Source of the DNA: Novosphingobium sp.
GTDB lineage: Bacteria > Pseudomonadota > Alphaproteobacteria > Sphingomonadales > Sphingomonadaceae
Direction of reading: 5' to 3'
DNA: 64,000 bases
Assembly: GCF_024642085.1 (NCBI RefSeq)
Contig: NZ_JAHEBV010000063.1
Location: 1-64,000, forward strand
Part shown: positions 1 through 64,000 of the stretch, piece by piece
Position numbering within the stretch: the stretch's first letter is position 1
How the letters are laid out: each line of letters opens with the position of its first letter
The notes under the pieces: generated by a model
What the model saw: only the letters and a program-made list of their open reading frames with translations
What the model was told of the DNA's origin: nothing
Database searches by the model: none
Program-made: the position numbers and the translations under genes

Positions 1-1
1 C

Positions 2-256
2 GACTATAAGAAGCTCGGCGTGGAGCCAGAGAAATTGACCAATTGGGTGGCGGCCAAGGGCACCGATATGGTACTCAACAAGCGCGGGACGACATTTCGC
101 CAGCTCGATGATGCCGACAAAGCGGAGATCGACGATGCCAAAGCCGTGCGGCTGATGGAAGCAAACCCGTCGATGATCAAACGCCCGATCGTAGAATATC
201 CCGGCGGCTTGCTGGTGGGCTTCACACCCCACGCATGGGACGCTGCGCTTGGTTAA
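2..256 (+). CDS. ArsC/Spx-family reductase-like protein, C-terminal part (5' truncated by window)
   Basis: Open frame from window edge: DYKKLGVEPEKLTNWVAAKGTDMVLNKRGTTFRQLDD...RPIVEYPGGLLVGF resembles the C-terminal half of ArsC/Spx proteins. Confidence 0.75.
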   Translation, partial: DYKKLGVEPEKLTNWVAAKGTDMVLNKRGTTFRQLDDADKAEIDDAKAVRLMEANPSMIKRPIVEYPGGLLVGFTPHAWDAALG

Positions 257-268
257 GGGGAGCGGGCG

Positions 269-841
269 GTGAACACGCTCGAAATCATCGCGGTTGTTCT
301 GGGACTGGCCAATATCAGCTTGTTGGTGCGGCGCAGCATCTGGAATTACCCCTTCGGCATGGCGATGGTGGCGCTATACGCCGTCATCTTCTTTCAGGCG
401 CGGCTTTATAGCGAGGCGGGCCTGCAGATATTCTTCTTTCTGGTGCAGGGTTATGGCTGGTGGCTGTGGGCGCGGGCAGGGGGAATGGAACATGCGGTTG
501 CGGTCCGCTGGCTTGGATGGCTCGCACGGGCCGCGTGGCTGGTCGCAATCGCGGTTATGGCAGCATTGCTGGCTACTGTGATGGGCCGCTTCACCAATGC
601 AGCCATGCCCTTTGCCGATGCCTCGATCACGGCGGGCAGTATCGCGGCGCAATTCCTGCTATCCTATCGCCGGATTGAAAACTGGGTGCTGTGGATCATT
701 GTCGATATCGCCGCGATTGCGCTGTATATTGTGCGCGACCTTCACCTAACTGCGGGGCTGTACGGCGCCTTTCTGGTGCTGTCGGTGCTGGGCCTCAGGG
801 AATGGATCAGGTCCAATAGCCAAAGCGGGCTACCAGCGTGA
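269..841 (+). CDS. pnuC: PnuC-like nicotinamide riboside transporter
   Basis: Hydrophobic protein with NYPFGMAMVALYAVIFFQARLYSEAGLQIFFFLVQGYGWWLW motif typical of PnuC; followed by NadR-like kinase. Confidence 0.88.
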   Translation: MNTLEIIAVVLGLANISLLVRRSIWNYPFGMAMVALYAVIFFQARLYSEAGLQIFFFLVQGYGWWLWARAGGMEHAVAVRWLGWLARAAWLVAIAVMAALLATVMGRFTNAAMPFADASITAGSIAAQFLLSYRRIENWVLWIIVDIAAIALYIVRDLHLTAGLYGAFLVLSVLGLREWIRSNSQSGLPA

Positions 842-1350
842 TCAGGGTCTGTTTCCATGGCGCGGAAAGCACCGGCAAGTCAGTGCTTGCGCGCAAGCTT
901 GCGGCTGAATGGGAATGCCCGCTGGTGCCGGAATATGGGCGCGCGTATGCCGAAAATGTCTCCACTGATTTCACGCCGGACGATTTGCTTGCAATTGGCC
1001 GCGAGCAGAACCGGCTGATGCAGGTGGCCTGCGCTGACAGGCCGCCGCTGGCCTTGCTCGACACCGATCCATTGATGACTGCTGCGTGGTCCGACATGCT
1101 GTTTGGCGATGTTCCGAGCGCGCTGCTCGCTTATGACAAGGCCGAGCTATATCTATTGTTTACGCCCGATGTGCCGTGGGTAGCAGATGGCACACGTCTG
1201 TTTGGAACGCACGAGCTGCGCGGCCAGTTTGCGGCAACGGCCCGCACCATGCTGGAACGTTCCGGAGTTCCATTTGAAACAATTACCGGTGGCTGGGCCG
1301 CGCGTGAAGCTCAGGTGAGGGCGGTCATCGCCCGGGCGCAAACGATATAG
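838..1350 (+). CDS. AAA-family ATPase, NadR-like nicotinamide riboside kinase
   Basis: Walker A GAESTGKS; overlaps pnuC by 4 nt; NadR C-terminal-like sequence. Confidence 0.8.
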   Translation: MIRVCFHGAESTGKSVLARKLAAEWECPLVPEYGRAYAENVSTDFTPDDLLAIGREQNRLMQVACADRPPLALLDTDPLMTAAWSDMLFGDVPSALLAYDKAELYLLFTPDVPWVADGTRLFGTHELRGQFAATARTMLERSGVPFETITGGWAAREAQVRAVIARAQTI

Positions 1351-2060
1351 TTGAGCGCCAGATCGCCGGATAAATGCAGGCCCTTCAGCGGCGAAAACCC
1401 GATCCCTTGCGGCTCGCCAGCTTCCAGCCCGGCTTCTTGCAGCAACTGCGCAAGTTCCTCTGGTGTGATGAAATCTTCCCAGTGATGTGTGCCGCGCGGG
1501 ATCATGCCCACAGCTTCAGCGGCTTCGACCAGCAGCAGCCGCGAGCGGGCCGTGCGGTTGGGGGTGGAAAGGATCAATAGCCCGCCCGGTGCCAGCCGCG
1601 CAGATAATTGCGCGATGAAGGCCGGCTTGTCTGCAACATGCTCGATCACTTCCATCGCAGTAACCAGATCGAACTGCCCAAGGCCGCGCGCGCCCAGCTC
1701 TCCGGTCAGATAGCGAATATCGAGCCCGGATCCTTGTGCATGCGTGCTGGCTGCTGCCACATTTTCCGCTGCCGCATCGACGCCAGTCACCGCTGCGCCC
1801 AGACGGGCCAGCGGTTCGCACAGCAGGCCCGCGCCGCAACCGACATCGAGCGCGGACTTGCCCGCAAGCGGCCGGGCGCTCTCAGGATTGCCGCCCCATT
1901 GCAGGTCGATCGCCTCGCGAATATAGGCCAGCCGCACCGGACCCAGCTTGTGGAGCATGGCAGAGGACCCTTCAGGATCCCACCAGTCCTGCGCCAGCGC
2001 GCCGAAATGCGCCGCTTCGCTGGGGCGGATCGTTTCATTTGTTACAGTTGCATCGACCAT
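1311..2060 (-). CDS. ubiG: Bifunctional 2-polyprenyl-6-hydroxyphenol methylase / 3-demethylubiquinol 3-O-methyltransferase
   Basis: DVGCGAGLLCEPLARLGAAVTGVDAA SAM motif, FGALAQDWWDPEG N-terminus. Confidence 0.93.
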   Translation of the reverse strand: MVDATVTNETIRPSEAAHFGALAQDWWDPEGSSAMLHKLGPVRLAYIREAIDLQWGGNPESARPLAGKSALDVGCGAGLLCEPLARLGAAVTGVDAAAENVAAASTHAQGSGLDIRYLTGELGARGLGQFDLVTAMEVIEHVADKPAFIAQLSARLAPGGLLILSTPNRTARSRLLLVEAAEAVGMIPRGTHHWEDFITPEELAQLLQEAGLEAGEPQGIGFSPLKGLHLSGDLALNYIVCARAMTALT

Positions 2061-2114
2061 GTTCCCTCCCTAACAGCGCGCGAGGACAGGTTCCAGTAAA
2101 GAGGCAACAGGGTA

Positions 2115-3395
2115 TTGGCCCGGATAGTGATGAAATTCGGCGGCACGTCGATGGCGGGGACCGAGCGTATCCGCCGGGTCGCCAATATCGTGCGGCGTCA
2201 GCAGGCCGCCGGGCATTCGGTGGCGGTGGTGGTGAGCGCCATGGCGGGCGAGACGGATCGGCTGGTCAATTTCTGCCGCGAGGCCAATGCGCTGTATGAC
2301 CCGGCCGAATATGATGTGGTGGTGGCCAGCGGCGAACAGGTAACTTCCGGGCTACTGGCTTTGACGTTGCAATCGCTCGGCTGCAAGGCGCGCAGCTGGC
2401 TTGGCTGGCAATTGCCGGTCAGCACAATCGAAGCTCATGCCAAGGCGCGGGTCGAGTCGATCGATTCTGCGGCATTGATTGCGGCGATGGAGGCGGGCCA
2501 GATTGCGGTCATTCCTGGCTTTCAGGGCGTTTCTGCTGACGGGCGGATCACCACGCTGGGCCGCGGCGGGTCGGATACTTCGGCGGTTGCCGTGGCTGCG
2601 GCGATCAAGGCCGATCGCTGCGATATCTACACCGATGTCGACGGGGTCTACACCACCGATCCGCGCATTGTGGCCAAGGCGCGCAAACTCAAGGCTGTGA
2701 CCTATGAGGAAATGCTCGAGCTGGCGTCGGTGGGCGCAAAAGTGCTCCAGACCCGGTCGGTCGGTTTGGCGATGAAGGAAGGCGTGCGGGTGCAAGTCCT
2801 GTCCAGTTTCATCGATGATGATGCCACGCCAGCGGATGAACTGCCCGGCACCATGATTGTCTCCGAAGAGGAGATGGAAACGCTTTTGGAGGATGGTGAA
2901 ATGGAACGCCAGCACGTTACCGGCATCGCGCATGACAAGAATGAGGCGAAGATCATTTTGACCCGCGTCCCCGACAAGCCGGGGGCGGTGGCGCATATTT
3001 TCGAACCGCTCGCCAATGCGTCGATCAATGTCGACATGATCATTCAGAATGTGGGCCGCGACAAGGGCGAGACCGACGTGACCTTTACTGTGCCGCAAAC
3101 CGATCTGGCCCGCGCGCAGGCGCTGCTGGAAGACCAGCGCAGCAATATCGGCTTCAACCGGATCATCACTGACAGCAAGATCGCCAAGATCAGTGTGGTC
3201 GGCGTGGGGATGAAAAGCCATGCGGGCGTTGCCGCAACCATGTTCAAGGCACTGGCCGAGCGCGCGATCAATATTCAGGCCATTACCACCAGTGAAATCA
3301 AGGTCAGTGTCCTGATCGACGAGGACGAGACCGAACTGGCGGTCCGTGTGCTGCACACAGCCTATGGGTTAGACGCGAAAGACGAAGCGGCGTAG
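2115..3395 (+). CDS. lysC: Aspartate kinase (TTG start)
   Basis: MARIVMKFGGTSMAG start; GRGGSDTSAVAVAAA; C-terminal ACT domains. Confidence 0.96.
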   Translation: MARIVMKFGGTSMAGTERIRRVANIVRRQQAAGHSVAVVVSAMAGETDRLVNFCREANALYDPAEYDVVVASGEQVTSGLLALTLQSLGCKARSWLGWQLPVSTIEAHAKARVESIDSAALIAAMEAGQIAVIPGFQGVSADGRITTLGRGGSDTSAVAVAAAIKADRCDIYTDVDGVYTTDPRIVAKARKLKAVTYEEMLELASVGAKVLQTRSVGLAMKEGVRVQVLSSFIDDDATPADELPGTMIVSEEEMETLLEDGEMERQHVTGIAHDKNEAKIILTRVPDKPGAVAHIFEPLANASINVDMIIQNVGRDKGETDVTFTVPQTDLARAQALLEDQRSNIGFNRIITDSKIAKISVVGVGMKSHAGVAATMFKALAERAINIQAITTSEIKVSVLIDEDETELAVRVLHTAYGLDAKDEAA

Positions 3396-3501
3396 CCCGG
3401 GCCAGGTGCTTCAAACACCCGATCCGCGAGCAGCGTCATGAGCGCCGCTTCGGGACCAATAGCTGGCGATATCTGACGGCTTGAAGTCACTGATATGCAA
3501 A

Positions 3502-3527
3502 GACCCCCGGCATCGCTGCCAGGGGTC
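3502..3527 (-). terminator. Hairpin, candidate terminator of katG
   Basis: gaccccc-ggc-atcgct-gcc-aggggtc stem-loop just downstream of katG stop; only a short T run. Confidence 0.5.
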
Positions 3528-3600
3528 CCTTGCGACCCTAAGGTATGCCGTTCCTAGTTTACTGGTGGTGCGCCGTTTTTCAGACGTACCATCGTGCCCT

Positions 3601-5823
<2,223 letters not shown>

Positions 5824-5992
5824 TCACCCGCCATTACTCGAAACGATTAATAGCATCAGCATGATCGGATAATCCGATTATTGACTCTGTTTGAAAACGG
5901 CTGACTTTGTGCCTTGTTCCGGCAAATCTGACCCGCTTGCCCCGGCGTCATGAGCGCCCTAATGCGCGGAACACAGATTTTCCGGAGTTTTC

Positions 5993-7003
5993 ATGACAGC
6001 TTTCCCCAAAACTTCCGCCCTGATGCAGCGCGGGAGTGATTTTCTTGGCAGCGAATATGCCATCTTGTGCGGCGCGATGAGCTGGGTGAGCGAGCGCAAT
6101 CTGGTGTCTGCGATCAGTAATGCGGGCGGATTTGGCGTAATTGCCTGCGGCGCGATGACGCCTGATTTGCTCGATACTGAAATCGCTGCGACCAAAGCGC
6201 TGACCGGCCGCCCGTTCGGCGTCAATCTGATCACCATGCATCCGGCACTGTTTGATCTTATTGACGTGTGCGCGAAGCAAGGTGTTACGCACGTCGTGCT
6301 GGCAGGCGGGATCCCGCCCAAGGGCAGTGTCGAGGCGATCAAGGCGTTCGGTGCCAAGGTAATCGTATTTGCGCCCACACTGGCGCTAGCCAAGAAGTTG
6401 CTGCGCTCTGGCGGCGACGCTCTGGTGATCGAAGGCATGGAAGCGGGCGGACATATTGGCCCTGTATCCACCAGCGTGCTGGCGCAGGAATTCTTGCCCG
6501 CACTGGCCGACGATCATCTGGTGTTTGTCGCTGGCGGCATCGGTCGGGGCGAGGCGATTGCGGGCTATCTTGAAATGGGCGCGGTTGGCGTGCAGCTTGG
6601 CACACGCTTCGCCTGCGCCAGCGAAAGTATCGCGCACCCAGCGTTCAAGAAGGCGTTTATCCGGGCTAACGCCCGCGATGCAATTACCAGTGTGCAGGTC
6701 GATCCGCGCTTGCCGGTGATCCCGGTTCGCGCGCTCAAGAACAAGGGCACTGAAGAGTTCACCGCCAAGCAGATCGAGGTTGCCCGTTTGCTTGACAGCG
6801 AAAGCATCGAGATGGGCGAAGCGCAGCTGCAGATTGAACATTTCTGGGCGGGCGCACTGCGCAAAGCGGTAATCGACGGGGATGTCGAAAACGGTAGTCT
6901 TATGGCCGGTCAGTCGGTCGGCATGGTCAAGCAAGAAGAACCGGTTGCAGACATCATCCGGCAGCTGATGGACGAGAGCGAAGCGGCCTTGGCGCGCCGC
7001 TAG
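5993..7003 (+). CDS. Nitronate monooxygenase / FabK-like flavoprotein
   Basis: NAGGFGVIACGAM, EGMEAGGHIG, VFVAGGIGRGEAIAGYLEMGAVGVQLGTRFACASES. Confidence 0.9.
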   Translation: MTAFPKTSALMQRGSDFLGSEYAILCGAMSWVSERNLVSAISNAGGFGVIACGAMTPDLLDTEIAATKALTGRPFGVNLITMHPALFDLIDVCAKQGVTHVVLAGGIPPKGSVEAIKAFGAKVIVFAPTLALAKKLLRSGGDALVIEGMEAGGHIGPVSTSVLAQEFLPALADDHLVFVAGGIGRGEAIAGYLEMGAVGVQLGTRFACASESIAHPAFKKAFIRANARDAITSVQVDPRLPVIPVRALKNKGTEEFTAKQIEVARLLDSESIEMGEAQLQIEHFWAGALRKAVIDGDVENGSLMAGQSVGMVKQEEPVADIIRQLMDESEAALARR

Positions 7004-7022
7004 GCCCCCGCCCTTCATCAGA

Positions 7023-9173
7023 CTATTTCATCGACGTCGTTTCCAGCGCCTTGTCCTCATTGGCGCGTTTGATCAGATACTGGCGGATTGCTTCGGCATC
7101 ATCCGGCGTCAATCCATCCTTGAAGGATACCATGCCATTGTGTTTGAGCGCGCCGCCCAGCACGATTGCCTTGATCGCATCAGCACTGGCAATCGCCCCT
7201 GAATGACGCAGGTCGGGTACCAGACCACCTGAGATCGCGGCATCGCCGTGGCAGACGACACAATAGCGCCCATAGAGGTCTGAGCCGAGTGCCACCTGTT
7301 CGGCCGTGCCGACAAACGGTGGCGGATCGAGCACTTGCTTGGCCATCGGCGGAATCGGCGGCAGCTTGGCAGTGCCGCCCAGCTTGAACACCAGCAAGCG
7401 GCTGATGTTGCGCGTAATGCCCGACTTGTTCACCACCGCGCCAGCCACCAGATCGTAAGCCCCGCCCCATCCGGCCAGCACAGCAACATATTGCTTGCCA
7501 TCGATGAAGTACGTCATTGGCGCAGCCACGATGCCCGTTTGCGACGGGAAGCTCCATAATTTGGCTCCCTTGTCGGCGCTGTAGGCGACGAACTGGCTTG
7601 CGGCATTGCCCTGAAACACCAGATTGCCAGCTGTTGCCAGCGTGCCCCCGTTCCACGGACCCTTAAGCTCTACCGACCAGACCTTAGCCTGTTTGACCGG
7701 GTCCCAAGCCAGCAGCGCACCAGTAGTCATCGCCCGCGCAGCTGCGCGGGCAGCCTTGTCCGCAGGGATGGCTGTTTTTCCCGCGTCGAGGCCAATCTGG
7801 TAACCAATCGCTGACGGTTTCCAGTCTGACTGCGCCAGATAAGCCTGCGCGACCTGATTGGTCGGAATATAGACCAGCCCGGTCTTGTCGCTCATGCTCA
7901 TCGGCTGCCACGTGTGTGCGCCCATCGCGCCGGGCAGCGAAATGAACGCCTTGCCGGTTTTTTCATAGCGCGCTTCCGGATTGATTGTCGGCTTGCCAGT
8001 CTTGGGATCAATCCCAGTGGTCCAGTTTTGGGTTGCAAATGGCTTCGCGTTGAGGAACTCGCCAGTCTTGGCGTCAAGCACGTAGAAATAGCCGTTCTTG
8101 GGTGCATGGAGCGCGACATGACGCTTCTTCCCGCCTATCTCCAGATCGGCGAGCATAATCTGCGCATCGCTGTCAAAGTCCCAGCGGTCCTCTGGCGTTT
8201 CCTGGAAGTGCCAGCGATAGGTACCGGTATCGGCATCGACCGCGACGACCGAGGCTGTGTAAAGTGCATCGCCAACACCGCGGTCAACCGCGTTCGGGTT
8301 CCACGGTTCGGCATTGCCAGTGCCAAACAGCACCAGATTGGTCTGCGGATCATATGTGATCGAATCCCACACCGTTCCGCCGCCGCCCAACTTCCACCAA
8401 TCGCCGCCCCAGGTCTTGGCGGCATCTTCCATGGCTTTGGCGTTAGGGCCTTCTTGATCAAAGCCATCGGCAGGGTTCCCGGGCACAGTGTGGAAGGTCC
8501 ACACCTTCCGGCCGGTCATCCAGTCGAACGCAGAGATTGAACCCCGTGCCTTGTATTCCGCCCCGCCAGAGCCGATCAGTACCAGCCCCTTGGCCACACG
8601 TGGTGCGCCGGTGATAGTGTAACTCTCCTGATCGGGAACGGCGAGTTTGGACCAGACCACCTTGCCATCAGACTGGTTGAGCGCCACCAACCGCCCATCG
8701 AGCGTCGCAATGAAGACCTTGTCACCATAGAGCGCAACACCGCGGTTGACCGCGTCGCAGCACGCCCGCACCACCGTTTCGCGCGGGACCTGCGGATCGT
8801 AGGACCATTTGAGCGCGCCGGTTTTGGCATCGTATGCGAAAACTTTTGACCATGCACTGGTTACATAAAGTACCCCGTCATGCATCAGCGGCGTGGCTTC
8901 CTGCCCGCGCGCAGTATCAAGATCGGCGAACCAGGCCAGACCCAGGCCGGCCACGTTCTTGTCGCTGATCTGGGTCAGCGGGGAATCGCGCTGCTCATCA
9001 TAGCCGCCGCCATAGGTGAGCCATTCATTGCCAACGCCAGCGTTGATCATCGCATCGGTAACACCTGTGGTTGCCAGCGATGGCGCTTCCGGAGTCCCTG
9101 GCTTGCTACAACCGCTGAAGGTCGCGATCATTGCCACTGCTGCGCTTGCTACGAACCATTTGCCCAATACCAT
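7023..9173 (-). CDS. PQQ-dependent quinohemoprotein alcohol dehydrogenase with C-terminal cytochrome c domain
   Basis: Beta-propeller PQQ repeats, vicinal Cys (RACCDAVNRG), C-terminal CVVCHG haem motif. Confidence 0.93.
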   Translation of the reverse strand: MVLGKWFVASAAVAMIATFSGCSKPGTPEAPSLATTGVTDAMINAGVGNEWLTYGGGYDEQRDSPLTQISDKNVAGLGLAWFADLDTARGQEATPLMHDGVLYVTSAWSKVFAYDAKTGALKWSYDPQVPRETVVRACCDAVNRGVALYGDKVFIATLDGRLVALNQSDGKVVWSKLAVPDQESYTITGAPRVAKGLVLIGSGGAEYKARGSISAFDWMTGRKVWTFHTVPGNPADGFDQEGPNAKAMEDAAKTWGGDWWKLGGGGTVWDSITYDPQTNLVLFGTGNAEPWNPNAVDRGVGDALYTASVVAVDADTGTYRWHFQETPEDRWDFDSDAQIMLADLEIGGKKRHVALHAPKNGYFYVLDAKTGEFLNAKPFATQNWTTGIDPKTGKPTINPEARYEKTGKAFISLPGAMGAHTWQPMSMSDKTGLVYIPTNQVAQAYLAQSDWKPSAIGYQIGLDAGKTAIPADKAARAAARAMTTGALLAWDPVKQAKVWSVELKGPWNGGTLATAGNLVFQGNAASQFVAYSADKGAKLWSFPSQTGIVAAPMTYFIDGKQYVAVLAGWGGAYDLVAGAVVNKSGITRNISRLLVFKLGGTAKLPPIPPMAKQVLDPPPFVGTAEQVALGSDLYGRYCVVCHGDAAISGGLVPDLRHSGAIASADAIKAIVLGGALKHNGMVSFKDGLTPDDAEAIRQYLIKRANEDKALETTSMK

Positions 9174-9318
9174 CTCAGTCTCCCTAACGCGCCATTATTG
9201 GCGTCTACCGTTTCGCTGGTAATTTGCGAGGTGTTTTCGATCTTGTCCATTGCTGTGATTGGAAATCATTGCTCTTATGTTACCGGCGGTCAGTCTGCCC
9301 CAAGTTCAGGAGCCTTCC

Positions 9319-10227
9319 ATGTGCGATGAAAACACGATTTCCAATTTTACCCGCGATGGGGGTGAAACCAGCTTGTCAAACTGGCGTGAACAAGTGAACC
9401 GGCGGCAGTTTGGTGCGCTTGGTGCAGCAGGGGCCGCAGCAACCTTGGCTGCCTGCAGCAGGGTCGATAGCGCAGGAATGGTGGCGCAGCCGCCGTTGAC
9501 CGAAAGCAATGTGAAGATCACAACCGCTGACGGCACGATGGACGCCTTTTTCGTTCACCCTTCAACTGGTACTCATCCTGCTGTCATTTGCTGGCCCGAT
9601 ATTGCCGGGCTGCGTGATGCGTTCAAGATGATGGCGCGGCGCACAGCCGCGCAGGGTTATGCAGTTCTCGTTGCCAATCCCTATTACCGCGATGTTCCCG
9701 CACCGCAATTTGCCGACTTTGGCGCGTTCATGACCAATGGCGGTTTTCAGCAGGTCGGGCCGTGGCGCGCCAGGCTCACTGCCACCGCGATTATGCAGGA
9801 TGCCGCAACGCTGGCTGACTGGTTCGATGCGCAGAGCGCGGTTGACAAGGACCGCGGGATCGGCACCGAAGGCTATTGCATGGGGGGGCCTTTCACGGTG
9901 TGGAGCGCCGCCGGCGTGCCCGGACGAATTCGCGGTGCGGCCAGCTTCCATGGCGGCGGCCTGGTCACGGAAGATCCGATGAGCCCGGACAAATTGCTGG
10001 TCAAATCACGCGCCAGCCACCTGTTTGCAGTGGCGCGCAACGATGATGCCAAAGCACCTGAAGTAAAAGGTGAATTGCGCGTTGCGGCGGAGGCTGCAGG
10101 CCGCCCGGCAGAGATCGAAGTTTACGATGGCGATCACGGGTGGACCGTGATTGACAGCCCGGCTTATGCCAAGGAAGCCGCAGAAAAGGCCTATGCCCGC
10201 AAAACGGCGCTCTACCAGAAACTTTAA
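9319..10227 (+). CDS. Dienelactone hydrolase family protein with Tat-like signal
   Basis: NRRQFGALGAAGAAATLAAC leader; GTEGYCMGGPFTVWSAAG nucleophile motif; C-terminal DGDHGW. Confidence 0.88.
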   Translation: MCDENTISNFTRDGGETSLSNWREQVNRRQFGALGAAGAAATLAACSRVDSAGMVAQPPLTESNVKITTADGTMDAFFVHPSTGTHPAVICWPDIAGLRDAFKMMARRTAAQGYAVLVANPYYRDVPAPQFADFGAFMTNGGFQQVGPWRARLTATAIMQDAATLADWFDAQSAVDKDRGIGTEGYCMGGPFTVWSAAGVPGRIRGAASFHGGGLVTEDPMSPDKLLVKSRASHLFAVARNDDAKAPEVKGELRVAAEAAGRPAEIEVYDGDHGWTVIDSPAYAKEAAEKAYARKTALYQKL

Positions 10228-10240
10228 GCCTGAACCGCGC

Positions 10241-10978
10241 CTATTCCTTGATCGCTGCCAGCTTCTTGGCGGTCACCAGTGTCTGGATTACAAACAGGAC
10301 CACAAACACCACGCCGACAATGCCGACGAACATGTCAAAGCCGCTTAATCCGCTGGTCATTCCGGCGTTGTGCGGCAAGGCCATCATCAGCAACGTCATT
10401 GCGATCAGCACGAAGCGCAATTCGGTTGGCCCGGCGGCAAGATAGGAAAGTTTGAATTCGCCAGTCACATGGGTCGAGAGGAAAGCGTGGATCGAAAGCA
10501 GCAGATAACCTGCCAATGTGAACAGCGCGACATCGCTGCGCACCCATGGGCTGAGGCCAATACCGCCCAGGATCAGCAGCAAGGTCAGCCCGTCGCAGCT
10601 ATGGTCAATGAAGTACCCGAACTTGGGCCGCTCAATCTTGCGAAACCGGGCAATGCTGCCGTCCAGCGAATCCCCGAACCATTGCACGCTGTACCCAACT
10701 ATGCACAGCCATAGCCAGTCGCGCGAAAAACCGCTAAGCGCATAGCCGGCAAAGATAATAACTGCGCCAATAACGCCAATCAACGTCAGCAAGTCGGGTG
10801 TAACCCAAGCGGGCAAGCGCGGGCAAATCCAGTTAATGAGCCGCCGCTCAGATGCCGCCAGAACATTTTGTTGGATCCGGTTAACCGGCTGCTGAACGTC
10901 AGAATTGGGTTTAGACATCAAAACACTTCCACATCGGAAGTCTGCAAAAGGCCACCGGGCAACTCCCGCGCGTGTCAT
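10241..10978 (-). CDS. CDP-alcohol phosphatidyltransferase family protein
   Basis: QWFGDSLDGSIARFRKIERPKFGYFIDHSCD matches DG(x)2AR(x)8G(x)3D(x)3D. Confidence 0.9.
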   Translation of the reverse strand: MTRAGVARWPFADFRCGSVLMSKPNSDVQQPVNRIQQNVLAASERRLINWICPRLPAWVTPDLLTLIGVIGAVIIFAGYALSGFSRDWLWLCIVGYSVQWFGDSLDGSIARFRKIERPKFGYFIDHSCDGLTLLLILGGIGLSPWVRSDVALFTLAGYLLLSIHAFLSTHVTGEFKLSYLAAGPTELRFVLIAMTLLMMALPHNAGMTSGLSGFDMFVGIVGVVFVVLFVIQTLVTAKKLAAIKE

Positions 10979-11132
10979 AGAACTGTAATTGCGCCATTGC
11001 CAACATAGTTACACGAGAAAATCACCAGCACCGATCTGTTGTGCTGCACGAATCTGGCGCGATTGTTTCCGGTTTTGCTTTGCCCAAAGCCATGCAGGCG
11101 CTACGATCTGAAATGGTAAAGGGGTTTATATC

Positions 11133-12146
11133 ATGGGTATTTTTCTGATCGTTTTGCTGATGGTGCTGGTTATCTTTTTGATGATGGCGGTGCGTGTGGT
11201 AAAGCAAGGCTATGTCTATACTATCGAACGGCTGGGCAAATATACACTTGCCGCACAGCCGGGTATGCACATCATCATACCGCTGATCGACCGGGTCGGC
11301 CACAAGGTCAACATGATGGAGCAAGTGCTCGATATCCCGGGGCAGGAGATCATCACGGCAGATAACGCGATGGTCGGCGTTGATGCAGTGGTGTTTTTTC
11401 AGGTGCTCGATGCGGGTAAGGCAGCTTATGAAGTGTCCAGCCTGTACGGCGCGATCATGGCGCTGACGACGACCAATCTGCGCACGGTTATGGGCTCAAT
11501 GGACCTTGACCATACTTTGTCCAAACGCGATGAGATCAATGCCCGGCTGCTGGTGGTGGTGGACGAGGCAACGTCGCCCTGGGGGGTCAAGATCACTCGG
11601 GTGGAGATCAAGGACATCCGCCCACCGGTTGACATTTCCGAAGCGATGGCGCGGCAAATGAAGGCAGAGCGTCTGAAACGTGCCGAAATTCTAGAGGCCG
11701 AAGGGGATCGCGCAAGCCGTATCTTGCGCGCTGAGGGCGAAAAACAGAGCGCCATTCTGTCTGCTGAAGGCAAGCGCGAAGCGGCATTCCGCGATGCTGA
11801 AGCGCGTGAACGTGCCGCTGAAGCGGAAGCCAAGGCAACGCAGATGGTGTCCGATGCGATTGCCGACAGCGGCAATGCTGCGATCAATTACTTCATCGCG
11901 CAGGAATACACCAAAGCGGTCGGCAAATTTGCCACTTCCCCTAACGCCAAAACCATCCTGTTTCCGATTGAAGCCACGCAGCTTATCGGATCGCTTGGCG
12001 GGATTGGCGAACTGCTGGGCGACGCGCTGAAACCGGGCACAGGTGATGTTACCGCCAAGGCTCCCCCACCTGCCGCGCGCGAACCGCGTCCTCTGCCGCG
12101 CAGCAGCGTTCCTTCCACCACGCCGCGATCCGGTGGCAGCCGCTGA
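11133..12146 (+). CDS. SPFH/Band 7 domain protein (QmcA-like)
   Basis: VKQGYVYTIERLGKYTLAAQPGMHIIIPLIDRVGHKVNMMEQVLDIPGQEIIT; followed by NfeD. Confidence 0.93.
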   Translation: MGIFLIVLLMVLVIFLMMAVRVVKQGYVYTIERLGKYTLAAQPGMHIIIPLIDRVGHKVNMMEQVLDIPGQEIITADNAMVGVDAVVFFQVLDAGKAAYEVSSLYGAIMALTTTNLRTVMGSMDLDHTLSKRDEINARLLVVVDEATSPWGVKITRVEIKDIRPPVDISEAMARQMKAERLKRAEILEAEGDRASRILRAEGEKQSAILSAEGKREAAFRDAEARERAAEAEAKATQMVSDAIADSGNAAINYFIAQEYTKAVGKFATSPNAKTILFPIEATQLIGSLGGIGELLGDALKPGTGDVTAKAPPPAAREPRPLPRSSVPSTTPRSGGSR

Positions 12147-12628
12147 TGGAGGATCTGTTTTCATTTGATGCACATTGGGTGTGGTTGACGCTTGGTCTGG
12201 CTCTGGCCGCGCTCGAAATGCTGGTGCCGGGCGTCTATCTGATCTGGCTGGCAATTGCGGCGCTCATCACCGGGGTCATTACCTATGTACTGGACCCGGG
12301 CATTGCCGTGCAGGTCAGCAATTTCTTCTTCCTCGCGCTGATTGCGGTGTTTTCGGCGAAGCGGTTTTTGCACGACCGGCCGATCGCAAGCGCTGACCCG
12401 CTGCTCAATAATCGCGGCGGCCGAATGATCGGCCAGACCGCTATTGTCACCACGGCGCTTGCAGGCGGCGCGGGCAGGGTGCGCTACGGTGATGGGGAAT
12501 GGAAAGCGCGCGGACCCGACCTGGCTGTGGGGGTTCAGGTGCGTATCGTTGGCACAGACGGGACCGAGTTGCTGGTCGAGCCCGCAGCACAGCTGATCAG
12601 CAGGGAACCGCCGCCTGCGGCAAGTTAA
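12146..12628 (+). CDS. NfeD family protein
   Basis: Membrane segment plus C-terminal OB-like domain; 1-nt overlap with upstream SPFH gene. Confidence 0.9.
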   Translation: MEDLFSFDAHWVWLTLGLALAALEMLVPGVYLIWLAIAALITGVITYVLDPGIAVQVSNFFFLALIAVFSAKRFLHDRPIASADPLLNNRGGRMIGQTAIVTTALAGGAGRVRYGDGEWKARGPDLAVGVQVRIVGTDGTELLVEPAAQLISREPPPAAS

Positions 12629-13575
12629 GCGCCGACCGGTTCACTCTGGCTGAAGCGGCCATGCTTGCGGTAACGCCGCATCCATCGGTCCAGAAACAGG
12701 CTCAGCGGTCGGGGTTCGACCCCCAGCTTGTCAATACCGGGATAGCGGCCCGAAGGCACATTGCCTGGCTGCAGCAAGATCCACTGGTCGCGCCCCATCG
12801 GCGTGCCCGGTACGGCCGCAAAGGCGCCCGACACAAGGTCCGGCACTTCGATGAAGGCGCGTTTGCGGCCCTGCGCCGCGGCAATCCGGTGATGCAGGTC
12901 GAGCATCCCGATCGCTTCGGGCCCGGCAATCTCGAACGTCTTGCCGCCATGCCGCGCCGGGTCACTCAGTGCAGCAACAACTGCATCTGCCGCATCGTCC
13001 ACGAACAGCATCTGCAGCTTTGCGTCGGGCGCAAATACTGGCAGCACAGGCAATTTTCTGATCAAATTGGCAAACATGGTCAGGAAGGCATCGTCATCGC
13101 CAAAAAGCAGCGATGGGCGCAGGATTGCAGCCTTGGGAAATGCTGCCAGCACGTCCGCTTCTGACTGGGCCTTGGCGCGCGCATATTCGGCCTGCGATTC
13201 AAGATCCGCACCGATTGCACTGATGTGGACCATCGCCTTTGCGCCGTTACTGGCTGCTGCTTGCGCGACATTCTGCGCGCCGCCAGCAATCAGTTCCATC
13301 AAATCTCCGTCGAATGAACCGACCAGATTTACCACCGCGTCGGCCCCTTCTGCCGCTGCTGCAACGCTGCCAGCGCGCCGGACATCGCAGCGGACAAATT
13401 GCAGCTGGCCCAGATTGGCGAGCGGCTTGAGGTGATAGGCCTTTTCCGGGTGACGGCTGGCGATGCGCAGTCTTGCGCCCTGCTCCAGCAGCGCCTGCGC
13501 CAGATGCGTGCCAAAAAAGCCGCTGCCGCCGGTCATCACCACCAATTTGTCTTTCAGCGCCTTGCTGCCTGCCAT
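12625..13575 (-). CDS. NAD(P)-dependent epimerase, complex I NDUFA9-like family
   Basis: VVMTGGSGFFGTHLAQALLEQGARLRIASRHPEK Rossmann motif; start chosen at MAGSKALKDK. Confidence 0.85.
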   Translation of the reverse strand: MAGSKALKDKLVVMTGGSGFFGTHLAQALLEQGARLRIASRHPEKAYHLKPLANLGQLQFVRCDVRRAGSVAAAAEGADAVVNLVGSFDGDLMELIAGGAQNVAQAAASNGAKAMVHISAIGADLESQAEYARAKAQSEADVLAAFPKAAILRPSLLFGDDDAFLTMFANLIRKLPVLPVFAPDAKLQMLFVDDAADAVVAALSDPARHGGKTFEIAGPEAIGMLDLHHRIAAAQGRKRAFIEVPDLVSGAFAAVPGTPMGRDQWILLQPGNVPSGRYPGIDKLGVEPRPLSLFLDRWMRRYRKHGRFSQSEPVGA

Positions 13576-13791
13576 TATGCCTACCTGCAGTTGTCTTTTC
13601 CGATGCGCGGGTGCGCGCCATCGCCATGCCTCAACGCCGCTTGCCCCGCAACCGTTCCTGCGCAAGAATGGTGTTTGGGCTACCGCTAAAGATGGGCCGG
13701 TAAGACGTATTGCGATTGACAATGCCGCCGCCCCTTCGCTATCGGCCCGCTCCTACCCGCGGCCCGGCACCAACGTCCGGTCCGCTCCGGT

Positions 13792-13878
13792 GCCCAGATG
13801 GCGGAATTGGTAGACGCACCAGCTTCAGGTGCTGGCGCTCGCAAGGGCGTGGAGGTTCGAGTCCTCTTCTGGGCACCA
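13792..13878 (+). tRNA. tRNA-Leu (CAG anticodon), includes encoded CCA
   Basis: GCCCAGA...TCTGGGC acceptor pairing, long variable arm, TTCAGGT anticodon loop, GGTTCGAGTCC T-arm, discriminator A + CCA. Confidence 0.95.
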
Positions 13879-13881
13879 TTT
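13854..13881 (+). repeat. attL-type repeat (native tRNA 3' end)
   Basis: ggttcgagTcctcttctgggcaccattt. Confidence 0.9.
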
Positions 13882-14055
13882 GTTCTCATCAGAACGTTCC
13901 AAAACATTGCAGAAATGGCGGAATTCTGCCATTCTTGACCTCTAGCGCAGAAAGCGAGGTCTTGTTTTGTTCCGCTTTGTTCCAACGTCTCTGGGGGCCT
14001 CGGCTGGGGGCTCCAGCTCAAAAGCCCCCAACTTTCAAAAAAGTGAGGCCCCCAA

Positions 14056-14910
14056 ATGAGCCTCAATGTGCAGGAGATCAAAGGCTTCCGGGCTGCCGAC
14101 AAGTCGTACAAGAAATACGACTCGCGGGGGCTGCTGCTCTTGGTGAAGCCGAACGGCTCCAAACTCTGGTATTTCAAGTACCGCTTCGGCGGGAAGGAAA
14201 AGAAGCTGCCCATCGGCGCGTTCCCAGAGGTCAGCTTGTCGCAAGCGCGCGAGCTTCGCGATCGAGCGCGGCTAAAGGTTTCGGATGGCATCGATCCGAT
14301 GCTGGAGCGGAAGCGCAAGAAGGCGAGGATCAAGCTCGGCGCTGAGAATATCCCATATTACCGTGGGCAAGACGTCACCGGTAGGTTTTTCATCGATAGC
14401 GCCTCACCAAATTTCATCACTGAGGACGCTTTCAACCGTCAGTACATGAAACGATCGCATTTGAAGAAGGGTGATGTCCTTCTATCGATCATTGGGACAA
14501 TCGGCGAACTAAGCCTCGTCGATAGCGAGAACGATGCGACCTGCAGTTGCAAGCTTGCAATATTCAGACCGCACTCAATTGAGCCGGAGTTCTTGGCGGC
14601 ATTTTTACAGTCCGTGCATGGAAACAACCAGATCAGGCGATTGACGCGCGGCGCCGTTCAGCAAAGTTTCCTACTTGAAGATGTCAATCAACTCTTGATC
14701 CCAGAGTTTTCAGACGACTTTAGAAACGCCGTGGTCGAAGCTGTGCAGGCTGCGCGTGTGCCCGTCGTGTCTGGGAAGGCGCAGTGCGGGATGCAGCGTA
14801 CGCGCGGGAGTGAATCTCGGACCAGCTCGATTGGGGCCGGGTGTTTACGCTTGGTAATGTGCGGGACGGTGACAAGTGCGCAACATCGGCGTCGTGCCAA
14901 GCCACGATGA
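14056..14910 (+). pseudogene. Chimeric ORF: tyrosine-integrase Arm domain (DUF4102-like) fused in frame to type I restriction HsdS specificity fragment
   Basis: MSLNVQEIKGFRAADKSYKKYDSRGLLLLVKPNGSKLWYFKYRFGGKEKKLPIGAFPEVSLSQARELRDRAR (integrase) then NIPYYRGQDVTG...LKKGDVLLSIIGTIGELSLV...RGAVQQSFLLEDVNQLLIP (HsdS); integrase catalytic domain absent. Confidence 0.85.
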
Positions 14911-14997
14911 GATGTTTACTGGGTGCGTCAGGGCGCAACGGCCCGATCAAGAGGGGTGAATCCTAGCTGGACACCCGCAAAAACTGGGGCGCTGATG

Positions 14998-15215
14998 GTA
15001 CCGTTGTCTTTGTGTTTGCGCCGGTGGCTGCGGCTAGTCAGCATGCGATCGGCCAGCCAAGCTTCGTTCGTCACGGAGCGATAGTAAGTATCAGCCGAGA
15101 CCTCGCTGCTGCTATTCTCTGCGATCACATGGCGCAACATGCGTCCATCGGCGTAGGCCGCCGAGGTGACCTCACCTGCGCGAATGAACTCGCTGCTGCG
15201 GTCTATTCTGATATG
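14998..15215 (-). pseudogene. IS5-family transposase remnant
   Basis: Minus frame HIRIDRSSEFIRAGEVTSAAYADGRMLRHVIAENSSSEVSADTYYRSVTNEAWLADRMLTSRSHRRKHK resembles the central DDE region of IS5-type transposases. Confidence 0.7.
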
Positions 15216-15257
15216 GCTTAGTGGGCAGGGTGGAGCTTTTACCTCTGGCGGCGATCA

Positions 15258-15437
15258 AATGATTGCGGTCTGCATAGACCGCAGTGATAGGTGGCGCCGC
15301 GCCAGTTCGGAGGCAAGCAGTAGGGCGGTGATGATCTTTCCTAAGCCCGCCCTCTTGGGGCTGACGAAGATGATGGCTGTAAAGCCAATGCCTTTAGCTT
15401 CCAGCAAAACGGGCGCTTCGAGTTGCATCTGGCGTAA
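15258..15437 (-). pseudogene. ParA-like ATPase N-terminal remnant with altered Walker A
   Basis: AIIFVSPKRAGLGKIITALLLASELARR vs ParA-type SPKGGxGKTTxALLLASELAR. Confidence 0.5.
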
Positions 15438-15510
15438 GGATCGGCGACAAAGCCGTTCGGATCCTATTGCCCGGCCTGACGCCGGATATTTGTGTCTTAT
15501 GACGACGCAT

Positions 15511-15594
15511 ATGAAGACCGCGATAGTAACAGGAATTTCTGGCCAGAATGGTGTTTGCCTGCCTGGGCTGATCGCATTAAGATCGAAAATCTGA
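15511..15594 (+). pseudogene. GDP-mannose 4,6-dehydratase-like N-terminal fragment
   Basis: MKTAIVTGISGQNGVCLPGLI resembles Gmd N-terminus (TGISGQDGxYLAxLL); stops after 27 codons. Confidence 0.55.
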
Positions 15595-15833
15595 CTGGAC
15601 AACAGCTTACCACGAATTGCGTGACACATCGCCTAGATGCTGGAAGGATAATATTATGTGCTGCGCAATACCAATGTGCGTCTTGGCATTGCTTTGCACC
15701 GCAATAGCGGGAAAATGAATATATGGTGCCGTTAGCGCTTTGATATATCAAGCCAGCGCAAGCCTTGAGCCGTTGCCTTACTCAAATCTTGTACCCGATT
15801 AACGGGACGTATCATTAGGAAGTTTGTCGCTCA

Positions 15834-18617
15834 ATGGGTATCCGGTCCCGCGCCCAAAACTTTGAGGACGTCATGCTATGGCGGGCCCTTGGTGACGTGG
15901 AGGCCGGTTTCTTCATTGACGTCGGGGCGCAGCATCCGATCAAGGATTCGGTCAGCAAGATATTTTCGGAACATGGCTGGCGCGGTATCCATATCGAACC
16001 GACGCCCGAATTTTCGGACATGTTGCGTGCGGACCGTCCTAACGAAACGGTTATTGCCGCAGTCGTCTCGGAAAAGCACGGGGCAGTCACTTTTTTCAAA
16101 ATTGCCGACACAGGTCTTTCCACCGGACGTCGCGACATCGCGGAAGCTCACGCTGCCGCCGGGCACGTATATCAGGAAATCACTGTCCCGACGATTTCAC
16201 TCGACGATCTTCTGGCGTTTGCCCCATCGGGTGACATCCACTGGTTGAAGATTGACGTCGAGGGGATGGAACAGGAGGTGCTTGGAAGCTGGCGCACGTC
16301 TCAACGGCGACCATGGATCGTCGTAATAGAAGCCAATTTCCCCGGCAGCCAGACGCCCAGCCATGAAGCCTGGGAAGAACTCATCCTCGCCAAAGGCTAT
16401 CATTTTGTTTATTATGATGGACTCAATCGCTTCTACATCAACGATGCGCATAGCGCGTTGGACGATCATTTTGCGCTCCCCCCTAATATTTTCGACGGGT
16501 TTCAGTTCGATCCTCTTTCCGATCATGCGATTATTGTCCAGCAGTTGCACCAAGCGGATATCGAGGTGCTTGAAAGGACGGTAGCATCACTAGAAAAGCG
16601 CCTTGTGGACATGCGCTCGGAAACAGAAGCGCTCATCGAACAATCTCGAATCGATGCCGAGCACATTATCGCCGATGTGCGACACACGGCAGATGCCGGA
16701 CTGGCCGATCTGCGGGAGCGGGAGCGGGATGGTGCGATCGCAGCGGCAGCGGATAAGGCTCGCCTAGAACAGCAGATTGCAGCACTGCGTGCTACGTCGG
16801 AAAGCGACCTTGCTAAGGCTTCGGCCCGTGAGGCTGAATTGACGAGCCTGCTTGACAAACTTCGGGCGGTTGCCGCCGCCGAAACGAGCAACAGGCTGGA
16901 AGCTAGCAAGCAAGAAGCTATGCTGCGAGCCGATCTTCAAGGCAAGCTGAATGCCGCGGTTCAGCGCGAAGCCGATTTGCTCGCTGCTGGTGAGCGTGAT
17001 GTCCGGCGTTTTACGCACGAGGCGGATGTAAAAGTTGCGGCGCTGGAACGTGATCTCGCCGCCGCTCGCGATCGGATCGAGAGTTTGCGCGACGCAATGG
17101 CCAGGCGAGAGCGGGAACTATTCGCTCAGCGCGAGGAGGCGGTCAATCGCGCTGTTGCGATAGAAGCAGCTCGCCTTGAAACACGTCTGGCTGAAGAACG
17201 CATTGAATTACTGACATCAGAAGACCGCGTCGCTGCAGCCTTAGCGCAGGTGAATAAGACACAGCGTGCTCTGGACGGGGTGCGTGAGGCTGCGGTAATG
17301 CAGGAACGCGCAATTCGGGATCAAATGCACCAAGCGCTGGAACGGTTTCGGGCTAAAGCGGAACACGATGCAGAACAGCTGCGCGGGGATACCGAACGCC
17401 AGCGGGCTGAAAGTCAGCGTTTGCTGGTCGATGCTCATGACCGGATTGTGGCCGCCGAACATTTGGTAACGGAGCGGGCGCTATCTCATCATGCCGAGAT
17501 ACTGGAGCAGGCCGAGGCATTTCGAGGTGAAATTGCCCGCGTCACTGACGCGGCGATCGAGCGAGAAAGATCAGCGCAGCTCCGGATTGTCGAATTAGAG
17601 CGGCAAGAGCAAGAAACGGCCCTAGCGGCGCGTGCGGAAAAGGAAGCGTTTGCGACGCGACTTAGCCATAGTGAAGATCGCATGCGTTCTGTCATCAACA
17701 GCCGAAGCTGGATCCTTGCCACTCCCATTCGTTGGATCCTACGTGAGAAGATAATTGATCAACCTTCGCCCGAGCCGGCACTGGCTTCGGTCTTTAGCGC
17801 CGTTTCTTTGCCAATCGGCCATGCCGAACCCCAGGAAGTTATGACCATTACATTTCAGCCTTCTCAGTCCGTTGTTGACCTGCTTTCGCTCCCGGCACCT
17901 GATTTTGTCCATCGAAGCTTCCAACTATTGTTGGGCCGCGCGCCTTCATCATCTGAACAAAAAGCCCGTGAACGGTCACTGTGTCTGGGATGCGGCCGGA
18001 TCCCAATGATCGCAGAGATTCATCAGTCGGCCGAGGCCGACAGTCATCGTGGCATGCAACGTAAGCAAGGCAGCGATACGGAATTTATTGAATGGCTCTA
18101 CCAGAGCTATTTGGGGCGCAGGGCGGACCCCCAGGGTCTCGCGCATTATGGGAATTTGATTCAACGCAAGAGCCGTGCAGCAGTTGAGGCTGATGTCGCT
18201 GCATCCATCGAGGCTGTCGAACATCGGTCATTACCCTATGAACTGGAGCGTCTCGTTAAAATTCATCAATATAGCCGGCAATGGTGGCGCTGGTTCGGTC
18301 GGAGACGTTGGGAACAGCGGATCAGAAATATTGAAAGCGAAGCGAACGCGTTTCGCATCGGTCGTCACGACGCTCGCGACCAGAGTCAAATTATGCAGAC
18401 AATGGACGCGATGCGCGAGCAGATTCAAGGCGGACAGGCCAACATGGATTCCACCACTGCGCAGGCAAGCTTTGATCGTCACTTGGAAAGACAGCGGGCG
18501 GAGCAGACAGCAGCTGCACCAACGCTACACAAGATCGATGCTGGACTCCTGGGGCCTCAGGCGAGGCAGATATTGCAGCGTATGCGAACGCCCGGTGTGG
18601 AAGGGGGGAACGCCTGA
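15834..18617 (+). CDS. FkbM-family methyltransferase with long coiled coil and tandem DUF4214-like C-terminal modules
   Basis: N-term AQNFEDVMLWRAL...FFIDVGAQHP...GIHIEPTP...WLKIDVEGMEQEVLG; about 380 aa charged heptad-rich region; FVHRSFQLLLGRAPSSSEQ and FIEWLYQSYLGRRADPQGLAHYGNLI. Confidence 0.88.
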   Translation: MGIRSRAQNFEDVMLWRALGDVEAGFFIDVGAQHPIKDSVSKIFSEHGWRGIHIEPTPEFSDMLRADRPNETVIAAVVSEKHGAVTFFKIADTGLSTGRRDIAEAHAAAGHVYQEITVPTISLDDLLAFAPSGDIHWLKIDVEGMEQEVLGSWRTSQRRPWIVVIEANFPGSQTPSHEAWEELILAKGYHFVYYDGLNRFYINDAHSALDDHFALPPNIFDGFQFDPLSDHAIIVQQLHQADIEVLERTVASLEKRLVDMRSETEALIEQSRIDAEHIIADVRHTADAGLADLRERERDGAIAAAADKARLEQQIAALRATSESDLAKASAREAELTSLLDKLRAVAAAETSNRLEASKQEAMLRADLQGKLNAAVQREADLLAAGERDVRRFTHEADVKVAALERDLAAARDRIESLRDAMARRERELFAQREEAVNRAVAIEAARLETRLAEERIELLTSEDRVAAALAQVNKTQRALDGVREAAVMQERAIRDQMHQALERFRAKAEHDAEQLRGDTERQRAESQRLLVDAHDRIVAAEHLVTERALSHHAEILEQAEAFRGEIARVTDAAIERERSAQLRIVELERQEQETALAARAEKEAFATRLSHSEDRMRSVINSRSWILATPIRWILREKIIDQPSPEPALASVFSAVSLPIGHAEPQEVMTITFQPSQSVVDLLSLPAPDFVHRSFQLLLGRAPSSSEQKARERSLCLGCGRIPMIAEIHQSAEADSHRGMQRKQGSDTEFIEWLYQSYLGRRADPQGLAHYGNLIQRKSRAAVEADVAASIEAVEHRSLPYELERLVKIHQYSRQWWRWFGRRRWEQRIRNIESEANAFRIGRHDARDQSQIMQTMDAMREQIQGGQANMDSTTAQASFDRHLERQRAEQTAAAPTLHKIDAGLLGPQARQILQRMRTPGVEGGNA

Positions 18618-21600
18618 TGCGTCTGGTCGTCGATCTACAGGGTGCGCAGGGATCCAACCGCAATCGGGGCATTGGCCGCTATTGTCTGTCTCTGACGCAG
18701 GGACTGGCCCGGTTGAGGGGCGAGCACGAGGTTATCGTTGTGCTGAGTGCCCTGTTCCCGGATACCATCGAACCTCTGCGCCGGTCGCTTAGGGACGTAT
18801 TGCCGCCCGAGGCAATCCGGATCATGCATCTGGCAGGTCCGGTTCACGGCGCCGATCCTCAGTGCGATGCACGGCGCGAGGCTGCCGAACTAATGCGGGA
18901 GCACTTCCTTGCCAGCCTCAACCCAGATTTCGTGCTTATCACCTCGCTTTTTGAGGGGCTGGGGGACGATGTCGTTTCGAGCATCGGACGGTTCACCACC
19001 CGCGTACCGACTGCGACCGTTTTGTATGACCTCATTCCGCTTATCAACAGCGCAATCTATCTCAAGAATTCCGTGCTGGCCAAATGGTACGAACGCAAGC
19101 TGGCTAGTCTTCGCGATTCAGACCTGTTGCTAGCCATTTCTCAATCGTCACGCCAAGAGGCAATCGAGTGGCTTGGGACCGAGCGGGATGAAGCGGTCAA
19201 CATCTCGACCGCAGCTGAAGATTATTTCACACCGGCTTCGGTCAGCGCCAAGCGCCGGGCGGAGCTAGGCAAGACTTACGGGCTGGTGCGTCCGTTTGTC
19301 ATGTATACGGGTGGCATCGACCATCGTAAGAATATTGAAGGGCTGATCGAGGCTTATGCCATGTTGTCTCCTGCCCTCCGCCGTGCACATCAGCTTGCGA
19401 TCGTATGTTCCATCCAGCCGGCTGACCGTGATCGGCTGACAGCGCTGGCAGCTGAATATGGGCTTGGCGACGATGAGTTTATTCTGACCGGCTACATTCC
19501 TGAAGATGATCTTCTCGCTTGCTACCGGGCGTGCAAGATGTTTGTTTTCCCGTCATGGCATGAAGGGTTCGGCCTGCCCGCCCTAGAGGCCATGCGGTGC
19601 GGCCGTGCCGTGATCGCTAGCGACTGCTCCAGCCTCCCCGAAGTTATCGGCAACAGCAAGGCACTGTTCGATCCCCATGACATCGCCGCAATCAGCCGGG
19701 CGATCGGCAACGTGCTCACGGACGATGCGTTGCGGGAAAACCTGGAACAGCATGGGCTGGAGCAGGCGAAGCGGTTCAGCTGGGATTTGACTGCTCAGGC
19801 GGCGTGGGACGCGATTCTGGCCGCGCATCGGCGATATGCCATCAGTCCGCCGCGTCTTTGTGTCTCATCTCGAAAACCCAGGCTCGCCTATGTCTCACCG
19901 CTTCCGCCCGAAGCCAGCGGGATCAGTGATTACAGCGCCGAACTGCTTCCCGAGCTTGCCCGACATTATCGCATTGACGTGATTGTATGCCAGGAAAGCG
20001 TCAGCGATCCGGCGATCGTCGCCAACTACCCGCTCCGGTCGATCGACTGGTTTAGGCAGCATGCGCATGGCTTCGACCGAATCCTGTATCATTTCGGCAA
20101 TTCTCATTTTCATTCGCATATGTTCGACCTGATGCGCCAAAATCCCGGCATGGTCGTGCTGCACGATTTCTTCCTGTCTGGCATTGTCGCCCACCGCGAC
20201 GTATATGACGAAGAGCCCGGCGGGTGGGCGCGCGCATTGTTCGAAACGCATGGCTGGCCTGCAGTCGTTCATCGGTTCAAGGCTGCGGACACGGCCGATG
20301 TGGTTTGGGCCTATCCCGCTAACATAGCAGTGCTGCAGCATGCGTTAGGCTTGATTGTCCACGCCGATTTCTCTCGTCAACTTGCGCAGACATACTATGG
20401 CGTCGGTGTGGGTGACGACTGGGCGCTGATCCCGCATTTGCGTCAGACTGCTGCCGGTCTTGACCGTGGTGCCGCCCGTAAGGTTTTAGGGCTGGGCCAG
20501 GACGATTTCGTGGTGTGCAGCTTCGGCATTCTTGGCCCGATGAAGATGAACGACCGGCTGTTGTCGGCATGGCTCGAGAGTCCGCTTGCAGACAATCCTA
20601 ACTGTCACCTGATTTTTGTCGGCCAGAATAACCCTGGCACTTATGGTGAGGACTTGGAACGCCGCATTAGGTCAGGCCGATCAGCGGGCAGGATTGAAAT
20701 CACGGGATGGGCTGATCAGACCAGCTTTCGTCAATGGCTTGCCGCTTCCGATCTCGGCGTCCAGTTGCGGACCCTTTCACGTGGGGAGACGTCCGGGACT
20801 GTACTCGACTGCATGAACGTGGGTCTGCCCACCATCGTCAATGCCAATGGCTCGATGGCTGAACTGGACGCTGACGCAGTGTGGATGATACCGGATGATT
20901 TCAGCGATGATGATCTGATCAAGGCGTTGTCAACGCTTCATGCCGACGCTACCCGACGTCGGGAAATGGGCAATCACGCCCGTGCACGTATCGCCGATCA
21001 CCATAATCCACGCAACTGCGCAGCGGATTATGCCAGAGCCATCGAAGCGGCCTATGCGCGGGCTGAGACCGGCCAGACCGGCCTTGAAAGGGTACTGGCG
21101 GAAAGCGACAGCGCATTGGGCGAGAATGACTGGCTCAACCTTTTGCATGCGATGGAACGCAATGCTCCTCCGGCGCTACGCCGCAAGAGATTGCTGGTCG
21201 ACATTTCCGAATTGGTCCAGCGGGATTGGGGTTCGGGCATCCAACGTGTAGTCCGCTCAATCCTGAACCATTGGCTGCTCAACCCGCCGGCTGACTATAT
21301 CGTCGAGCCTGTCTATGCGGAACCTAACAGACCTGGCTACCGCTATGCTCGGCAATTCACCAGCCGGATGCTCGACATCTGGCCTTTCTGGTGTGAGGAC
21401 GAAATGGTCGAACCGGTGACCGGCGACATTTTCGTCGGCCTCGACCTGCAGCCTGCCATCGTGCCGCAACAACAGCCTCTGTTGCAGGAATGGCGCCGAA
21501 TGGGAGTAAAGGTCTGCTTCATTATTTACGATCTGCTGCCGGTGATTGCGCCCGAATATTTCTTCCCCGGCGCCCGGCCCAGCCATCATGCATGGCTGGC

Positions 21601-22816
21601 GACAGTCTCCGAGTTTGACGGCGTAGTCTGCATTTCGCGCGCCGTCGCGGACGAGTATCGCGAATGGCTCGACCATTACGGCCCTGATCGGATCACCCCG
21701 CTGGAAATAGACTGGTTTCATCTGGGCTGTGACCCCGAAATGGGACCTGCCGGCTCAGACGCCCTGCCTGCGGAAGCGGACGTCCTACTAGCCCGGCTCC
21801 GTAAAACTCCTTCCTTCCTGTCAGTCGCGACAGTCGAACCGCGCAAGGGGTTTCGTCAGACGCTCGACGCGATGGAGATGTTGTGGGCCAAGGGAGTTGA
21901 TGCCAACTTCGTTATTGTTGGCAAGCCGGGCTGGATGATGGACGATTTCATCGCCCGGCTGCAAACCCACCCAGAACTTGATGAACGCCTCTTCTGGCTT
22001 CAAGGCATCAACGACGACTATCTTTTTGCGGTCTATGGCGCCTGCCGTTATCTGATCGCGGCAAGCCAGGGAGAGGGGTTTGGACTGCCGCTGATCGAAG
22101 CAGCTCGCTATAAGCTGCCGGTGCTAGCGCGCGATATTCCGGTATTTCGCGAAGTGGCGGGCGATGCCGCAAGCTACTTCCCCAATTCCAAAGATCCTGC
22201 CGTTCTGGCTCGGGCTATCGAAACCCTGCTCAAGCCCAAAGAGGGCGTGGGAAAGCCACGGCGGATAAAGTGGCTGACTTGGGCGCAAAGCGCCGATGAT
22301 CTCCTTGCCTGCATCTTGCGCATCAACCAGCCTTATCAGCGCTGGATGCCCGATGGCGTCCAGCGCTTCTGGGGCAGTGATCATCGGTTACTGTCGCAGG
22401 TCGGCATAGCCAACGGCATACAGATGCGCACCAACGCAAAGGCCGGTTTCCTTGCATATGGCCACTATCTGCCGCTTGAAGCCGGTTCTTGGACAATCAG
22501 GGCAGAAGGGGAAACGACTCGCCTCGACGGTTCGGAGTTCTTTGACATCGTCTCGGACGGGGGGGGCAATGTGCATTTTACTGCTCCATTGACGCGCATG
22601 GGCGACCGATGGGTCGTTGAGGGCGACTACGTCATGGCCGAACGGGCTGAAAGTGTAGAAATTCGGCTTTGGGTCGCAGACAGCAGCGACTTGTCACTGA
22701 CAGGAATAAGCCTGACCCCTCGCGCAGCCGAAGCTGTCGATGACGGAAAGTTGCTCATGGAGACCAGCCTGAATTATCGAGTAGAAATAAAAACAAGTCG
22801 TGCGCCCGCTGTTTAG
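18617..22816 (+). CDS. Multidomain glycosyltransferase: three GT4-like modules plus C-terminal beta-rich domain
   Basis: Module 1 [18 protein letters not shown]...[21 protein letters not shown]; module 2 from about 19870 ([27 protein letters not shown]); module 3 from about 21180 ([24 protein letters not shown]...[33 protein letters not shown]); tail [22 protein letters not shown]; TGATG overlap with upstream gene. Confidence 0.9.
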   Translation: [1399 protein letters not shown]

Positions 22817-22906
22817 CCGTGGGCTAGGTTGTTTTGGTTTGTCGCGCGGCAATCGGATCAGCATCTTTGCTTCGGCTTCTCTGGATCTGGCGGCGTCAGT
22901 GTTGAA

Positions 22907-22972
22907 GGCGCTGTGATTATTTCATTGGGTGCTAGGGTGTGGATTGCGATGGGGCACACGGATATCCGATTG
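22907..22972 (+). pseudogene. IS66-family TnpB (Orf2) N-terminal remnant
   Basis: ARVWIAMGHTDIR matches the conserved TnpB start (RVWLAxGHTDMR); rest lost. Confidence 0.5.
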
Positions 22973-23109
22973 CACTTTCGAATTGAGGGCATGGCGTGGC
23001 AGATACTCCCGACAACTCGGATGCAAAACTCAAAACTTTTGCATCAGATTGAAGCTTGAGGAAAACCTGCCCCTTCCCTGATGCAAAAATCTCATGCACG
23101 ATTTCGATC

Positions 23110-23505
23110 ATGATCTACGGCTATGCGCGCGTCTCAACCATTGGCCAGGACTTGGCCCAACAGATTGCCCAGCCCACCGCTGGCGGGTTTGTCAAAATCT
23201 ACCGCGAGAAGATCGGCGGAGCGACGGCCGAGCGGCCCCAGCTCAAGCGCGCGATCGGCGCGCTTGACGATGGTAACGTGGTGATGGTGACTGCAACAGA
23301 TCACCTTGCCCGCAATCCTCGCGACCTGTTGAGCATTCTGCATGCGGTGAAAGGGGCCGGGGTTGGCTTCCTCTGGCTTGCCGGGTCGATGGTGGATATC
23401 CGCGGTGCATCGCGGTGCGCCCCTCTTCTCGTAAATCGAAGACAGCAAAGGGTTAAAATGCGGGCATTGCATAGGAGAAATGAATGTCCGATCCCGGCCT
23501 CATAA
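23110..23505 (+). pseudogene. Truncated serine recombinase / resolvase N-terminal domain
   Basis: MIYGYARVSTIGQDLAQQIAQ...IYREKIGGATAERPQLKRAIGALDDGNVVMVTATDHLARNPRDLLSILHAVKGAGVGF; homology ends after about 95 aa. Confidence 0.8.
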
Positions 23506-23762
23506 TTGCCGTCATCTTAGCGTTCCTGACTGTTATCGGCACTGTCGCTAAAGTCGCCAGCTTGATCATCCAGCACCGCCGCACACTGAAGCTCCCCGAG
23601 CCGCCGATCCAGCCCACCTGCACAACCATCCTCGGTTTCGATATGCACAGACATCGATGGGGGATGAGGTCGTGCCTTCGGGCACGGCCATCATCTTGCT
23701 GACGACCTGAGTCAACTTGATCGACTCAACAGCCGTCAAGGTTATAGCGGATCGCGTTCTCA

Positions 23763-24230
23763 TCACCGCTGTTTAGTAGCCAGAAGCCCGTCGGGATAGC
23801 GAACGGTTGGCGGGATAAAGTCGGACTCGACATCGCGATAGGTTAGGTTGAAGCGATCCATCGCCTAAGGATCGTGAGCCTGAAACTTGTCTATCGTGTC
23901 GCGCGCGAAACTCCCGTCACGCCTGTGGTAGGTCATCGCAAAGATAGTCGAGAGTGCGGTTATGAACTAGGCTTTGGTGGGGCTCATCGCATCAAACTGA
24001 CCAAGCACAGCTTCGGTCAGGCCCACAAGATAACCGCTAGATCGGAAGCTTCCTGTCGAACCGGATAATGGAACAGACTTCGGCTCTAACTCCATTATCA
24101 TGAAGTTCTGGACCAGAATCGAAGCTACTGCTCCTTGGGTTACTTCCATCAACTCAGGACGAACATCATCTTCACCCTCAATTCTCACAGGCTCCTTCGA
24201 GCGACCAAACAGACCATCCCATAATCCCAT
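23763..24230 (-). pseudogene. Hypothetical protein reading frame interrupted by two in-frame TAG codons
   Basis: MGLWDGLFGRSKEPV...MSPTKA[TAG]FITALSTIFAMTYHRRDGSFARDTIDKFQAHDP[TAG]AMDRFNLTYRDVESDFIPPTVRYPDGLLATKQR[TGA]; TAGs at 23967-23969 and 23865-23867. Confidence 0.6.
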
Positions 24231-24397
24231 CGGACACTCCGAAGCCCATTCATATGGTTGAGATTTGTCTCACGCATCACCGTCTCGAATAAGGCAAAGG
24301 TTGACGCCCCGCCGATCTGTGCAACGCTGAATTGATGACAAACGAAGACGCACCCGACATCGCCAAGGTTGACCGTCAACCTTCATCCGACTCTCAC

Positions 24398-24425
24398 GGT
24401 TCGAGCCCTCTTCTGGGCACCATTT
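24398..24425 (+). repeat. attR-type repeat (displaced tRNA 3' end)
   Basis: ggttcgagCcctcttctgggcaccattt; single mismatch to 13854-13881, 17 bp from the alpha-galactosidase stop. Confidence 0.9.
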
Positions 24426-24441
24426 CTTCGCAATAAGCGTT

Positions 24442-26574
24442 TCATGCGTTTTCCAGGCTGAACAGCAGGACTGTTTCGGGCCGCGCTTGAGGTAGTTGCA
24501 AGCCGGCTTTCATCAAAGCGTCGCCGGTGAACAGCGCGCCTTTTTCGGTAAGGTCGAGCGCTTCGCTGATCGACGGCGGGTGTACAGAGGTCCATCCTTG
24601 GGGCCAGACCAGGCGCAAACGGTAGGAACTATCCGGGTCGAGGCCGACAAAGCGCAGGCGCCCGGGCATGACCCTGGGGTTGCTGGCAAGATAGGCGTAA
24701 GAAAACAGTGCAGCGGTTTGGTCTTTCGCGACCACGCCGACTGCGTTGGCGTGTGACGGGGTGTCTAGCCGGAAGAAACGCCCGGTGTGGAGCAGCGCAC
24801 GGTATTGTTTGTAGAGACTGATCGCACCGCGGAGCTCCTCCAGCTCATGCCCCGGCTCGGTCAGCAGGTTAAGCTCCAGACCCATGTGACCCATCAGCGC
24901 GGTTGCGGCGCGCATCGCCATAGGCAGCTTGCGTCCGGTAACGTGGCAATGGCGCGGGCCAACATGTGCGCCCAAGACTTCGAGCGGGAGAAAATAGCTA
25001 GCGCCGCGCTGGATCGCCTGGCGGTCGATCGCGTCGTTACTGTCCGATGTCCAGACCCGGTCAGTATGAGCCAGCGCGCCGTAATCGGTCCGCCCACCAC
25101 CGGACGCGCAGCTTTCGATTTCCACATCGGGATGCTTGGCGCGGATCCGGTCAAGCAGAGCGTAAAGCGCGCCCACCTGCGCGTGGGAGCGGGGGGTGCC
25201 GTCATGCCCTCCGGGATGGTTGAGGTCGCGGTTCATGTCCCACTTGATGTATGAGATTGCGTAATCCGAAAGGACTGCGTCAATCTGTCCGAACAAGTAA
25301 TCCGACACTTCTGTCCGGCTGATGTCGAGGACGTATTGATCGCGATAACCGATCTGCCGCACGCCCGGCACACGTAAAGCCCAATCAGGATGGGCGCGGT
25401 AAAGGTCGCTGTCGGGGTTGACCATTTCGGGTTCAAACCAGATGCCCATTTCCATGCCGAGTGCGGTGACATGATCGACCAGCGGGCCAAGACCTTCGGG
25501 ATAGACTTGCGGCGATACGATCCAGTCACCCAGGCCTGACGTATCGTCCCGGCGGCTGCCGAACCAGCCGTCGTCGAGTACGAAACGTTCTACCCCGATT
25601 GCCGCTGCCCGGTCAGCCAGCAGCTTGAGCCGGCCCATATCGTGGTCGAAATACACCGCCTCCCAGGTGTTGTAATGCACCGGCCGGGGCTTGGCCTGCA
25701 TCGCCGGTGTAAGGACGGCACTGCGCACATGGCTGTGAAGCGCTTGGCTGAGTGCGCTGAAGCCCTGGTCGGCATAAGCCGCAATCAGCACGGGCGATAC
25801 GTAACTTTCGCCCGGGGCGAGGCAGATTTCGCCCGGCAGCAGTAGTGCGCCAAGCGAAGCAAAAAAACTGCCATCGGACATGGTATCGACGCGTACGCGG
25901 TGGTTGCCGCTCCACGCCAGGGTCAGGGCGTAGGCCTCGCCAGCACATTCCGTAGTTTCGCCGGTGCACAGGATGACGCCGGGAAAACTGTCGTGCGAGG
26001 TGCGACCCCGGCGGTTTTCGCGAAGGTAGGTGCCAGCATGACGGGCAAAGCGTTCGCGCTGGAATTCGCCCGTCCACCGCCCCGTAAAGCCGACGATTTC
26101 GTCGATATGCTGAGGGAGCGGCAGGATTGCGGTGGCCATTTCTGTCAGATCGAGCGGCGCATCGGCAGTGTTAGTCAGGGTGGCCGCCAGGCTCAACACC
26201 CCTGTTTCCGGGTCGAGGGAAAACACGTAATCGAGCGCGATCCGGGTAGCAGGATCGTGGCAAGCCAGTTCCAGCCCATTTGTGATCAAGCGCACATCGC
26301 GGACTGCAAACACACTTCCCCAATCGCGGCCGCCGCGGTGAGCACCGATACCGGTTGGACCGAGCAAGCCGATGCCCGGTTCATGCGCGAGCGACGGGAC
26401 GATTTTGGTACCGGGTGAGCCGTGCGCACCTTGCTGGATCGTCAGTCGGGTCAGATCGTCAGCTGAAGTCGCCCGGCCAAGACGCGGGCCCCAGTAGATT
26501 ATCGATGGTGGCGCGTTTTTTGCACATGAGAGGACCAAGCTTACACAGCCTCCATCGATACGAAAAGTGTCCAT
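24442..26574 (-). CDS. Alpha-galactosidase, GH36 family
   Basis: RFVLDDGWFGSRRDDTSGLGDW, GIWFEPEMVNPDSDLYRAHPDW, YIKWDMNRDLN, IESCASGGGRTDYGAL. Confidence 0.93.
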   Translation of the reverse strand: MDTFRIDGGCVSLVLSCAKNAPPSIIYWGPRLGRATSADDLTRLTIQQGAHGSPGTKIVPSLAHEPGIGLLGPTGIGAHRGGRDWGSVFAVRDVRLITNGLELACHDPATRIALDYVFSLDPETGVLSLAATLTNTADAPLDLTEMATAILPLPQHIDEIVGFTGRWTGEFQRERFARHAGTYLRENRRGRTSHDSFPGVILCTGETTECAGEAYALTLAWSGNHRVRVDTMSDGSFFASLGALLLPGEICLAPGESYVSPVLIAAYADQGFSALSQALHSHVRSAVLTPAMQAKPRPVHYNTWEAVYFDHDMGRLKLLADRAAAIGVERFVLDDGWFGSRRDDTSGLGDWIVSPQVYPEGLGPLVDHVTALGMEMGIWFEPEMVNPDSDLYRAHPDWALRVPGVRQIGYRDQYVLDISRTEVSDYLFGQIDAVLSDYAISYIKWDMNRDLNHPGGHDGTPRSHAQVGALYALLDRIRAKHPDVEIESCASGGGRTDYGALAHTDRVWTSDSNDAIDRQAIQRGASYFLPLEVLGAHVGPRHCHVTGRKLPMAMRAATALMGHMGLELNLLTEPGHELEELRGAISLYKQYRALLHTGRFFRLDTPSHANAVGVVAKDQTAALFSYAYLASNPRVMPGRLRFVGLDPDSSYRLRLVWPQGWTSVHPPSISEALDLTEKGALFTGDALMKAGLQLPQARPETVLLFSLENA

Positions 26575-26714
26575 CGCCAACTCCGCTATCAGTCCTGATA
26601 ACAATCGATTGCTGAACGTCCCCACGGGATTATGCAAGCTTGTATTCCCGCGTCCTGCGACTAGCTTGCGCGCAAGCCGCTGGGAAGAGCGCGCTGCTAA
26701 GGGGGGAGCATGGA

Positions 26715-28226
26715 ATGTCGGGTTCAGGCGGACTGAGCATACAGATCGGGGTATTCGCGGCACTGACTGCGCTGATCGGCATCCTTACATGGTGGAAAGT
26801 GCATGGCACCGGTTCGGCAGAGCGCAGCGGAGAGGGCGCTGACCGGGAACTTTTCCTGGCTGGCGGCGGCCTGAGCTGGATTTACGTCGCGGGATCGATC
26901 ACAATTACGAACCTCTCGACAGAACAGCTGGTGGGGATGAACGGCAACCAGATGTTCCTGCTGGCGTGGTGGGAACTGGCCGGGTTTGTCGGGCTGATGA
27001 TGCTGGCGTTCGTGTTCGTGCCAATCTACTATCGTAACCAGTGCACGACGGTGACCGAACTGTTGGAACAGCGTTACAATGGCGGCGCAGTTCGCACGGT
27101 CATTTCGCTGCTGTTCCTTATCGGCAACGTGGTGATTTACCTGCCGGCGGCGGTTTATTCGGGAAGCCTGTTCCTCAAATCAATGTTCGGCGTCGATTGG
27201 CCGCTGCTATGGTTTGCCGTGCCGATGACAGTGCTGGCGGCCATCTATACGATCACTGGCGGGCTGCGCGCGGTGGCCGTGATGGATACCTTTTCCGGCA
27301 TCGGTGTGCTGGCGGTGGCCCTGCTGATCGTTTTCCTTGCTTTGCAGGCGATTGGCTTCGACCTGTCCGGAGTACCAGCCGAACGCACGACGATGATGGG
27401 GGCAGTGGATTCGCCGATCCCGTTTCACACGCTGTTCACCGGGATGCTGTTCATCCAGATCTTCTATTGGTCGACCAACCAAAACATCACGCAAAAAGCG
27501 ATGACCGCTCCGACCGTGCGTGAAGCGCAGCGGGGCGTGATCGCCGCTGCAGTGGTGCGCATCCTGATCATCCCCGCCATAGTCGTCATTCCGGGCGTTG
27601 TTGCTTATAAGCTGTTTGGCCCATTGGGCGATCAAAGCTACGGCCGAATTGTCGCCCATGTTCTGCCCGGCTGGCTGTCGGGCGCGTTCGCGGCAATGAT
27701 GGCAGCAGCGGTGGTCGGCCATACGGCGGCGATCCTGAACAGCTCGGTAGCTCTCTACACCGTCGATTTTCACAACAAGTTCGTCAATGCAGCGACGGAT
27801 CAATGGCGGCTTGCTGCAATTGCGTCAGCGATATTGATGGTCACGACCATCGCTCTCGTGCCGGTGTTCCAAGGCGCTAAAAGCATCATAAACCTGTTGC
27901 AGGAACTTAACGGGCTTTTGTCCATGCCGATTCTGTCGACCTTCATCGCCGGGCTGCTGTTCCGCAATGTTGATGCGCGTGCGGCGATTGCTGGACTTGT
28001 TTTTGGCCTGGGCTGCTATGCGCTGCACAACTTTGTGCTGTACAAGCCTGACACACTTTATCCTGGGCAGACTGCTTATCAAGCCTGGGGCGTGCCGGCG
28101 CTGCACTATATCGACGTGATGCTTATGGTGCTGATCGCCTCGGTCGGGGTTGCGCTGGCGGTTAACCGGTTAGCCTTTGGCAACCGGGCGCAATTCATAT
28201 TCGCCAAAGGAGCGGCAGCGGCGTGA
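26715..28226 (+). CDS. Sodium:solute symporter (SSS), SGLT-like sugar transporter
   Basis: ITITNLSTEQLVGMNGNQM, CTTVTELLEQRYNGG; multiple hydrophobic segments. Confidence 0.9.
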   Translation: MSGSGGLSIQIGVFAALTALIGILTWWKVHGTGSAERSGEGADRELFLAGGGLSWIYVAGSITITNLSTEQLVGMNGNQMFLLAWWELAGFVGLMMLAFVFVPIYYRNQCTTVTELLEQRYNGGAVRTVISLLFLIGNVVIYLPAAVYSGSLFLKSMFGVDWPLLWFAVPMTVLAAIYTITGGLRAVAVMDTFSGIGVLAVALLIVFLALQAIGFDLSGVPAERTTMMGAVDSPIPFHTLFTGMLFIQIFYWSTNQNITQKAMTAPTVREAQRGVIAAAVVRILIIPAIVVIPGVVAYKLFGPLGDQSYGRIVAHVLPGWLSGAFAAMMAAAVVGHTAAILNSSVALYTVDFHNKFVNAATDQWRLAAIASAILMVTTIALVPVFQGAKSIINLLQELNGLLSMPILSTFIAGLLFRNVDARAAIAGLVFGLGCYALHNFVLYKPDTLYPGQTAYQAWGVPALHYIDVMLMVLIASVGVALAVNRLAFGNRAQFIFAKGAAAA

Positions 28227-29692
28227 ACGGCGATACAATTCTGGTAATTGATGAAGGGACTACTTCTGTCCGGGCTATGCTGTTCGGGGCCGGCGGCGAG
28301 TGCCTGGGATCAGAGCAGCGCGCGTTGACACAGTATTATCCTGCGCCCGGTCTTGTTGAACATGACGCACACGAGATCTGGGAGCAGACACTGGCCTGTG
28401 CCCGCGCAATGGTGGCCAAGGCTGGAGGATCGGAACGGATCGCCGGGATCGGTATTACCAACCAGCGTGAAACCGTGGTGTTCTGGGACCGCCGTACCGG
28501 AGTCCCCTTGGCTCCGGCCATCGTCTGGCAGGACCGGCGCACGGCTGATCGATGCGAGGCGCTTAAAGCTGCAGGCCAAGAGCCATTGGTCCAGGCGAAG
28601 ACCGGCCTGTTGCTCGACCCCTATTTTTCCGGATCGAAGATCGGTTGGGCGCTGCAGAACTGGCCGCGACTGGCGGATGCTGGCGAGCATCTGGCGGTGG
28701 GGACGATCGAAAGTTACCTGGTGTTCCGGCTGACTGGCGGCGCGCATGTCAGCGATGCGACCAACGCATCGCGCACCGCCCTGATGGCGATCGGATCGAG
28801 CGGTTGGGATGACGGCTTGCTAGAACTGTTTGGCGTTCCCCGCGCCATTTTGCCTGAAATTGTCGACTGTGCCGGACAAATCGGGACCACACTGCCCGAA
28901 TTACTGGGCGGGCCAATCGCAATCACTGGGATGGCAGGAGATCAGCAGGCCGCGACGATCGGTCAGGCCTGCCTTGATGAAGGGCAGACCAAGGCAACGT
29001 TCGGCACCGGTGCCTTTGTCCTGACGCAAACTGGCCGGCGCTTGCCGCAATCGCATAACCGCCTGCTGTCAACGATCTGCTGGCAGCTGGCCGGCGAGCG
29101 GCACTATGCGCTGGAAGGGTCGGTCTTTGTGGCAGGCAGCCTGGTGCAGTGGTTGCGCGATGACCTGGGACTGATCGCAGCAGCAGCTGACACCGAACCG
29201 CTGGCGCGCAGCGTTAGCGACAATGGCGGGGTTTATCTTGTGCCAGCCTTGTCCGGGCTGGGCGCGCCGCACTGGATGCCCAATGCGCGCGGCTTGATCT
29301 GCGGGTTGAGCTTTTCCTCAACCAAGGCACATGTCGCGCGGGCTGCTTTGGAAGCGATGGCCCACCAGACTAACGACCTCAAGACCGCCTTTGCTGCCGA
29401 CGGAGCCGATTGGGGCGAATTACGCATCGACGGAGGCATGGTGGCAAATGACTGGATGGCTCAGGATTTAGCCGACATGCTGGATATCGCGGTTGAACGG
29501 CCACACTTCATCGAAACGACGGCAATGGGCGCCGCCATGCTGGCCGGTGTTGGGGCAGGGATTTATTCTTCACTCCATGAAGCTGCGGCGATGCGCCGCA
29601 GCGTGCAGCGTTTTATGCCCGCTCTTGACCCGTCGTCCCGGCGGATACGGCTAGACGGCTGGGCCGATGCAATGGCCCGCGTTCTGAATTAA
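28223..29692 (+). CDS. glpK: Glycerol kinase
   Basis: IDEGTTSVRAMLF, GIGITNQRETVVFWDRRTG, IVWQDRRTADRC, GMAGDQQAATIGQACL, FGTGAFVL. Confidence 0.95.
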   Translation: MNGDTILVIDEGTTSVRAMLFGAGGECLGSEQRALTQYYPAPGLVEHDAHEIWEQTLACARAMVAKAGGSERIAGIGITNQRETVVFWDRRTGVPLAPAIVWQDRRTADRCEALKAAGQEPLVQAKTGLLLDPYFSGSKIGWALQNWPRLADAGEHLAVGTIESYLVFRLTGGAHVSDATNASRTALMAIGSSGWDDGLLELFGVPRAILPEIVDCAGQIGTTLPELLGGPIAITGMAGDQQAATIGQACLDEGQTKATFGTGAFVLTQTGRRLPQSHNRLLSTICWQLAGERHYALEGSVFVAGSLVQWLRDDLGLIAAAADTEPLARSVSDNGGVYLVPALSGLGAPHWMPNARGLICGLSFSSTKAHVARAALEAMAHQTNDLKTAFAADGADWGELRIDGGMVANDWMAQDLADMLDIAVERPHFIETTAMGAAMLAGVGAGIYSSLHEAAAMRRSVQRFMPALDPSSRRIRLDGWADAMARVLN

Positions 29693-29737
29693 TCGCAAGG
29701 CTTTTGCGTTGCCGCGCAAGCTGTTATCGCGCTGCTG

Positions 29738-30421
29738 ATGGCAACGGGGGTTTCACGGCACGCGGGAGCTTTACATGCGCTGCAGGCGATTGCGGAAGCC
29801 TTTGCGTGTGACGGCGACCTGGCCGCAACGATAGAAGCTTTCGCGCATGAAACCGCGCATCCCCGAGGTGCCGTGCTGTGGCCTCTGGCTGATCGCGACG
29901 AAACAACCCTGATCATGGCGGGCAGCGCCCAAGAGGTAGCTTACGGTCAGGATGGGTCAGTTTTGCAGTTGATGATCCTGGGGCAAGGCGATCTCTACGG
30001 ATCGCTCATGGGCGCAGACGAAAGCGGCGCGGCCCAGACCGAAGCCGTCAGTGAAGGGCGCGGCGCGCACTTCACTACGGCTTCGTTGGTCCGGCTGATG
30101 GACAGCTACAGCGCGGTCGCGCGCGCCATAAACCGGCAGCTTGCCTCCAGGTTGGAGGCGCTTCGCCGGCGCATGGTGGAAAGCACGCTGCTGTCCGTCA
30201 GCGGCCGGATAAGTGCAGAACTCCTGCGCCGATCGGCGTTCAGCCCCGATCGCACGATCAGGCCCATGCCGGTCATGTCTGAATTGGCGCTAAGCGTACG
30301 ATCAACCCGCGAAACCGTATCGCGGACGATCTCACAGCTGGAAAAGCGCGGCTTGGTCCGTCGGGTGGAAGGCGGCTTGCAGGTTGTGGCACCGCACCGG
30401 CTCCAGGAAATTGTGTACTGA
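29738..30421 (+). CDS. Crp/Fnr family transcriptional regulator
   Basis: cNMP-binding-like fold and C-terminal HTH LALSVRSTRETVSRTISQLEKRGLVRRVEGGLQV. Confidence 0.85.
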   Translation: MATGVSRHAGALHALQAIAEAFACDGDLAATIEAFAHETAHPRGAVLWPLADRDETTLIMAGSAQEVAYGQDGSVLQLMILGQGDLYGSLMGADESGAAQTEAVSEGRGAHFTTASLVRLMDSYSAVARAINRQLASRLEALRRRMVESTLLSVSGRISAELLRRSAFSPDRTIRPMPVMSELALSVRSTRETVSRTISQLEKRGLVRRVEGGLQVVAPHRLQEIVY

Positions 30422-30426
30422 ACCGG

Positions 30427-32022
30427 CTACAGCAGGACGTGGACCGCCCCGCCGGTATCGCGATCGCCAAGATGATATAGTTCGCTGCGCACGCCTGAAA
30501 GCCCATGGGCCGCCATGGTCACGGCCAGAGCGTCGCTGATCAGGGTTAATCCCGGCGGAGCCATCGCCTGCATTCGTGCCGCCAGTTCCATGCCTGGTCC
30601 ATAAGGGACTAGGCTGCCGCTTGCCGGATCCGCGACAAGACTGGCGATCGCGATGTGTGCGCCAACCGACGGCATTTCCGCTCCTGCGGCTTTGCAGTGC
30701 GCTTGTACTTCGTGCAGGGCCGATAACCCTGCGTCAAGATCTTCGACAGACAATTCCCAGCGGCCGGGAGCGGCCCGGATGCGTGCGCGGTCAATCCCTG
30801 CCAAGGCAGTGACAACCGGGGCGATCCGTTGATTGATTGCTTCGCTGTCAAGGGATTTGCTCCGCAGCAGATCTTGCAGAGTAATCACCGCATGAAGGAC
30901 GAGCTTGCGGTCTGGATCATTGCGTTCCGGCGGATAAACCGTCTGGCTGTCAGCGTCGCGATCGATTGTCAGGTGGAGCTGGGGGCCCGCTGCAGGAAAC
31001 CACATCCGCGCCTGGCGCGCAGTGTTGCGGCCGCCGCCGTTGACGTCAGTTACGATCAGCTGGCATTTTGCCGCATTCAGTGCCTGGGCATTAAGCAACG
31101 CCGCGCCGATAGCCAGTTCACCGGCGTGGGCAGTGGCGATAGGATCGTGGACGGCGCCGGGATCGCCAGCGGCCACTCGTAACGAAGCAGCCTGGGCAAG
31201 CAGCGCGCGATAACGCACCTGCCAAGCTTCGCCAGCGGGTGCGACGGACTGGTTTTCGAATAGTTCGGCTTCACAAGGCAAGACTACATGCAGCTCTCCG
31301 CCCGCCGCAAGCAACCGCTCGGCGATGACGATGTCACAGCCGGCTGCCAGTGCGCCCCAGGCAAACCCGATACGTTCCTGCACGATAAGCGCGTCGACCT
31401 CGGCGGCTAAAGCCGTTTCGCCTTCGCGCCCCGAAGCAAGGCCCATGTGGCCAGCAAAGTGAAGGCTGGCTGGCGGGGCAAAGCGATCAAGCCAAGATGG
31501 ATCCTCGCCCCGCACATCAGCGATTTCGCGCAACTGACCAATTGTAGTCGCACGGTCGCGCCAGCCATCGGGATCATGGGCCGCCGCTTCGACCATGGCG
31601 GCTTCGGCTGCGCTCTTGTCGCGAAGCAGATAGGCGGCTTCGGCGCGGGTGGCGGCGAGAAAATATGGAGTGTCTGCCGGCTGTTCGGCTCCATCAAGCA
31701 GCGCGATCACACTGCGTGCCTCAGCTTGCGCCTTCGGCTCGTCGCCGGCCAGCAAATGCAAGGTGGCTGCATTGATTGCCAGATACGGCGCCGGGCCAAA
31801 GGCATGGGCCATACTGTAGGCTTCTGCCGCGCCGGCAAACAGCCCGGCCTGATCAGTGTCACGGGCTAACCGTGCGCGGGCTTTCAGCAGGCGCCCACGA
31901 ACGGTCAGTGCCGCTGGATCGTCACTGCGTGCGCCATAGCCGTTGTCCACAAACAGGTCCCACGCCCGTTCGACAGCACCTGCGCGAACCAGCGCGGCAA
32001 TGGCGGGAAGCGTTGTCGGCAT
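30427..32022 (-). CDS. TRAFs-binding/TPR-like protein with SLOG-like middle region and degenerate class III cyclase-like C-terminus
   Basis: AAEAYSMAHAFGPAPYLAINAATLHLLAGDE (TRAFs-binding-like); FAGHMG...AWGALAAGCDIVIAERLLAAGGELHVVLPCEAELFENQSVAP (SLOG-like); VGAHIAIASLVADPASGSLVPYGPGMELAARMQAMAPPGLTLISDAL (cyclase-like). Confidence 0.6.
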   Translation of the reverse strand: MPTTLPAIAALVRAGAVERAWDLFVDNGYGARSDDPAALTVRGRLLKARARLARDTDQAGLFAGAAEAYSMAHAFGPAPYLAINAATLHLLAGDEPKAQAEARSVIALLDGAEQPADTPYFLAATRAEAAYLLRDKSAAEAAMVEAAAHDPDGWRDRATTIGQLREIADVRGEDPSWLDRFAPPASLHFAGHMGLASGREGETALAAEVDALIVQERIGFAWGALAAGCDIVIAERLLAAGGELHVVLPCEAELFENQSVAPAGEAWQVRYRALLAQAASLRVAAGDPGAVHDPIATAHAGELAIGAALLNAQALNAAKCQLIVTDVNGGGRNTARQARMWFPAAGPQLHLTIDRDADSQTVYPPERNDPDRKLVLHAVITLQDLLRSKSLDSEAINQRIAPVVTALAGIDRARIRAAPGRWELSVEDLDAGLSALHEVQAHCKAAGAEMPSVGAHIAIASLVADPASGSLVPYGPGMELAARMQAMAPPGLTLISDALAVTMAAHGLSGVRSELYHLGDRDTGGAVHVLL

Positions 32023-32534
32023 CAAGGATGATCAGGTGGGTTGTCGGTAGTTGGGTCAATCCGCAGGGGGATCGCCTCGCCCTTGTCCTGGTCCATCAGG
32101 ACATACAGATTGAAATTATCGCGAGCTCCGCCAGTTGGCATATTGGGACGGGCCTTGGCATGGATAACAAGCTGCTTTTCGGTAACGTCGGTCACCCTGT
32201 AAAGGCGGGCATCGCCCCGCTTGAAAGTCAATGGCGCGCCGGCCGAATTGGCCTTGGTATCGAACGTCCAACGCCAATCGGGACTGAGATCGAAGGTGAA
32301 AATGCGATCTTGACGGCGCTCTACTACCAGGCACGTGTTGCCATCGGCATCGGTCGTCACTGCACGGCCATCGCTTCCCTCTGGCCAAGGCGTGGTGTCG
32401 ATCATTATGAAGTTGAGCGTGCCGCCGTGGATTTTGATGTCCAGCTTCACGCTGACCTGGTCAGGTGTGTCCAGTTCCTGATCCAGCGATGGCAAATACT
32501 CGGCCGCGCATTCCACCGTTTTGGCTTCCATCAT
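32022..32534 (-). CDS. Hypothetical protein of TIR operon (170 aa, predicted beta-rich)
   Basis: TGATG 1-nt overlap with the downstream ORF; no recognised motif. Confidence 0.7.
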   Translation of the reverse strand: MMEAKTVECAAEYLPSLDQELDTPDQVSVKLDIKIHGGTLNFIMIDTTPWPEGSDGRAVTTDADGNTCLVVERRQDRIFTFDLSPDWRWTFDTKANSAGAPLTFKRGDARLYRVTDVTEKQLVIHAKARPNMPTGGARDNFNLYVLMDQDKGEAIPLRIDPTTDNPPDHP

Positions 32535-32552
32535 GACGTCTCTCCCCCTTGA

Positions 32553-34118
32553 TTACTCACTATCTGTCGGATCCTTGACAATTCGTTCGAGCTGCTGGCG
32601 CCAATTGATCCAGCGTTGGTTCTCCGGATCGCGCTGAATCAGGCGGCCAGCTACGGGTAGCATTGCCCGGGCCGTCGCGCGGGCTTCTTCCGGCTTGCCA
32701 ATCTCCGCATAGGCCCGGGCAAGCCCGATTGCCGCCTGCATCTGGGCCTGCAATGCACGCACATCACCTGGAAAGGCGGTGGGCAGGGCGGAAACAAGTT
32801 TGTGCTGCTTGTGGCGCAGTTCCAACGCCGCCTGCGCTTTGCCCGTCTGCATCAATGCATCCGCCTGCCACGCAATGTTATTGGCATAGTCCAGTTGCGA
32901 CTGGATATTGGCCTTGTCTTTGCGCGCGATGTTACCGGCCATCGTTGATGCCGCTTCGCAATGCTGGACCGCCACGTCGGCTTCCACCGGTGGCACCAGC
33001 GCCAGCGCGCACAGGTTTACTTCGGCAGAGGCGACCTCCCTTTGCCAATCGAGCTTATCTGGCTGAAGCGCAACCAATTGCTTTGCCAGTACAAGGTATC
33101 GATCCCAGTGGGGCTGGGCCCTGGCTTTATCCTGGCTGATAAACGGCAGATAACCGACCCAGTATTCGCTTTGCGCATGATTAAATATGCGATCCGGATT
33201 CTTCGGCTCACGCTGCAGCTGGCTGTTGGTTACGCGAAATGCCATGTCGAACTTGCTTTGGGCATCATCGGTTTGCCCTGCAGCATAATCGTCTTCGCCC
33301 ATGGCGGTGAGCAGACGTGCACGGCGTTCAAGCATGTCTGCTGGCAAATCGTCCAGGCTGTCACCGGCATAATGATCCATTGCCTTGCGATTGACGGCGT
33401 CCATGATTTCCAGACGGCCTACGCCTTTCAGACGATCACGCAGGTCGGTCAGCATGAACTCCACCATTCCTTCGGCATCGGCGCGCTGGCGCCGTGCTTC
33501 GGCGCGCTGACGCAAAGCAACAATCAGCAAGCTGGCCAGCACTACACTAAGCAGCATGGTCGCCGCCGTGACGGCCATCACACGTCGCTGCCGGGCTTGG
33601 GCATCGCGCTGAACCAGCCGGTCAAGCGGCAAGGCGGAAAGCCCCGCCACGACCTTGAGCAAGGCAAGGCGGCGGCCATCGCCCACTTTGCGAAAGTCGG
33701 CAGCAAGTGGCTCGAAAGCACGGATGCCATGGCTCAACAGCGGTTCGGGGAAACTGGCGCTGGGCTCACCCGTAATCAGGGCCGCCAAAACCGGCCGGTC
33801 GGGGTGCTGATCGCGAAACAGCGCAATTTCCTGCGCCACCCAGCGGCTTTTGGCAGCGGCCGGGCTGCAGACCACGATCAAGGCATCGGACGCTTCAAGC
33901 GCTTGCTTGACCTGTGCCGACAGGTCCGGCCCTGCGGCCAGTTCCGCGCGGTCGATGAACACTGGTGCAAGCCGCCGCGGCGCAGCGGGTCCATCGCCAG
34001 GCAAAACAAACCGTTCCAGGCGGCGATGCAGCCAGGTCGCAAATCCATCATCGGCGTGGCTATAGCTGATGAACGCCCGGTAGCGCGTTTCGGCCGGCAC
34101 CCCGTCAGGCCGTATCAT
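32553..34118 (-). CDS. TIR-domain protein with transmembrane helix and TPR-like C-terminus
   Basis: YRAFISYSHADDGFATWLHRRLERF...VFIDRAELAAG...SDALIVVCSPAAAKSRWVAQEI; TM VMAVTAATMLLSVVLASLLIVAL; helical repeats follow. Confidence 0.85.
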   Translation of the reverse strand: MIRPDGVPAETRYRAFISYSHADDGFATWLHRRLERFVLPGDGPAAPRRLAPVFIDRAELAAGPDLSAQVKQALEASDALIVVCSPAAAKSRWVAQEIALFRDQHPDRPVLAALITGEPSASFPEPLLSHGIRAFEPLAADFRKVGDGRRLALLKVVAGLSALPLDRLVQRDAQARQRRVMAVTAATMLLSVVLASLLIVALRQRAEARRQRADAEGMVEFMLTDLRDRLKGVGRLEIMDAVNRKAMDHYAGDSLDDLPADMLERRARLLTAMGEDDYAAGQTDDAQSKFDMAFRVTNSQLQREPKNPDRIFNHAQSEYWVGYLPFISQDKARAQPHWDRYLVLAKQLVALQPDKLDWQREVASAEVNLCALALVPPVEADVAVQHCEAASTMAGNIARKDKANIQSQLDYANNIAWQADALMQTGKAQAALELRHKQHKLVSALPTAFPGDVRALQAQMQAAIGLARAYAEIGKPEEARATARAMLPVAGRLIQRDPENQRWINWRQQLERIVKDPTDSE

Positions 34119-34386
34119 GTTGCCCCCTTGGCATTTTTGGACCCATGCCTTGGTGCCGGATCGGCGCGACCTTGGCAATGGTTTCGGTTTGAGCGCGGCG
34201 AAGCAGCGCTACGGGCAGACCGCTTGTTCGAAAAATCCGGACCTTGTGGCCGGTGTGGCGCTTTGGCTACGCTGCGGACAAGTTCTAAGCGTTCGATTAA
34301 AACGGGTTGTCAACGGCTGCGGACAATGTTCTATTCCCCTGGCAACGACCCGCGAAAAGCGACGGGCAAGTTAGGAGAGAGGGCTG

Positions 34387-37374
34387 ATGAGGGGTAAATT
34401 GACTCTGCTGGCCGGCGTATGTGCCGGAGCGATTGCATTTCCTGCCTATGCGCAGGAAGCCAATAATGCGCCTGATAGTAGTGAAATCGTCGTCACCGCA
34501 CAGCGTTCGAGCGAACGTCTGCAAGACGTTCCAATTGCGGTCAGCGCTTTCAATACCGAGGCGCTTGAGCGCCAGCAGATCAAAAATACTTCGGATTTGC
34601 AGCTTACTCTTCCCAACGTCACTTTCACCAAAACGAACTTTACCAGCGCCAGCTTCACCATTCGCGGAATCGGCGATCTGTGCGTGGGCGTAACCTGCGA
34701 CAGCGCGACTGCGATTCACATGAATGACGCACCGCTGTTCGGCACCCGCTTGTTCGAAGGCGAGTTTTACGACATCGGGCAGATCGAAGTGCTGCGCGGG
34801 CCGCAAGGCACACTGTTTGGCCGCAACGCGACTTCGGGTGTGGTCAACATCAAATCGGCCCGGCCGCAGCTGGGCGATTTTGGCGCTGGTGCCGAAATCG
34901 AATATGGCAACTACGATTCCATGAAGGTCAAGGGAATGGTCAACATTCCCGTCGGCGAATCGCTCGCCGTGCGTCTTGCCGGTTTCTATCTGAAGCGCGA
35001 TGGCTACACTCAGAATCTGTACGATAATTCGCGTATTGACGATCGCAATATGTACGGCCTTCGCGGCTCGCTGCGCTTTGAGCCGGGCAGCGGAACGACG
35101 ATCGATATCGTGGCGCAGTATTTCCGCGAAGACGACAACCGGATGCGCATTCAGAAGCAGCTGTGCCAGCGCGATCCGACCGGCATTCTTGGCTGTCTCA
35201 ACGCTACGCGCGACTATCAGTTCACCAACGGCAACTCGACGTTGGGGACGATCTTTGCCAGCCAGGAGTTCTTCCGCATTCGCGGTGTTCCGTCCGGTCA
35301 GACACCGCTTACGCCCAACTTCTCGGTGGGGAGCCTTTACGGACCTGATGTTTTCGGGACAGCCGTCAACCCCGCCGATCCGCGGGTTGTGAATACTGCC
35401 TTCACGCCAAACTATTACACCTCTGAATGGATTGTGCAGGGGTCGATCAACCAGGAACTTGGCGATTCGCTTAACCTCAAGGTCAGCGGAAACTGGCAGA
35501 AGGTTAACCTTGATTCGCAGCAAGATTACAACAATGCGGCGCAAAGCCGCGCTCCACTTCAAAATGGTCTTAACAATCTTGCAGCCGCTGCTGCCGGAAC
35601 CTTCGGCCCTGGATTGCAGGCCTATTTGGCGCCGATTGCAGCGCGTCTGATACCCAATGGTCCGGCCGGCGTGTTGTGCACATCGGCAAGCGATCCCAAC
35701 TTGGTCGGCGTGTTCGGGGCGGCCAACGCTCGCGAATGCTCGATGAACCCACTGGCCTTTGACCGTTCGGTGAACAATCACACCAACTGGACTGCAGAAG
35801 CCATTCTCTCCTCCAACTTCGACGGACCGCTCAACTTCCTGCTGGGCGGAATCTACGGCAAGTACCATCTGACCGAAAACAGCTATTACGTCAGCGCGTT
35901 CGGGCTGGACTATGCTGCTGGTATCCTAGGGGCGCTGGGCGCGGCCGGAGCGGGCATACCGCCTGGTGCGAACAGCTCGTATTTCCTGGGTTCGCCAATG
36001 TACCGTAACAACTCGGACGATCTCAAGATCAAGACGTACGGTATTTTCGGCGAAGTTTACTACAAGTTCAGCGATGACGTGAAGCTGACCGTGGGTGCGC
36101 GCTACAACAACGATGAAAAAGACATCAAGGCACGCACATCGCTGTTCGTCGATGCGGTTGGCAATTCCGTGCTTGTGCCAACGGGTGCTGCCTCTCTCAA
36201 CAACGCCTTGGGTTACGCCGGTCTGGACTACGATGCCGGTTTGGCGGGTCCGCAAGAGTTTGCAATCCGCAACTCCAAGTTCTCGGCGTGGACCGGCCGG
36301 GCGGTGATCGATTGGAACATAACGTCCAATAATCTGCTGTATGCGTCCTATTCGCGCGGGTACAAATCAGGCGGTATCAATCCGCCTCTTTCGCCAATCT
36401 TCGCGGTGTCGGAAACATTCAATCCAGAGTTTGTTGATGCTTTCGAAATCGGTTCGAAGAACACGTTTGCCAATGGTAAGCTTCAACTCAACCTCACCGG
36501 CTTTTACTACAAGTACAAGGACCTTCAGCTTTCGCGGATTGTTGCCCGTACTTCGGTGAACGACAACGTCAGCGCAAATATCTGGGGGCTTGAAGCCGAA
36601 GCAGTTGTCCGCCCTGTTCCGGAATTGACGATCAATCTGTCGGCATCCTATCTCAACACTTCGGTGTCAGAAGACAAGTTGCTGGCCAATCCGCGTGACT
36701 TCGGCGCTGGCCGCAGTGATGCTGTGATCATCAAGGATATCACCAACGCAGCAAACTGCGCCGTCGGCTCCAACACCGGCAGCGCCGCGGCGGTCAATGG
36801 TTATGTGAACCAGGTCAACACACTGATAAATGGTGGTATCCCGGGTGTCACTGCCGGAGCAAATCTGCAACCGACCACCTCGTTCGGTGCAAACAGCGGA
36901 ATTGCTTCGACCGGTGCCTACAGCATCTGCGCTGTGCTCAACGCGCTCGCACCTAGTGTGGGAGCTGCGTTTGGAGGCGTCACTGTGGCGCTTGACGGGT
37001 TCAAAACAAACATTCGCGGAAACAAGCTGCCGGGCGCACCGGACGTCAAGTTTTCGGCCGGGGTGCAGTATGCGGCGCCGCTCGGCAATGATTTGACCCT
37101 TACTCCGCGCTTTGACATCACCATGACCGGAGAGACTACGGGCAACATCTTTAACGGACCTGTCAACGCAATTGACGCTTTCGTTCAGGCCAATGCCCAG
37201 ATCCAGCTCGATGGGCAGGACAAGAAATGGTTCCTCCGCGGCTGGATCCAGAACATCTTCGATGAAGATTCGGTCACTGGTCTTTATGTAACAGACCAAT
37301 CATCAGGCAACTTCACGAACATCTTCACCCTTGAACCACGCCGCTACGGTGTGACCGCGGGGATTAAGTTCTGA
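34387..37374 (+). CDS. TonB-dependent receptor
   Basis: SSEIVVTAQRSSERLQDVPIAVSAF TonB box/plug, RGPQGTLFGRNATSGVVNI, C-terminal RRYGVTAGIKF. Confidence 0.96.
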   Translation: MRGKLTLLAGVCAGAIAFPAYAQEANNAPDSSEIVVTAQRSSERLQDVPIAVSAFNTEALERQQIKNTSDLQLTLPNVTFTKTNFTSASFTIRGIGDLCVGVTCDSATAIHMNDAPLFGTRLFEGEFYDIGQIEVLRGPQGTLFGRNATSGVVNIKSARPQLGDFGAGAEIEYGNYDSMKVKGMVNIPVGESLAVRLAGFYLKRDGYTQNLYDNSRIDDRNMYGLRGSLRFEPGSGTTIDIVAQYFREDDNRMRIQKQLCQRDPTGILGCLNATRDYQFTNGNSTLGTIFASQEFFRIRGVPSGQTPLTPNFSVGSLYGPDVFGTAVNPADPRVVNTAFTPNYYTSEWIVQGSINQELGDSLNLKVSGNWQKVNLDSQQDYNNAAQSRAPLQNGLNNLAAAAAGTFGPGLQAYLAPIAARLIPNGPAGVLCTSASDPNLVGVFGAANARECSMNPLAFDRSVNNHTNWTAEAILSSNFDGPLNFLLGGIYGKYHLTENSYYVSAFGLDYAAGILGALGAAGAGIPPGANSSYFLGSPMYRNNSDDLKIKTYGIFGEVYYKFSDDVKLTVGARYNNDEKDIKARTSLFVDAVGNSVLVPTGAASLNNALGYAGLDYDAGLAGPQEFAIRNSKFSAWTGRAVIDWNITSNNLLYASYSRGYKSGGINPPLSPIFAVSETFNPEFVDAFEIGSKNTFANGKLQLNLTGFYYKYKDLQLSRIVARTSVNDNVSANIWGLEAEAVVRPVPELTINLSASYLNTSVSEDKLLANPRDFGAGRSDAVIIKDITNAANCAVGSNTGSAAAVNGYVNQVNTLINGGIPGVTAGANLQPTTSFGANSGIASTGAYSICAVLNALAPSVGAAFGGVTVALDGFKTNIRGNKLPGAPDVKFSAGVQYAAPLGNDLTLTPRFDITMTGETTGNIFNGPVNAIDAFVQANAQIQLDGQDKKWFLRGWIQNIFDEDSVTGLYVTDQSSGNFTNIFTLEPRRYGVTAGIKF

Positions 37375-37410
37375 TCTGAATACCGTTCATTCCTGGGAGG
37401 GAATGCTGTG

Positions 37411-37437
37411 AGGCCCGGGCGCAAGTCCGGGCCTTTA
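37411..37437 (+). terminator. Rho-independent-like terminator of TonB-dependent receptor
   Basis: aggcccgg-gcgcaagt-ccgggcct hairpin followed by tt. Confidence 0.6.
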
Positions 37438-37510
37438 CGTATGTGCCGAAGGGGGGCGACCAGCGCCTTCGCGCTTGACCGCCCGCGCGTGCAGGTAGCA
37501 GGTTGCCCTA

Positions 37511-37957
37511 ATGACCGATGCAGCGATGATCGTCCCAAGTTTGCAGATCGATGCCTGGGTTCAGCGGATGGCAGACATTGCCTTTGCATGCGCCGTAACA
37601 GGCGCCGCTGAAGGAGCGGCCCTCATCGCCGATCTGGCCCATGCCCTGGCCCGACACCCGCAAGGTCGCTTTACGGACCACACTGAACAGCTTGCTCAGC
37701 TGCTTGCTGCAAGAGCAGATGTGACCGCCGTACTAGTCCTGGTTGAACCGCTGGCAAGCTATATGCTCTCGGCTGCGCCCGGCGCGGCACACTTGGCAAC
37801 GGTTGTGGCGCGCGGCGCTTCTATGGAGCATCATGCCGAAGGCAATAGCGCAGCGCTGGCCCTGGCCGGCGCACTTGCTTCGGCACTTGCCGGCTCGGCA
37901 ATTGCAGTCGATAGCTTGGCAAAAGGTGGTGGCCGCGGCGCGTTTCAGTTTAATTGA
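37511..37957 (+). CDS. Hypothetical Ala-rich protein
   Basis: ORF with ATG start, no overlapping better candidate; family not recognised. Confidence 0.55.
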   Translation: MTDAAMIVPSLQIDAWVQRMADIAFACAVTGAAEGAALIADLAHALARHPQGRFTDHTEQLAQLLAARADVTAVLVLVEPLASYMLSAAPGAAHLATVVARGASMEHHAEGNSAALALAGALASALAGSAIAVDSLAKGGGRGAFQFN

Positions 37958-38032
37958 GCTTGGTACATAGTAGGTGACAGGGGCCCATCACGCACTGGGC
38001 GGGCGCAGATGCGGCAGCCAAAAAAACAGCCA

Positions 38033-38635
38033 TCAGCGAACAAGCGCGGCTTCGATCGCGATGTGGATCGCTTCGGAAGTGTGGCTTGCCCCGACCTTGT
38101 TCAGCATATTGGCGCGGTGGATTTCGACCGTGCGCGGGCTGATCGAAAGACGTTCGCCGATCATGCGATTGGACATTCCGTTGGCGACCCCGGTCAGTAC
38201 TTCGCGTTCGCGCGGCGTCAGCCGCTGAATTCGGCTGCGTGCATTGGCTTCGCGCAGGCGCAGCGAACCCATTGCGTCGTGCCCGAGCTGCGCCGCGGCA
38301 AGTGTACTACGCACTAGTTCCGCAGTGAAAGGCCATTCCAGATATCCGGTAGCGCCGTCCATGACGGCACGCACCACCCGCCCCGTTTCGGGCGCCTCGG
38401 CATAGGCGACCAGTGCCATCCAGTTTTCGTGACGGGTCATGCAATCCACCATCGCGGCAACCGATGCACCATTGTCATGGACAAAAATTACGCCATCGCG
38501 AGGCCAGCGCTGGGCAAGTTCATTTGCATCCTCAAATGGTTCGACATGGATAGCGCTGCCGATCAACAGATGGGATATGGCAGCCCGGCGGCGGCTGTCA
38601 GGATCGACAAGTATCAGTATTTCCACGCTATTCAT
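38033..38635 (-). CDS. FixJ/LuxR-type response regulator with atypical receiver
   Basis: HTH RLTPREREVLTGVANGMSNRMIGERLSISPRTVEIHRANMLNKVGA; degenerate receiver. Confidence 0.88.
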   Translation of the reverse strand: MNSVEILILVDPDSRRRAAISHLLIGSAIHVEPFEDANELAQRWPRDGVIFVHDNGASVAAMVDCMTRHENWMALVAYAEAPETGRVVRAVMDGATGYLEWPFTAELVRSTLAAAQLGHDAMGSLRLREANARSRIQRLTPREREVLTGVANGMSNRMIGERLSISPRTVEIHRANMLNKVGASHTSEAIHIAIEAALVR

Positions 38636-38814
38636 GTGCAGTTGCCCCTACCGGTTACTGCCTAAGCACTAACCCGCGCGGCTGGTGCAGGCCCGCGCGC
38701 ATGGATGGGGAATGGAGCAATGGGGACACGTCGATCAGGCTTCAGCTAGCGGACAAGCTGGAATTATTTCAGTCCGTTACGGACTATTCGTCAGATCCGG
38801 GGGCACAAAAACCG

Positions 38815-39498
38815 CTAATCAATGAACCCCAGGCGCCTTGCGCTGGCTTCCAAGGCCTGCTTGCGGCCAGGGGCCAGGCGATTGGCGCGCTCGGCAAAAA
38901 CGGCAACAAGTTCCGGGCCGGCCTTGCCGGGTGAGCCGCAATCGAAGGGCGGGGCGGGATCGTATTCCAGCGCGAGCTGGACGGCGCGGGCATGATCGTC
39001 CCCCGCGATACGGGCGATCAAGGCCAGGGCGAAATCGATCCCTGCAGTCACTCCGCCTCCTGTCACCCGGTTGCGATCAAACACCGTACGTGCGGCAACA
39101 GGTTCGGCGCCGAACATCGAAAGCATATCATGCCAAGCCCAATGCGTAGTGGCCCGGTATCCGCGCAGCAAACCTGCCGCGCCCAGAACCAGTGCGCCGG
39201 TGCAGACGCTGGTGACCCATTCAGCCTCGGGCCCGACCTGCCTGATCCAGGCCAGCGCGGCTGGATGATCGATAACTTGGGCAATGCCCATGCCGCCCGG
39301 TACGCAAAGCAAATCGGTGTGCGGCACATCGGCAAAGGTTGCAGTCGGCAGGATTGAAAATCCCGCATCGGTCGGCACCGGTTCGATCCGGTTCCAAACA
39401 AGGTCAACTTTTGCACCGGGCAGGCGCGAAAGGAACTGCGCCGGTGCTGTCAGGTCAAGCTGGGTAACGCCGGGGAACAGCAGGAAGGCGATGTGCAT
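38815..39498 (-). CDS. DJ-1/PfpI family protein, isonitrile hydratase-like
   Basis: IAFLLFPGVTQLDLTAPAQFLSRLPGA, VTSVCTGALVLGAAGLLRGYRATTHW. Confidence 0.87.
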   Translation of the reverse strand: MHIAFLLFPGVTQLDLTAPAQFLSRLPGAKVDLVWNRIEPVPTDAGFSILPTATFADVPHTDLLCVPGGMGIAQVIDHPAALAWIRQVGPEAEWVTSVCTGALVLGAAGLLRGYRATTHWAWHDMLSMFGAEPVAARTVFDRNRVTGGGVTAGIDFALALIARIAGDDHARAVQLALEYDPAPPFDCGSPGKAGPELVAVFAERANRLAPGRKQALEASARRLGFID

Positions 39499-39550
39499 GT
39501 CGGCCGGTGTTGCAGACCAGCCTTGCAGGGTCAACGTAAGCAGCGAACAA

Positions 39551-39581
39551 CGGCCCGGCGGTGCTTTCGACCACCGGGCCG
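39551..39581 (-). terminator. Hairpin downstream of the cadherin-like protein gene
   Basis: cggcccggcggt-gctttcg-accaccgggccg stem-loop between flanking minus-strand genes. Confidence 0.5.
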
Positions 39582-39604
39582 CTCATCATCGGCAGGCGCG
39601 CCCT

Positions 39605-41896
39605 TCAGGCTGCGAACTGGAATTGCTGCTGGGCATAGGCCAGATCGAAAGTGTCGTCATAGACACCGATCGAAGCGACCGGAACCACCGTACCGAACTG
39701 GGCTAGCGGCCCCAGAGTGATATTGTCACTGGCCACTTCAATGTCATAGCCCAGTTCCACCGATAGCAGGCTGACACTGACCCCGACGTTGAAGCCCAGA
39801 TCAGTATCATTGTTCAGCGTTGCATCGGGAGCGAGAGTGAAAGTAAACTCAACCAGTCCGTCGCCGTCTCCGCCCTGATCGATAAGTGAGGCGTTGAGCA
39901 ACTGAATGTCGTCGCCGAAGGTAAAGGCCTGGCTTGATCCATCCTCGAACAGCAGAAAGCCGCTAAGGGTGCCCAGCGCCATGCTGAAGCTCTGAATGAA
40001 GTTAAGCCCGGCCGACAGATCGACGTCCAGGATATCGGCATCGGCAAAGAACGGTCCAAAGTCGATCCGCGGCGGATCAAACGGGTTCGCTCCGCCGAAC
40101 AGGATTTGCGACACCATCTGGTCGAGATCGAGGTTGAGCTGCAGGAAGTTGTTGCTGGCGCCATCGGCTATCACCGGATTGGGAGGATAGTCTTCGCTGG
40201 TCGCGATGTGCGGCCACGCGAAATCGACCGATAGCGAATCAAGCGGTGGCGGCAGGGTGAATGTTCCGCCCAGCGTAGTGCTGTCGATGTTGAGCAGGTC
40301 ATAGCTGCCCGGCCCGATACCGATGGAAAATATATCGCCGCCTTCGTTGATGCTGCCCAAAGCGCCAAGATCAATATTGACCCCGGCAAAGGCGGTAAGT
40401 GCCACATCGTAAAGGAATTGCAGGACGTAGGAGCCTTCGGGACCGACGGTATTGAAATGCGCGCTGGTGACCAAGGCGGCCGTGCCGATAAGCAAGACAT
40501 CAGTGGTTTTGTTGTAGTTGGTATCAACCGTCAGATCATAGCCGGCTGTCGCATCGATTTCACCGCCATTGAACACGAGCGTGGATTGCAGCCCAAGCTG
40601 CACATGGCCGGAAATGCCTGCATAGAGCGTGTCGCCAATTTGCTTGCTGAACTCGCCCGTGTCGACTCCGATAAAGCGATCATCGACAAAGGTGAAGGCA
40701 TTGCCCGATGCCCAGATATTCTGATCGGCTGCTACGAACAGGGCTTGATCGGTCGTCGTGTTGTATTCGTAGATGATCGGGACCGTGTAGGTTGCGGTTT
40801 CGGTATCGCCGTTTGAAACCTCTTGCGCCGTGGCAGTAAAGGTGAGGTCGAAGGCCGTGTCCTGATCAATCGGCAGAACCAGCAGGAAGTCCTGGTTGAT
40901 ATGGTCAGGTTCACCGACCGTCGCCACGCCCACCGGAGTGATCGTAACACCCGCTGGCAAGCCGCCACTGACCAGGCCAGTCAGGTATTCCGAACTGTCG
41001 GCATCCGCCTGGTCGGCGCTGACGTGGAGAAGGACTTCGTTGACTACTCCGGTTGTCTCCCAGGTGGCCGTGATTACCGGACGATCAGCAACAGCCGCAA
41101 TGTTCAGCGTTACCAGGGCGTGGTCTTGCCCCCCGGCACCGTCAGACACGCAATATTCAAAGCTGACCTGTCCGGCATAGTCGAGCTCAGGCGTGTAGAT
41201 GATTGTCTTGCCGTCAGCGGCTATGGCAACTGTGCCGTGGGCGGGCTGCTCGTGAATCTCGGTGATGGTCAGCGGATCGCCATCGCCGTCGGTGTCATTT
41301 ACAAGCACGTTAAGCATTACTGGGGTGGGCGTTTTAGACGGATCATCAAGTCCGCTTGCCCCGTCTTCGAACATAGCGATTACGTCATCCATCGCGTCGG
41401 GCGCGGCAGGCGCAATGCCGATCAGCTTTGTGGCCCCGCCATCGCGCGGACCAGTGCCGCCGCCAACACCGTCAAGCCTCACGCCAAAACGCTGGTGCGC
41501 AATGTCGTCAAGCGTCAGATCGCCGGCACTGTTGCTAAGCGTGAAAGTGCTGTCTCCCACCGCGTCACGACCGCGCCCGGCTGAGCCGAATTCGACACCC
41601 ACATCGAAACCATCGCGTGTCTTGCCGGTCATATTTGCGCCGTGGCCAAGATCGAGCACGCCGTTAGCCTGGATTCGTGATCCGGAAACAGCAAGGTCGC
41701 CGGTGATTGTCAGGCCTGCCATCTTGCCTTCGTCAAGGTCAAAGAACAGGCCTCGCAAATCGGGTATCTTGTTGGTCGTGCCATTGGCCACAACTTCAAA
41801 CACAATTGCACCGCCGGATTCGGTCGCGGTCACCGTTACCCCGGGGTTGCCCGGGATAGTGAAGATGATTTGGCGCGGGCAGAATTCATCAGGCAT
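39605..41896 (-). CDS. Large acidic Ig/cadherin-like repeat protein, probable extracellular protein
   Basis: VMLNVLVNDTDGDGDPLTITEIHEQPAHGTVAIAADGKTIIYTPELDYAGQVSFEYCVSDGAGGQDHALVTL cadherin-like (tandem-95) domain; Asp/Gly-rich. Confidence 0.8.
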   Translation of the reverse strand: MPDEFCPRQIIFTIPGNPGVTVTATESGGAIVFEVVANGTTNKIPDLRGLFFDLDEGKMAGLTITGDLAVSGSRIQANGVLDLGHGANMTGKTRDGFDVGVEFGSAGRGRDAVGDSTFTLSNSAGDLTLDDIAHQRFGVRLDGVGGGTGPRDGGATKLIGIAPAAPDAMDDVIAMFEDGASGLDDPSKTPTPVMLNVLVNDTDGDGDPLTITEIHEQPAHGTVAIAADGKTIIYTPELDYAGQVSFEYCVSDGAGGQDHALVTLNIAAVADRPVITATWETTGVVNEVLLHVSADQADADSSEYLTGLVSGGLPAGVTITPVGVATVGEPDHINQDFLLVLPIDQDTAFDLTFTATAQEVSNGDTETATYTVPIIYEYNTTTDQALFVAADQNIWASGNAFTFVDDRFIGVDTGEFSKQIGDTLYAGISGHVQLGLQSTLVFNGGEIDATAGYDLTVDTNYNKTTDVLLIGTAALVTSAHFNTVGPEGSYVLQFLYDVALTAFAGVNIDLGALGSINEGGDIFSIGIGPGSYDLLNIDSTTLGGTFTLPPPLDSLSVDFAWPHIATSEDYPPNPVIADGASNNFLQLNLDLDQMVSQILFGGANPFDPPRIDFGPFFADADILDVDLSAGLNFIQSFSMALGTLSGFLLFEDGSSQAFTFGDDIQLLNASLIDQGGDGDGLVEFTFTLAPDATLNNDTDLGFNVGVSVSLLSVELGYDIEVASDNITLGPLAQFGTVVPVASIGVYDDTFDLAYAQQQFQFAA

Positions 41897-42296
41897 GGTC
41901 GTCCTCCTTGGTGAGAGGCCTGGCCAGTGACCAGGCCCCGATACGGTGCGACCCGAGGAGCGACCCTGAAATATAACTGCGTCCGTTGCGCGTCGAGCTG
42001 CGACTCGATCTCAAACAGAACCGCTAGTTCAATAGCAGGGACGTTGCCAGGATGCTATACGATTTAGTAACTGCATATTCACCATGAATTTGTTAGAGGA
42101 TTAATTAACTACTCAAATTCGGCAGTATTTTATATATCTCGCATCTTACTCAATATATACGCTTGTGTAGTGAATTAGCCTGTGACGCGCAGCAAGCCAG
42201 CCGTTAACCTGACCCACAGTGCGATGCATGGTCCCGCCCTTGACCGCGCTCGGCCCGTCCTGTTAATCGCATGATTAATTAATGGGAGAGCGGCAC

Positions 42297-43052
42297 ATGG
42301 CGGGCAGGATGGACGGGCGGGTCGTGATGATCACCGGAGCATCGTCCGGGTTCGGAGCTCACTTTGCGCGGCTTCTCGCGGGCGAGGGCGCGCAGGTTGT
42401 TTTCGGTGCCCGCCGCGTTGACAGGATCGCCGAGCTGGCCCTGGAAATCGGCGATAATGCCCTGGCAATCCCCCTCGACGTAACCGACGAAGCATCGATC
42501 ATTGCGGGCTACGATGCCGCCGAAGCGCGATTCGGAACGGTTGATACGGTGATTGCCAATGCCGGTCTGGCAAGGGAAGGGCGGTCGACTGATGTGACCA
42601 AGGCCGACATCGACACCCTGCTCGCCACAAATCTGACCGGCCTTTACCTGACTGCCCGCGAAGGCGCGCGGCGGATGATCGCCGCAGGATACCGAGACAG
42701 TGAACGCGGGCGGATTGTGCTGATCGGGTCGATCACGGCCGGGCTGACCGGCAATGGCGATGCTGCCTACGCCGCCAGTAAAGCAGCAGTGGCGCATCTG
42801 GGCCGCCAATTTGCGCGCGAATGGGTGCGTCAGGGGATCAACGTCAACACTCTGCAGCCGGGCTACATCCAGACCGAGGTCGCCGGTGACTGGTTCCAGA
42901 CGGAAGGCGGCCAGCACCATATCAACAGCTTCCATCGCCGCCGTCTGTGCCCGATCGATGCGCTGGACGAGCCGCTGATCCTGCTTTGCTCCGATGCCGC
43001 CCGGCACATCACTGGGGCGACCATCACAATCGACGACGGTCAGGCGCTGTGA
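42297..43052 (+). CDS. Short-chain dehydrogenase/reductase
   Basis: MITGASSGFGAHFARLL, IANAG, YAASKAAVAHL; alternative upstream start at 42279. Confidence 0.92.
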   Translation: MAGRMDGRVVMITGASSGFGAHFARLLAGEGAQVVFGARRVDRIAELALEIGDNALAIPLDVTDEASIIAGYDAAEARFGTVDTVIANAGLAREGRSTDVTKADIDTLLATNLTGLYLTAREGARRMIAAGYRDSERGRIVLIGSITAGLTGNGDAAYAASKAAVAHLGRQFAREWVRQGINVNTLQPGYIQTEVAGDWFQTEGGQHHINSFHRRRLCPIDALDEPLILLCSDAARHITGATITIDDGQAL

Positions 43053-44569
43053 GCAGAGTCAGCGAAAATACCCCGGTCATTATCGGGGTTGGCCAGGTAT
43101 CCGAGCGGGTGGGCGAGGAAGGCTATCTCGAACGCTCGCCAATGGATTTGGCAGGAGCCGCGCTCAAGGCCGCATTTGCCGATGCGCGGGCCAAGCGAAG
43201 TCTGGCTGCGGCGCTCGATACAGTTGCGGCGATCCGCCAGTTCGAAATATCGGCGACACGTTACTCCGCGCCGTTCGGTCATTCCAACAACACGCCGCGG
43301 TCAATCGCGCGCCGCGTCGGAGCTAACCCTGCCCGAGCGATACTGGAAGTCGTTGGCGGACAGGGGCCACAGCGCCTGGTCGGTGAGTTGGCCGCAGAAA
43401 TTGCGGCAGGCCGTTCCAAAATGACGGCTATTGTCGGGTCCGAAGCGATATCCACAATGCGATCGCTCTTGGCGCGAGGCGAAACCCGCGACTGGTCCGA
43501 ACGGCGGCGCGGCAGCCTGGAAGATCGCGGAACCGGCTATGACGGCGTGCTGGACAAGACAGCGCTGAAGCACGGGGTCGCTGCGCCGATCTTTGCCTAT
43601 CCGCTGGCCGAGAATGTTCGGCGTGAACGGCTGGGTCTTTCGCTTCAGGACTATCGGTTGGAAATCGGAAAGTTGTTCGCGCCGTTTACGCAGGTTGCTG
43701 CGCGCAATCCGCACAGTGCTGCACCAACCGCCCGCACGGCCGAAGAACTGGCGACATTGACAGAACGCAATCGCCTGGTCGCCGAACCCTATGGCAGACT
43801 GGTAGTGGCACGCGATCAAGTCAATCAGGGTGCCGCAATTGTGCTGGCAAGTATTGCCGAAGCGCGGCGGCTGGGGGTGCCGGAAGGCCGCTGGGTCTAT
43901 ATCCATGCCGTGGCTGATTGCGCCGAGCCGTCGCTGCTGTCGCGCGCCAATCTGGAGCAGTCGCCGGCGGCTGTTGCTGCAATCTCAACTGCACTTGAGG
44001 TTGCGGGATCGGATTGGAAAAACATCACATATACAGATCTCTATTCGTGTTTTGCGATCCCGGTTTTCAACTTGCTTGATGCCTTCGGACTAGCGCGCGA
44101 CGACCCACGGGGGTGGACACTGACCGGCGGCCTGCCGTTCTTCGGCGGCGCGGGAAACAACTATTCCAGTCACGCCATTGCCGAGGCGGTGGCACGATGC
44201 CGCGCCGCGCCGGGCAGCATCGCCCTTGTCGGCGCCAATGGCGGGAACATGAGCAAGTATGCCGCCGGCGTTTATTCGACCACGCCCGCCGACTGGCCAC
44301 ATAGCCGCTGGCGCAGCCTTGAAAGGATCAAGCCTGCTTTTGCCGTGCTGGACCGTCATGACGGGGAAGCCGCGGCAGAAAGCTTTACCGTGCGGCCCGG
44401 AAAGCAAGGTGACGAAGCGACTTTGGTAGGCCGCGCCAGTGATGCCCGCGTGCTGGCGAACAGCCGCGATCCTGGCGTCATCGCGGCGCTGCGTAGCGAC
44501 AAAGTATCGGGCCGCCCTGTTCGCATCGAAAGCGACGATGACGGAACAAATCGGTTCTGGTTTACCTGA
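43049..44569 (+). CDS. Thiolase-family acetyl-CoA acetyltransferase-like protein (GTG start)
   Basis: PVIIGVGQVSERVGEEGYLERSPMDLAGAALKAAF; GGLPFFGGAGNNYSSHAIAEAV; overlaps SDR. Confidence 0.85.
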   Translation: MSRVSENTPVIIGVGQVSERVGEEGYLERSPMDLAGAALKAAFADARAKRSLAAALDTVAAIRQFEISATRYSAPFGHSNNTPRSIARRVGANPARAILEVVGGQGPQRLVGELAAEIAAGRSKMTAIVGSEAISTMRSLLARGETRDWSERRRGSLEDRGTGYDGVLDKTALKHGVAAPIFAYPLAENVRRERLGLSLQDYRLEIGKLFAPFTQVAARNPHSAAPTARTAEELATLTERNRLVAEPYGRLVVARDQVNQGAAIVLASIAEARRLGVPEGRWVYIHAVADCAEPSLLSRANLEQSPAAVAAISTALEVAGSDWKNITYTDLYSCFAIPVFNLLDAFGLARDDPRGWTLTGGLPFFGGAGNNYSSHAIAEAVARCRAAPGSIALVGANGGNMSKYAAGVYSTTPADWPHSRWRSLERIKPAFAVLDRHDGEAAAESFTVRPGKQGDEATLVGRASDARVLANSRDPGVIAALRSDKVSGRPVRIESDDDGTNRFWFT

Positions 44570-46640
44570 CCAGTTCGCTGAGCGTGGCCGAGGTCAGGAC
44601 TTGCGGCAGTTGCCGGGGCTGCCCGCCGCCTGCCGGGTACCACATATAAAGCGGCACGCCGGCTGCTCCCTGCTGGGTCAGGTAGCGGGTGATTGCTGGA
44701 TCGCGGCGGGTCCAGTCGCCGCGTAGCACCACTACCCCGGCCTTTGCGAAAGCTGCGCGGGTTTCCTCACGCTCAATCGCGGCTGCTTCGTTGACTTTGC
44801 AGGTCAGGCACCAGTCCGCAGTGAAATAGGCGAAGATCGGCTTGCCCTGCGCCTTGGCTGCGGACAACGCCGCTTCGCTGAAAGGTGCGCTGGGCAAAAG
44901 GCCTGGCGCGGCCTTGCCAGGCGCAGACGCAGTGGCGGGCAACACCAAGATGGCGATGACTGCTGCGGCCACGGCAAACAGGGCAGGTGCCCGCCCGCTG
45001 CGTCCGCTGCGTTGGCGCAGGCCAATCAGGAACAATGCGGCGACGACCGCTGCCGCGAACACCAGTGACAACAGCGCAAAACGTGAACCTGCGACCCGGC
45101 TTTCCAGCCACAGCAGCGCCAATGCGGTCAGCCCCATTGGTACCGCCATCGCCAGCTTGAACCGGTTCATCCATGCGCCCGGTTTGGGCAGCCGGCGGCG
45201 CAATGCGGGGACGAAGGCGAGCGCGAGGAACGGCAGGGCGAGCCCAAGGCCGAGCGCGGCAAACAATACCAGCGCCGATAACGGTGGCAGCAACAAGGCC
45301 GCCCCCATCGCGGCGGCCATGAACGGTCCGGTGCACGGGGTAGCGACAAATGCGGCAAGGAGTCCGGTTGCAAAAGCTCCTTGCGGCGAACCTTCGCGGG
45401 CGAACCCCGGCACGGCAAACTCAAATAATCCCAACAGGTTGGCAGTAATGGCTACGGCCAGCAGCAACAGTGCGGCAACCACAACCGGTTCCTGCAACTG
45501 GAACGCCCAGCCAACCTGTTCACCCGCTGCGCGCAGGGCCAGCAGCAGGACACCCAGCGCCACGCAGGCGAGGACCACCCCGGCAGTATAGGCCAGTCCT
45601 TCGGCCCGGGCCTGCAGATCGCTTTCGCCGGCGCGGGCCAGGCTGAGCGCCTTGAGGCTGAGGATCGGGAACACGCAAGGCATGATGTTAAGCAGCAAGC
45701 CGCCAAGCAGCGCTGACAATAGCAGCCAGCCCATGCCCTGTTGCGGGCGGGCGGGTGTTTGCAACGGCGTTCCGGCGGGCGGAACATTGCCCGTTGTCGC
45801 CGCGATTTCCAACCCGTCGCCCCCACGGTTGAGGCGCAGGACGGCGTTTAGCGTGCCGGGATCAAGCGGTTCAAATCGCGCGCGGGGCAGTTCGATCACC
45901 AGCATATCGCCGCGCCGCGAAAACGCCTGGGCTGCGGCATAGTCCACGGCGCGCTCGCTCGAAACGAACAGGTGCGGATCGTCAAGCCCGACTGCGGCGG
46001 GCAGCGGTATGCCGATGCGCAGCACGTTTCCAGCAAACGCATAGGATGCGGGGCTGCCCAGCGGAGCAGGCAGCGCTGCGCGCCACGCGGCAAAGCGCGG
46101 TTCGGGATTACCCGGCGGGCCGACCGTGACGGTGGCGGCAATTTCGCCGCTTTCGGGAACGCAAATCTTGTCGGTGCATGCCAGCCATTGCGCCTGGCCG
46201 CTGACCGGAATCTTTGCGCCGGGCTTTGCACCGGCGGGGATCTGAACATCGACCAGAAGGGCGTATTCGTGTTCGAACACATGGTTCATCAGTCCGGCGA
46301 TCAGCAGGGTGTCCGGGACCGGATAGCGCAAGGGTCCGGCCTTCGCGCCAGTTGGCAATGACCAGTCGACCACCATGCCCAGCCCGGCATCGCCGGGGTT
46401 GCTCCAGTAACCGTGCCAGCCCGCTTCGGGCCGCATGACGATCGCCATGGTTGCCGTCTGGCCAGGCTGGGCGGCGCTTTCAGCAACAAGTTCGGTGGCA
46501 ATATGCGTGGGCGCGGCATGGGCCGGCGTCAAACCGGCGCAGCACACTGCGAAAATGGCAAATAACGCGGTCATCAATGCCGCAATCATTGCCTGCTTGC
46601 GCTTGCGGCTGGGGCCGGGGGTGGGCATAGTGCGCAACAT
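44562..46640 (-). CDS. dsbD: Protein-disulfide reductase DsbD-like
   Basis: N-terminal domain, NIMPCVFPILSLKAL membrane segment, C-terminal thioredoxin-like YFTADWCLTCKVNE; exact start uncertain. Confidence 0.9.
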   Translation of the reverse strand: MLRTMPTPGPSRKRKQAMIAALMTALFAIFAVCCAGLTPAHAAPTHIATELVAESAAQPGQTATMAIVMRPEAGWHGYWSNPGDAGLGMVVDWSLPTGAKAGPLRYPVPDTLLIAGLMNHVFEHEYALLVDVQIPAGAKPGAKIPVSGQAQWLACTDKICVPESGEIAATVTVGPPGNPEPRFAAWRAALPAPLGSPASYAFAGNVLRIGIPLPAAVGLDDPHLFVSSERAVDYAAAQAFSRRGDMLVIELPRARFEPLDPGTLNAVLRLNRGGDGLEIAATTGNVPPAGTPLQTPARPQQGMGWLLLSALLGGLLLNIMPCVFPILSLKALSLARAGESDLQARAEGLAYTAGVVLACVALGVLLLALRAAGEQVGWAFQLQEPVVVAALLLLAVAITANLLGLFEFAVPGFAREGSPQGAFATGLLAAFVATPCTGPFMAAAMGAALLLPPLSALVLFAALGLGLALPFLALAFVPALRRRLPKPGAWMNRFKLAMAVPMGLTALALLWLESRVAGSRFALLSLVFAAAVVAALFLIGLRQRSGRSGRAPALFAVAAAVIAILVLPATASAPGKAAPGLLPSAPFSEAALSAAKAQGKPIFAYFTADWCLTCKVNEAAAIEREETRAAFAKAGVVVLRGDWTRRDPAITRYLTQQGAAGVPLYMWYPAGGGQPRQLPQVLTSATLSELVR

Positions 46641-46726
46641 CCTGGCGCCAGCCTATGGCCCAGCCATGCCCCACGCCGCAAGCGGAAGGGATGGATACCG
46701 CCGACTTATTTTGTGATGGAGCCTTG

Positions 46727-48397
46727 ATGCGCCGCTTTGCCGTTTCTGCCCTGTGTGGCCTTGCCCTGGCTTTGGGTGCCTGTTCTACTGCCCGAACGGC
46801 GCATGTCACGCCCGAGACGGCCCCGTCCGGACCGCCAAAACTGATCGTCGCCATTTCGGTTGACCAGTTCTCTGCCGATCTGTTTGCGCAGTACCGCTCC
46901 CGCTTTTCCAGCGGCCTGGCGCGGCTGCAGCAAGGCGCGGTTTTCCCTTCGGGCTTTCAGGCCCATGCGGCCACCGAAACGTGCCCTGGCCACGCTACCT
47001 TGCTGACCGGGACGCGCCCGGCGCGCAGCGGAATAATTGCTAACAACTGGTACGATCTTGGCACGGCGCGGGCCGAAAAAAAGATCTACTGCGCCGAGGA
47101 TGAAAACGACCCTGCCAGCAGCAGCCGCGATCCTGTCGTATCGGCAGTGCACCTTAAGGTGCCGACATTGGGCGACCTGATGAAAGGGGCCAACCCGGCC
47201 ACCCGCAACGTCTCGGTATCGGCAAAGGACCGCGCGGTCATGATGATGGGCGGGCACCGGATTGACGCGGCGTACTGGTACTACAAAGGTCAGTTTGCGA
47301 CGCTTAAGGGCCGCGAGCCAAGCCCGGCTGCCAATGCGATCAACAACGCGGTAGCCGCCCTGGTCAAAAAGGGCGCACCGGCCATGCCAATGCCGGCGTG
47401 GTGCGCATCTGCCGACCAACCGATCGCGGTGGGCAAGGGTCAGCTGGGCACCGGTCGTTTTGCGCTGGAGGCGGGTAAGCCCGACGCCCTGCGCGCTTCC
47501 CCCCGGATGGACAGCGCCACGGTCGATCTGGCCAATGCGCTGATTGATGAAATGAACCTGGGTAAAGGGTCGGTGGCAGATATCCTGTCGGTCAGCCTTT
47601 CAGCCACCGATTATATCGGCCATGCAAACGGCACCGAAGGTGGCGAGATGTGCGTGCAGATGGCCGAGCTTGATCGCACGATCGGGCGGTTGCTCGCCCA
47701 TTTGGATGCACGCGGAATCGATTACGCTGTGGTGCTCAGCGCCGATCACGGCGGACTTGATATTCCGGAACGTCAGCGCGAACAGGCGCTACCCCGGGCG
47801 GTGCGCGCCGATCCCGGCCTTGCCCCCCAGGCGCTGGCGAAGGCGCTCAGCGTTCAGACAGGCGTGACCAGCCCCGATCCGCTGCTGTCATCCGACGGAC
47901 TGTTCGGTGATTTCTATGTCAGCCGCAAAATTGGTGCGGCGGACCGCGCACGGGTGATTGGCGCGCTGGTCAAACTGGCCCGTGCGCACCCGCAGGTTGC
48001 CGCCGTGTTCACCGCCGATGAACTGGCCAAAACTCCGCTGCCTTCGGGCAGTCCGCAAGATTTCACGCTTAAGGACCGGGCACGTGCTTCGTTCGATCCA
48101 ACCCGTTCCGGCGATGTCGTCATCCTGCTAGACCGGGCCGTGACCCCGATCCCCGAGCCAGCAGTAGGCTCGTTCGTCGCTACACATGGCAGCGCCTGGG
48201 ACTATGACCGGCGCGTACCGATGCTGTTCTGGCGCAAAGGTCTGCGCGGGTTCGAACAGCCCGCCCCGGTGGAAACGATCGATATCGCCCCGACGCTGGC
48301 GGCCATGCTGGGGCTGGCCGTGCCCGAAGGGACATTTGACGGCCGCTGCCTCGACGTCGATGGCGGAGAACGCAACACCTGCGAGGTTATCAAGTGA
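46727..48397 (+). CDS. Alkaline phosphatase family (PafA-like) lipoprotein
   Basis: LALALGACS lipobox, SVDQFSADL, ATETCPGHATLLTGTRPARSGIIANNW, LSADHGG. Confidence 0.88.
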   Translation: MRRFAVSALCGLALALGACSTARTAHVTPETAPSGPPKLIVAISVDQFSADLFAQYRSRFSSGLARLQQGAVFPSGFQAHAATETCPGHATLLTGTRPARSGIIANNWYDLGTARAEKKIYCAEDENDPASSSRDPVVSAVHLKVPTLGDLMKGANPATRNVSVSAKDRAVMMMGGHRIDAAYWYYKGQFATLKGREPSPAANAINNAVAALVKKGAPAMPMPAWCASADQPIAVGKGQLGTGRFALEAGKPDALRASPRMDSATVDLANALIDEMNLGKGSVADILSVSLSATDYIGHANGTEGGEMCVQMAELDRTIGRLLAHLDARGIDYAVVLSADHGGLDIPERQREQALPRAVRADPGLAPQALAKALSVQTGVTSPDPLLSSDGLFGDFYVSRKIGAADRARVIGALVKLARAHPQVAAVFTADELAKTPLPSGSPQDFTLKDRARASFDPTRSGDVVILLDRAVTPIPEPAVGSFVATHGSAWDYDRRVPMLFWRKGLRGFEQPAPVETIDIAPTLAAMLGLAVPEGTFDGRCLDVDGGERNTCEVIK

Positions 48398-49608
48398 GTG
48401 ATCGGCGCGATCTGGTTATTCTGGGCGGCGGACTGGTTGGCATGACGCTGGCTTTGGCTGCTGCGCGCCGGGGCCTGTCCAGCCATGTGATCGACAAGGC
48501 CACGCCCGCGGAATTAACTGCTGAAGGCACGGATGGCCGTGCCTCGGCCATCAGCACCGCCAGCTGGAACCTGTTCTGCAACATCGGTCTGGCGCAGCCG
48601 CTTGAGCCGCTTGGCTGTCCGATCACCTCGATCGCGGTAACCGACGGGATGAAACCGGGACGGATCGATTTTCAGCCCAAGGCCGATGAAGGCACGTTGG
48701 GCCGGATGTTCGCCAACCGGGATATTCGCCTGGCCCTGTTTGAAGCTGCGCGCGGGCGGCCACTGATAGCATTGCACAGCGGGGTCGAGCCGCTTTCGCG
48801 TGATCGCGGAGAGCACGCGGTGGCGGTGACACTTGACGATGGCCGGATGCTGGAAGGCAGCTTGCTGGTAGGGGCAGAGGGCCGTCAATCACCCACCCGG
48901 GCCGATGCCGGACTGGTCTCGGCCAAATGGGATTACAGCCACCGTGCTTTCGTGACCGCAATCACCCATGAAAAGCCGCATGGCGGCGTTGCTTGGGAAG
49001 TGTTCTTCCCGGCCGGCCCTCTTGCCTTGCTCCCGCTGAATGACCTGCCCGACGGACGACACCGCAGCGCGGTGGTGTGGACCGTGGACGAAAGCGATGC
49101 CAACGGAGTTGCCGCCTTGCCCGATGCCGTCTTCGTGGGCGAAATAGCCGCCCGGTTGGAAGGCATTTTCGGAAAGATCGAACTTGCAGCTCCGCGCATG
49201 GGCTATCCGCTAAGTTTTCATCATGCCGGGCGAATCGTCGATCAGCGGCTGGTCCTGGTCGGTGATGCCGCGCACGGGATGCATCCGATCGCCGGCCAGG
49301 GGCTGAATCTGGGACTGCGCGATGTCGGTGTACTGGTTGAATGCCTGTCGGAAGGCCTTCGGCTGGGGCTCGACCCAGGCGATGCGCAGGTTCTGGCGCG
49401 GTATGAGCGGTGGCGCAGCCTGGACAGCTTGACCGTAATGGCTGCGACCGATGCCATTGTCCGGCTGTTTGGCGTGCCTGGCAAGCTACCAAGTGCGGTG
49501 CGGCGCCTCGGCATGGCGGCCGTGCAGCGCTCCGGCTGGCTGAAGACCTTTTTCATGAACGAAGCGCGCGGCATGTCAGGCGACCTGCCAGAGCTGCTCA
49601 GGGCCTAA
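48394..49608 (+). CDS. UbiH/UbiF/COQ6-family FAD-dependent monooxygenase
   Basis: LVILGGGLVGMTLALAAARRG; LVLVGDAAHGMHPIAGQGLNLGLRDV. Confidence 0.93.
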   Translation: MSDRRDLVILGGGLVGMTLALAAARRGLSSHVIDKATPAELTAEGTDGRASAISTASWNLFCNIGLAQPLEPLGCPITSIAVTDGMKPGRIDFQPKADEGTLGRMFANRDIRLALFEAARGRPLIALHSGVEPLSRDRGEHAVAVTLDDGRMLEGSLLVGAEGRQSPTRADAGLVSAKWDYSHRAFVTAITHEKPHGGVAWEVFFPAGPLALLPLNDLPDGRHRSAVVWTVDESDANGVAALPDAVFVGEIAARLEGIFGKIELAAPRMGYPLSFHHAGRIVDQRLVLVGDAAHGMHPIAGQGLNLGLRDVGVLVECLSEGLRLGLDPGDAQVLARYERWRSLDSLTVMAATDAIVRLFGVPGKLPSAVRRLGMAAVQRSGWLKTFFMNEARGMSGDLPELLRA

Positions 49609-50561
49609 AACGTTCCTTCGGGTGTAAATGCTGGCGCAACACTAGGGCCGGCCGGGCTGGCCTGCTGCACATTTTGTCCCGTGCTGCCGCGCAGCTTGTC
49701 CGTATCGAGCAGCGCAGTCGTTTCGATCAGGTCGAGCGCCTTTTGTGCGGCAGCAAAACGCCGGGCCTGCGTCGCCCACTCATTCGCCGCGTCAGCACCA
49801 GGCATACGGGCGATAAGGTCTACCGCCGCGTCAATCTGGCCCGTTCGCAGCAGCATCCGCGCTCGGTCGAGGCGATTTTCCGGACTGGTCAAGGGCGTAT
49901 CATCATGGCGGACCACAAACAGCCCTGAAACTTCGCGGCGCAAGCGCTGCCAGCCGCCTTCGTTCTTGGGTGCGGCCGCCAGCGCCTGAGCCATAGTATC
50001 AAGCCCACCAGCCAACTGATCCAGCGTGACCGGCATGGCCGCGCTTTCGATCACGGTTTGCACGGCAGCAGGCTGGGCAGCTGCGAAACGCAACTTGAGC
50101 TGATCAGCTAGATAACCCAGCGGCGCACCGCGTTCGATCGCGCGGCGGGCGGCAAACGCCACGAGCAAGCCTTCGGCGCGGGCAGCGTTGCCTTCAGCTG
50201 CGGCAGCCTGCAGATCGAGCCGGGCGAGCCGCTGTTCCAGCGCTGCCACGCGATTGTCCACTCCGCCTGCGGCAAGCACTGCGGCGGAACTGGCACTGGG
50301 AGCCGGGGACGGTTGTGGCACCGCGTTGGGCAGCGCGGCGGCAGTCTGCGCAGCCGGTGTCGGTTCGCCGATCATCGCAGCGATATCCCGATCGGACATT
50401 TTCAGGGTGCCGTTCCACGCGAGATAACCGACCAAGGCGGCACCGCCGGCAAAGGCCAACGCAGCAGAGAGTAGAATGGTGCGCAACGATTTGCCGCGAA
50501 CCGAAGCGGGCGGTCTTGTTGCAGTCGAATAAAAATCGTCGGGCATAGGGTTGTCCGGCAT
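49605..50561 (-). CDS. Hypothetical membrane-anchored protein (mitofilin/COG4223-like)
   Basis: Single N-terminal TM (TILLSAALAFAGGAALVGYLAW), Ala-rich helical; located beside hemD/hemC. Confidence 0.75.
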   Translation of the reverse strand: MPDNPMPDDFYSTATRPPASVRGKSLRTILLSAALAFAGGAALVGYLAWNGTLKMSDRDIAAMIGEPTPAAQTAAALPNAVPQPSPAPSASSAAVLAAGGVDNRVAALEQRLARLDLQAAAAEGNAARAEGLLVAFAARRAIERGAPLGYLADQLKLRFAAAQPAAVQTVIESAAMPVTLDQLAGGLDTMAQALAAAPKNEGGWQRLRREVSGLFVVRHDDTPLTSPENRLDRARMLLRTGQIDAAVDLIARMPGADAANEWATQARRFAAAQKALDLIETTALLDTDKLRGSTGQNVQQASPAGPSVAPAFTPEGTF

Positions 50562-50566
50562 GGTTA

Positions 50567-51268
50567 TCAGTCGCGGCCTCTTGGTCCAGGGTCTTGGCAC
50601 ATCTGCAGGGCCAAGGCTAGCAAGGCCTTGTCGTTGGGCAGGCTGGCTGTGGCCACCTCTCCCCAACCCTCGCCCGCGGCGCTGGCAATCCGGGGGCTCA
50701 GCGCGATCAGACGCAATAACGAACGGCGGATGCCATTGGTGACGCACTGCGCCGCCAAGTGCCGCGCTGCCTCGGCCGAATGGAGCGCGATCATAGCCGG
50801 GGCACGCAGCAAGGATGCCAAATCGGGCGGCATTGCCCGCGGCACGCTGGCATAGACCACGCGTTCTTCCATCGTGACACCCTTGGGCAGATTCAGCGGT
50901 ACGCGCTCATCCCCGGCAAGCCGGAGCAGGCGGCGATGGACTGGGTCAAGGTCTGCAAGCATTCCCTGAAGCCCGCCGTTGCCCGTGGCTGTCACAGAAA
51001 ATCCGGCTTCGTGTGCGGCAGCGGCGGTTGTGACACCCACGGCATATACGGGCAAATCGCGCAATACACTCAAGCCTTTACCGCCAAGGCGGAAGGCATT
51101 TGCGCTGCCGCCCAGGATGGCATCGAAATATCCTGAAATCGGGGCTTCCCAGCTTTTCGCGACGACTTCGAATAAGGGAAAGCCGTGAGCCTCCAGCCGT
51201 ACCGCTCGCGCTGCCGCCAGGCTGGCGCTGCAGCCGGGTTCGGGGCGAATTACGACCAGTGGCACCAT
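50567..51268 (-). CDS. hemD: Uroporphyrinogen-III synthase
   Basis: VVIRPEPGCSASLAAARAVRLEAHGFPLFEV; adjacent to hemC. Confidence 0.87.
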   Translation of the reverse strand: MVPLVVIRPEPGCSASLAAARAVRLEAHGFPLFEVVAKSWEAPISGYFDAILGGSANAFRLGGKGLSVLRDLPVYAVGVTTAAAAHEAGFSVTATGNGGLQGMLADLDPVHRRLLRLAGDERVPLNLPKGVTMEERVVYASVPRAMPPDLASLLRAPAMIALHSAEAARHLAAQCVTNGIRRSLLRLIALSPRIASAAGEGWGEVATASLPNDKALLALALQMCQDPGPRGRD

Positions 51269-51271
51269 TGT

Positions 51272-52195
51272 TCAGTCTCCTTGGCTCCCGACGAAATGTT
51301 CCCGGATCGACGGCACCGCACGCGCAAGCAAATCTGCAGCAAGAGCCGCCGGGCCCGCCGCATCTTCTGCGGCAAAGCTGCGCGCGCCGTCTACCCGGTC
51401 CCGCCCATCGGGGCTGAACAGCGCGGCACGCATGGTGATAGTGTTGCCTTCGCGTCCGCTAAGCACAGCGACCGGACTGTGACAATTGCCCCCGAGAGCA
51501 GCCAGCAGACGGCGTTCGGCGTGAAGGGCTTCATTGCTTGTCCGATCGTCGATAGCGGACAGGATTGCGAAAGTCTCGCCATCATCGCTGCGGCACTCTA
51601 TCGCGATGGCACCTTGACCCGGGGCGGGTAGCCAGATTTCAGGGTCAAGCGGGGTGCCGACTGAACCTTGCCCGGTGCGGTTGAGACCGGCGAGTGCCAG
51701 CAAGGTCGCATCCGCCTCGCCAGCCGCCAGCTTTGCCAGCCGGGTCTGGATATTGCCGCGAAATGTGATCACGCGGCAATCCGGCCGTGCGTGAAGAACC
51801 AGCGCAGCGCGTCGCGGAGCACTGGTGCCAATCAGCGCGCCCGGCCGCAGTTCGGCCAGACTGGCTACGCCGACCAGTACATCGCGTACGTCTTCGCGCG
51901 GCAGTACGGCCGCTATGGCAATGCCGGCAGGTCGAATAGTTTCAACATCCTTGGCCGAGTGGACCGCGAAGTCGATTGTTCCGGCCATCAGCCAGGCGTC
52001 CAGTTCTTTGGTCCACAATGCCTTTCCCCCGGCGTCGGCCAGCGAGCCAAGCACCCGGTCGCCACTGGCGGTGACAGGCACGATCTCAACCGCAATACCC
52101 GGGTGAGCCGCCTGTAGACGGTCGCGCGCTTCTTCAGCCTGGGCCATTGCCAGAGGAGAACGGCGGCTGCCGAGTTTCAGGGGACGGTCAGGCAT
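51272..52195 (-). CDS. hemC: Hydroxymethylbilane synthase
   Basis: LKLGSRRSPLAMAQAEEARDRL, HSAKDVET, GNCHSPVAVL; start MPDRPLKL. Confidence 0.96.
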   Translation of the reverse strand: MPDRPLKLGSRRSPLAMAQAEEARDRLQAAHPGIAVEIVPVTASGDRVLGSLADAGGKALWTKELDAWLMAGTIDFAVHSAKDVETIRPAGIAIAAVLPREDVRDVLVGVASLAELRPGALIGTSAPRRAALVLHARPDCRVITFRGNIQTRLAKLAAGEADATLLALAGLNRTGQGSVGTPLDPEIWLPAPGQGAIAIECRSDDGETFAILSAIDDRTSNEALHAERRLLAALGGNCHSPVAVLSGREGNTITMRAALFSPDGRDRVDGARSFAAEDAAGPAALAADLLARAVPSIREHFVGSQGD

Positions 52196-52238
52196 GTGTT
52201 CTTGTGCTAGCCCGCAATGGCGGTAAGGGAAAGGGGAC

Positions 52239-53279
52239 ATGGGGCTGGTCCTGGGCATTGAATCGTCATGTGACGAAACCGCAGCAGCGCTGGTCGATGA
52301 AGGCCGCCGTATCGTTGCGCAGCGTATAGCTTCGCAGGATGAAGCGCACCGCCCCTTTGGCGGCGTGGTCCCTGAAATCGCTGCGCGCGCCCATTCCGAG
52401 CGTTTGACTCCGCTTATCGCGGCCACGCTGGACGATGGCGGGGTCTCGCTGCGCGATATCGACGCAATTGCAGCAACGGCCGGCCCCGGACTTATCGGCG
52501 GGGTGATGGTTGGCCTGGTCACGGCCAAGGCCCTGGCCCTGGCTGCTGACAAGCCGCTGATCGCGATCAACCACCTTGAAGGCCATGCGCTCTCTCCCCG
52601 GCTGTCCGATCCGAAGTTGCAGTTTCCTTATCTGCTGCTGCTGGTTTCTGGCGGGCATTGCCAGATACTGCGGATTGATGGGGTGGGGCGCTACACGCGG
52701 CTGGCTACCACAATCGACGACGCTTTGGGTGAGGCATTCGACAAGACAGCCAAGATCCTTGGGCTGGGCTTTCCTGGCGGACCGGCGGTTGAACGGATAG
52801 CCGCCGCCGGCGATGCCAGCAACGTTCCCTTGCCGCGCCCGTTGTTGGGCAGCGCAGAACCGCACTTCTCCTTCGCCGGCCTAAAAAGTGCTGTTCTGCG
52901 GGCGCGGGATTCTGAAAAATATGACCCGGCCGATATCGCTGCGTCGTTCCAGCAAGCGGCGATCGATTGCGTTGTAGACCGCAGCCGGCGCGCGCTGCAG
53001 TCAAGCGACACGCCAACTGCACTGGTTGTCGCAGGCGGCGTTGCGGCAAATAAAGCCGTGCGTGCCGCTCTCGAGAATCTGGCGGCTGAGTTTGGCCTGC
53101 CTTTCGTCGCCCCACCTTTGGCGCTCTGTACCGATAATGCAGCGATGATTGCCTGGGCCGGTCAGGAGCGGCTTGCCATGCCGCGCTTTGCGTCTGATCC
53201 ACTTGACATCGCGGCTCGGCCACGCTGGCCGCTGGATCCAAGCGCTGCGCCGGTGCGCGGCGCGGGGGTCAAGGCATGA
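52239..53279 (+). CDS. tsaD: tRNA N6-adenosine threonylcarbamoyltransferase
   Basis: [54 protein letters not shown]. Confidence 0.97.
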
Positions 53280-54274
53280 GCCGCGCGGCGATCGGGGTAA
53301 TTGGTGCGGGCGCCTGGGGCACCGCACTGGCCCAAAGTCTGGCCAGCGACGGCGGGGCAGTGTTGCTGTGGGCGCACGAACCGGAACTGGTCGATGAGAT
53401 CAACAGCGCCCACACAAACAGTCTGTTCCTGCCCTCAGCTAAGCTGGCATCGTCAATTAGAGCGACGTCCGACCTTGCCACTCTGACCGATCTGTCAGTC
53501 CTGCTGGTTGTGACTCCGGCGCAACATCTGGCGCGTGTGGTGGCGGGCCTTGCCGATGTACCGCGCGACCTGGTGCTGTGCTCCAAAGGAATCGAGGCCG
53601 GCAGCGGTCGGCTGATGGCGGAAGTGGCAATGAACGCAGCGCCGGCGGCTCAGATCGCCGTGCTGTCCGGTCCGACTTTCGCGCATGAAGTTGCCGCCGG
53701 TCTGCCCACAGCGGTAACGCTTGCCTGCGGCGGCGGTGAGCCGCAGTGGGAGCGGCTCGCGCAGACGATTTCGCGCCCGATGTTGCGGCCCTATTATTCC
53801 GATGACGTGATCGGCGCGGAAATCGGGGGCGCAGTCAAGAACGTGCTGGCGATCGCCTGCGGAGTGGTTGACGGGTTGGGGCTGGGCCAAAACGCGCGCG
53901 CCGCGCTGATCGCACGCGGCTATGCCGAAATGGTCCGCTTTGGCCTGGCGCGCGGAGGGCGCGCCGAAACGCTGGCGGGATTGTGCGGATTGGGCGATCT
54001 GGTACTCACGTGCTCGTCCACTTCGAGCCGCAATTTTTCGCTCGGCAAAGCACTGGGCGAGGGTATGAGCGCGGCCGAGGCACTGGCTGGCAAGAACAGT
54101 GTTGCTGAAGGCGCACATACCGCCCCCGTGCTTGCGCTGCTGGCTGAACGTGAGGGCATTTCGATGCCGATTGTTACAGCGGTCAGCAGACTGCTTCGCG
54201 GCGAGATGCCTGCGCGCGATGTGGTAGCCGATCTATTATCCCGCCCCTTGAAAGCCGAAGGTGAGCCGGGATGA
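53276..54274 (+). CDS. gpsA: Glycerol-3-phosphate dehydrogenase [NAD(P)+]
   Basis: [62 protein letters not shown]. Confidence 0.97.
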
Positions 54275-55761
54275 GCGAGGATCCTGCCGCCCCTGACCAG
54301 CAACAAAAGGATATCCAGGCGCTGGCCAAGGGTGGGCGCACCAATTTCTTGGGTTTTCTGCTTCGCCTGGCGGCGCGTTTGCCGTTCCTTTTCATCGCCG
54401 GACGGCTATATGGTGCTGAATCGCTCGGCCGCTTTGCCCTGGCTCTGGTGGTAGTCGAACTGTCAGCGCAGCTGTGCACGCTGGGGCAAAAGCGCGGGCT
54501 GGCCATGCGGCTCAGCCACGAACGTGAGCATCCCGCCAACGCCGTAGCCGATGCCATGCTGCTGGGCGGATCGCTGGCCTTGTTGGCCACCGTGGTGATC
54601 TATCTGTTCCCCGACGTCATGTTCAATGGTGCCTACACCCAGGAAGAACGTCTGGTGGTGCTGGCAATTCTGCCGCTGACCCTGACCGAGATCGCCCTGG
54701 CGGCACAGGCTTATCGTTTCGACATTGCTACTTCGGTCCGGGCCCGAGCATTGGTTGAACCGTGGACCTTGTCGATCATGTCGGGGGTGCTGTTCTTCGT
54801 CTATCGCCAGGCGGGGCTGCTAATCGCCTACAACCTTTCGGTCATGGCCGCGGCAGTGACCGCGCTGTGGCCGATGCTTCGAACTTATGGCTTGCCGCGC
54901 CAATGGAAGCCGCATCCCCTGGCTATCGGCCAGCTGGCAATCGCCAATCTGCCGCTGGCTGCTGCCGATGCGATTGAATGGGGAACGCGGCGGTTCGACA
55001 TATACCTGCTCGGCTTCTTTGCCGGGGACAAGGCAGTTGGGGTCTATTACGTAGCCCAGCAAATTGCTTCGGTCCCGCAAAAGCTGAAAACCAGTTTCGA
55101 ACCGATCCTTGGCCCGGTGATCACCCGCAATCTGAAGGAACAGAACTTCACGGCAATAGCACAGCAGGTTTGCCAGGTCGGCTTCTGGATCACGGCTGCC
55201 CAAGCCGGAGTGGCGCTGGCGCTTGGGATACCGGGCGAAGGCGTGATGGGCCTCGTCGGCCCGCTGTTCGTCGGCGGCACTGGAGCGCTGTGTTTCCTTT
55301 TGGCGGCGGAAGTTTCTGCAGCCACTGCCGTAGTTAGCGAAGCCGTGCTGATCTATGTCAAACGGATACAAAATCTGTGGGTCAGTCTGGCCACGCTGGC
55401 CATTCAGGCTGCCGCGACCATTGGCCTGATAAAACTGGTTGAGCGTTTGGGTCTTAATGACAATTACAAGGCGGCGATGGCCGGGGCGGGGCTGATGGTT
55501 GCGCTTGCAATGGCCAGCTGGGTCAAATCTCGGTTGCTTGCCCGGTTCTTGCACCAATCGGTCAACAACTGGCGCTGGCCGCTGGTTTGGGCGGCGGCGC
55601 CCGCGGTGGTGCTGGGCTGGGCGGTGACCAGCTTTCTGCCTGAATGGGCAGAACTGGCATTCGGCATTCCCACGATCCTCTTGGCCTATGGGTTTGTCAT
55701 CTGGCACAAGGGCTTTGGTCCAGAGGACCGTGTGCTGTTCCGCCGCAACGTAGGCGCCTGA
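54271..55761 (+). CDS. Polysaccharide biosynthesis / oligosaccharide flippase-like membrane protein
   Basis: Multi-TM protein, GRTNFLGFLLRLAARLPFLFIAGRLYGAESLGRFALALVVVELSAQL. Confidence 0.85.
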   Translation: MSEDPAAPDQQQKDIQALAKGGRTNFLGFLLRLAARLPFLFIAGRLYGAESLGRFALALVVVELSAQLCTLGQKRGLAMRLSHEREHPANAVADAMLLGGSLALLATVVIYLFPDVMFNGAYTQEERLVVLAILPLTLTEIALAAQAYRFDIATSVRARALVEPWTLSIMSGVLFFVYRQAGLLIAYNLSVMAAAVTALWPMLRTYGLPRQWKPHPLAIGQLAIANLPLAAADAIEWGTRRFDIYLLGFFAGDKAVGVYYVAQQIASVPQKLKTSFEPILGPVITRNLKEQNFTAIAQQVCQVGFWITAAQAGVALALGIPGEGVMGLVGPLFVGGTGALCFLLAAEVSAATAVVSEAVLIYVKRIQNLWVSLATLAIQAAATIGLIKLVERLGLNDNYKAAMAGAGLMVALAMASWVKSRLLARFLHQSVNNWRWPLVWAAAPAVVLGWAVTSFLPEWAELAFGIPTILLAYGFVIWHKGFGPEDRVLFRRNVGA

Positions 55762-55778
55762 AGGATAGGGAGCGGACG

Positions 55779-56306
55779 ATGCTGCAACAAATTCAAGCGA
55801 ACTGGATAGTTCTTGCTGCGGTGGTGGTCGCCGCGCTGTTTGTAGCCTGGTGGATGCTGCGACGGGCCAGCCGCGCGCCTGCACGGCGTGAATACAAACC
55901 CGATGTGCTGGATGAAGGGCAGGCTCCTGCAGCGCGCAATCAGGCGCTGATCGACGCGCCGCCGGCAGCAGTGGTGGTCACGCCGCTACCTGGCGCCGGG
56001 ATATTGGGCGGCGTTGCCGAAGCCGTCGCGGTCGGCGCGCAGGACGTCATCGAAGAAGCTGCGGCGGCTGGCGATGATCTTTCCCGCATCAAGGGGCTGG
56101 GGCCCAAGCTCCAGGCGCTGCTGCCCACACTTGGTATTACCACGTATGCCCAGATCGCAGCGCTCGACGAAGCCGGGCTGGCGGCGCTGGACGCCAAGCT
56201 GGGGCCGTTTGCTGGAAGACCGGCGAAGGATAATTGGGCTGAACAGGCGCGAATGCTGGCTGCAGGCGATTTACTGGGCTTTGAAAGTAAGTTCGGAAAG
56301 ATCTAG
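55779..56306 (+). CDS. Membrane-anchored helix-hairpin-helix protein
   Basis: N-terminal TM WIVLAAVVVAALFVAWWML; C-terminal LSRIKGLGPKLQALLPTLGITTYAQIAALDEAGLAAL. Confidence 0.8.
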   Translation: MLQQIQANWIVLAAVVVAALFVAWWMLRRASRAPARREYKPDVLDEGQAPAARNQALIDAPPAAVVVTPLPGAGILGGVAEAVAVGAQDVIEEAAAAGDDLSRIKGLGPKLQALLPTLGITTYAQIAALDEAGLAALDAKLGPFAGRPAKDNWAEQARMLAAGDLLGFESKFGKI

Positions 56307-56414
56307 CTGACGGTTTTCCAGAAGGCGGCAAAATACAAAGCCACGCCGCCAACCTTAGACAAAACCAGAGTCACATCGAAAAGCCCGCGTGACATCACCT
56401 TGTCCCGCACCCTT

Positions 56415-58601
56415 TTACCGTCCCCACTTCTTCTGACTCTTCCCGAAGCGCGTCTTGCGCGTGCCTGGTTTTCCCTCGTTGCTGCGCCCAACGATCGGCG
56501 CGCGTTTGTCGGGGTCGGGGATGCCAAGTTCGTCAGCCTCTAGGCGCCTGATTTCATCACGCAACCGCCCCGCTTCCTCAAACTCAAGGTCGGCGGCTGC
56601 GTTTCGCATCTTCTTTTCCAGGTCTTCGATATAGGCGCGCAGGTTGTGACCGACGAGGTTGTTGGCGCCTTCGGCATCGATCTCGACGAGCACGCCGTCG
56701 CGCGATGCAGTGTCCGCAACGATGTCGTGAATGCTGCGCTTGATCGTTTCGGGCGTGATGCCGTGTTCAATATTGTACAAGTGCTGCTTTTCACGGCGGC
56801 GGTCGGTTTCCGCCATGGCGCGTTCCATGCTGCCGGTTATCCGGTCGGCATATAGGATTACGCGGCCGTCGACGTTACGCGCCGCGCGGCCGATTGTCTG
56901 GATCAGTGACGTTTCGCTGCGCAGAAAACCTTCCTTGTCTGCGTCCAGAATACAAACCAGCCCGCATTCGGGGATATCCAGCCCTTCGCGCAGCAAATTG
57001 ATCCCGACCAGCACGTCGTATACGCCCAGCCGCAGGTCGCGGATCAGTTCAATGCGTTCCAATGTTTCGACGTCGGAATGCATGTAACGCACCCGCAGCC
57101 CAGCCTCATGCATGAACTCGGTCAGGTCCTCGGCCATCCGCTTGGTCAGTGTCGTGACCAACGTGCGATACCCTTTGGCGGCAGTCTGGCGGCATTCCTC
57201 GATGCAATCCTGGACCTGATCCTCAACCGGGCGAATGGTTACTGGCGGGTCGATCAGCCCGGTCGGGCGGATCACCTGTTCGGCAAACACCCCGCCTGAT
57301 TGTTCCATCTCCCATCCGCCTGGGGTGGCCGATACCGCGACGGTTTGTGGGCGCATCGCATCCCATTCGTTGAAGCGAAGTGGGCGGTTGTCGATACAGC
57401 TGGGCAGGCGAAAGCCGTATTCGGCGAGCGTAATCTTGCGGCGGTGATCGCCTTTGCTCATCGCGCCGATCTGAGGCACGGTCTGGTGGCTTTCATCGAC
57501 GAACAGCAGGGCATTGTCGGGCAGGTATTCGAACAGCGTCGGTGGCGGTTCGCCCGGCAATCGACCCGTCAGAAACCGCGAGTAGTTTTCAATACCTGCA
57601 CAAGAGCCGGTAGCAGCAATCATTTCCAGGTCGAAATTGGTGCGCTGTTCCAGTCGTTGCATTTCAAGCAACTTGCCCTCGACTTCCATTTCCTTGAGCC
57701 GCTCGGTTAGTTCAAACCGGATCGCATCGGCGGCCTGCTTCATCGTCGGGCCCGGCGTGACGTAGTGCGAATTGGCGTAGACCCGCACCGATTTAAGGGC
57801 ATTGCCCGCTTTGCCGGTCAGCGGATCAAACTCGACGATGCTTTCGATCTCATCGCCAAAGAACGATACACGCCAGGCCATGTCTTCGTAGTGTGAAGGA
57901 AAAAGCTCAAGATTGTCGCCGCGCACGCGGAAATTACCGCGCGCAAAGGCTGCATCATTGCGCTTGTATTGAAGAGCAACCAGCTTGCGGATCAGTTCGC
58001 GCTGATCGACCGTTTCGCCAGCCTTTATGTCGAACACCATCGCCGAATAGGTTTCGACCGAGCCAATACCGTAAAGGCACGAGACCGAGGCGACAATGAT
58101 CACGTCGTCGCGTTCCAGCAGGGCGCGGGTGGCCGAATGGCGCATCCGGTCGATCGCCTCGTTCACCGAGCTTTCCTTCTCGATGTAGGTATCGCTGCGC
58201 GGGACGTAGGCTTCGGGCTGATAATAATCGTAGTAGGAAACAAAATATTCCACCGCATTGTCGGGGAAGAAACTTTTCATCTCCCCGTAAAGCTGGGCGG
58301 CGAGGATTTTGTTAGGGGCCAGGATAAGTGCAGGGCGCTGGGTGGCCTCGATAACCTGGGCCATCGTAAAAGTCTTGCCGCTGCCGGTTACGCCCAGCAG
58401 CACCTGGGTGCGGTCATCGGCCCGCACGCCTGTTACCAGGTCAGCAATTGCAGTGGGCTGGTCACCTGCTGGCTGATATTCAGACGATATGACGAAACGC
58501 CGCCCTCCGTCCGACTTTTCGGGGCGCGCGGGCTTGTGCGGGACGAAGTCGCCGGAAGTATCAGGCTCGTCGAGGCCCCGGCGGATTATGAGTTCGGCCA
58601 T
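56415..58601 (-). CDS. uvrB: Excinuclease ABC subunit B
   Basis: [63 protein letters not shown]-terminal UVR motif. Confidence 0.97.
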
Positions 58602-58836
58602 GCGTCGGGATATGGAGGTTTATGGTTTGTTCTGCAAGGTGGCTGCGACGCGTCCCGGGCAGGGACGCGTAGGCATTTCGCACCTGCACCATCGGTCTTG
58701 CTTTGCGACCTGTTCTAAGAGATATTTTGACCGCAGGGCCGCCGAATCAGACGCGTAAAAAAGACGCGTACACCAGGGATTTTGGGTGCGGGCGGCCAAT
58801 GATGGACCGCTGCTGTGCGCCCGTTGCGGGGGTACG

Positions 58837-61800
58837 ATGAACGTTCCGGACATCTTCATATCCTATAATCGAGAGGATACTGCCTTCGCCCAGGCCTATG
58901 CCGACGCGTTTACGGACGCGGGGCTTGAAGTCTGGTGGGATGCAACGCTGCGTTCGGGAGAGGATTACGACGCAGTCACCGAAGACGCTCTGCGCAAGTC
59001 CAAGGCCGTAGTCGTGCTGTGGTCGCCGCGTTCGGTCAATTCGCGCTGGGTCCGAGCCGAAGCAACAATCGCCGACCGCGGCCAGCGGCTGATGCCGGTA
59101 ATGATCGAGGATTGCGAACGTCCGGTGATGTTCGAGCTCAAACAGACTACTGATCTGGCGGCGTGGAGAGGCGATACCACCGATCCGCGGTGGACGGCAT
59201 TCATCTCGGATGTGAAAGGCCGCATTGGCCAGTCACCCGGCGATGCGCCTCGCCAGAGCCGTCCGCTTGCGCCCCTCGAACCGGCTTCCCGCACAATGGC
59301 CGCAACGACTGCGCCGGAATCCGCGTTGAGCGGGGATGATCGGGCGGCGGTAGCTGTACTGCCCATTGCGTGCCGAGCAGGCAATGCCGAGCTGGAACTG
59401 ATGGCGGAGGATCTGACCGAGGATTTGACCCGCGAACTGGCCTACAACCGCTATGTTCGGGTCATTGCCGCAGGGACCATGGCAGCCTGGCGGGGCAAGG
59501 CGGTTGATCACAAGAGCCTGGGGCGGCAGCTGGGTGCACGCTATCTGGTCGATGGAAAGTTGCAAGCCAGTGGAGGTGGCATGCGGCTGACCGCTCAACT
59601 GGTTGATGCCGGTACAGGCAATGTGCTGTGGTCCAATCGCATGGTCTCCACCCCGGAAGACCCCGATTTCAATCACGATGCCTTGCCGGTAGCTGTCGCA
59701 CTGCAGCTGGCCGAACAAATCGTGACGCGTGAGGAATCGCAGGCTATGGCCCGCCGGGCGCCCTTCTCCGCAACTGATCGGATCCTGCGCGCGTCGGCGT
59801 TGCTGCGCCGCGACGATGAGACGAGCGCGCAAGGTGCGATTGACGAGGCGCGACAGGCTATTGAACAGGAACCGGAAAGCGGGCTGGCCCATGCCATGCT
59901 CGCCTCGGGACTTGCCGCCCTTGCGGAAAGCCGCGGCGCGGCACCAAATGAAGAGCAGATTCGCGAAATCCAGACCACCACGCGCCAAGCCATGCGGCTC
60001 GATGGGAACAACCCGACAGTCCTGATGGCGCTGGCCGCAGCCTATCAGGGCCTGGGCGAATATGAGATATGCCGACGTTTGGCGCGCCGCACGGTCGATC
60101 TCTGGCCAAGCTCGCCCACATCCTATCGCATGCTGGGCGATTCCCGGCGAATGCTGGGCCGTCCAGCCGAGGCGATCGAGGCTTACCGAAAATGGGAGCG
60201 GCTGGCCCCCTATGATAGCAGCCGACATATTGCGCTGACGAACCTCGGTACCTGCCTGCTGCTTGAAGGACAGGGGGACGAGGCCGAAGCCGTGCTCGAT
60301 CAGGCGTTGATGCTTAACCCGGAATACCAGATCGCACTTGAATGGAAGGCAATCGTCGCCGAGCATCTGGGCAGACATGCTGATGCAATCGCCGCCGTTC
60401 GGCAGATCCGTTCAAGCGAAGCTGCGATGCCGCTGGACCGTCATGTCTGGCAGATCGAACGCTATGAACACTTGCGCGAGCGTACGGCCGCCCATGCCGC
60501 GACGTTGCGGCGTTTGTGGGCCGAAGCGGGCGGCGAACCGGGCGTGCAAGTCCGGCCGGAGGAACTGAAGGAAGCCGCTGCGCCCGTGCCGCTTGCTGAA
60601 CCGGCAAAAGCTGCAATGTCGCCTGAAGAAGCCGGTTTGGTCGATGTCCTTGATGATTATGCTACGACTTTTCCTGCAGAGGATGCCGTACCAGATGACG
60701 CACCCGAACCGGCGGACGTTCTTATGTTCGCGTCGGCCCCGGCTGCGACCCAGGTTGTCGTGCCAGAACCTTTCGTGGTCATGTCGCCAAGGACCGGGCC
60801 GAAGGCTGCAAATGATGATGGCGCTGCTGTAGCAGTTCCGCCACGCCGATCAGCCTGGCCGCGAATTGCCGGAGTCGTCGGCGTGCTCGCGGTTGTAGGG
60901 ACAGGCGCTGCGGCCATGCTGGGCGGCAACGGAAAGTCGGCGTCGGCGGATTCCAGTCCTACCTTCGCGGTCGCCAAACTTCCGGCTGGCTCTGCGATAG
61001 CGCCCGCCGCGGCAATCGTGCCGGCGGCTGGCATGGAAGGTGAAAGCGAGCAGATCGAACCGATCGGCCAGGCGCTGACATCGTTGATCACCGCCAGCCG
61101 CAGAGCCAGACGACCAACTGCCGAAGTGGCGGCGCTGGAAGGGGGATTGCAAGCAATGGCACCGCTGCTTGCCCGGATGAAGGCAACGCCAGGCGACGAG
61201 ATGGTATCGGGCCAATTGCGCGACATTGCGATCAATCTGGTCAGTCCGCAGGGAACTGCGCTTTCAGCCGATGCCAATCGCTGGATTGCCGAGCAGGAGC
61301 GTCAGGCCGCTGCAGCCAGCCACAAGCTTTCGCCAGATGGCGCAGCCAGCGTCGACCGGATGCTGAACCGGGCCCGCGGCCCGCGCGCTGAACTTGCCGC
61401 AGCGGTCGGCAATGCAGGCCAGGCCCCGGATGCACTGTCGGCGATTACCGCCGGGCAAAAAGCTCTTGCAGCCTATGGCCGGGTTCGCGCCGTTTCAGTG
61501 GCAGGCACAATCGGCGTGGCCAGCGCCAAGACTGCTGTGGCGGTGGCTGCTGCTGATACGGCAAAGGCGCAAAACCGCCTGTCGTCGATGCGTGCCGAAC
61601 TCGGTAATGTGCGCAGCGAACTGGCCCGGCTGTCAAGCCAGGCGGCAGGCATGACCCAAGTCGAGAAACCCGGCCTGTTCGCCTCTGGCGCCAAACGGCA
61701 GTCACACAAGCTGCGCAAGGATAATGCCGACCGGGTCCGAGCTTTGCTGGCTGAGGCTGATCAGATTGTCGGAGCTTCAAACGGCGTGACCGATCCGGGG

Positions 61801-61914
61801 ATGCTTGCATCCAGCGTTTCGCGCCTCAATGGCCTGAAAAGCCAGGCCAGTGGCCTGGTCGCGTCCTCCAATGCGGCGTTGAAAAGCGCGGCTGCTGCGC
61901 CTGACGACAAATAA
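58837..61914 (+). CDS. TIR-domain protein with TolB/FlgO-like, TPR and C-terminal TM/helical regions
   Basis: DIFISYNREDTAFAQAYADAFTDAGLEVWWDATL...AVVVLWSPRSVNSRWVRAEATIA; AVLPIACRAGNAELELMAEDLTEDLTRELAYNRYVRVIAAGTMAAW; TPRs; TM IAGVVGVLAVVGTGAAAML. Confidence 0.87.
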   Translation: MNVPDIFISYNREDTAFAQAYADAFTDAGLEVWWDATLRSGEDYDAVTEDALRKSKAVVVLWSPRSVNSRWVRAEATIADRGQRLMPVMIEDCERPVMFELKQTTDLAAWRGDTTDPRWTAFISDVKGRIGQSPGDAPRQSRPLAPLEPASRTMAATTAPESALSGDDRAAVAVLPIACRAGNAELELMAEDLTEDLTRELAYNRYVRVIAAGTMAAWRGKAVDHKSLGRQLGARYLVDGKLQASGGGMRLTAQLVDAGTGNVLWSNRMVSTPEDPDFNHDALPVAVALQLAEQIVTREESQAMARRAPFSATDRILRASALLRRDDETSAQGAIDEARQAIEQEPESGLAHAMLASGLAALAESRGAAPNEEQIREIQTTTRQAMRLDGNNPTVLMALAAAYQGLGEYEICRRLARRTVDLWPSSPTSYRMLGDSRRMLGRPAEAIEAYRKWERLAPYDSSRHIALTNLGTCLLLEGQGDEAEAVLDQALMLNPEYQIALEWKAIVAEHLGRHADAIAAVRQIRSSEAAMPLDRHVWQIERYEHLRERTAAHAATLRRLWAEAGGEPGVQVRPEELKEAAAPVPLAEPAKAAMSPEEAGLVDVLDDYATTFPAEDAVPDDAPEPADVLMFASAPAATQVVVPEPFVVMSPRTGPKAANDDGAAVAVPPRRSAWPRIAGVVGVLAVVGTGAAAMLGGNGKSASADSSPTFAVAKLPAGSAIAPAAAIVPAAGMEGESEQIEPIGQALTSLITASRRARRPTAEVAALEGGLQAMAPLLARMKATPGDEMVSGQLRDIAINLVSPQGTALSADANRWIAEQERQAAAASHKLSPDGAASVDRMLNRARGPRAELAAAVGNAGQAPDALSAITAGQKALAAYGRVRAVSVAGTIGVASAKTAVAVAAADTAKAQNRLSSMRAELGNVRSELARLSSQAAGMTQVEKPGLFASGAKRQSHKLRKDNADRVRALLAEADQIVGASNGVTDPGMLASSVSRLNGLKSQASGLVASSNAALKSAAAAPDDK

Positions 61915-62008
61915 AGCGCGGCTGCGAAAAAGTAGCGCCAAGGTCGCTCCCACCCGCGATCCATGCCACACATCACATTTGGCCATCGAAGGGTCGAGGG
62001 GGAACAAA

Positions 62009-62785
62009 ATGGGACACGAATTGAGCCGATCAGTCGAAGGGCTGACGGTACTGGTCACAGGGGCGGCAAGCGGGATGGGGCGAGCGACGGCTGAGGTCTT
62101 TGCGGCGGCCGGAGCACAGGTGGCGCTGACCGACCTGTCGGGCGAGGCCGTGGAAACAATTGCTGCGCAATTGCGGGGAAGTGGTCACAGGGTGCAAGGC
62201 TGGGCGCTGGACGTAAGTGACGCCGATGCCATCCGCGATTGCACGGCCTCGATCGCTGACCATTTCAGCGGGATCGATTGCCTGGTCAACAACGCCGGGA
62301 TCAGCGCGTTCTGCCCGATCGATGATGACGATCATTATGACGAGGTTTGGGAACGAGCGCTGGTGGTGCTGCTGACGGCGCACCAGCGTTTGGTGCGTGC
62401 AGTGTTGCCGCACCTGCGCGCTTCGTCCTGCCCGCGCATCGTCAATATCGCATCAACCGAAGCGCTTGGTGCGACCAGCCGTGACAGCCCCTATTGCGCT
62501 GCGAAGGCCGGTGTGACGGGGCTCACCCGCGCGTTGGCCGTGGAACTGGGCAAGGAGGGGATCACGGTCAACTGCATTTGCCCTGGCCCCATCGATACCG
62601 GGATGACGGCCAATGTGCCAGGCGCCGACAAGGCCACCTTTGCCCATCGCCGCACTGCGCTGCGCCGATATGGCCTGGCCGAGGAAGTTGCGCACATGAC
62701 GCTAAGTCTGTGCCTGCCCGCGGCCAGCTACGTAACCGGTGCGGTCATTCCGGTCGACGGTGGTCTTATGGCCCGCAACGCCTGA
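62009..62785 (+). CDS. Short-chain dehydrogenase/reductase
   Basis: VLVTGAASGMGRATAEVFAAAGAQVALTDL, LVNNAGIS, YCAAKAGVTGL. Confidence 0.93.
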   Translation: MGHELSRSVEGLTVLVTGAASGMGRATAEVFAAAGAQVALTDLSGEAVETIAAQLRGSGHRVQGWALDVSDADAIRDCTASIADHFSGIDCLVNNAGISAFCPIDDDDHYDEVWERALVVLLTAHQRLVRAVLPHLRASSCPRIVNIASTEALGATSRDSPYCAAKAGVTGLTRALAVELGKEGITVNCICPGPIDTGMTANVPGADKATFAHRRTALRRYGLAEEVAHMTLSLCLPAASYVTGAVIPVDGGLMARNA

Positions 62786-62797
62786 TTCGTGCCAAGC

Positions 62798-63511
62798 CTA
62801 TTCTGGATAAATGCCGCCAAGCACCTTTGAAAAATGATCGGCGATGACCGAATTGCAGCTGCAAGCCGTCTGCCGCAGTGCGTCTTCATCAAGGATGACC
62901 AGTCGCCCGCGGCGGATGTCGATGATGCTGCGCGCCTTGAACCTCTGCAGAACGCGGCTGGCATAGGTTCGCCCTACACCCAGCAGTTCGCCAAGCTGTT
63001 CCTGGGTGATGGCCATATCGTTGGTCCCGGTTCGTTCGATCGCGGCGGTTAGCCAGCGGGCAACGCGCTGTTCGATGGTGTGAGTAGCATTACAGGCAAC
63101 CGACTGAAACACCTGCGCAACAAAGCAATCGGCATAGCGATTGAACAGCCGACCGACCGAAGGCAGATCCTCCTTTAGTTGTTCCAGTTCGCGCAGCGGG
63201 ATTTTCAGGAATGTGCCGCCGTGAAGAACGGTTGAGCGGGCGAATGCTGGCAGACGGCCGTGGCTGACGATACCGCCCAGCGCCCCTTCGCGGCCGACAG
63301 TCGCCGTTTCAACCGCCGCGCCGTCATCCATTACCACATAGTATGTGGCCATCGCCGCGCCGCAGGGAAAATAGCAGTATTCGATCGTGTCGCCGGGATC
63401 GTAGAGCGTGTCACCCTTGGCAAGTTTCTGCTTGGAGACGCGGGTTGAAACCCGGGCGCGGTGATCTTCGAACAGCGCGCTTAGCAGATCGTTTGTTTCA
63501 ATGCTCATCAC
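62798..63511 (-). CDS. Crp/Fnr family transcriptional regulator
   Basis: cNMP-binding-like N-terminus and HTH MAITQEQLGELLGVGRTYASRVLQRFKARSIIDIRRGRLVILD. Confidence 0.9.
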   Translation of the reverse strand: MMSIETNDLLSALFEDHRARVSTRVSKQKLAKGDTLYDPGDTIEYCYFPCGAAMATYYVVMDDGAAVETATVGREGALGGIVSHGRLPAFARSTVLHGGTFLKIPLRELEQLKEDLPSVGRLFNRYADCFVAQVFQSVACNATHTIEQRVARWLTAAIERTGTNDMAITQEQLGELLGVGRTYASRVLQRFKARSIIDIRRGRLVILDEDALRQTACSCNSVIADHFSKVLGGIYPE

Positions 63512-63602
63512 GGTATCCAGCGGAAAGGGCTCCAGTATACGGTGATAAGAACGCTGCTTGCGGATTGTTCCCGGCTTACGCGCACTAGTGAGCGGACAAA
63601 TC

Positions 63603-63618
63603 TGTAGACTAGTCTACA
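63603..63618. promoter_or_regulatory. Perfect 16-bp palindrome, candidate operator
   Basis: TGTAGACTAGTCTACA in the divergent intergenic region, 31 nt between palindrome and the 63650 ATG. Confidence 0.55.
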
Positions 63619-63649
63619 TACGCGCTCTCCTGAACCGTGGAGCGCAACA

Positions 63650-64000
63650 ATGTCAGAGGGTTACGTAACCCCGGGCCGACGCGCGCTGGTCGTTGATGAT
63701 AACGGGCTTGTCGCGCTCGATACCCGTGAAATGCTGATCGAACTGGGCTTTACGCAAGTCCATGTCGCATCACGCGGCGATCAGGCGCTGGAACACGTCG
63801 CGACAAGCCCGTTCGACTGGGCGCTCGTAGACGGGACGCTAAGAGGCGGCGATCTTGAAAACGTTGTGGCGGCGCTCGACCAGGCCGGTGTGCCGTTGGC
63901 CTTTGTTAGCAGCCTGGGTGACGGATCGGACATCGCGCCTGCGTGGGCCGAGCGGGATTTTATTGCCCGGCCGTATGGCAAGCGCGAACTGGCGGCGCTG
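63650..64000 (+). CDS. Response regulator receiver protein (3' truncated by window)
   Basis: RRALVVDDNGLVALDTREMLIELGF...WALVDGTLRGG...DFIARPYGKREL; open to window end. Confidence 0.85.
   Translation, partial: MSEGYVTPGRRALVVDDNGLVALDTREMLIELGFTQVHVASRGDQALEHVATSPFDWALVDGTLRGGDLENVVAALDQAGVPLAFVSSLGDGSDIAPAWAERDFIARPYGKRELAAL

What the first reader, a model, noticed from the sequence alone, without database searches (positions are those of the whole stretch)
15834..22816. Candidate two-gene polysaccharide polymerase plus 'molecular ruler' terminator system
Seen: an FkbM methyltransferase domain, then about 380 residues of coiled-coil-like sequence, then two DUF4214-like modules. This is coupled by a TGATG overlap to a triple-GT4 protein. 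Established: in E. coli O8/O9a, WbdD carries a chain-capping methyltransferase and a coiled coil whose length sets O-antigen size, and it recruits the multidomain mannosyltransferase WbdA. Inference: the same logic here with an FkbM-type cap and no recognisable kinase domain. A fully extended coil of that length would be near 57 nm (383 x 0.15 nm) as an upper bound. No Wzm/Wzt exporter is visible in the island.
Basis: partly seen in the sequence, partly recalled or inferred. Interest (0 to 1): 0.9.

Follow-up and report, generated by a model that had tools for sequence, protein, structure and literature searches.

The report
Probable capsule length-setting enzyme pair
Two neighbouring bacterial genes look like the enzyme that builds a long sugar chain for the cell's capsule and the partner, a methyl-capping enzyme on a long rod, that may stop the chain at a set length; how capsules of this type get their length is an open question.

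Summary
In detail: an FkbM methyltransferase, about 390 mostly helical residues, and two DUF4214-type modules form one 927-aa protein. It overlaps by 1 bp a 1,399-aa protein with three GT4 domains. The pair sits on a 10.6-kb tRNA-Leu island without an exporter. However, the same draft genome carries a Kps capsule locus (kpsC/S, D, E, M, T) followed by gmd and a GDP-D-rhamnose-type reductase, and no other multi-GT4 protein. In 80 related loci the FkbM-coil gene usually precedes a multi-GT4 gene. Two classes appear: Wzm/Wzt with a Wzt_C cap-binding domain, where the FkbM protein has a short coil and no DUF4214 (0/30); and Kps capsule loci, with long coil and DUF4214 (18/21). The window pair has the Kps signature. 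Best reading: polymerase plus methyl-capping terminator for an ABC-exported, D-rhamnose-containing capsule, the coil acting as spacer or ruler. Architecture and linkage are shown by computation; capping, ruler action and interaction are inferred. It is a new variant of the WbdD/WbdA principle; coiled-coil methyltransferases in E. coli group 3 kps loci were mentioned in passing in 2026.

The parts
13792..13878 (+). tRNA-Leu (CAG), integration site of the island
   Evidence: ARAGORN
13854..13881 (+). left att-like repeat: 3' end of tRNA-Leu
   Evidence: 27/28 identical to 24398-24425
14056..14910 (+). integrase N-terminal fragment (Arm-DNA-bind_3) run into unrelated sequence; decayed integrase
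   Evidence: Pfam PF13356 E 6e-23 over residues 9-88 only
15508..15573 (+). remnant of the 5' end of a GDP-mannose 4,6-dehydratase (gmd) gene, about 22 codons
   Evidence: tblastn E 2e-6 with the gmd of locus L036
15834..18617 (+). FkbM methyltransferase - long helix - DUF4214 protein (927 aa): proposed chain terminator and spacer
15918..16406 (+). FkbM (Methyltransf_21) domain, residues 29-191; motifs DVGA(29), EP(55), LKIDVEG(138) present
16521..17696 (+). long helical, coiled-coil-like region, residues 230-621
17871..18224 (+). two DUF4214-type helical modules, residues 680-797
18549..18584 (+). conserved C-terminal tail LGPQARQILQRM, residues 906-917
   Evidence: motif in 31 of 61 relatives against 3.6 expected in shuffles
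18617..22816 (+). triple GT4 protein (1,399 aa): proposed polymerase
   Evidence: Pfam Glycos_transf_1 three stretches, E 4e-68; EX7E at 316 and 1153
22307..22735 (+). C-terminal beta-sandwich of the polymerase (residues about 1231-1373), CBM6/35/4-like predicted fold, not in Pfam
23056..23505 (+). resolvase N-terminal fragment
   Evidence: Pfam PF00239 E 5e-19
24398..24425 (+). right att-like repeat

Best explanation
The two genes encode the K-specific machinery of an ABC-transporter-dependent (Kps-type) capsule built from GDP-mannose/GDP-D-rhamnose. The triple GT4 protein polymerises the chain in the cytoplasm on the KpsC/KpsS primer. The FkbM protein O-methylates the non-reducing end (3-O-methyl-rhamnose or -mannose would be the precedent), which stops growth. 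Its long helix places the capping site far from the polymerase, which would dock at its C-terminal part, so that only chains long enough to span the helix are capped. Export then goes through KpsMTED encoded on another contig. Shown by computation: the domains, the conserved gene pairing and fusions, the linkage to exporter classes, and the exporter and sugar-nucleotide genes in the same genome. Inferred: capping activity, ruler function, docking, and cooperation of the island pair with the distant kps locus.
For: Pairing: 55 of 82 FkbM-coil genes have a GT4 gene directly downstream, 42 within 10 bp, 4 fused, in loci from Proteobacteria to Bacillota and cyanobacteria. Exporter linkage: 30 loci have Wzm plus an ABC protein with Wzt_C (PF14524 in 14/14 tested) and more than 20 have Kps genes. 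GMD is in 61/80 loci. Window class: DUF4214-type region in 18/21 Kps-linked FkbM proteins, 0/30 Wzt_C-linked (p 5e-11); the window has it. Own genome: KpsC/S, KpsD, KpsE (TIGR01010), KpsM, short KpsT and Gmd, plus a reductase whose best PDB matches are GDP-6-deoxy-D-mannose reductases; the window protein is the only multi-GT4 protein found. Order survey: all 10 genomes with a close P0001 relative have KpsC/S-family genes against 115 of 391 others (p 7e-6). Precedents: WbdD (PMC3482155, PMC11231755); 3-O-methyl-Rha/Man caps on a D-rhamnose O antigen (PMC9445017).
Against: No glycan or enzyme data. The pair is on a decayed integrative island, apart from the kps locus, in a 65-contig draft. The coiled-coil prediction is broken and AlphaFold confidence in the helix is low. 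KpsT has no Wzt_C domain, so a cap is not obviously needed for export; I know of no Kps capsule reported to be capped. The class contrast rests on few independent events in the tree (only 1 supported independent pair). The 80 loci are the best matches to P0001, so they are not a random sample.
Confidence: 0.55

Rival explanations
1. The FkbM domain decorates internal sugars or side branches of the capsule and the long helix plus DUF4214 is only a scaffold that holds enzymes together at the membrane; chain length is set by the balance of synthesis and export.
For: FkbM enzymes modify many substrates (own knowledge); the Kps class lacks a cap-reading Wzt_C domain; the coil is predicted as broken; coil-length variation was judged 'not expected to be critical' in E. 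coli group 3 loci (PMC13171606).
Against: The same FkbM clade pairs with Wzt_C exporters, whose characterised cases read terminal caps (PMC9445017), with the same downstream multi-GT4 gene; one methyltransferase per polymerase is the usual pattern.
Confidence: 0.25
2. The pair makes an LPS O antigen (D-rhamnan) exported by a Wzm/Wzt pair, as in the 30 Wzt_C loci.
For: 30 related loci have this layout.
Against: No Wzt_C protein in this genome; the window FkbM protein carries DUF4214 and a long helix, seen in 0 of 30 Wzt_C loci; the polymerase carries the CBM-like domain seen in 0 of 30.
Confidence: 0.08
3. The island is a decaying relic: the two genes are intact by chance or recent arrival and do not work with the distant kps locus.
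For: Integrase and resolvase are fragments and a gmd gene is reduced to about 22 codons; kpsT is followed directly by gmd with no room for the pair.
Against: 2,326 codons without a stop and intact motifs; the kps locus has no other multi-GT4 polymerase; a split pair/kps arrangement is seen again in genome G059.
Confidence: 0.12

Closest known systems
WbdD/WbdA of E. coli O8 and O9a (K. pneumoniae O5, O3)
   Same: Methyltransferase at one end of an extended coil, multidomain polymerase, ABC export, GDP-sugar substrate; O8 WbdD is a plain methyltransferase (PMC3482155, PMC11231755).
   Different: FkbM-type methyltransferase, DUF4214 modules, Kps capsule exporter with short KpsT, no Wzt_C, a CBM-like domain on the polymerase; helix of about 390 residues against a 249-residue C-terminal part in O9a WbdD (PMC3482155).
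Putative coiled-coil methyltransferases of E. coli group 3 kps clusters
   Same: Putative methyltransferase with variable-length coiled coil inside a KpsMTED capsule locus (one sentence in PMC13171606).
   Different: The cited text names no FkbM domain, DUF4214 or length role; no E. coli plasmid record matched the window protein, though chromosomal E. coli loci were not searched with it.
Aquifex aeolicus O antigen / WzmWzt
   Same: D-rhamnose-rich chain ending in 3-O-methyl-Rha or -Man, read by the Wzt cap-binding domain (PMC9445017); model for the Wzt_C-linked FkbM loci.
   Different: The terminator enzyme was not named in the passages read; this window's genome has no Wzt_C.
Single-protein or split terminators of K. 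pneumoniae O12, O4, O7
   Same: Coiled-coil protein carrying a terminator, with polymerase modules in the same or separate proteins (PMC11231755).
   Different: Other terminating chemistry (Kdo or methylphosphate) and O-antigen export.

Membership tests
WbdD-type chain terminator with coiled-coil ruler | terminating enzyme domain N-terminal to a long coiled coil | tested here: met
   FkbM 29-191 then helix 230-621, heptad z 5.6; coil prediction broken
WbdD-type chain terminator with coiled-coil ruler | methylates or otherwise caps the non-reducing end | not testable with these tools
   needs enzyme assay or glycan analysis
WbdD-type chain terminator with coiled-coil ruler | C-terminal part recruits the polymerase | tested here: inconclusive
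   conserved tail motif in 31/61 relatives, chosen after inspection, and four FkbM-GT4 fusions; no binding test
WbdD-type chain terminator with coiled-coil ruler | coil length sets chain length | not testable with these tools
   Kps-linked proteins have longer extensions, median 571 against 221 aa, but without phylogenetic independence
WbdD/Wzt capping-export system | exporter ATPase with cap-binding Wzt_C domain | tested here: not met
   no PF14524 in the genome; KpsT is 219 aa
ABC-dependent (Kps, group 2/3 type) capsule system | KpsC/S, KpsD, KpsE, KpsM, KpsT present | tested here: met
   on contig C50, not on the island
ABC-dependent (Kps, group 2/3 type) capsule system | K-specific genes lie within the kps locus | tested here: not met
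   the pair lies on another contig (C15); in several relatives it lies within the kps locus (e.g. L055, L057, L126)
WbdA-type multidomain polymerase | two or more GT4 modules in one chain | tested here: met
   three GT4 stretches; EX7E in modules 1 and 3

The most novel reading that the evidence does not exclude
Kps-type capsules of many bacteria have a dedicated chain terminator and ruler (FkbM, long coil, DUF4214), and the job that Wzt_C does in O-antigen systems, reading the chain or cap, has moved to a CBM-like domain on the polymerase and to DUF4214 contacts with the exporter (one relative's KpsT itself carries DUF4214).
Probability: 0.2. Interest if true: 0.85.

Novelty: new variant of a known kind. 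Interest (0 to 1): 0.6.

Why it matters
A 2025 review of capsule length control (PMC12220298) states that it is unknown whether ABC-transporter-dependent capsule chains are made at uncontrolled length or whether an unidentified factor controls them. This pair, and the Kps-linked class found with it, gives a concrete candidate factor with a clear prediction: a terminal methyl sugar, and chain length that follows helix length. It also shows two exporter-specific versions of one terminator family, a natural comparison for asking what the cap is for when the exporter has no cap-binding domain.

Tried and rejected
Homology of the polymerase's C-terminal domain to Wzt_C: profile comparison negative. 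Pfam hits for that domain: none meaningful. First C-terminal tail pattern was mis-spaced and gave 6/62; corrected. PDB search with P0001: no sequence match. Foldseek of the whole P0001 model returned essentially methyltransferase domains. Test of coil length against exporter class on the tree: too few independent switches. Heptad-multiple indels: no clear rule; close pairs differ by 14, 22, 47 or 130 residues in the coil. Papers joining FkbM, Wzt and coiled coil: none in the library. The 2019 census of chain terminators (Mann et al., cited in PMC11231755) was not available, so whether it lists FkbM terminators could not be checked.

Full report
The observation. Pfam finds an FkbM methyltransferase (residues 29-191, E 8e-26) and DUF4214 (745-797, E 1e-9) in the first and three GT4 stretches in the second. 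A second DUF4214-like module lies just before the Pfam hit (pairwise E 0.006). AlphaFold with 38 sequences gives a confident methyltransferase, helices at 230-515 and 521-621 at low to moderate confidence, a disordered linker, and two confident helical DUF4214 modules. So the helix is well supported as a prediction, but a continuous coiled coil is not shown.

The last part of the GT4 protein (about 1231-1373) is a separate domain. It matches nothing in Pfam. Its model is a beta sandwich with core pLDDT near 97, and Foldseek's best PDB matches are CBM6, CBM35, CBM4 and CBM16 modules (best E 1e-5, but modest TM-scores of 0.4-0.5 by query length). It is not related by profile to Wzt_C.

Surroundings. 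The pair lies on an element inserted at tRNA-Leu(CAG): the 3' end of the tRNA is repeated 27/28 at 24398-24425. Integrase and resolvase are fragments, and about 22 codons of a gmd gene remain upstream of the pair. One same-genus genome (G029) has a contig of the same size and content as a Novosphingobium rosa record (L042), so the window is probably from Novosphingobium (inference). Elsewhere in the same genome, contig C50 holds two KpsC/S-family genes, KpsD, KpsE, KpsM, a 219-aa KpsT, Gmd and a reductase. The reductase's best PDB matches are GDP-6-deoxy-D-mannose reductases, the enzyme that makes GDP-D-rhamnose. Next comes an IS3-type transposase. No Wzt_C protein was found in the genome. The window GT4 protein is the only multi-GT4 protein found in the genome.

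Relatives. A scan of genome contigs found 524 relatives; the best 80 loci were kept. 55 of 82 FkbM genes have the GT4 ORF within 150 bp downstream, 42 within 10 bp; eight more end at a contig edge and four are fused to GT4 modules. Two main exporter classes appear. In 30 loci the exporter is Wzm plus an ABC protein with Wzt_C (14/14 confirmed by Pfam). In more than 20 it is Kps-type, usually with a short KpsT. DUF4214-type modules occur in 18 of 21 Kps-linked FkbM proteins and in none of 30 Wzt_C-linked ones (p 5e-11); the exceptions are short or cut-off ORFs. The CBM-like domain sits on the GT4 protein in 10 of 23 Kps loci and 0 of 30 Wzt_C loci (p 6e-5). The part after the methyltransferase is longer in Kps-linked proteins: median 571 against 221 aa. 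The window pair has all the Kps-class marks. In one Kps locus (L045) KpsT itself carries DUF4214 above the Pfam cut-off.

Limits of these contrasts. The loci are the best matches to the window protein, and two Kps rows are the same organism. On a tree of the FkbM domain the exporter classes cluster, and only one well-supported independent switch is available. The p values therefore describe the sample and do not show repeated co-evolution. In a broader sample of 401 genomes of the order, 10 have a close relative of P0001 and all 10 have KpsC/S-family genes, against 115 of 391 others (p 7e-6). In several of these the two are linked within about 10-20 kb (G193, G202, G260, G427).

C-terminal tail. 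31 of 61 longer relatives, of both classes, end with a motif like LSPRARQIYxDL about 5-14 residues from the C terminus, against 3.6 in shuffled tails (maximum 10) and 21 of 343 other stretches. I chose the pattern after looking at the tails, so the enrichment is partly circular, and six of seven further ORFs from new genomes lacked it. It is a candidate docking or membrane site, as in WbdD, where the C-terminal part recruits WbdA (PMC3482155).

Mechanism. WbdD caps mannan chains and its coil sets their length (PMC11231755, PMC3482155); the O8 version is a plain methyltransferase, so the missing kinase is no objection. D-rhamnose O antigens ending in 3-O-methyl sugars are known and are read by Wzt_C (PMC9445017). 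The same FkbM family with the same partner gene next to Wzt_C exporters makes methyl capping the simplest activity for it. In the Kps class the exporter has no cap reader, so capping there may serve only to end growth, or another module may read the chain. The step from capping to a ruler is inference.

Novelty. The principle is known. Whitfield and colleagues call the strategy widespread (PMC11231755, citing a 2019 census that I could not read and that may include FkbM terminators). A 2026 E. coli study mentions, in one sentence, variable coiled-coil regions in putative methyltransferases of many group 3 kps clusters (PMC13171606). What I did not find described is the FkbM/DUF4214 version tied to Kps capsules, the CBM-like domain on the polymerase, and the two-class split by exporter. 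A 2025 review lists capsule length control in ABC-dependent systems as open (PMC12220298).

Noticed in passing
L045:7333-8400: KpsT-like ABC protein (355 aa) with a C-terminal DUF4214 domain above the Pfam cut-off; may link the exporter to the terminator.
   Followed up: partly
alignment A2; e.g. L068:15224-16294, L102:14896-17049, L109:64-2787: The CBM-like beta-sandwich without a Pfam entry also ends several SAM methyltransferase-like and other proteins in related polysaccharide loci, including Wzt_C loci.
   Followed up: partly
L041:9968, L062:524, L108:9995, L043:9866: FkbM, coil and GT4 modules in one polypeptide (1,937, 1,503, 1,032 and 872 aa).
   Followed up: partly
window 14356-14760: The truncated integrase ORF continues into sequence that looks like a type I restriction specificity (HsdS-like) subunit; judged by eye only.
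   Followed up: no
L031:11547-12356 (own contig C50): IS3-type transposase just downstream of the reductase at the end of the own kps locus.
   Followed up: partly
window 32553-34178 (-) and 58786-61914 (+): Two proteins whose N-termini read like TIR-type signalling domains (FISYSHADDGFA..., FISYNREDTAFA...); judged by eye only.
   Followed up: no
L051, L052, L066, L106: FkbM-coil genes next to Wzm/ABC genes, most with multi-GT4 genes, on contigs labelled Sporotomaculum, Peptococcaceae or Bacillota, suggesting spread beyond typical LPS producers.
   Followed up: no
L018 and L023 (genome G059): Another genome of the genus with the FkbM-coil gene on one contig and a kps locus with DUF4214 and triple-GT4 genes on another.
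   Followed up: partly
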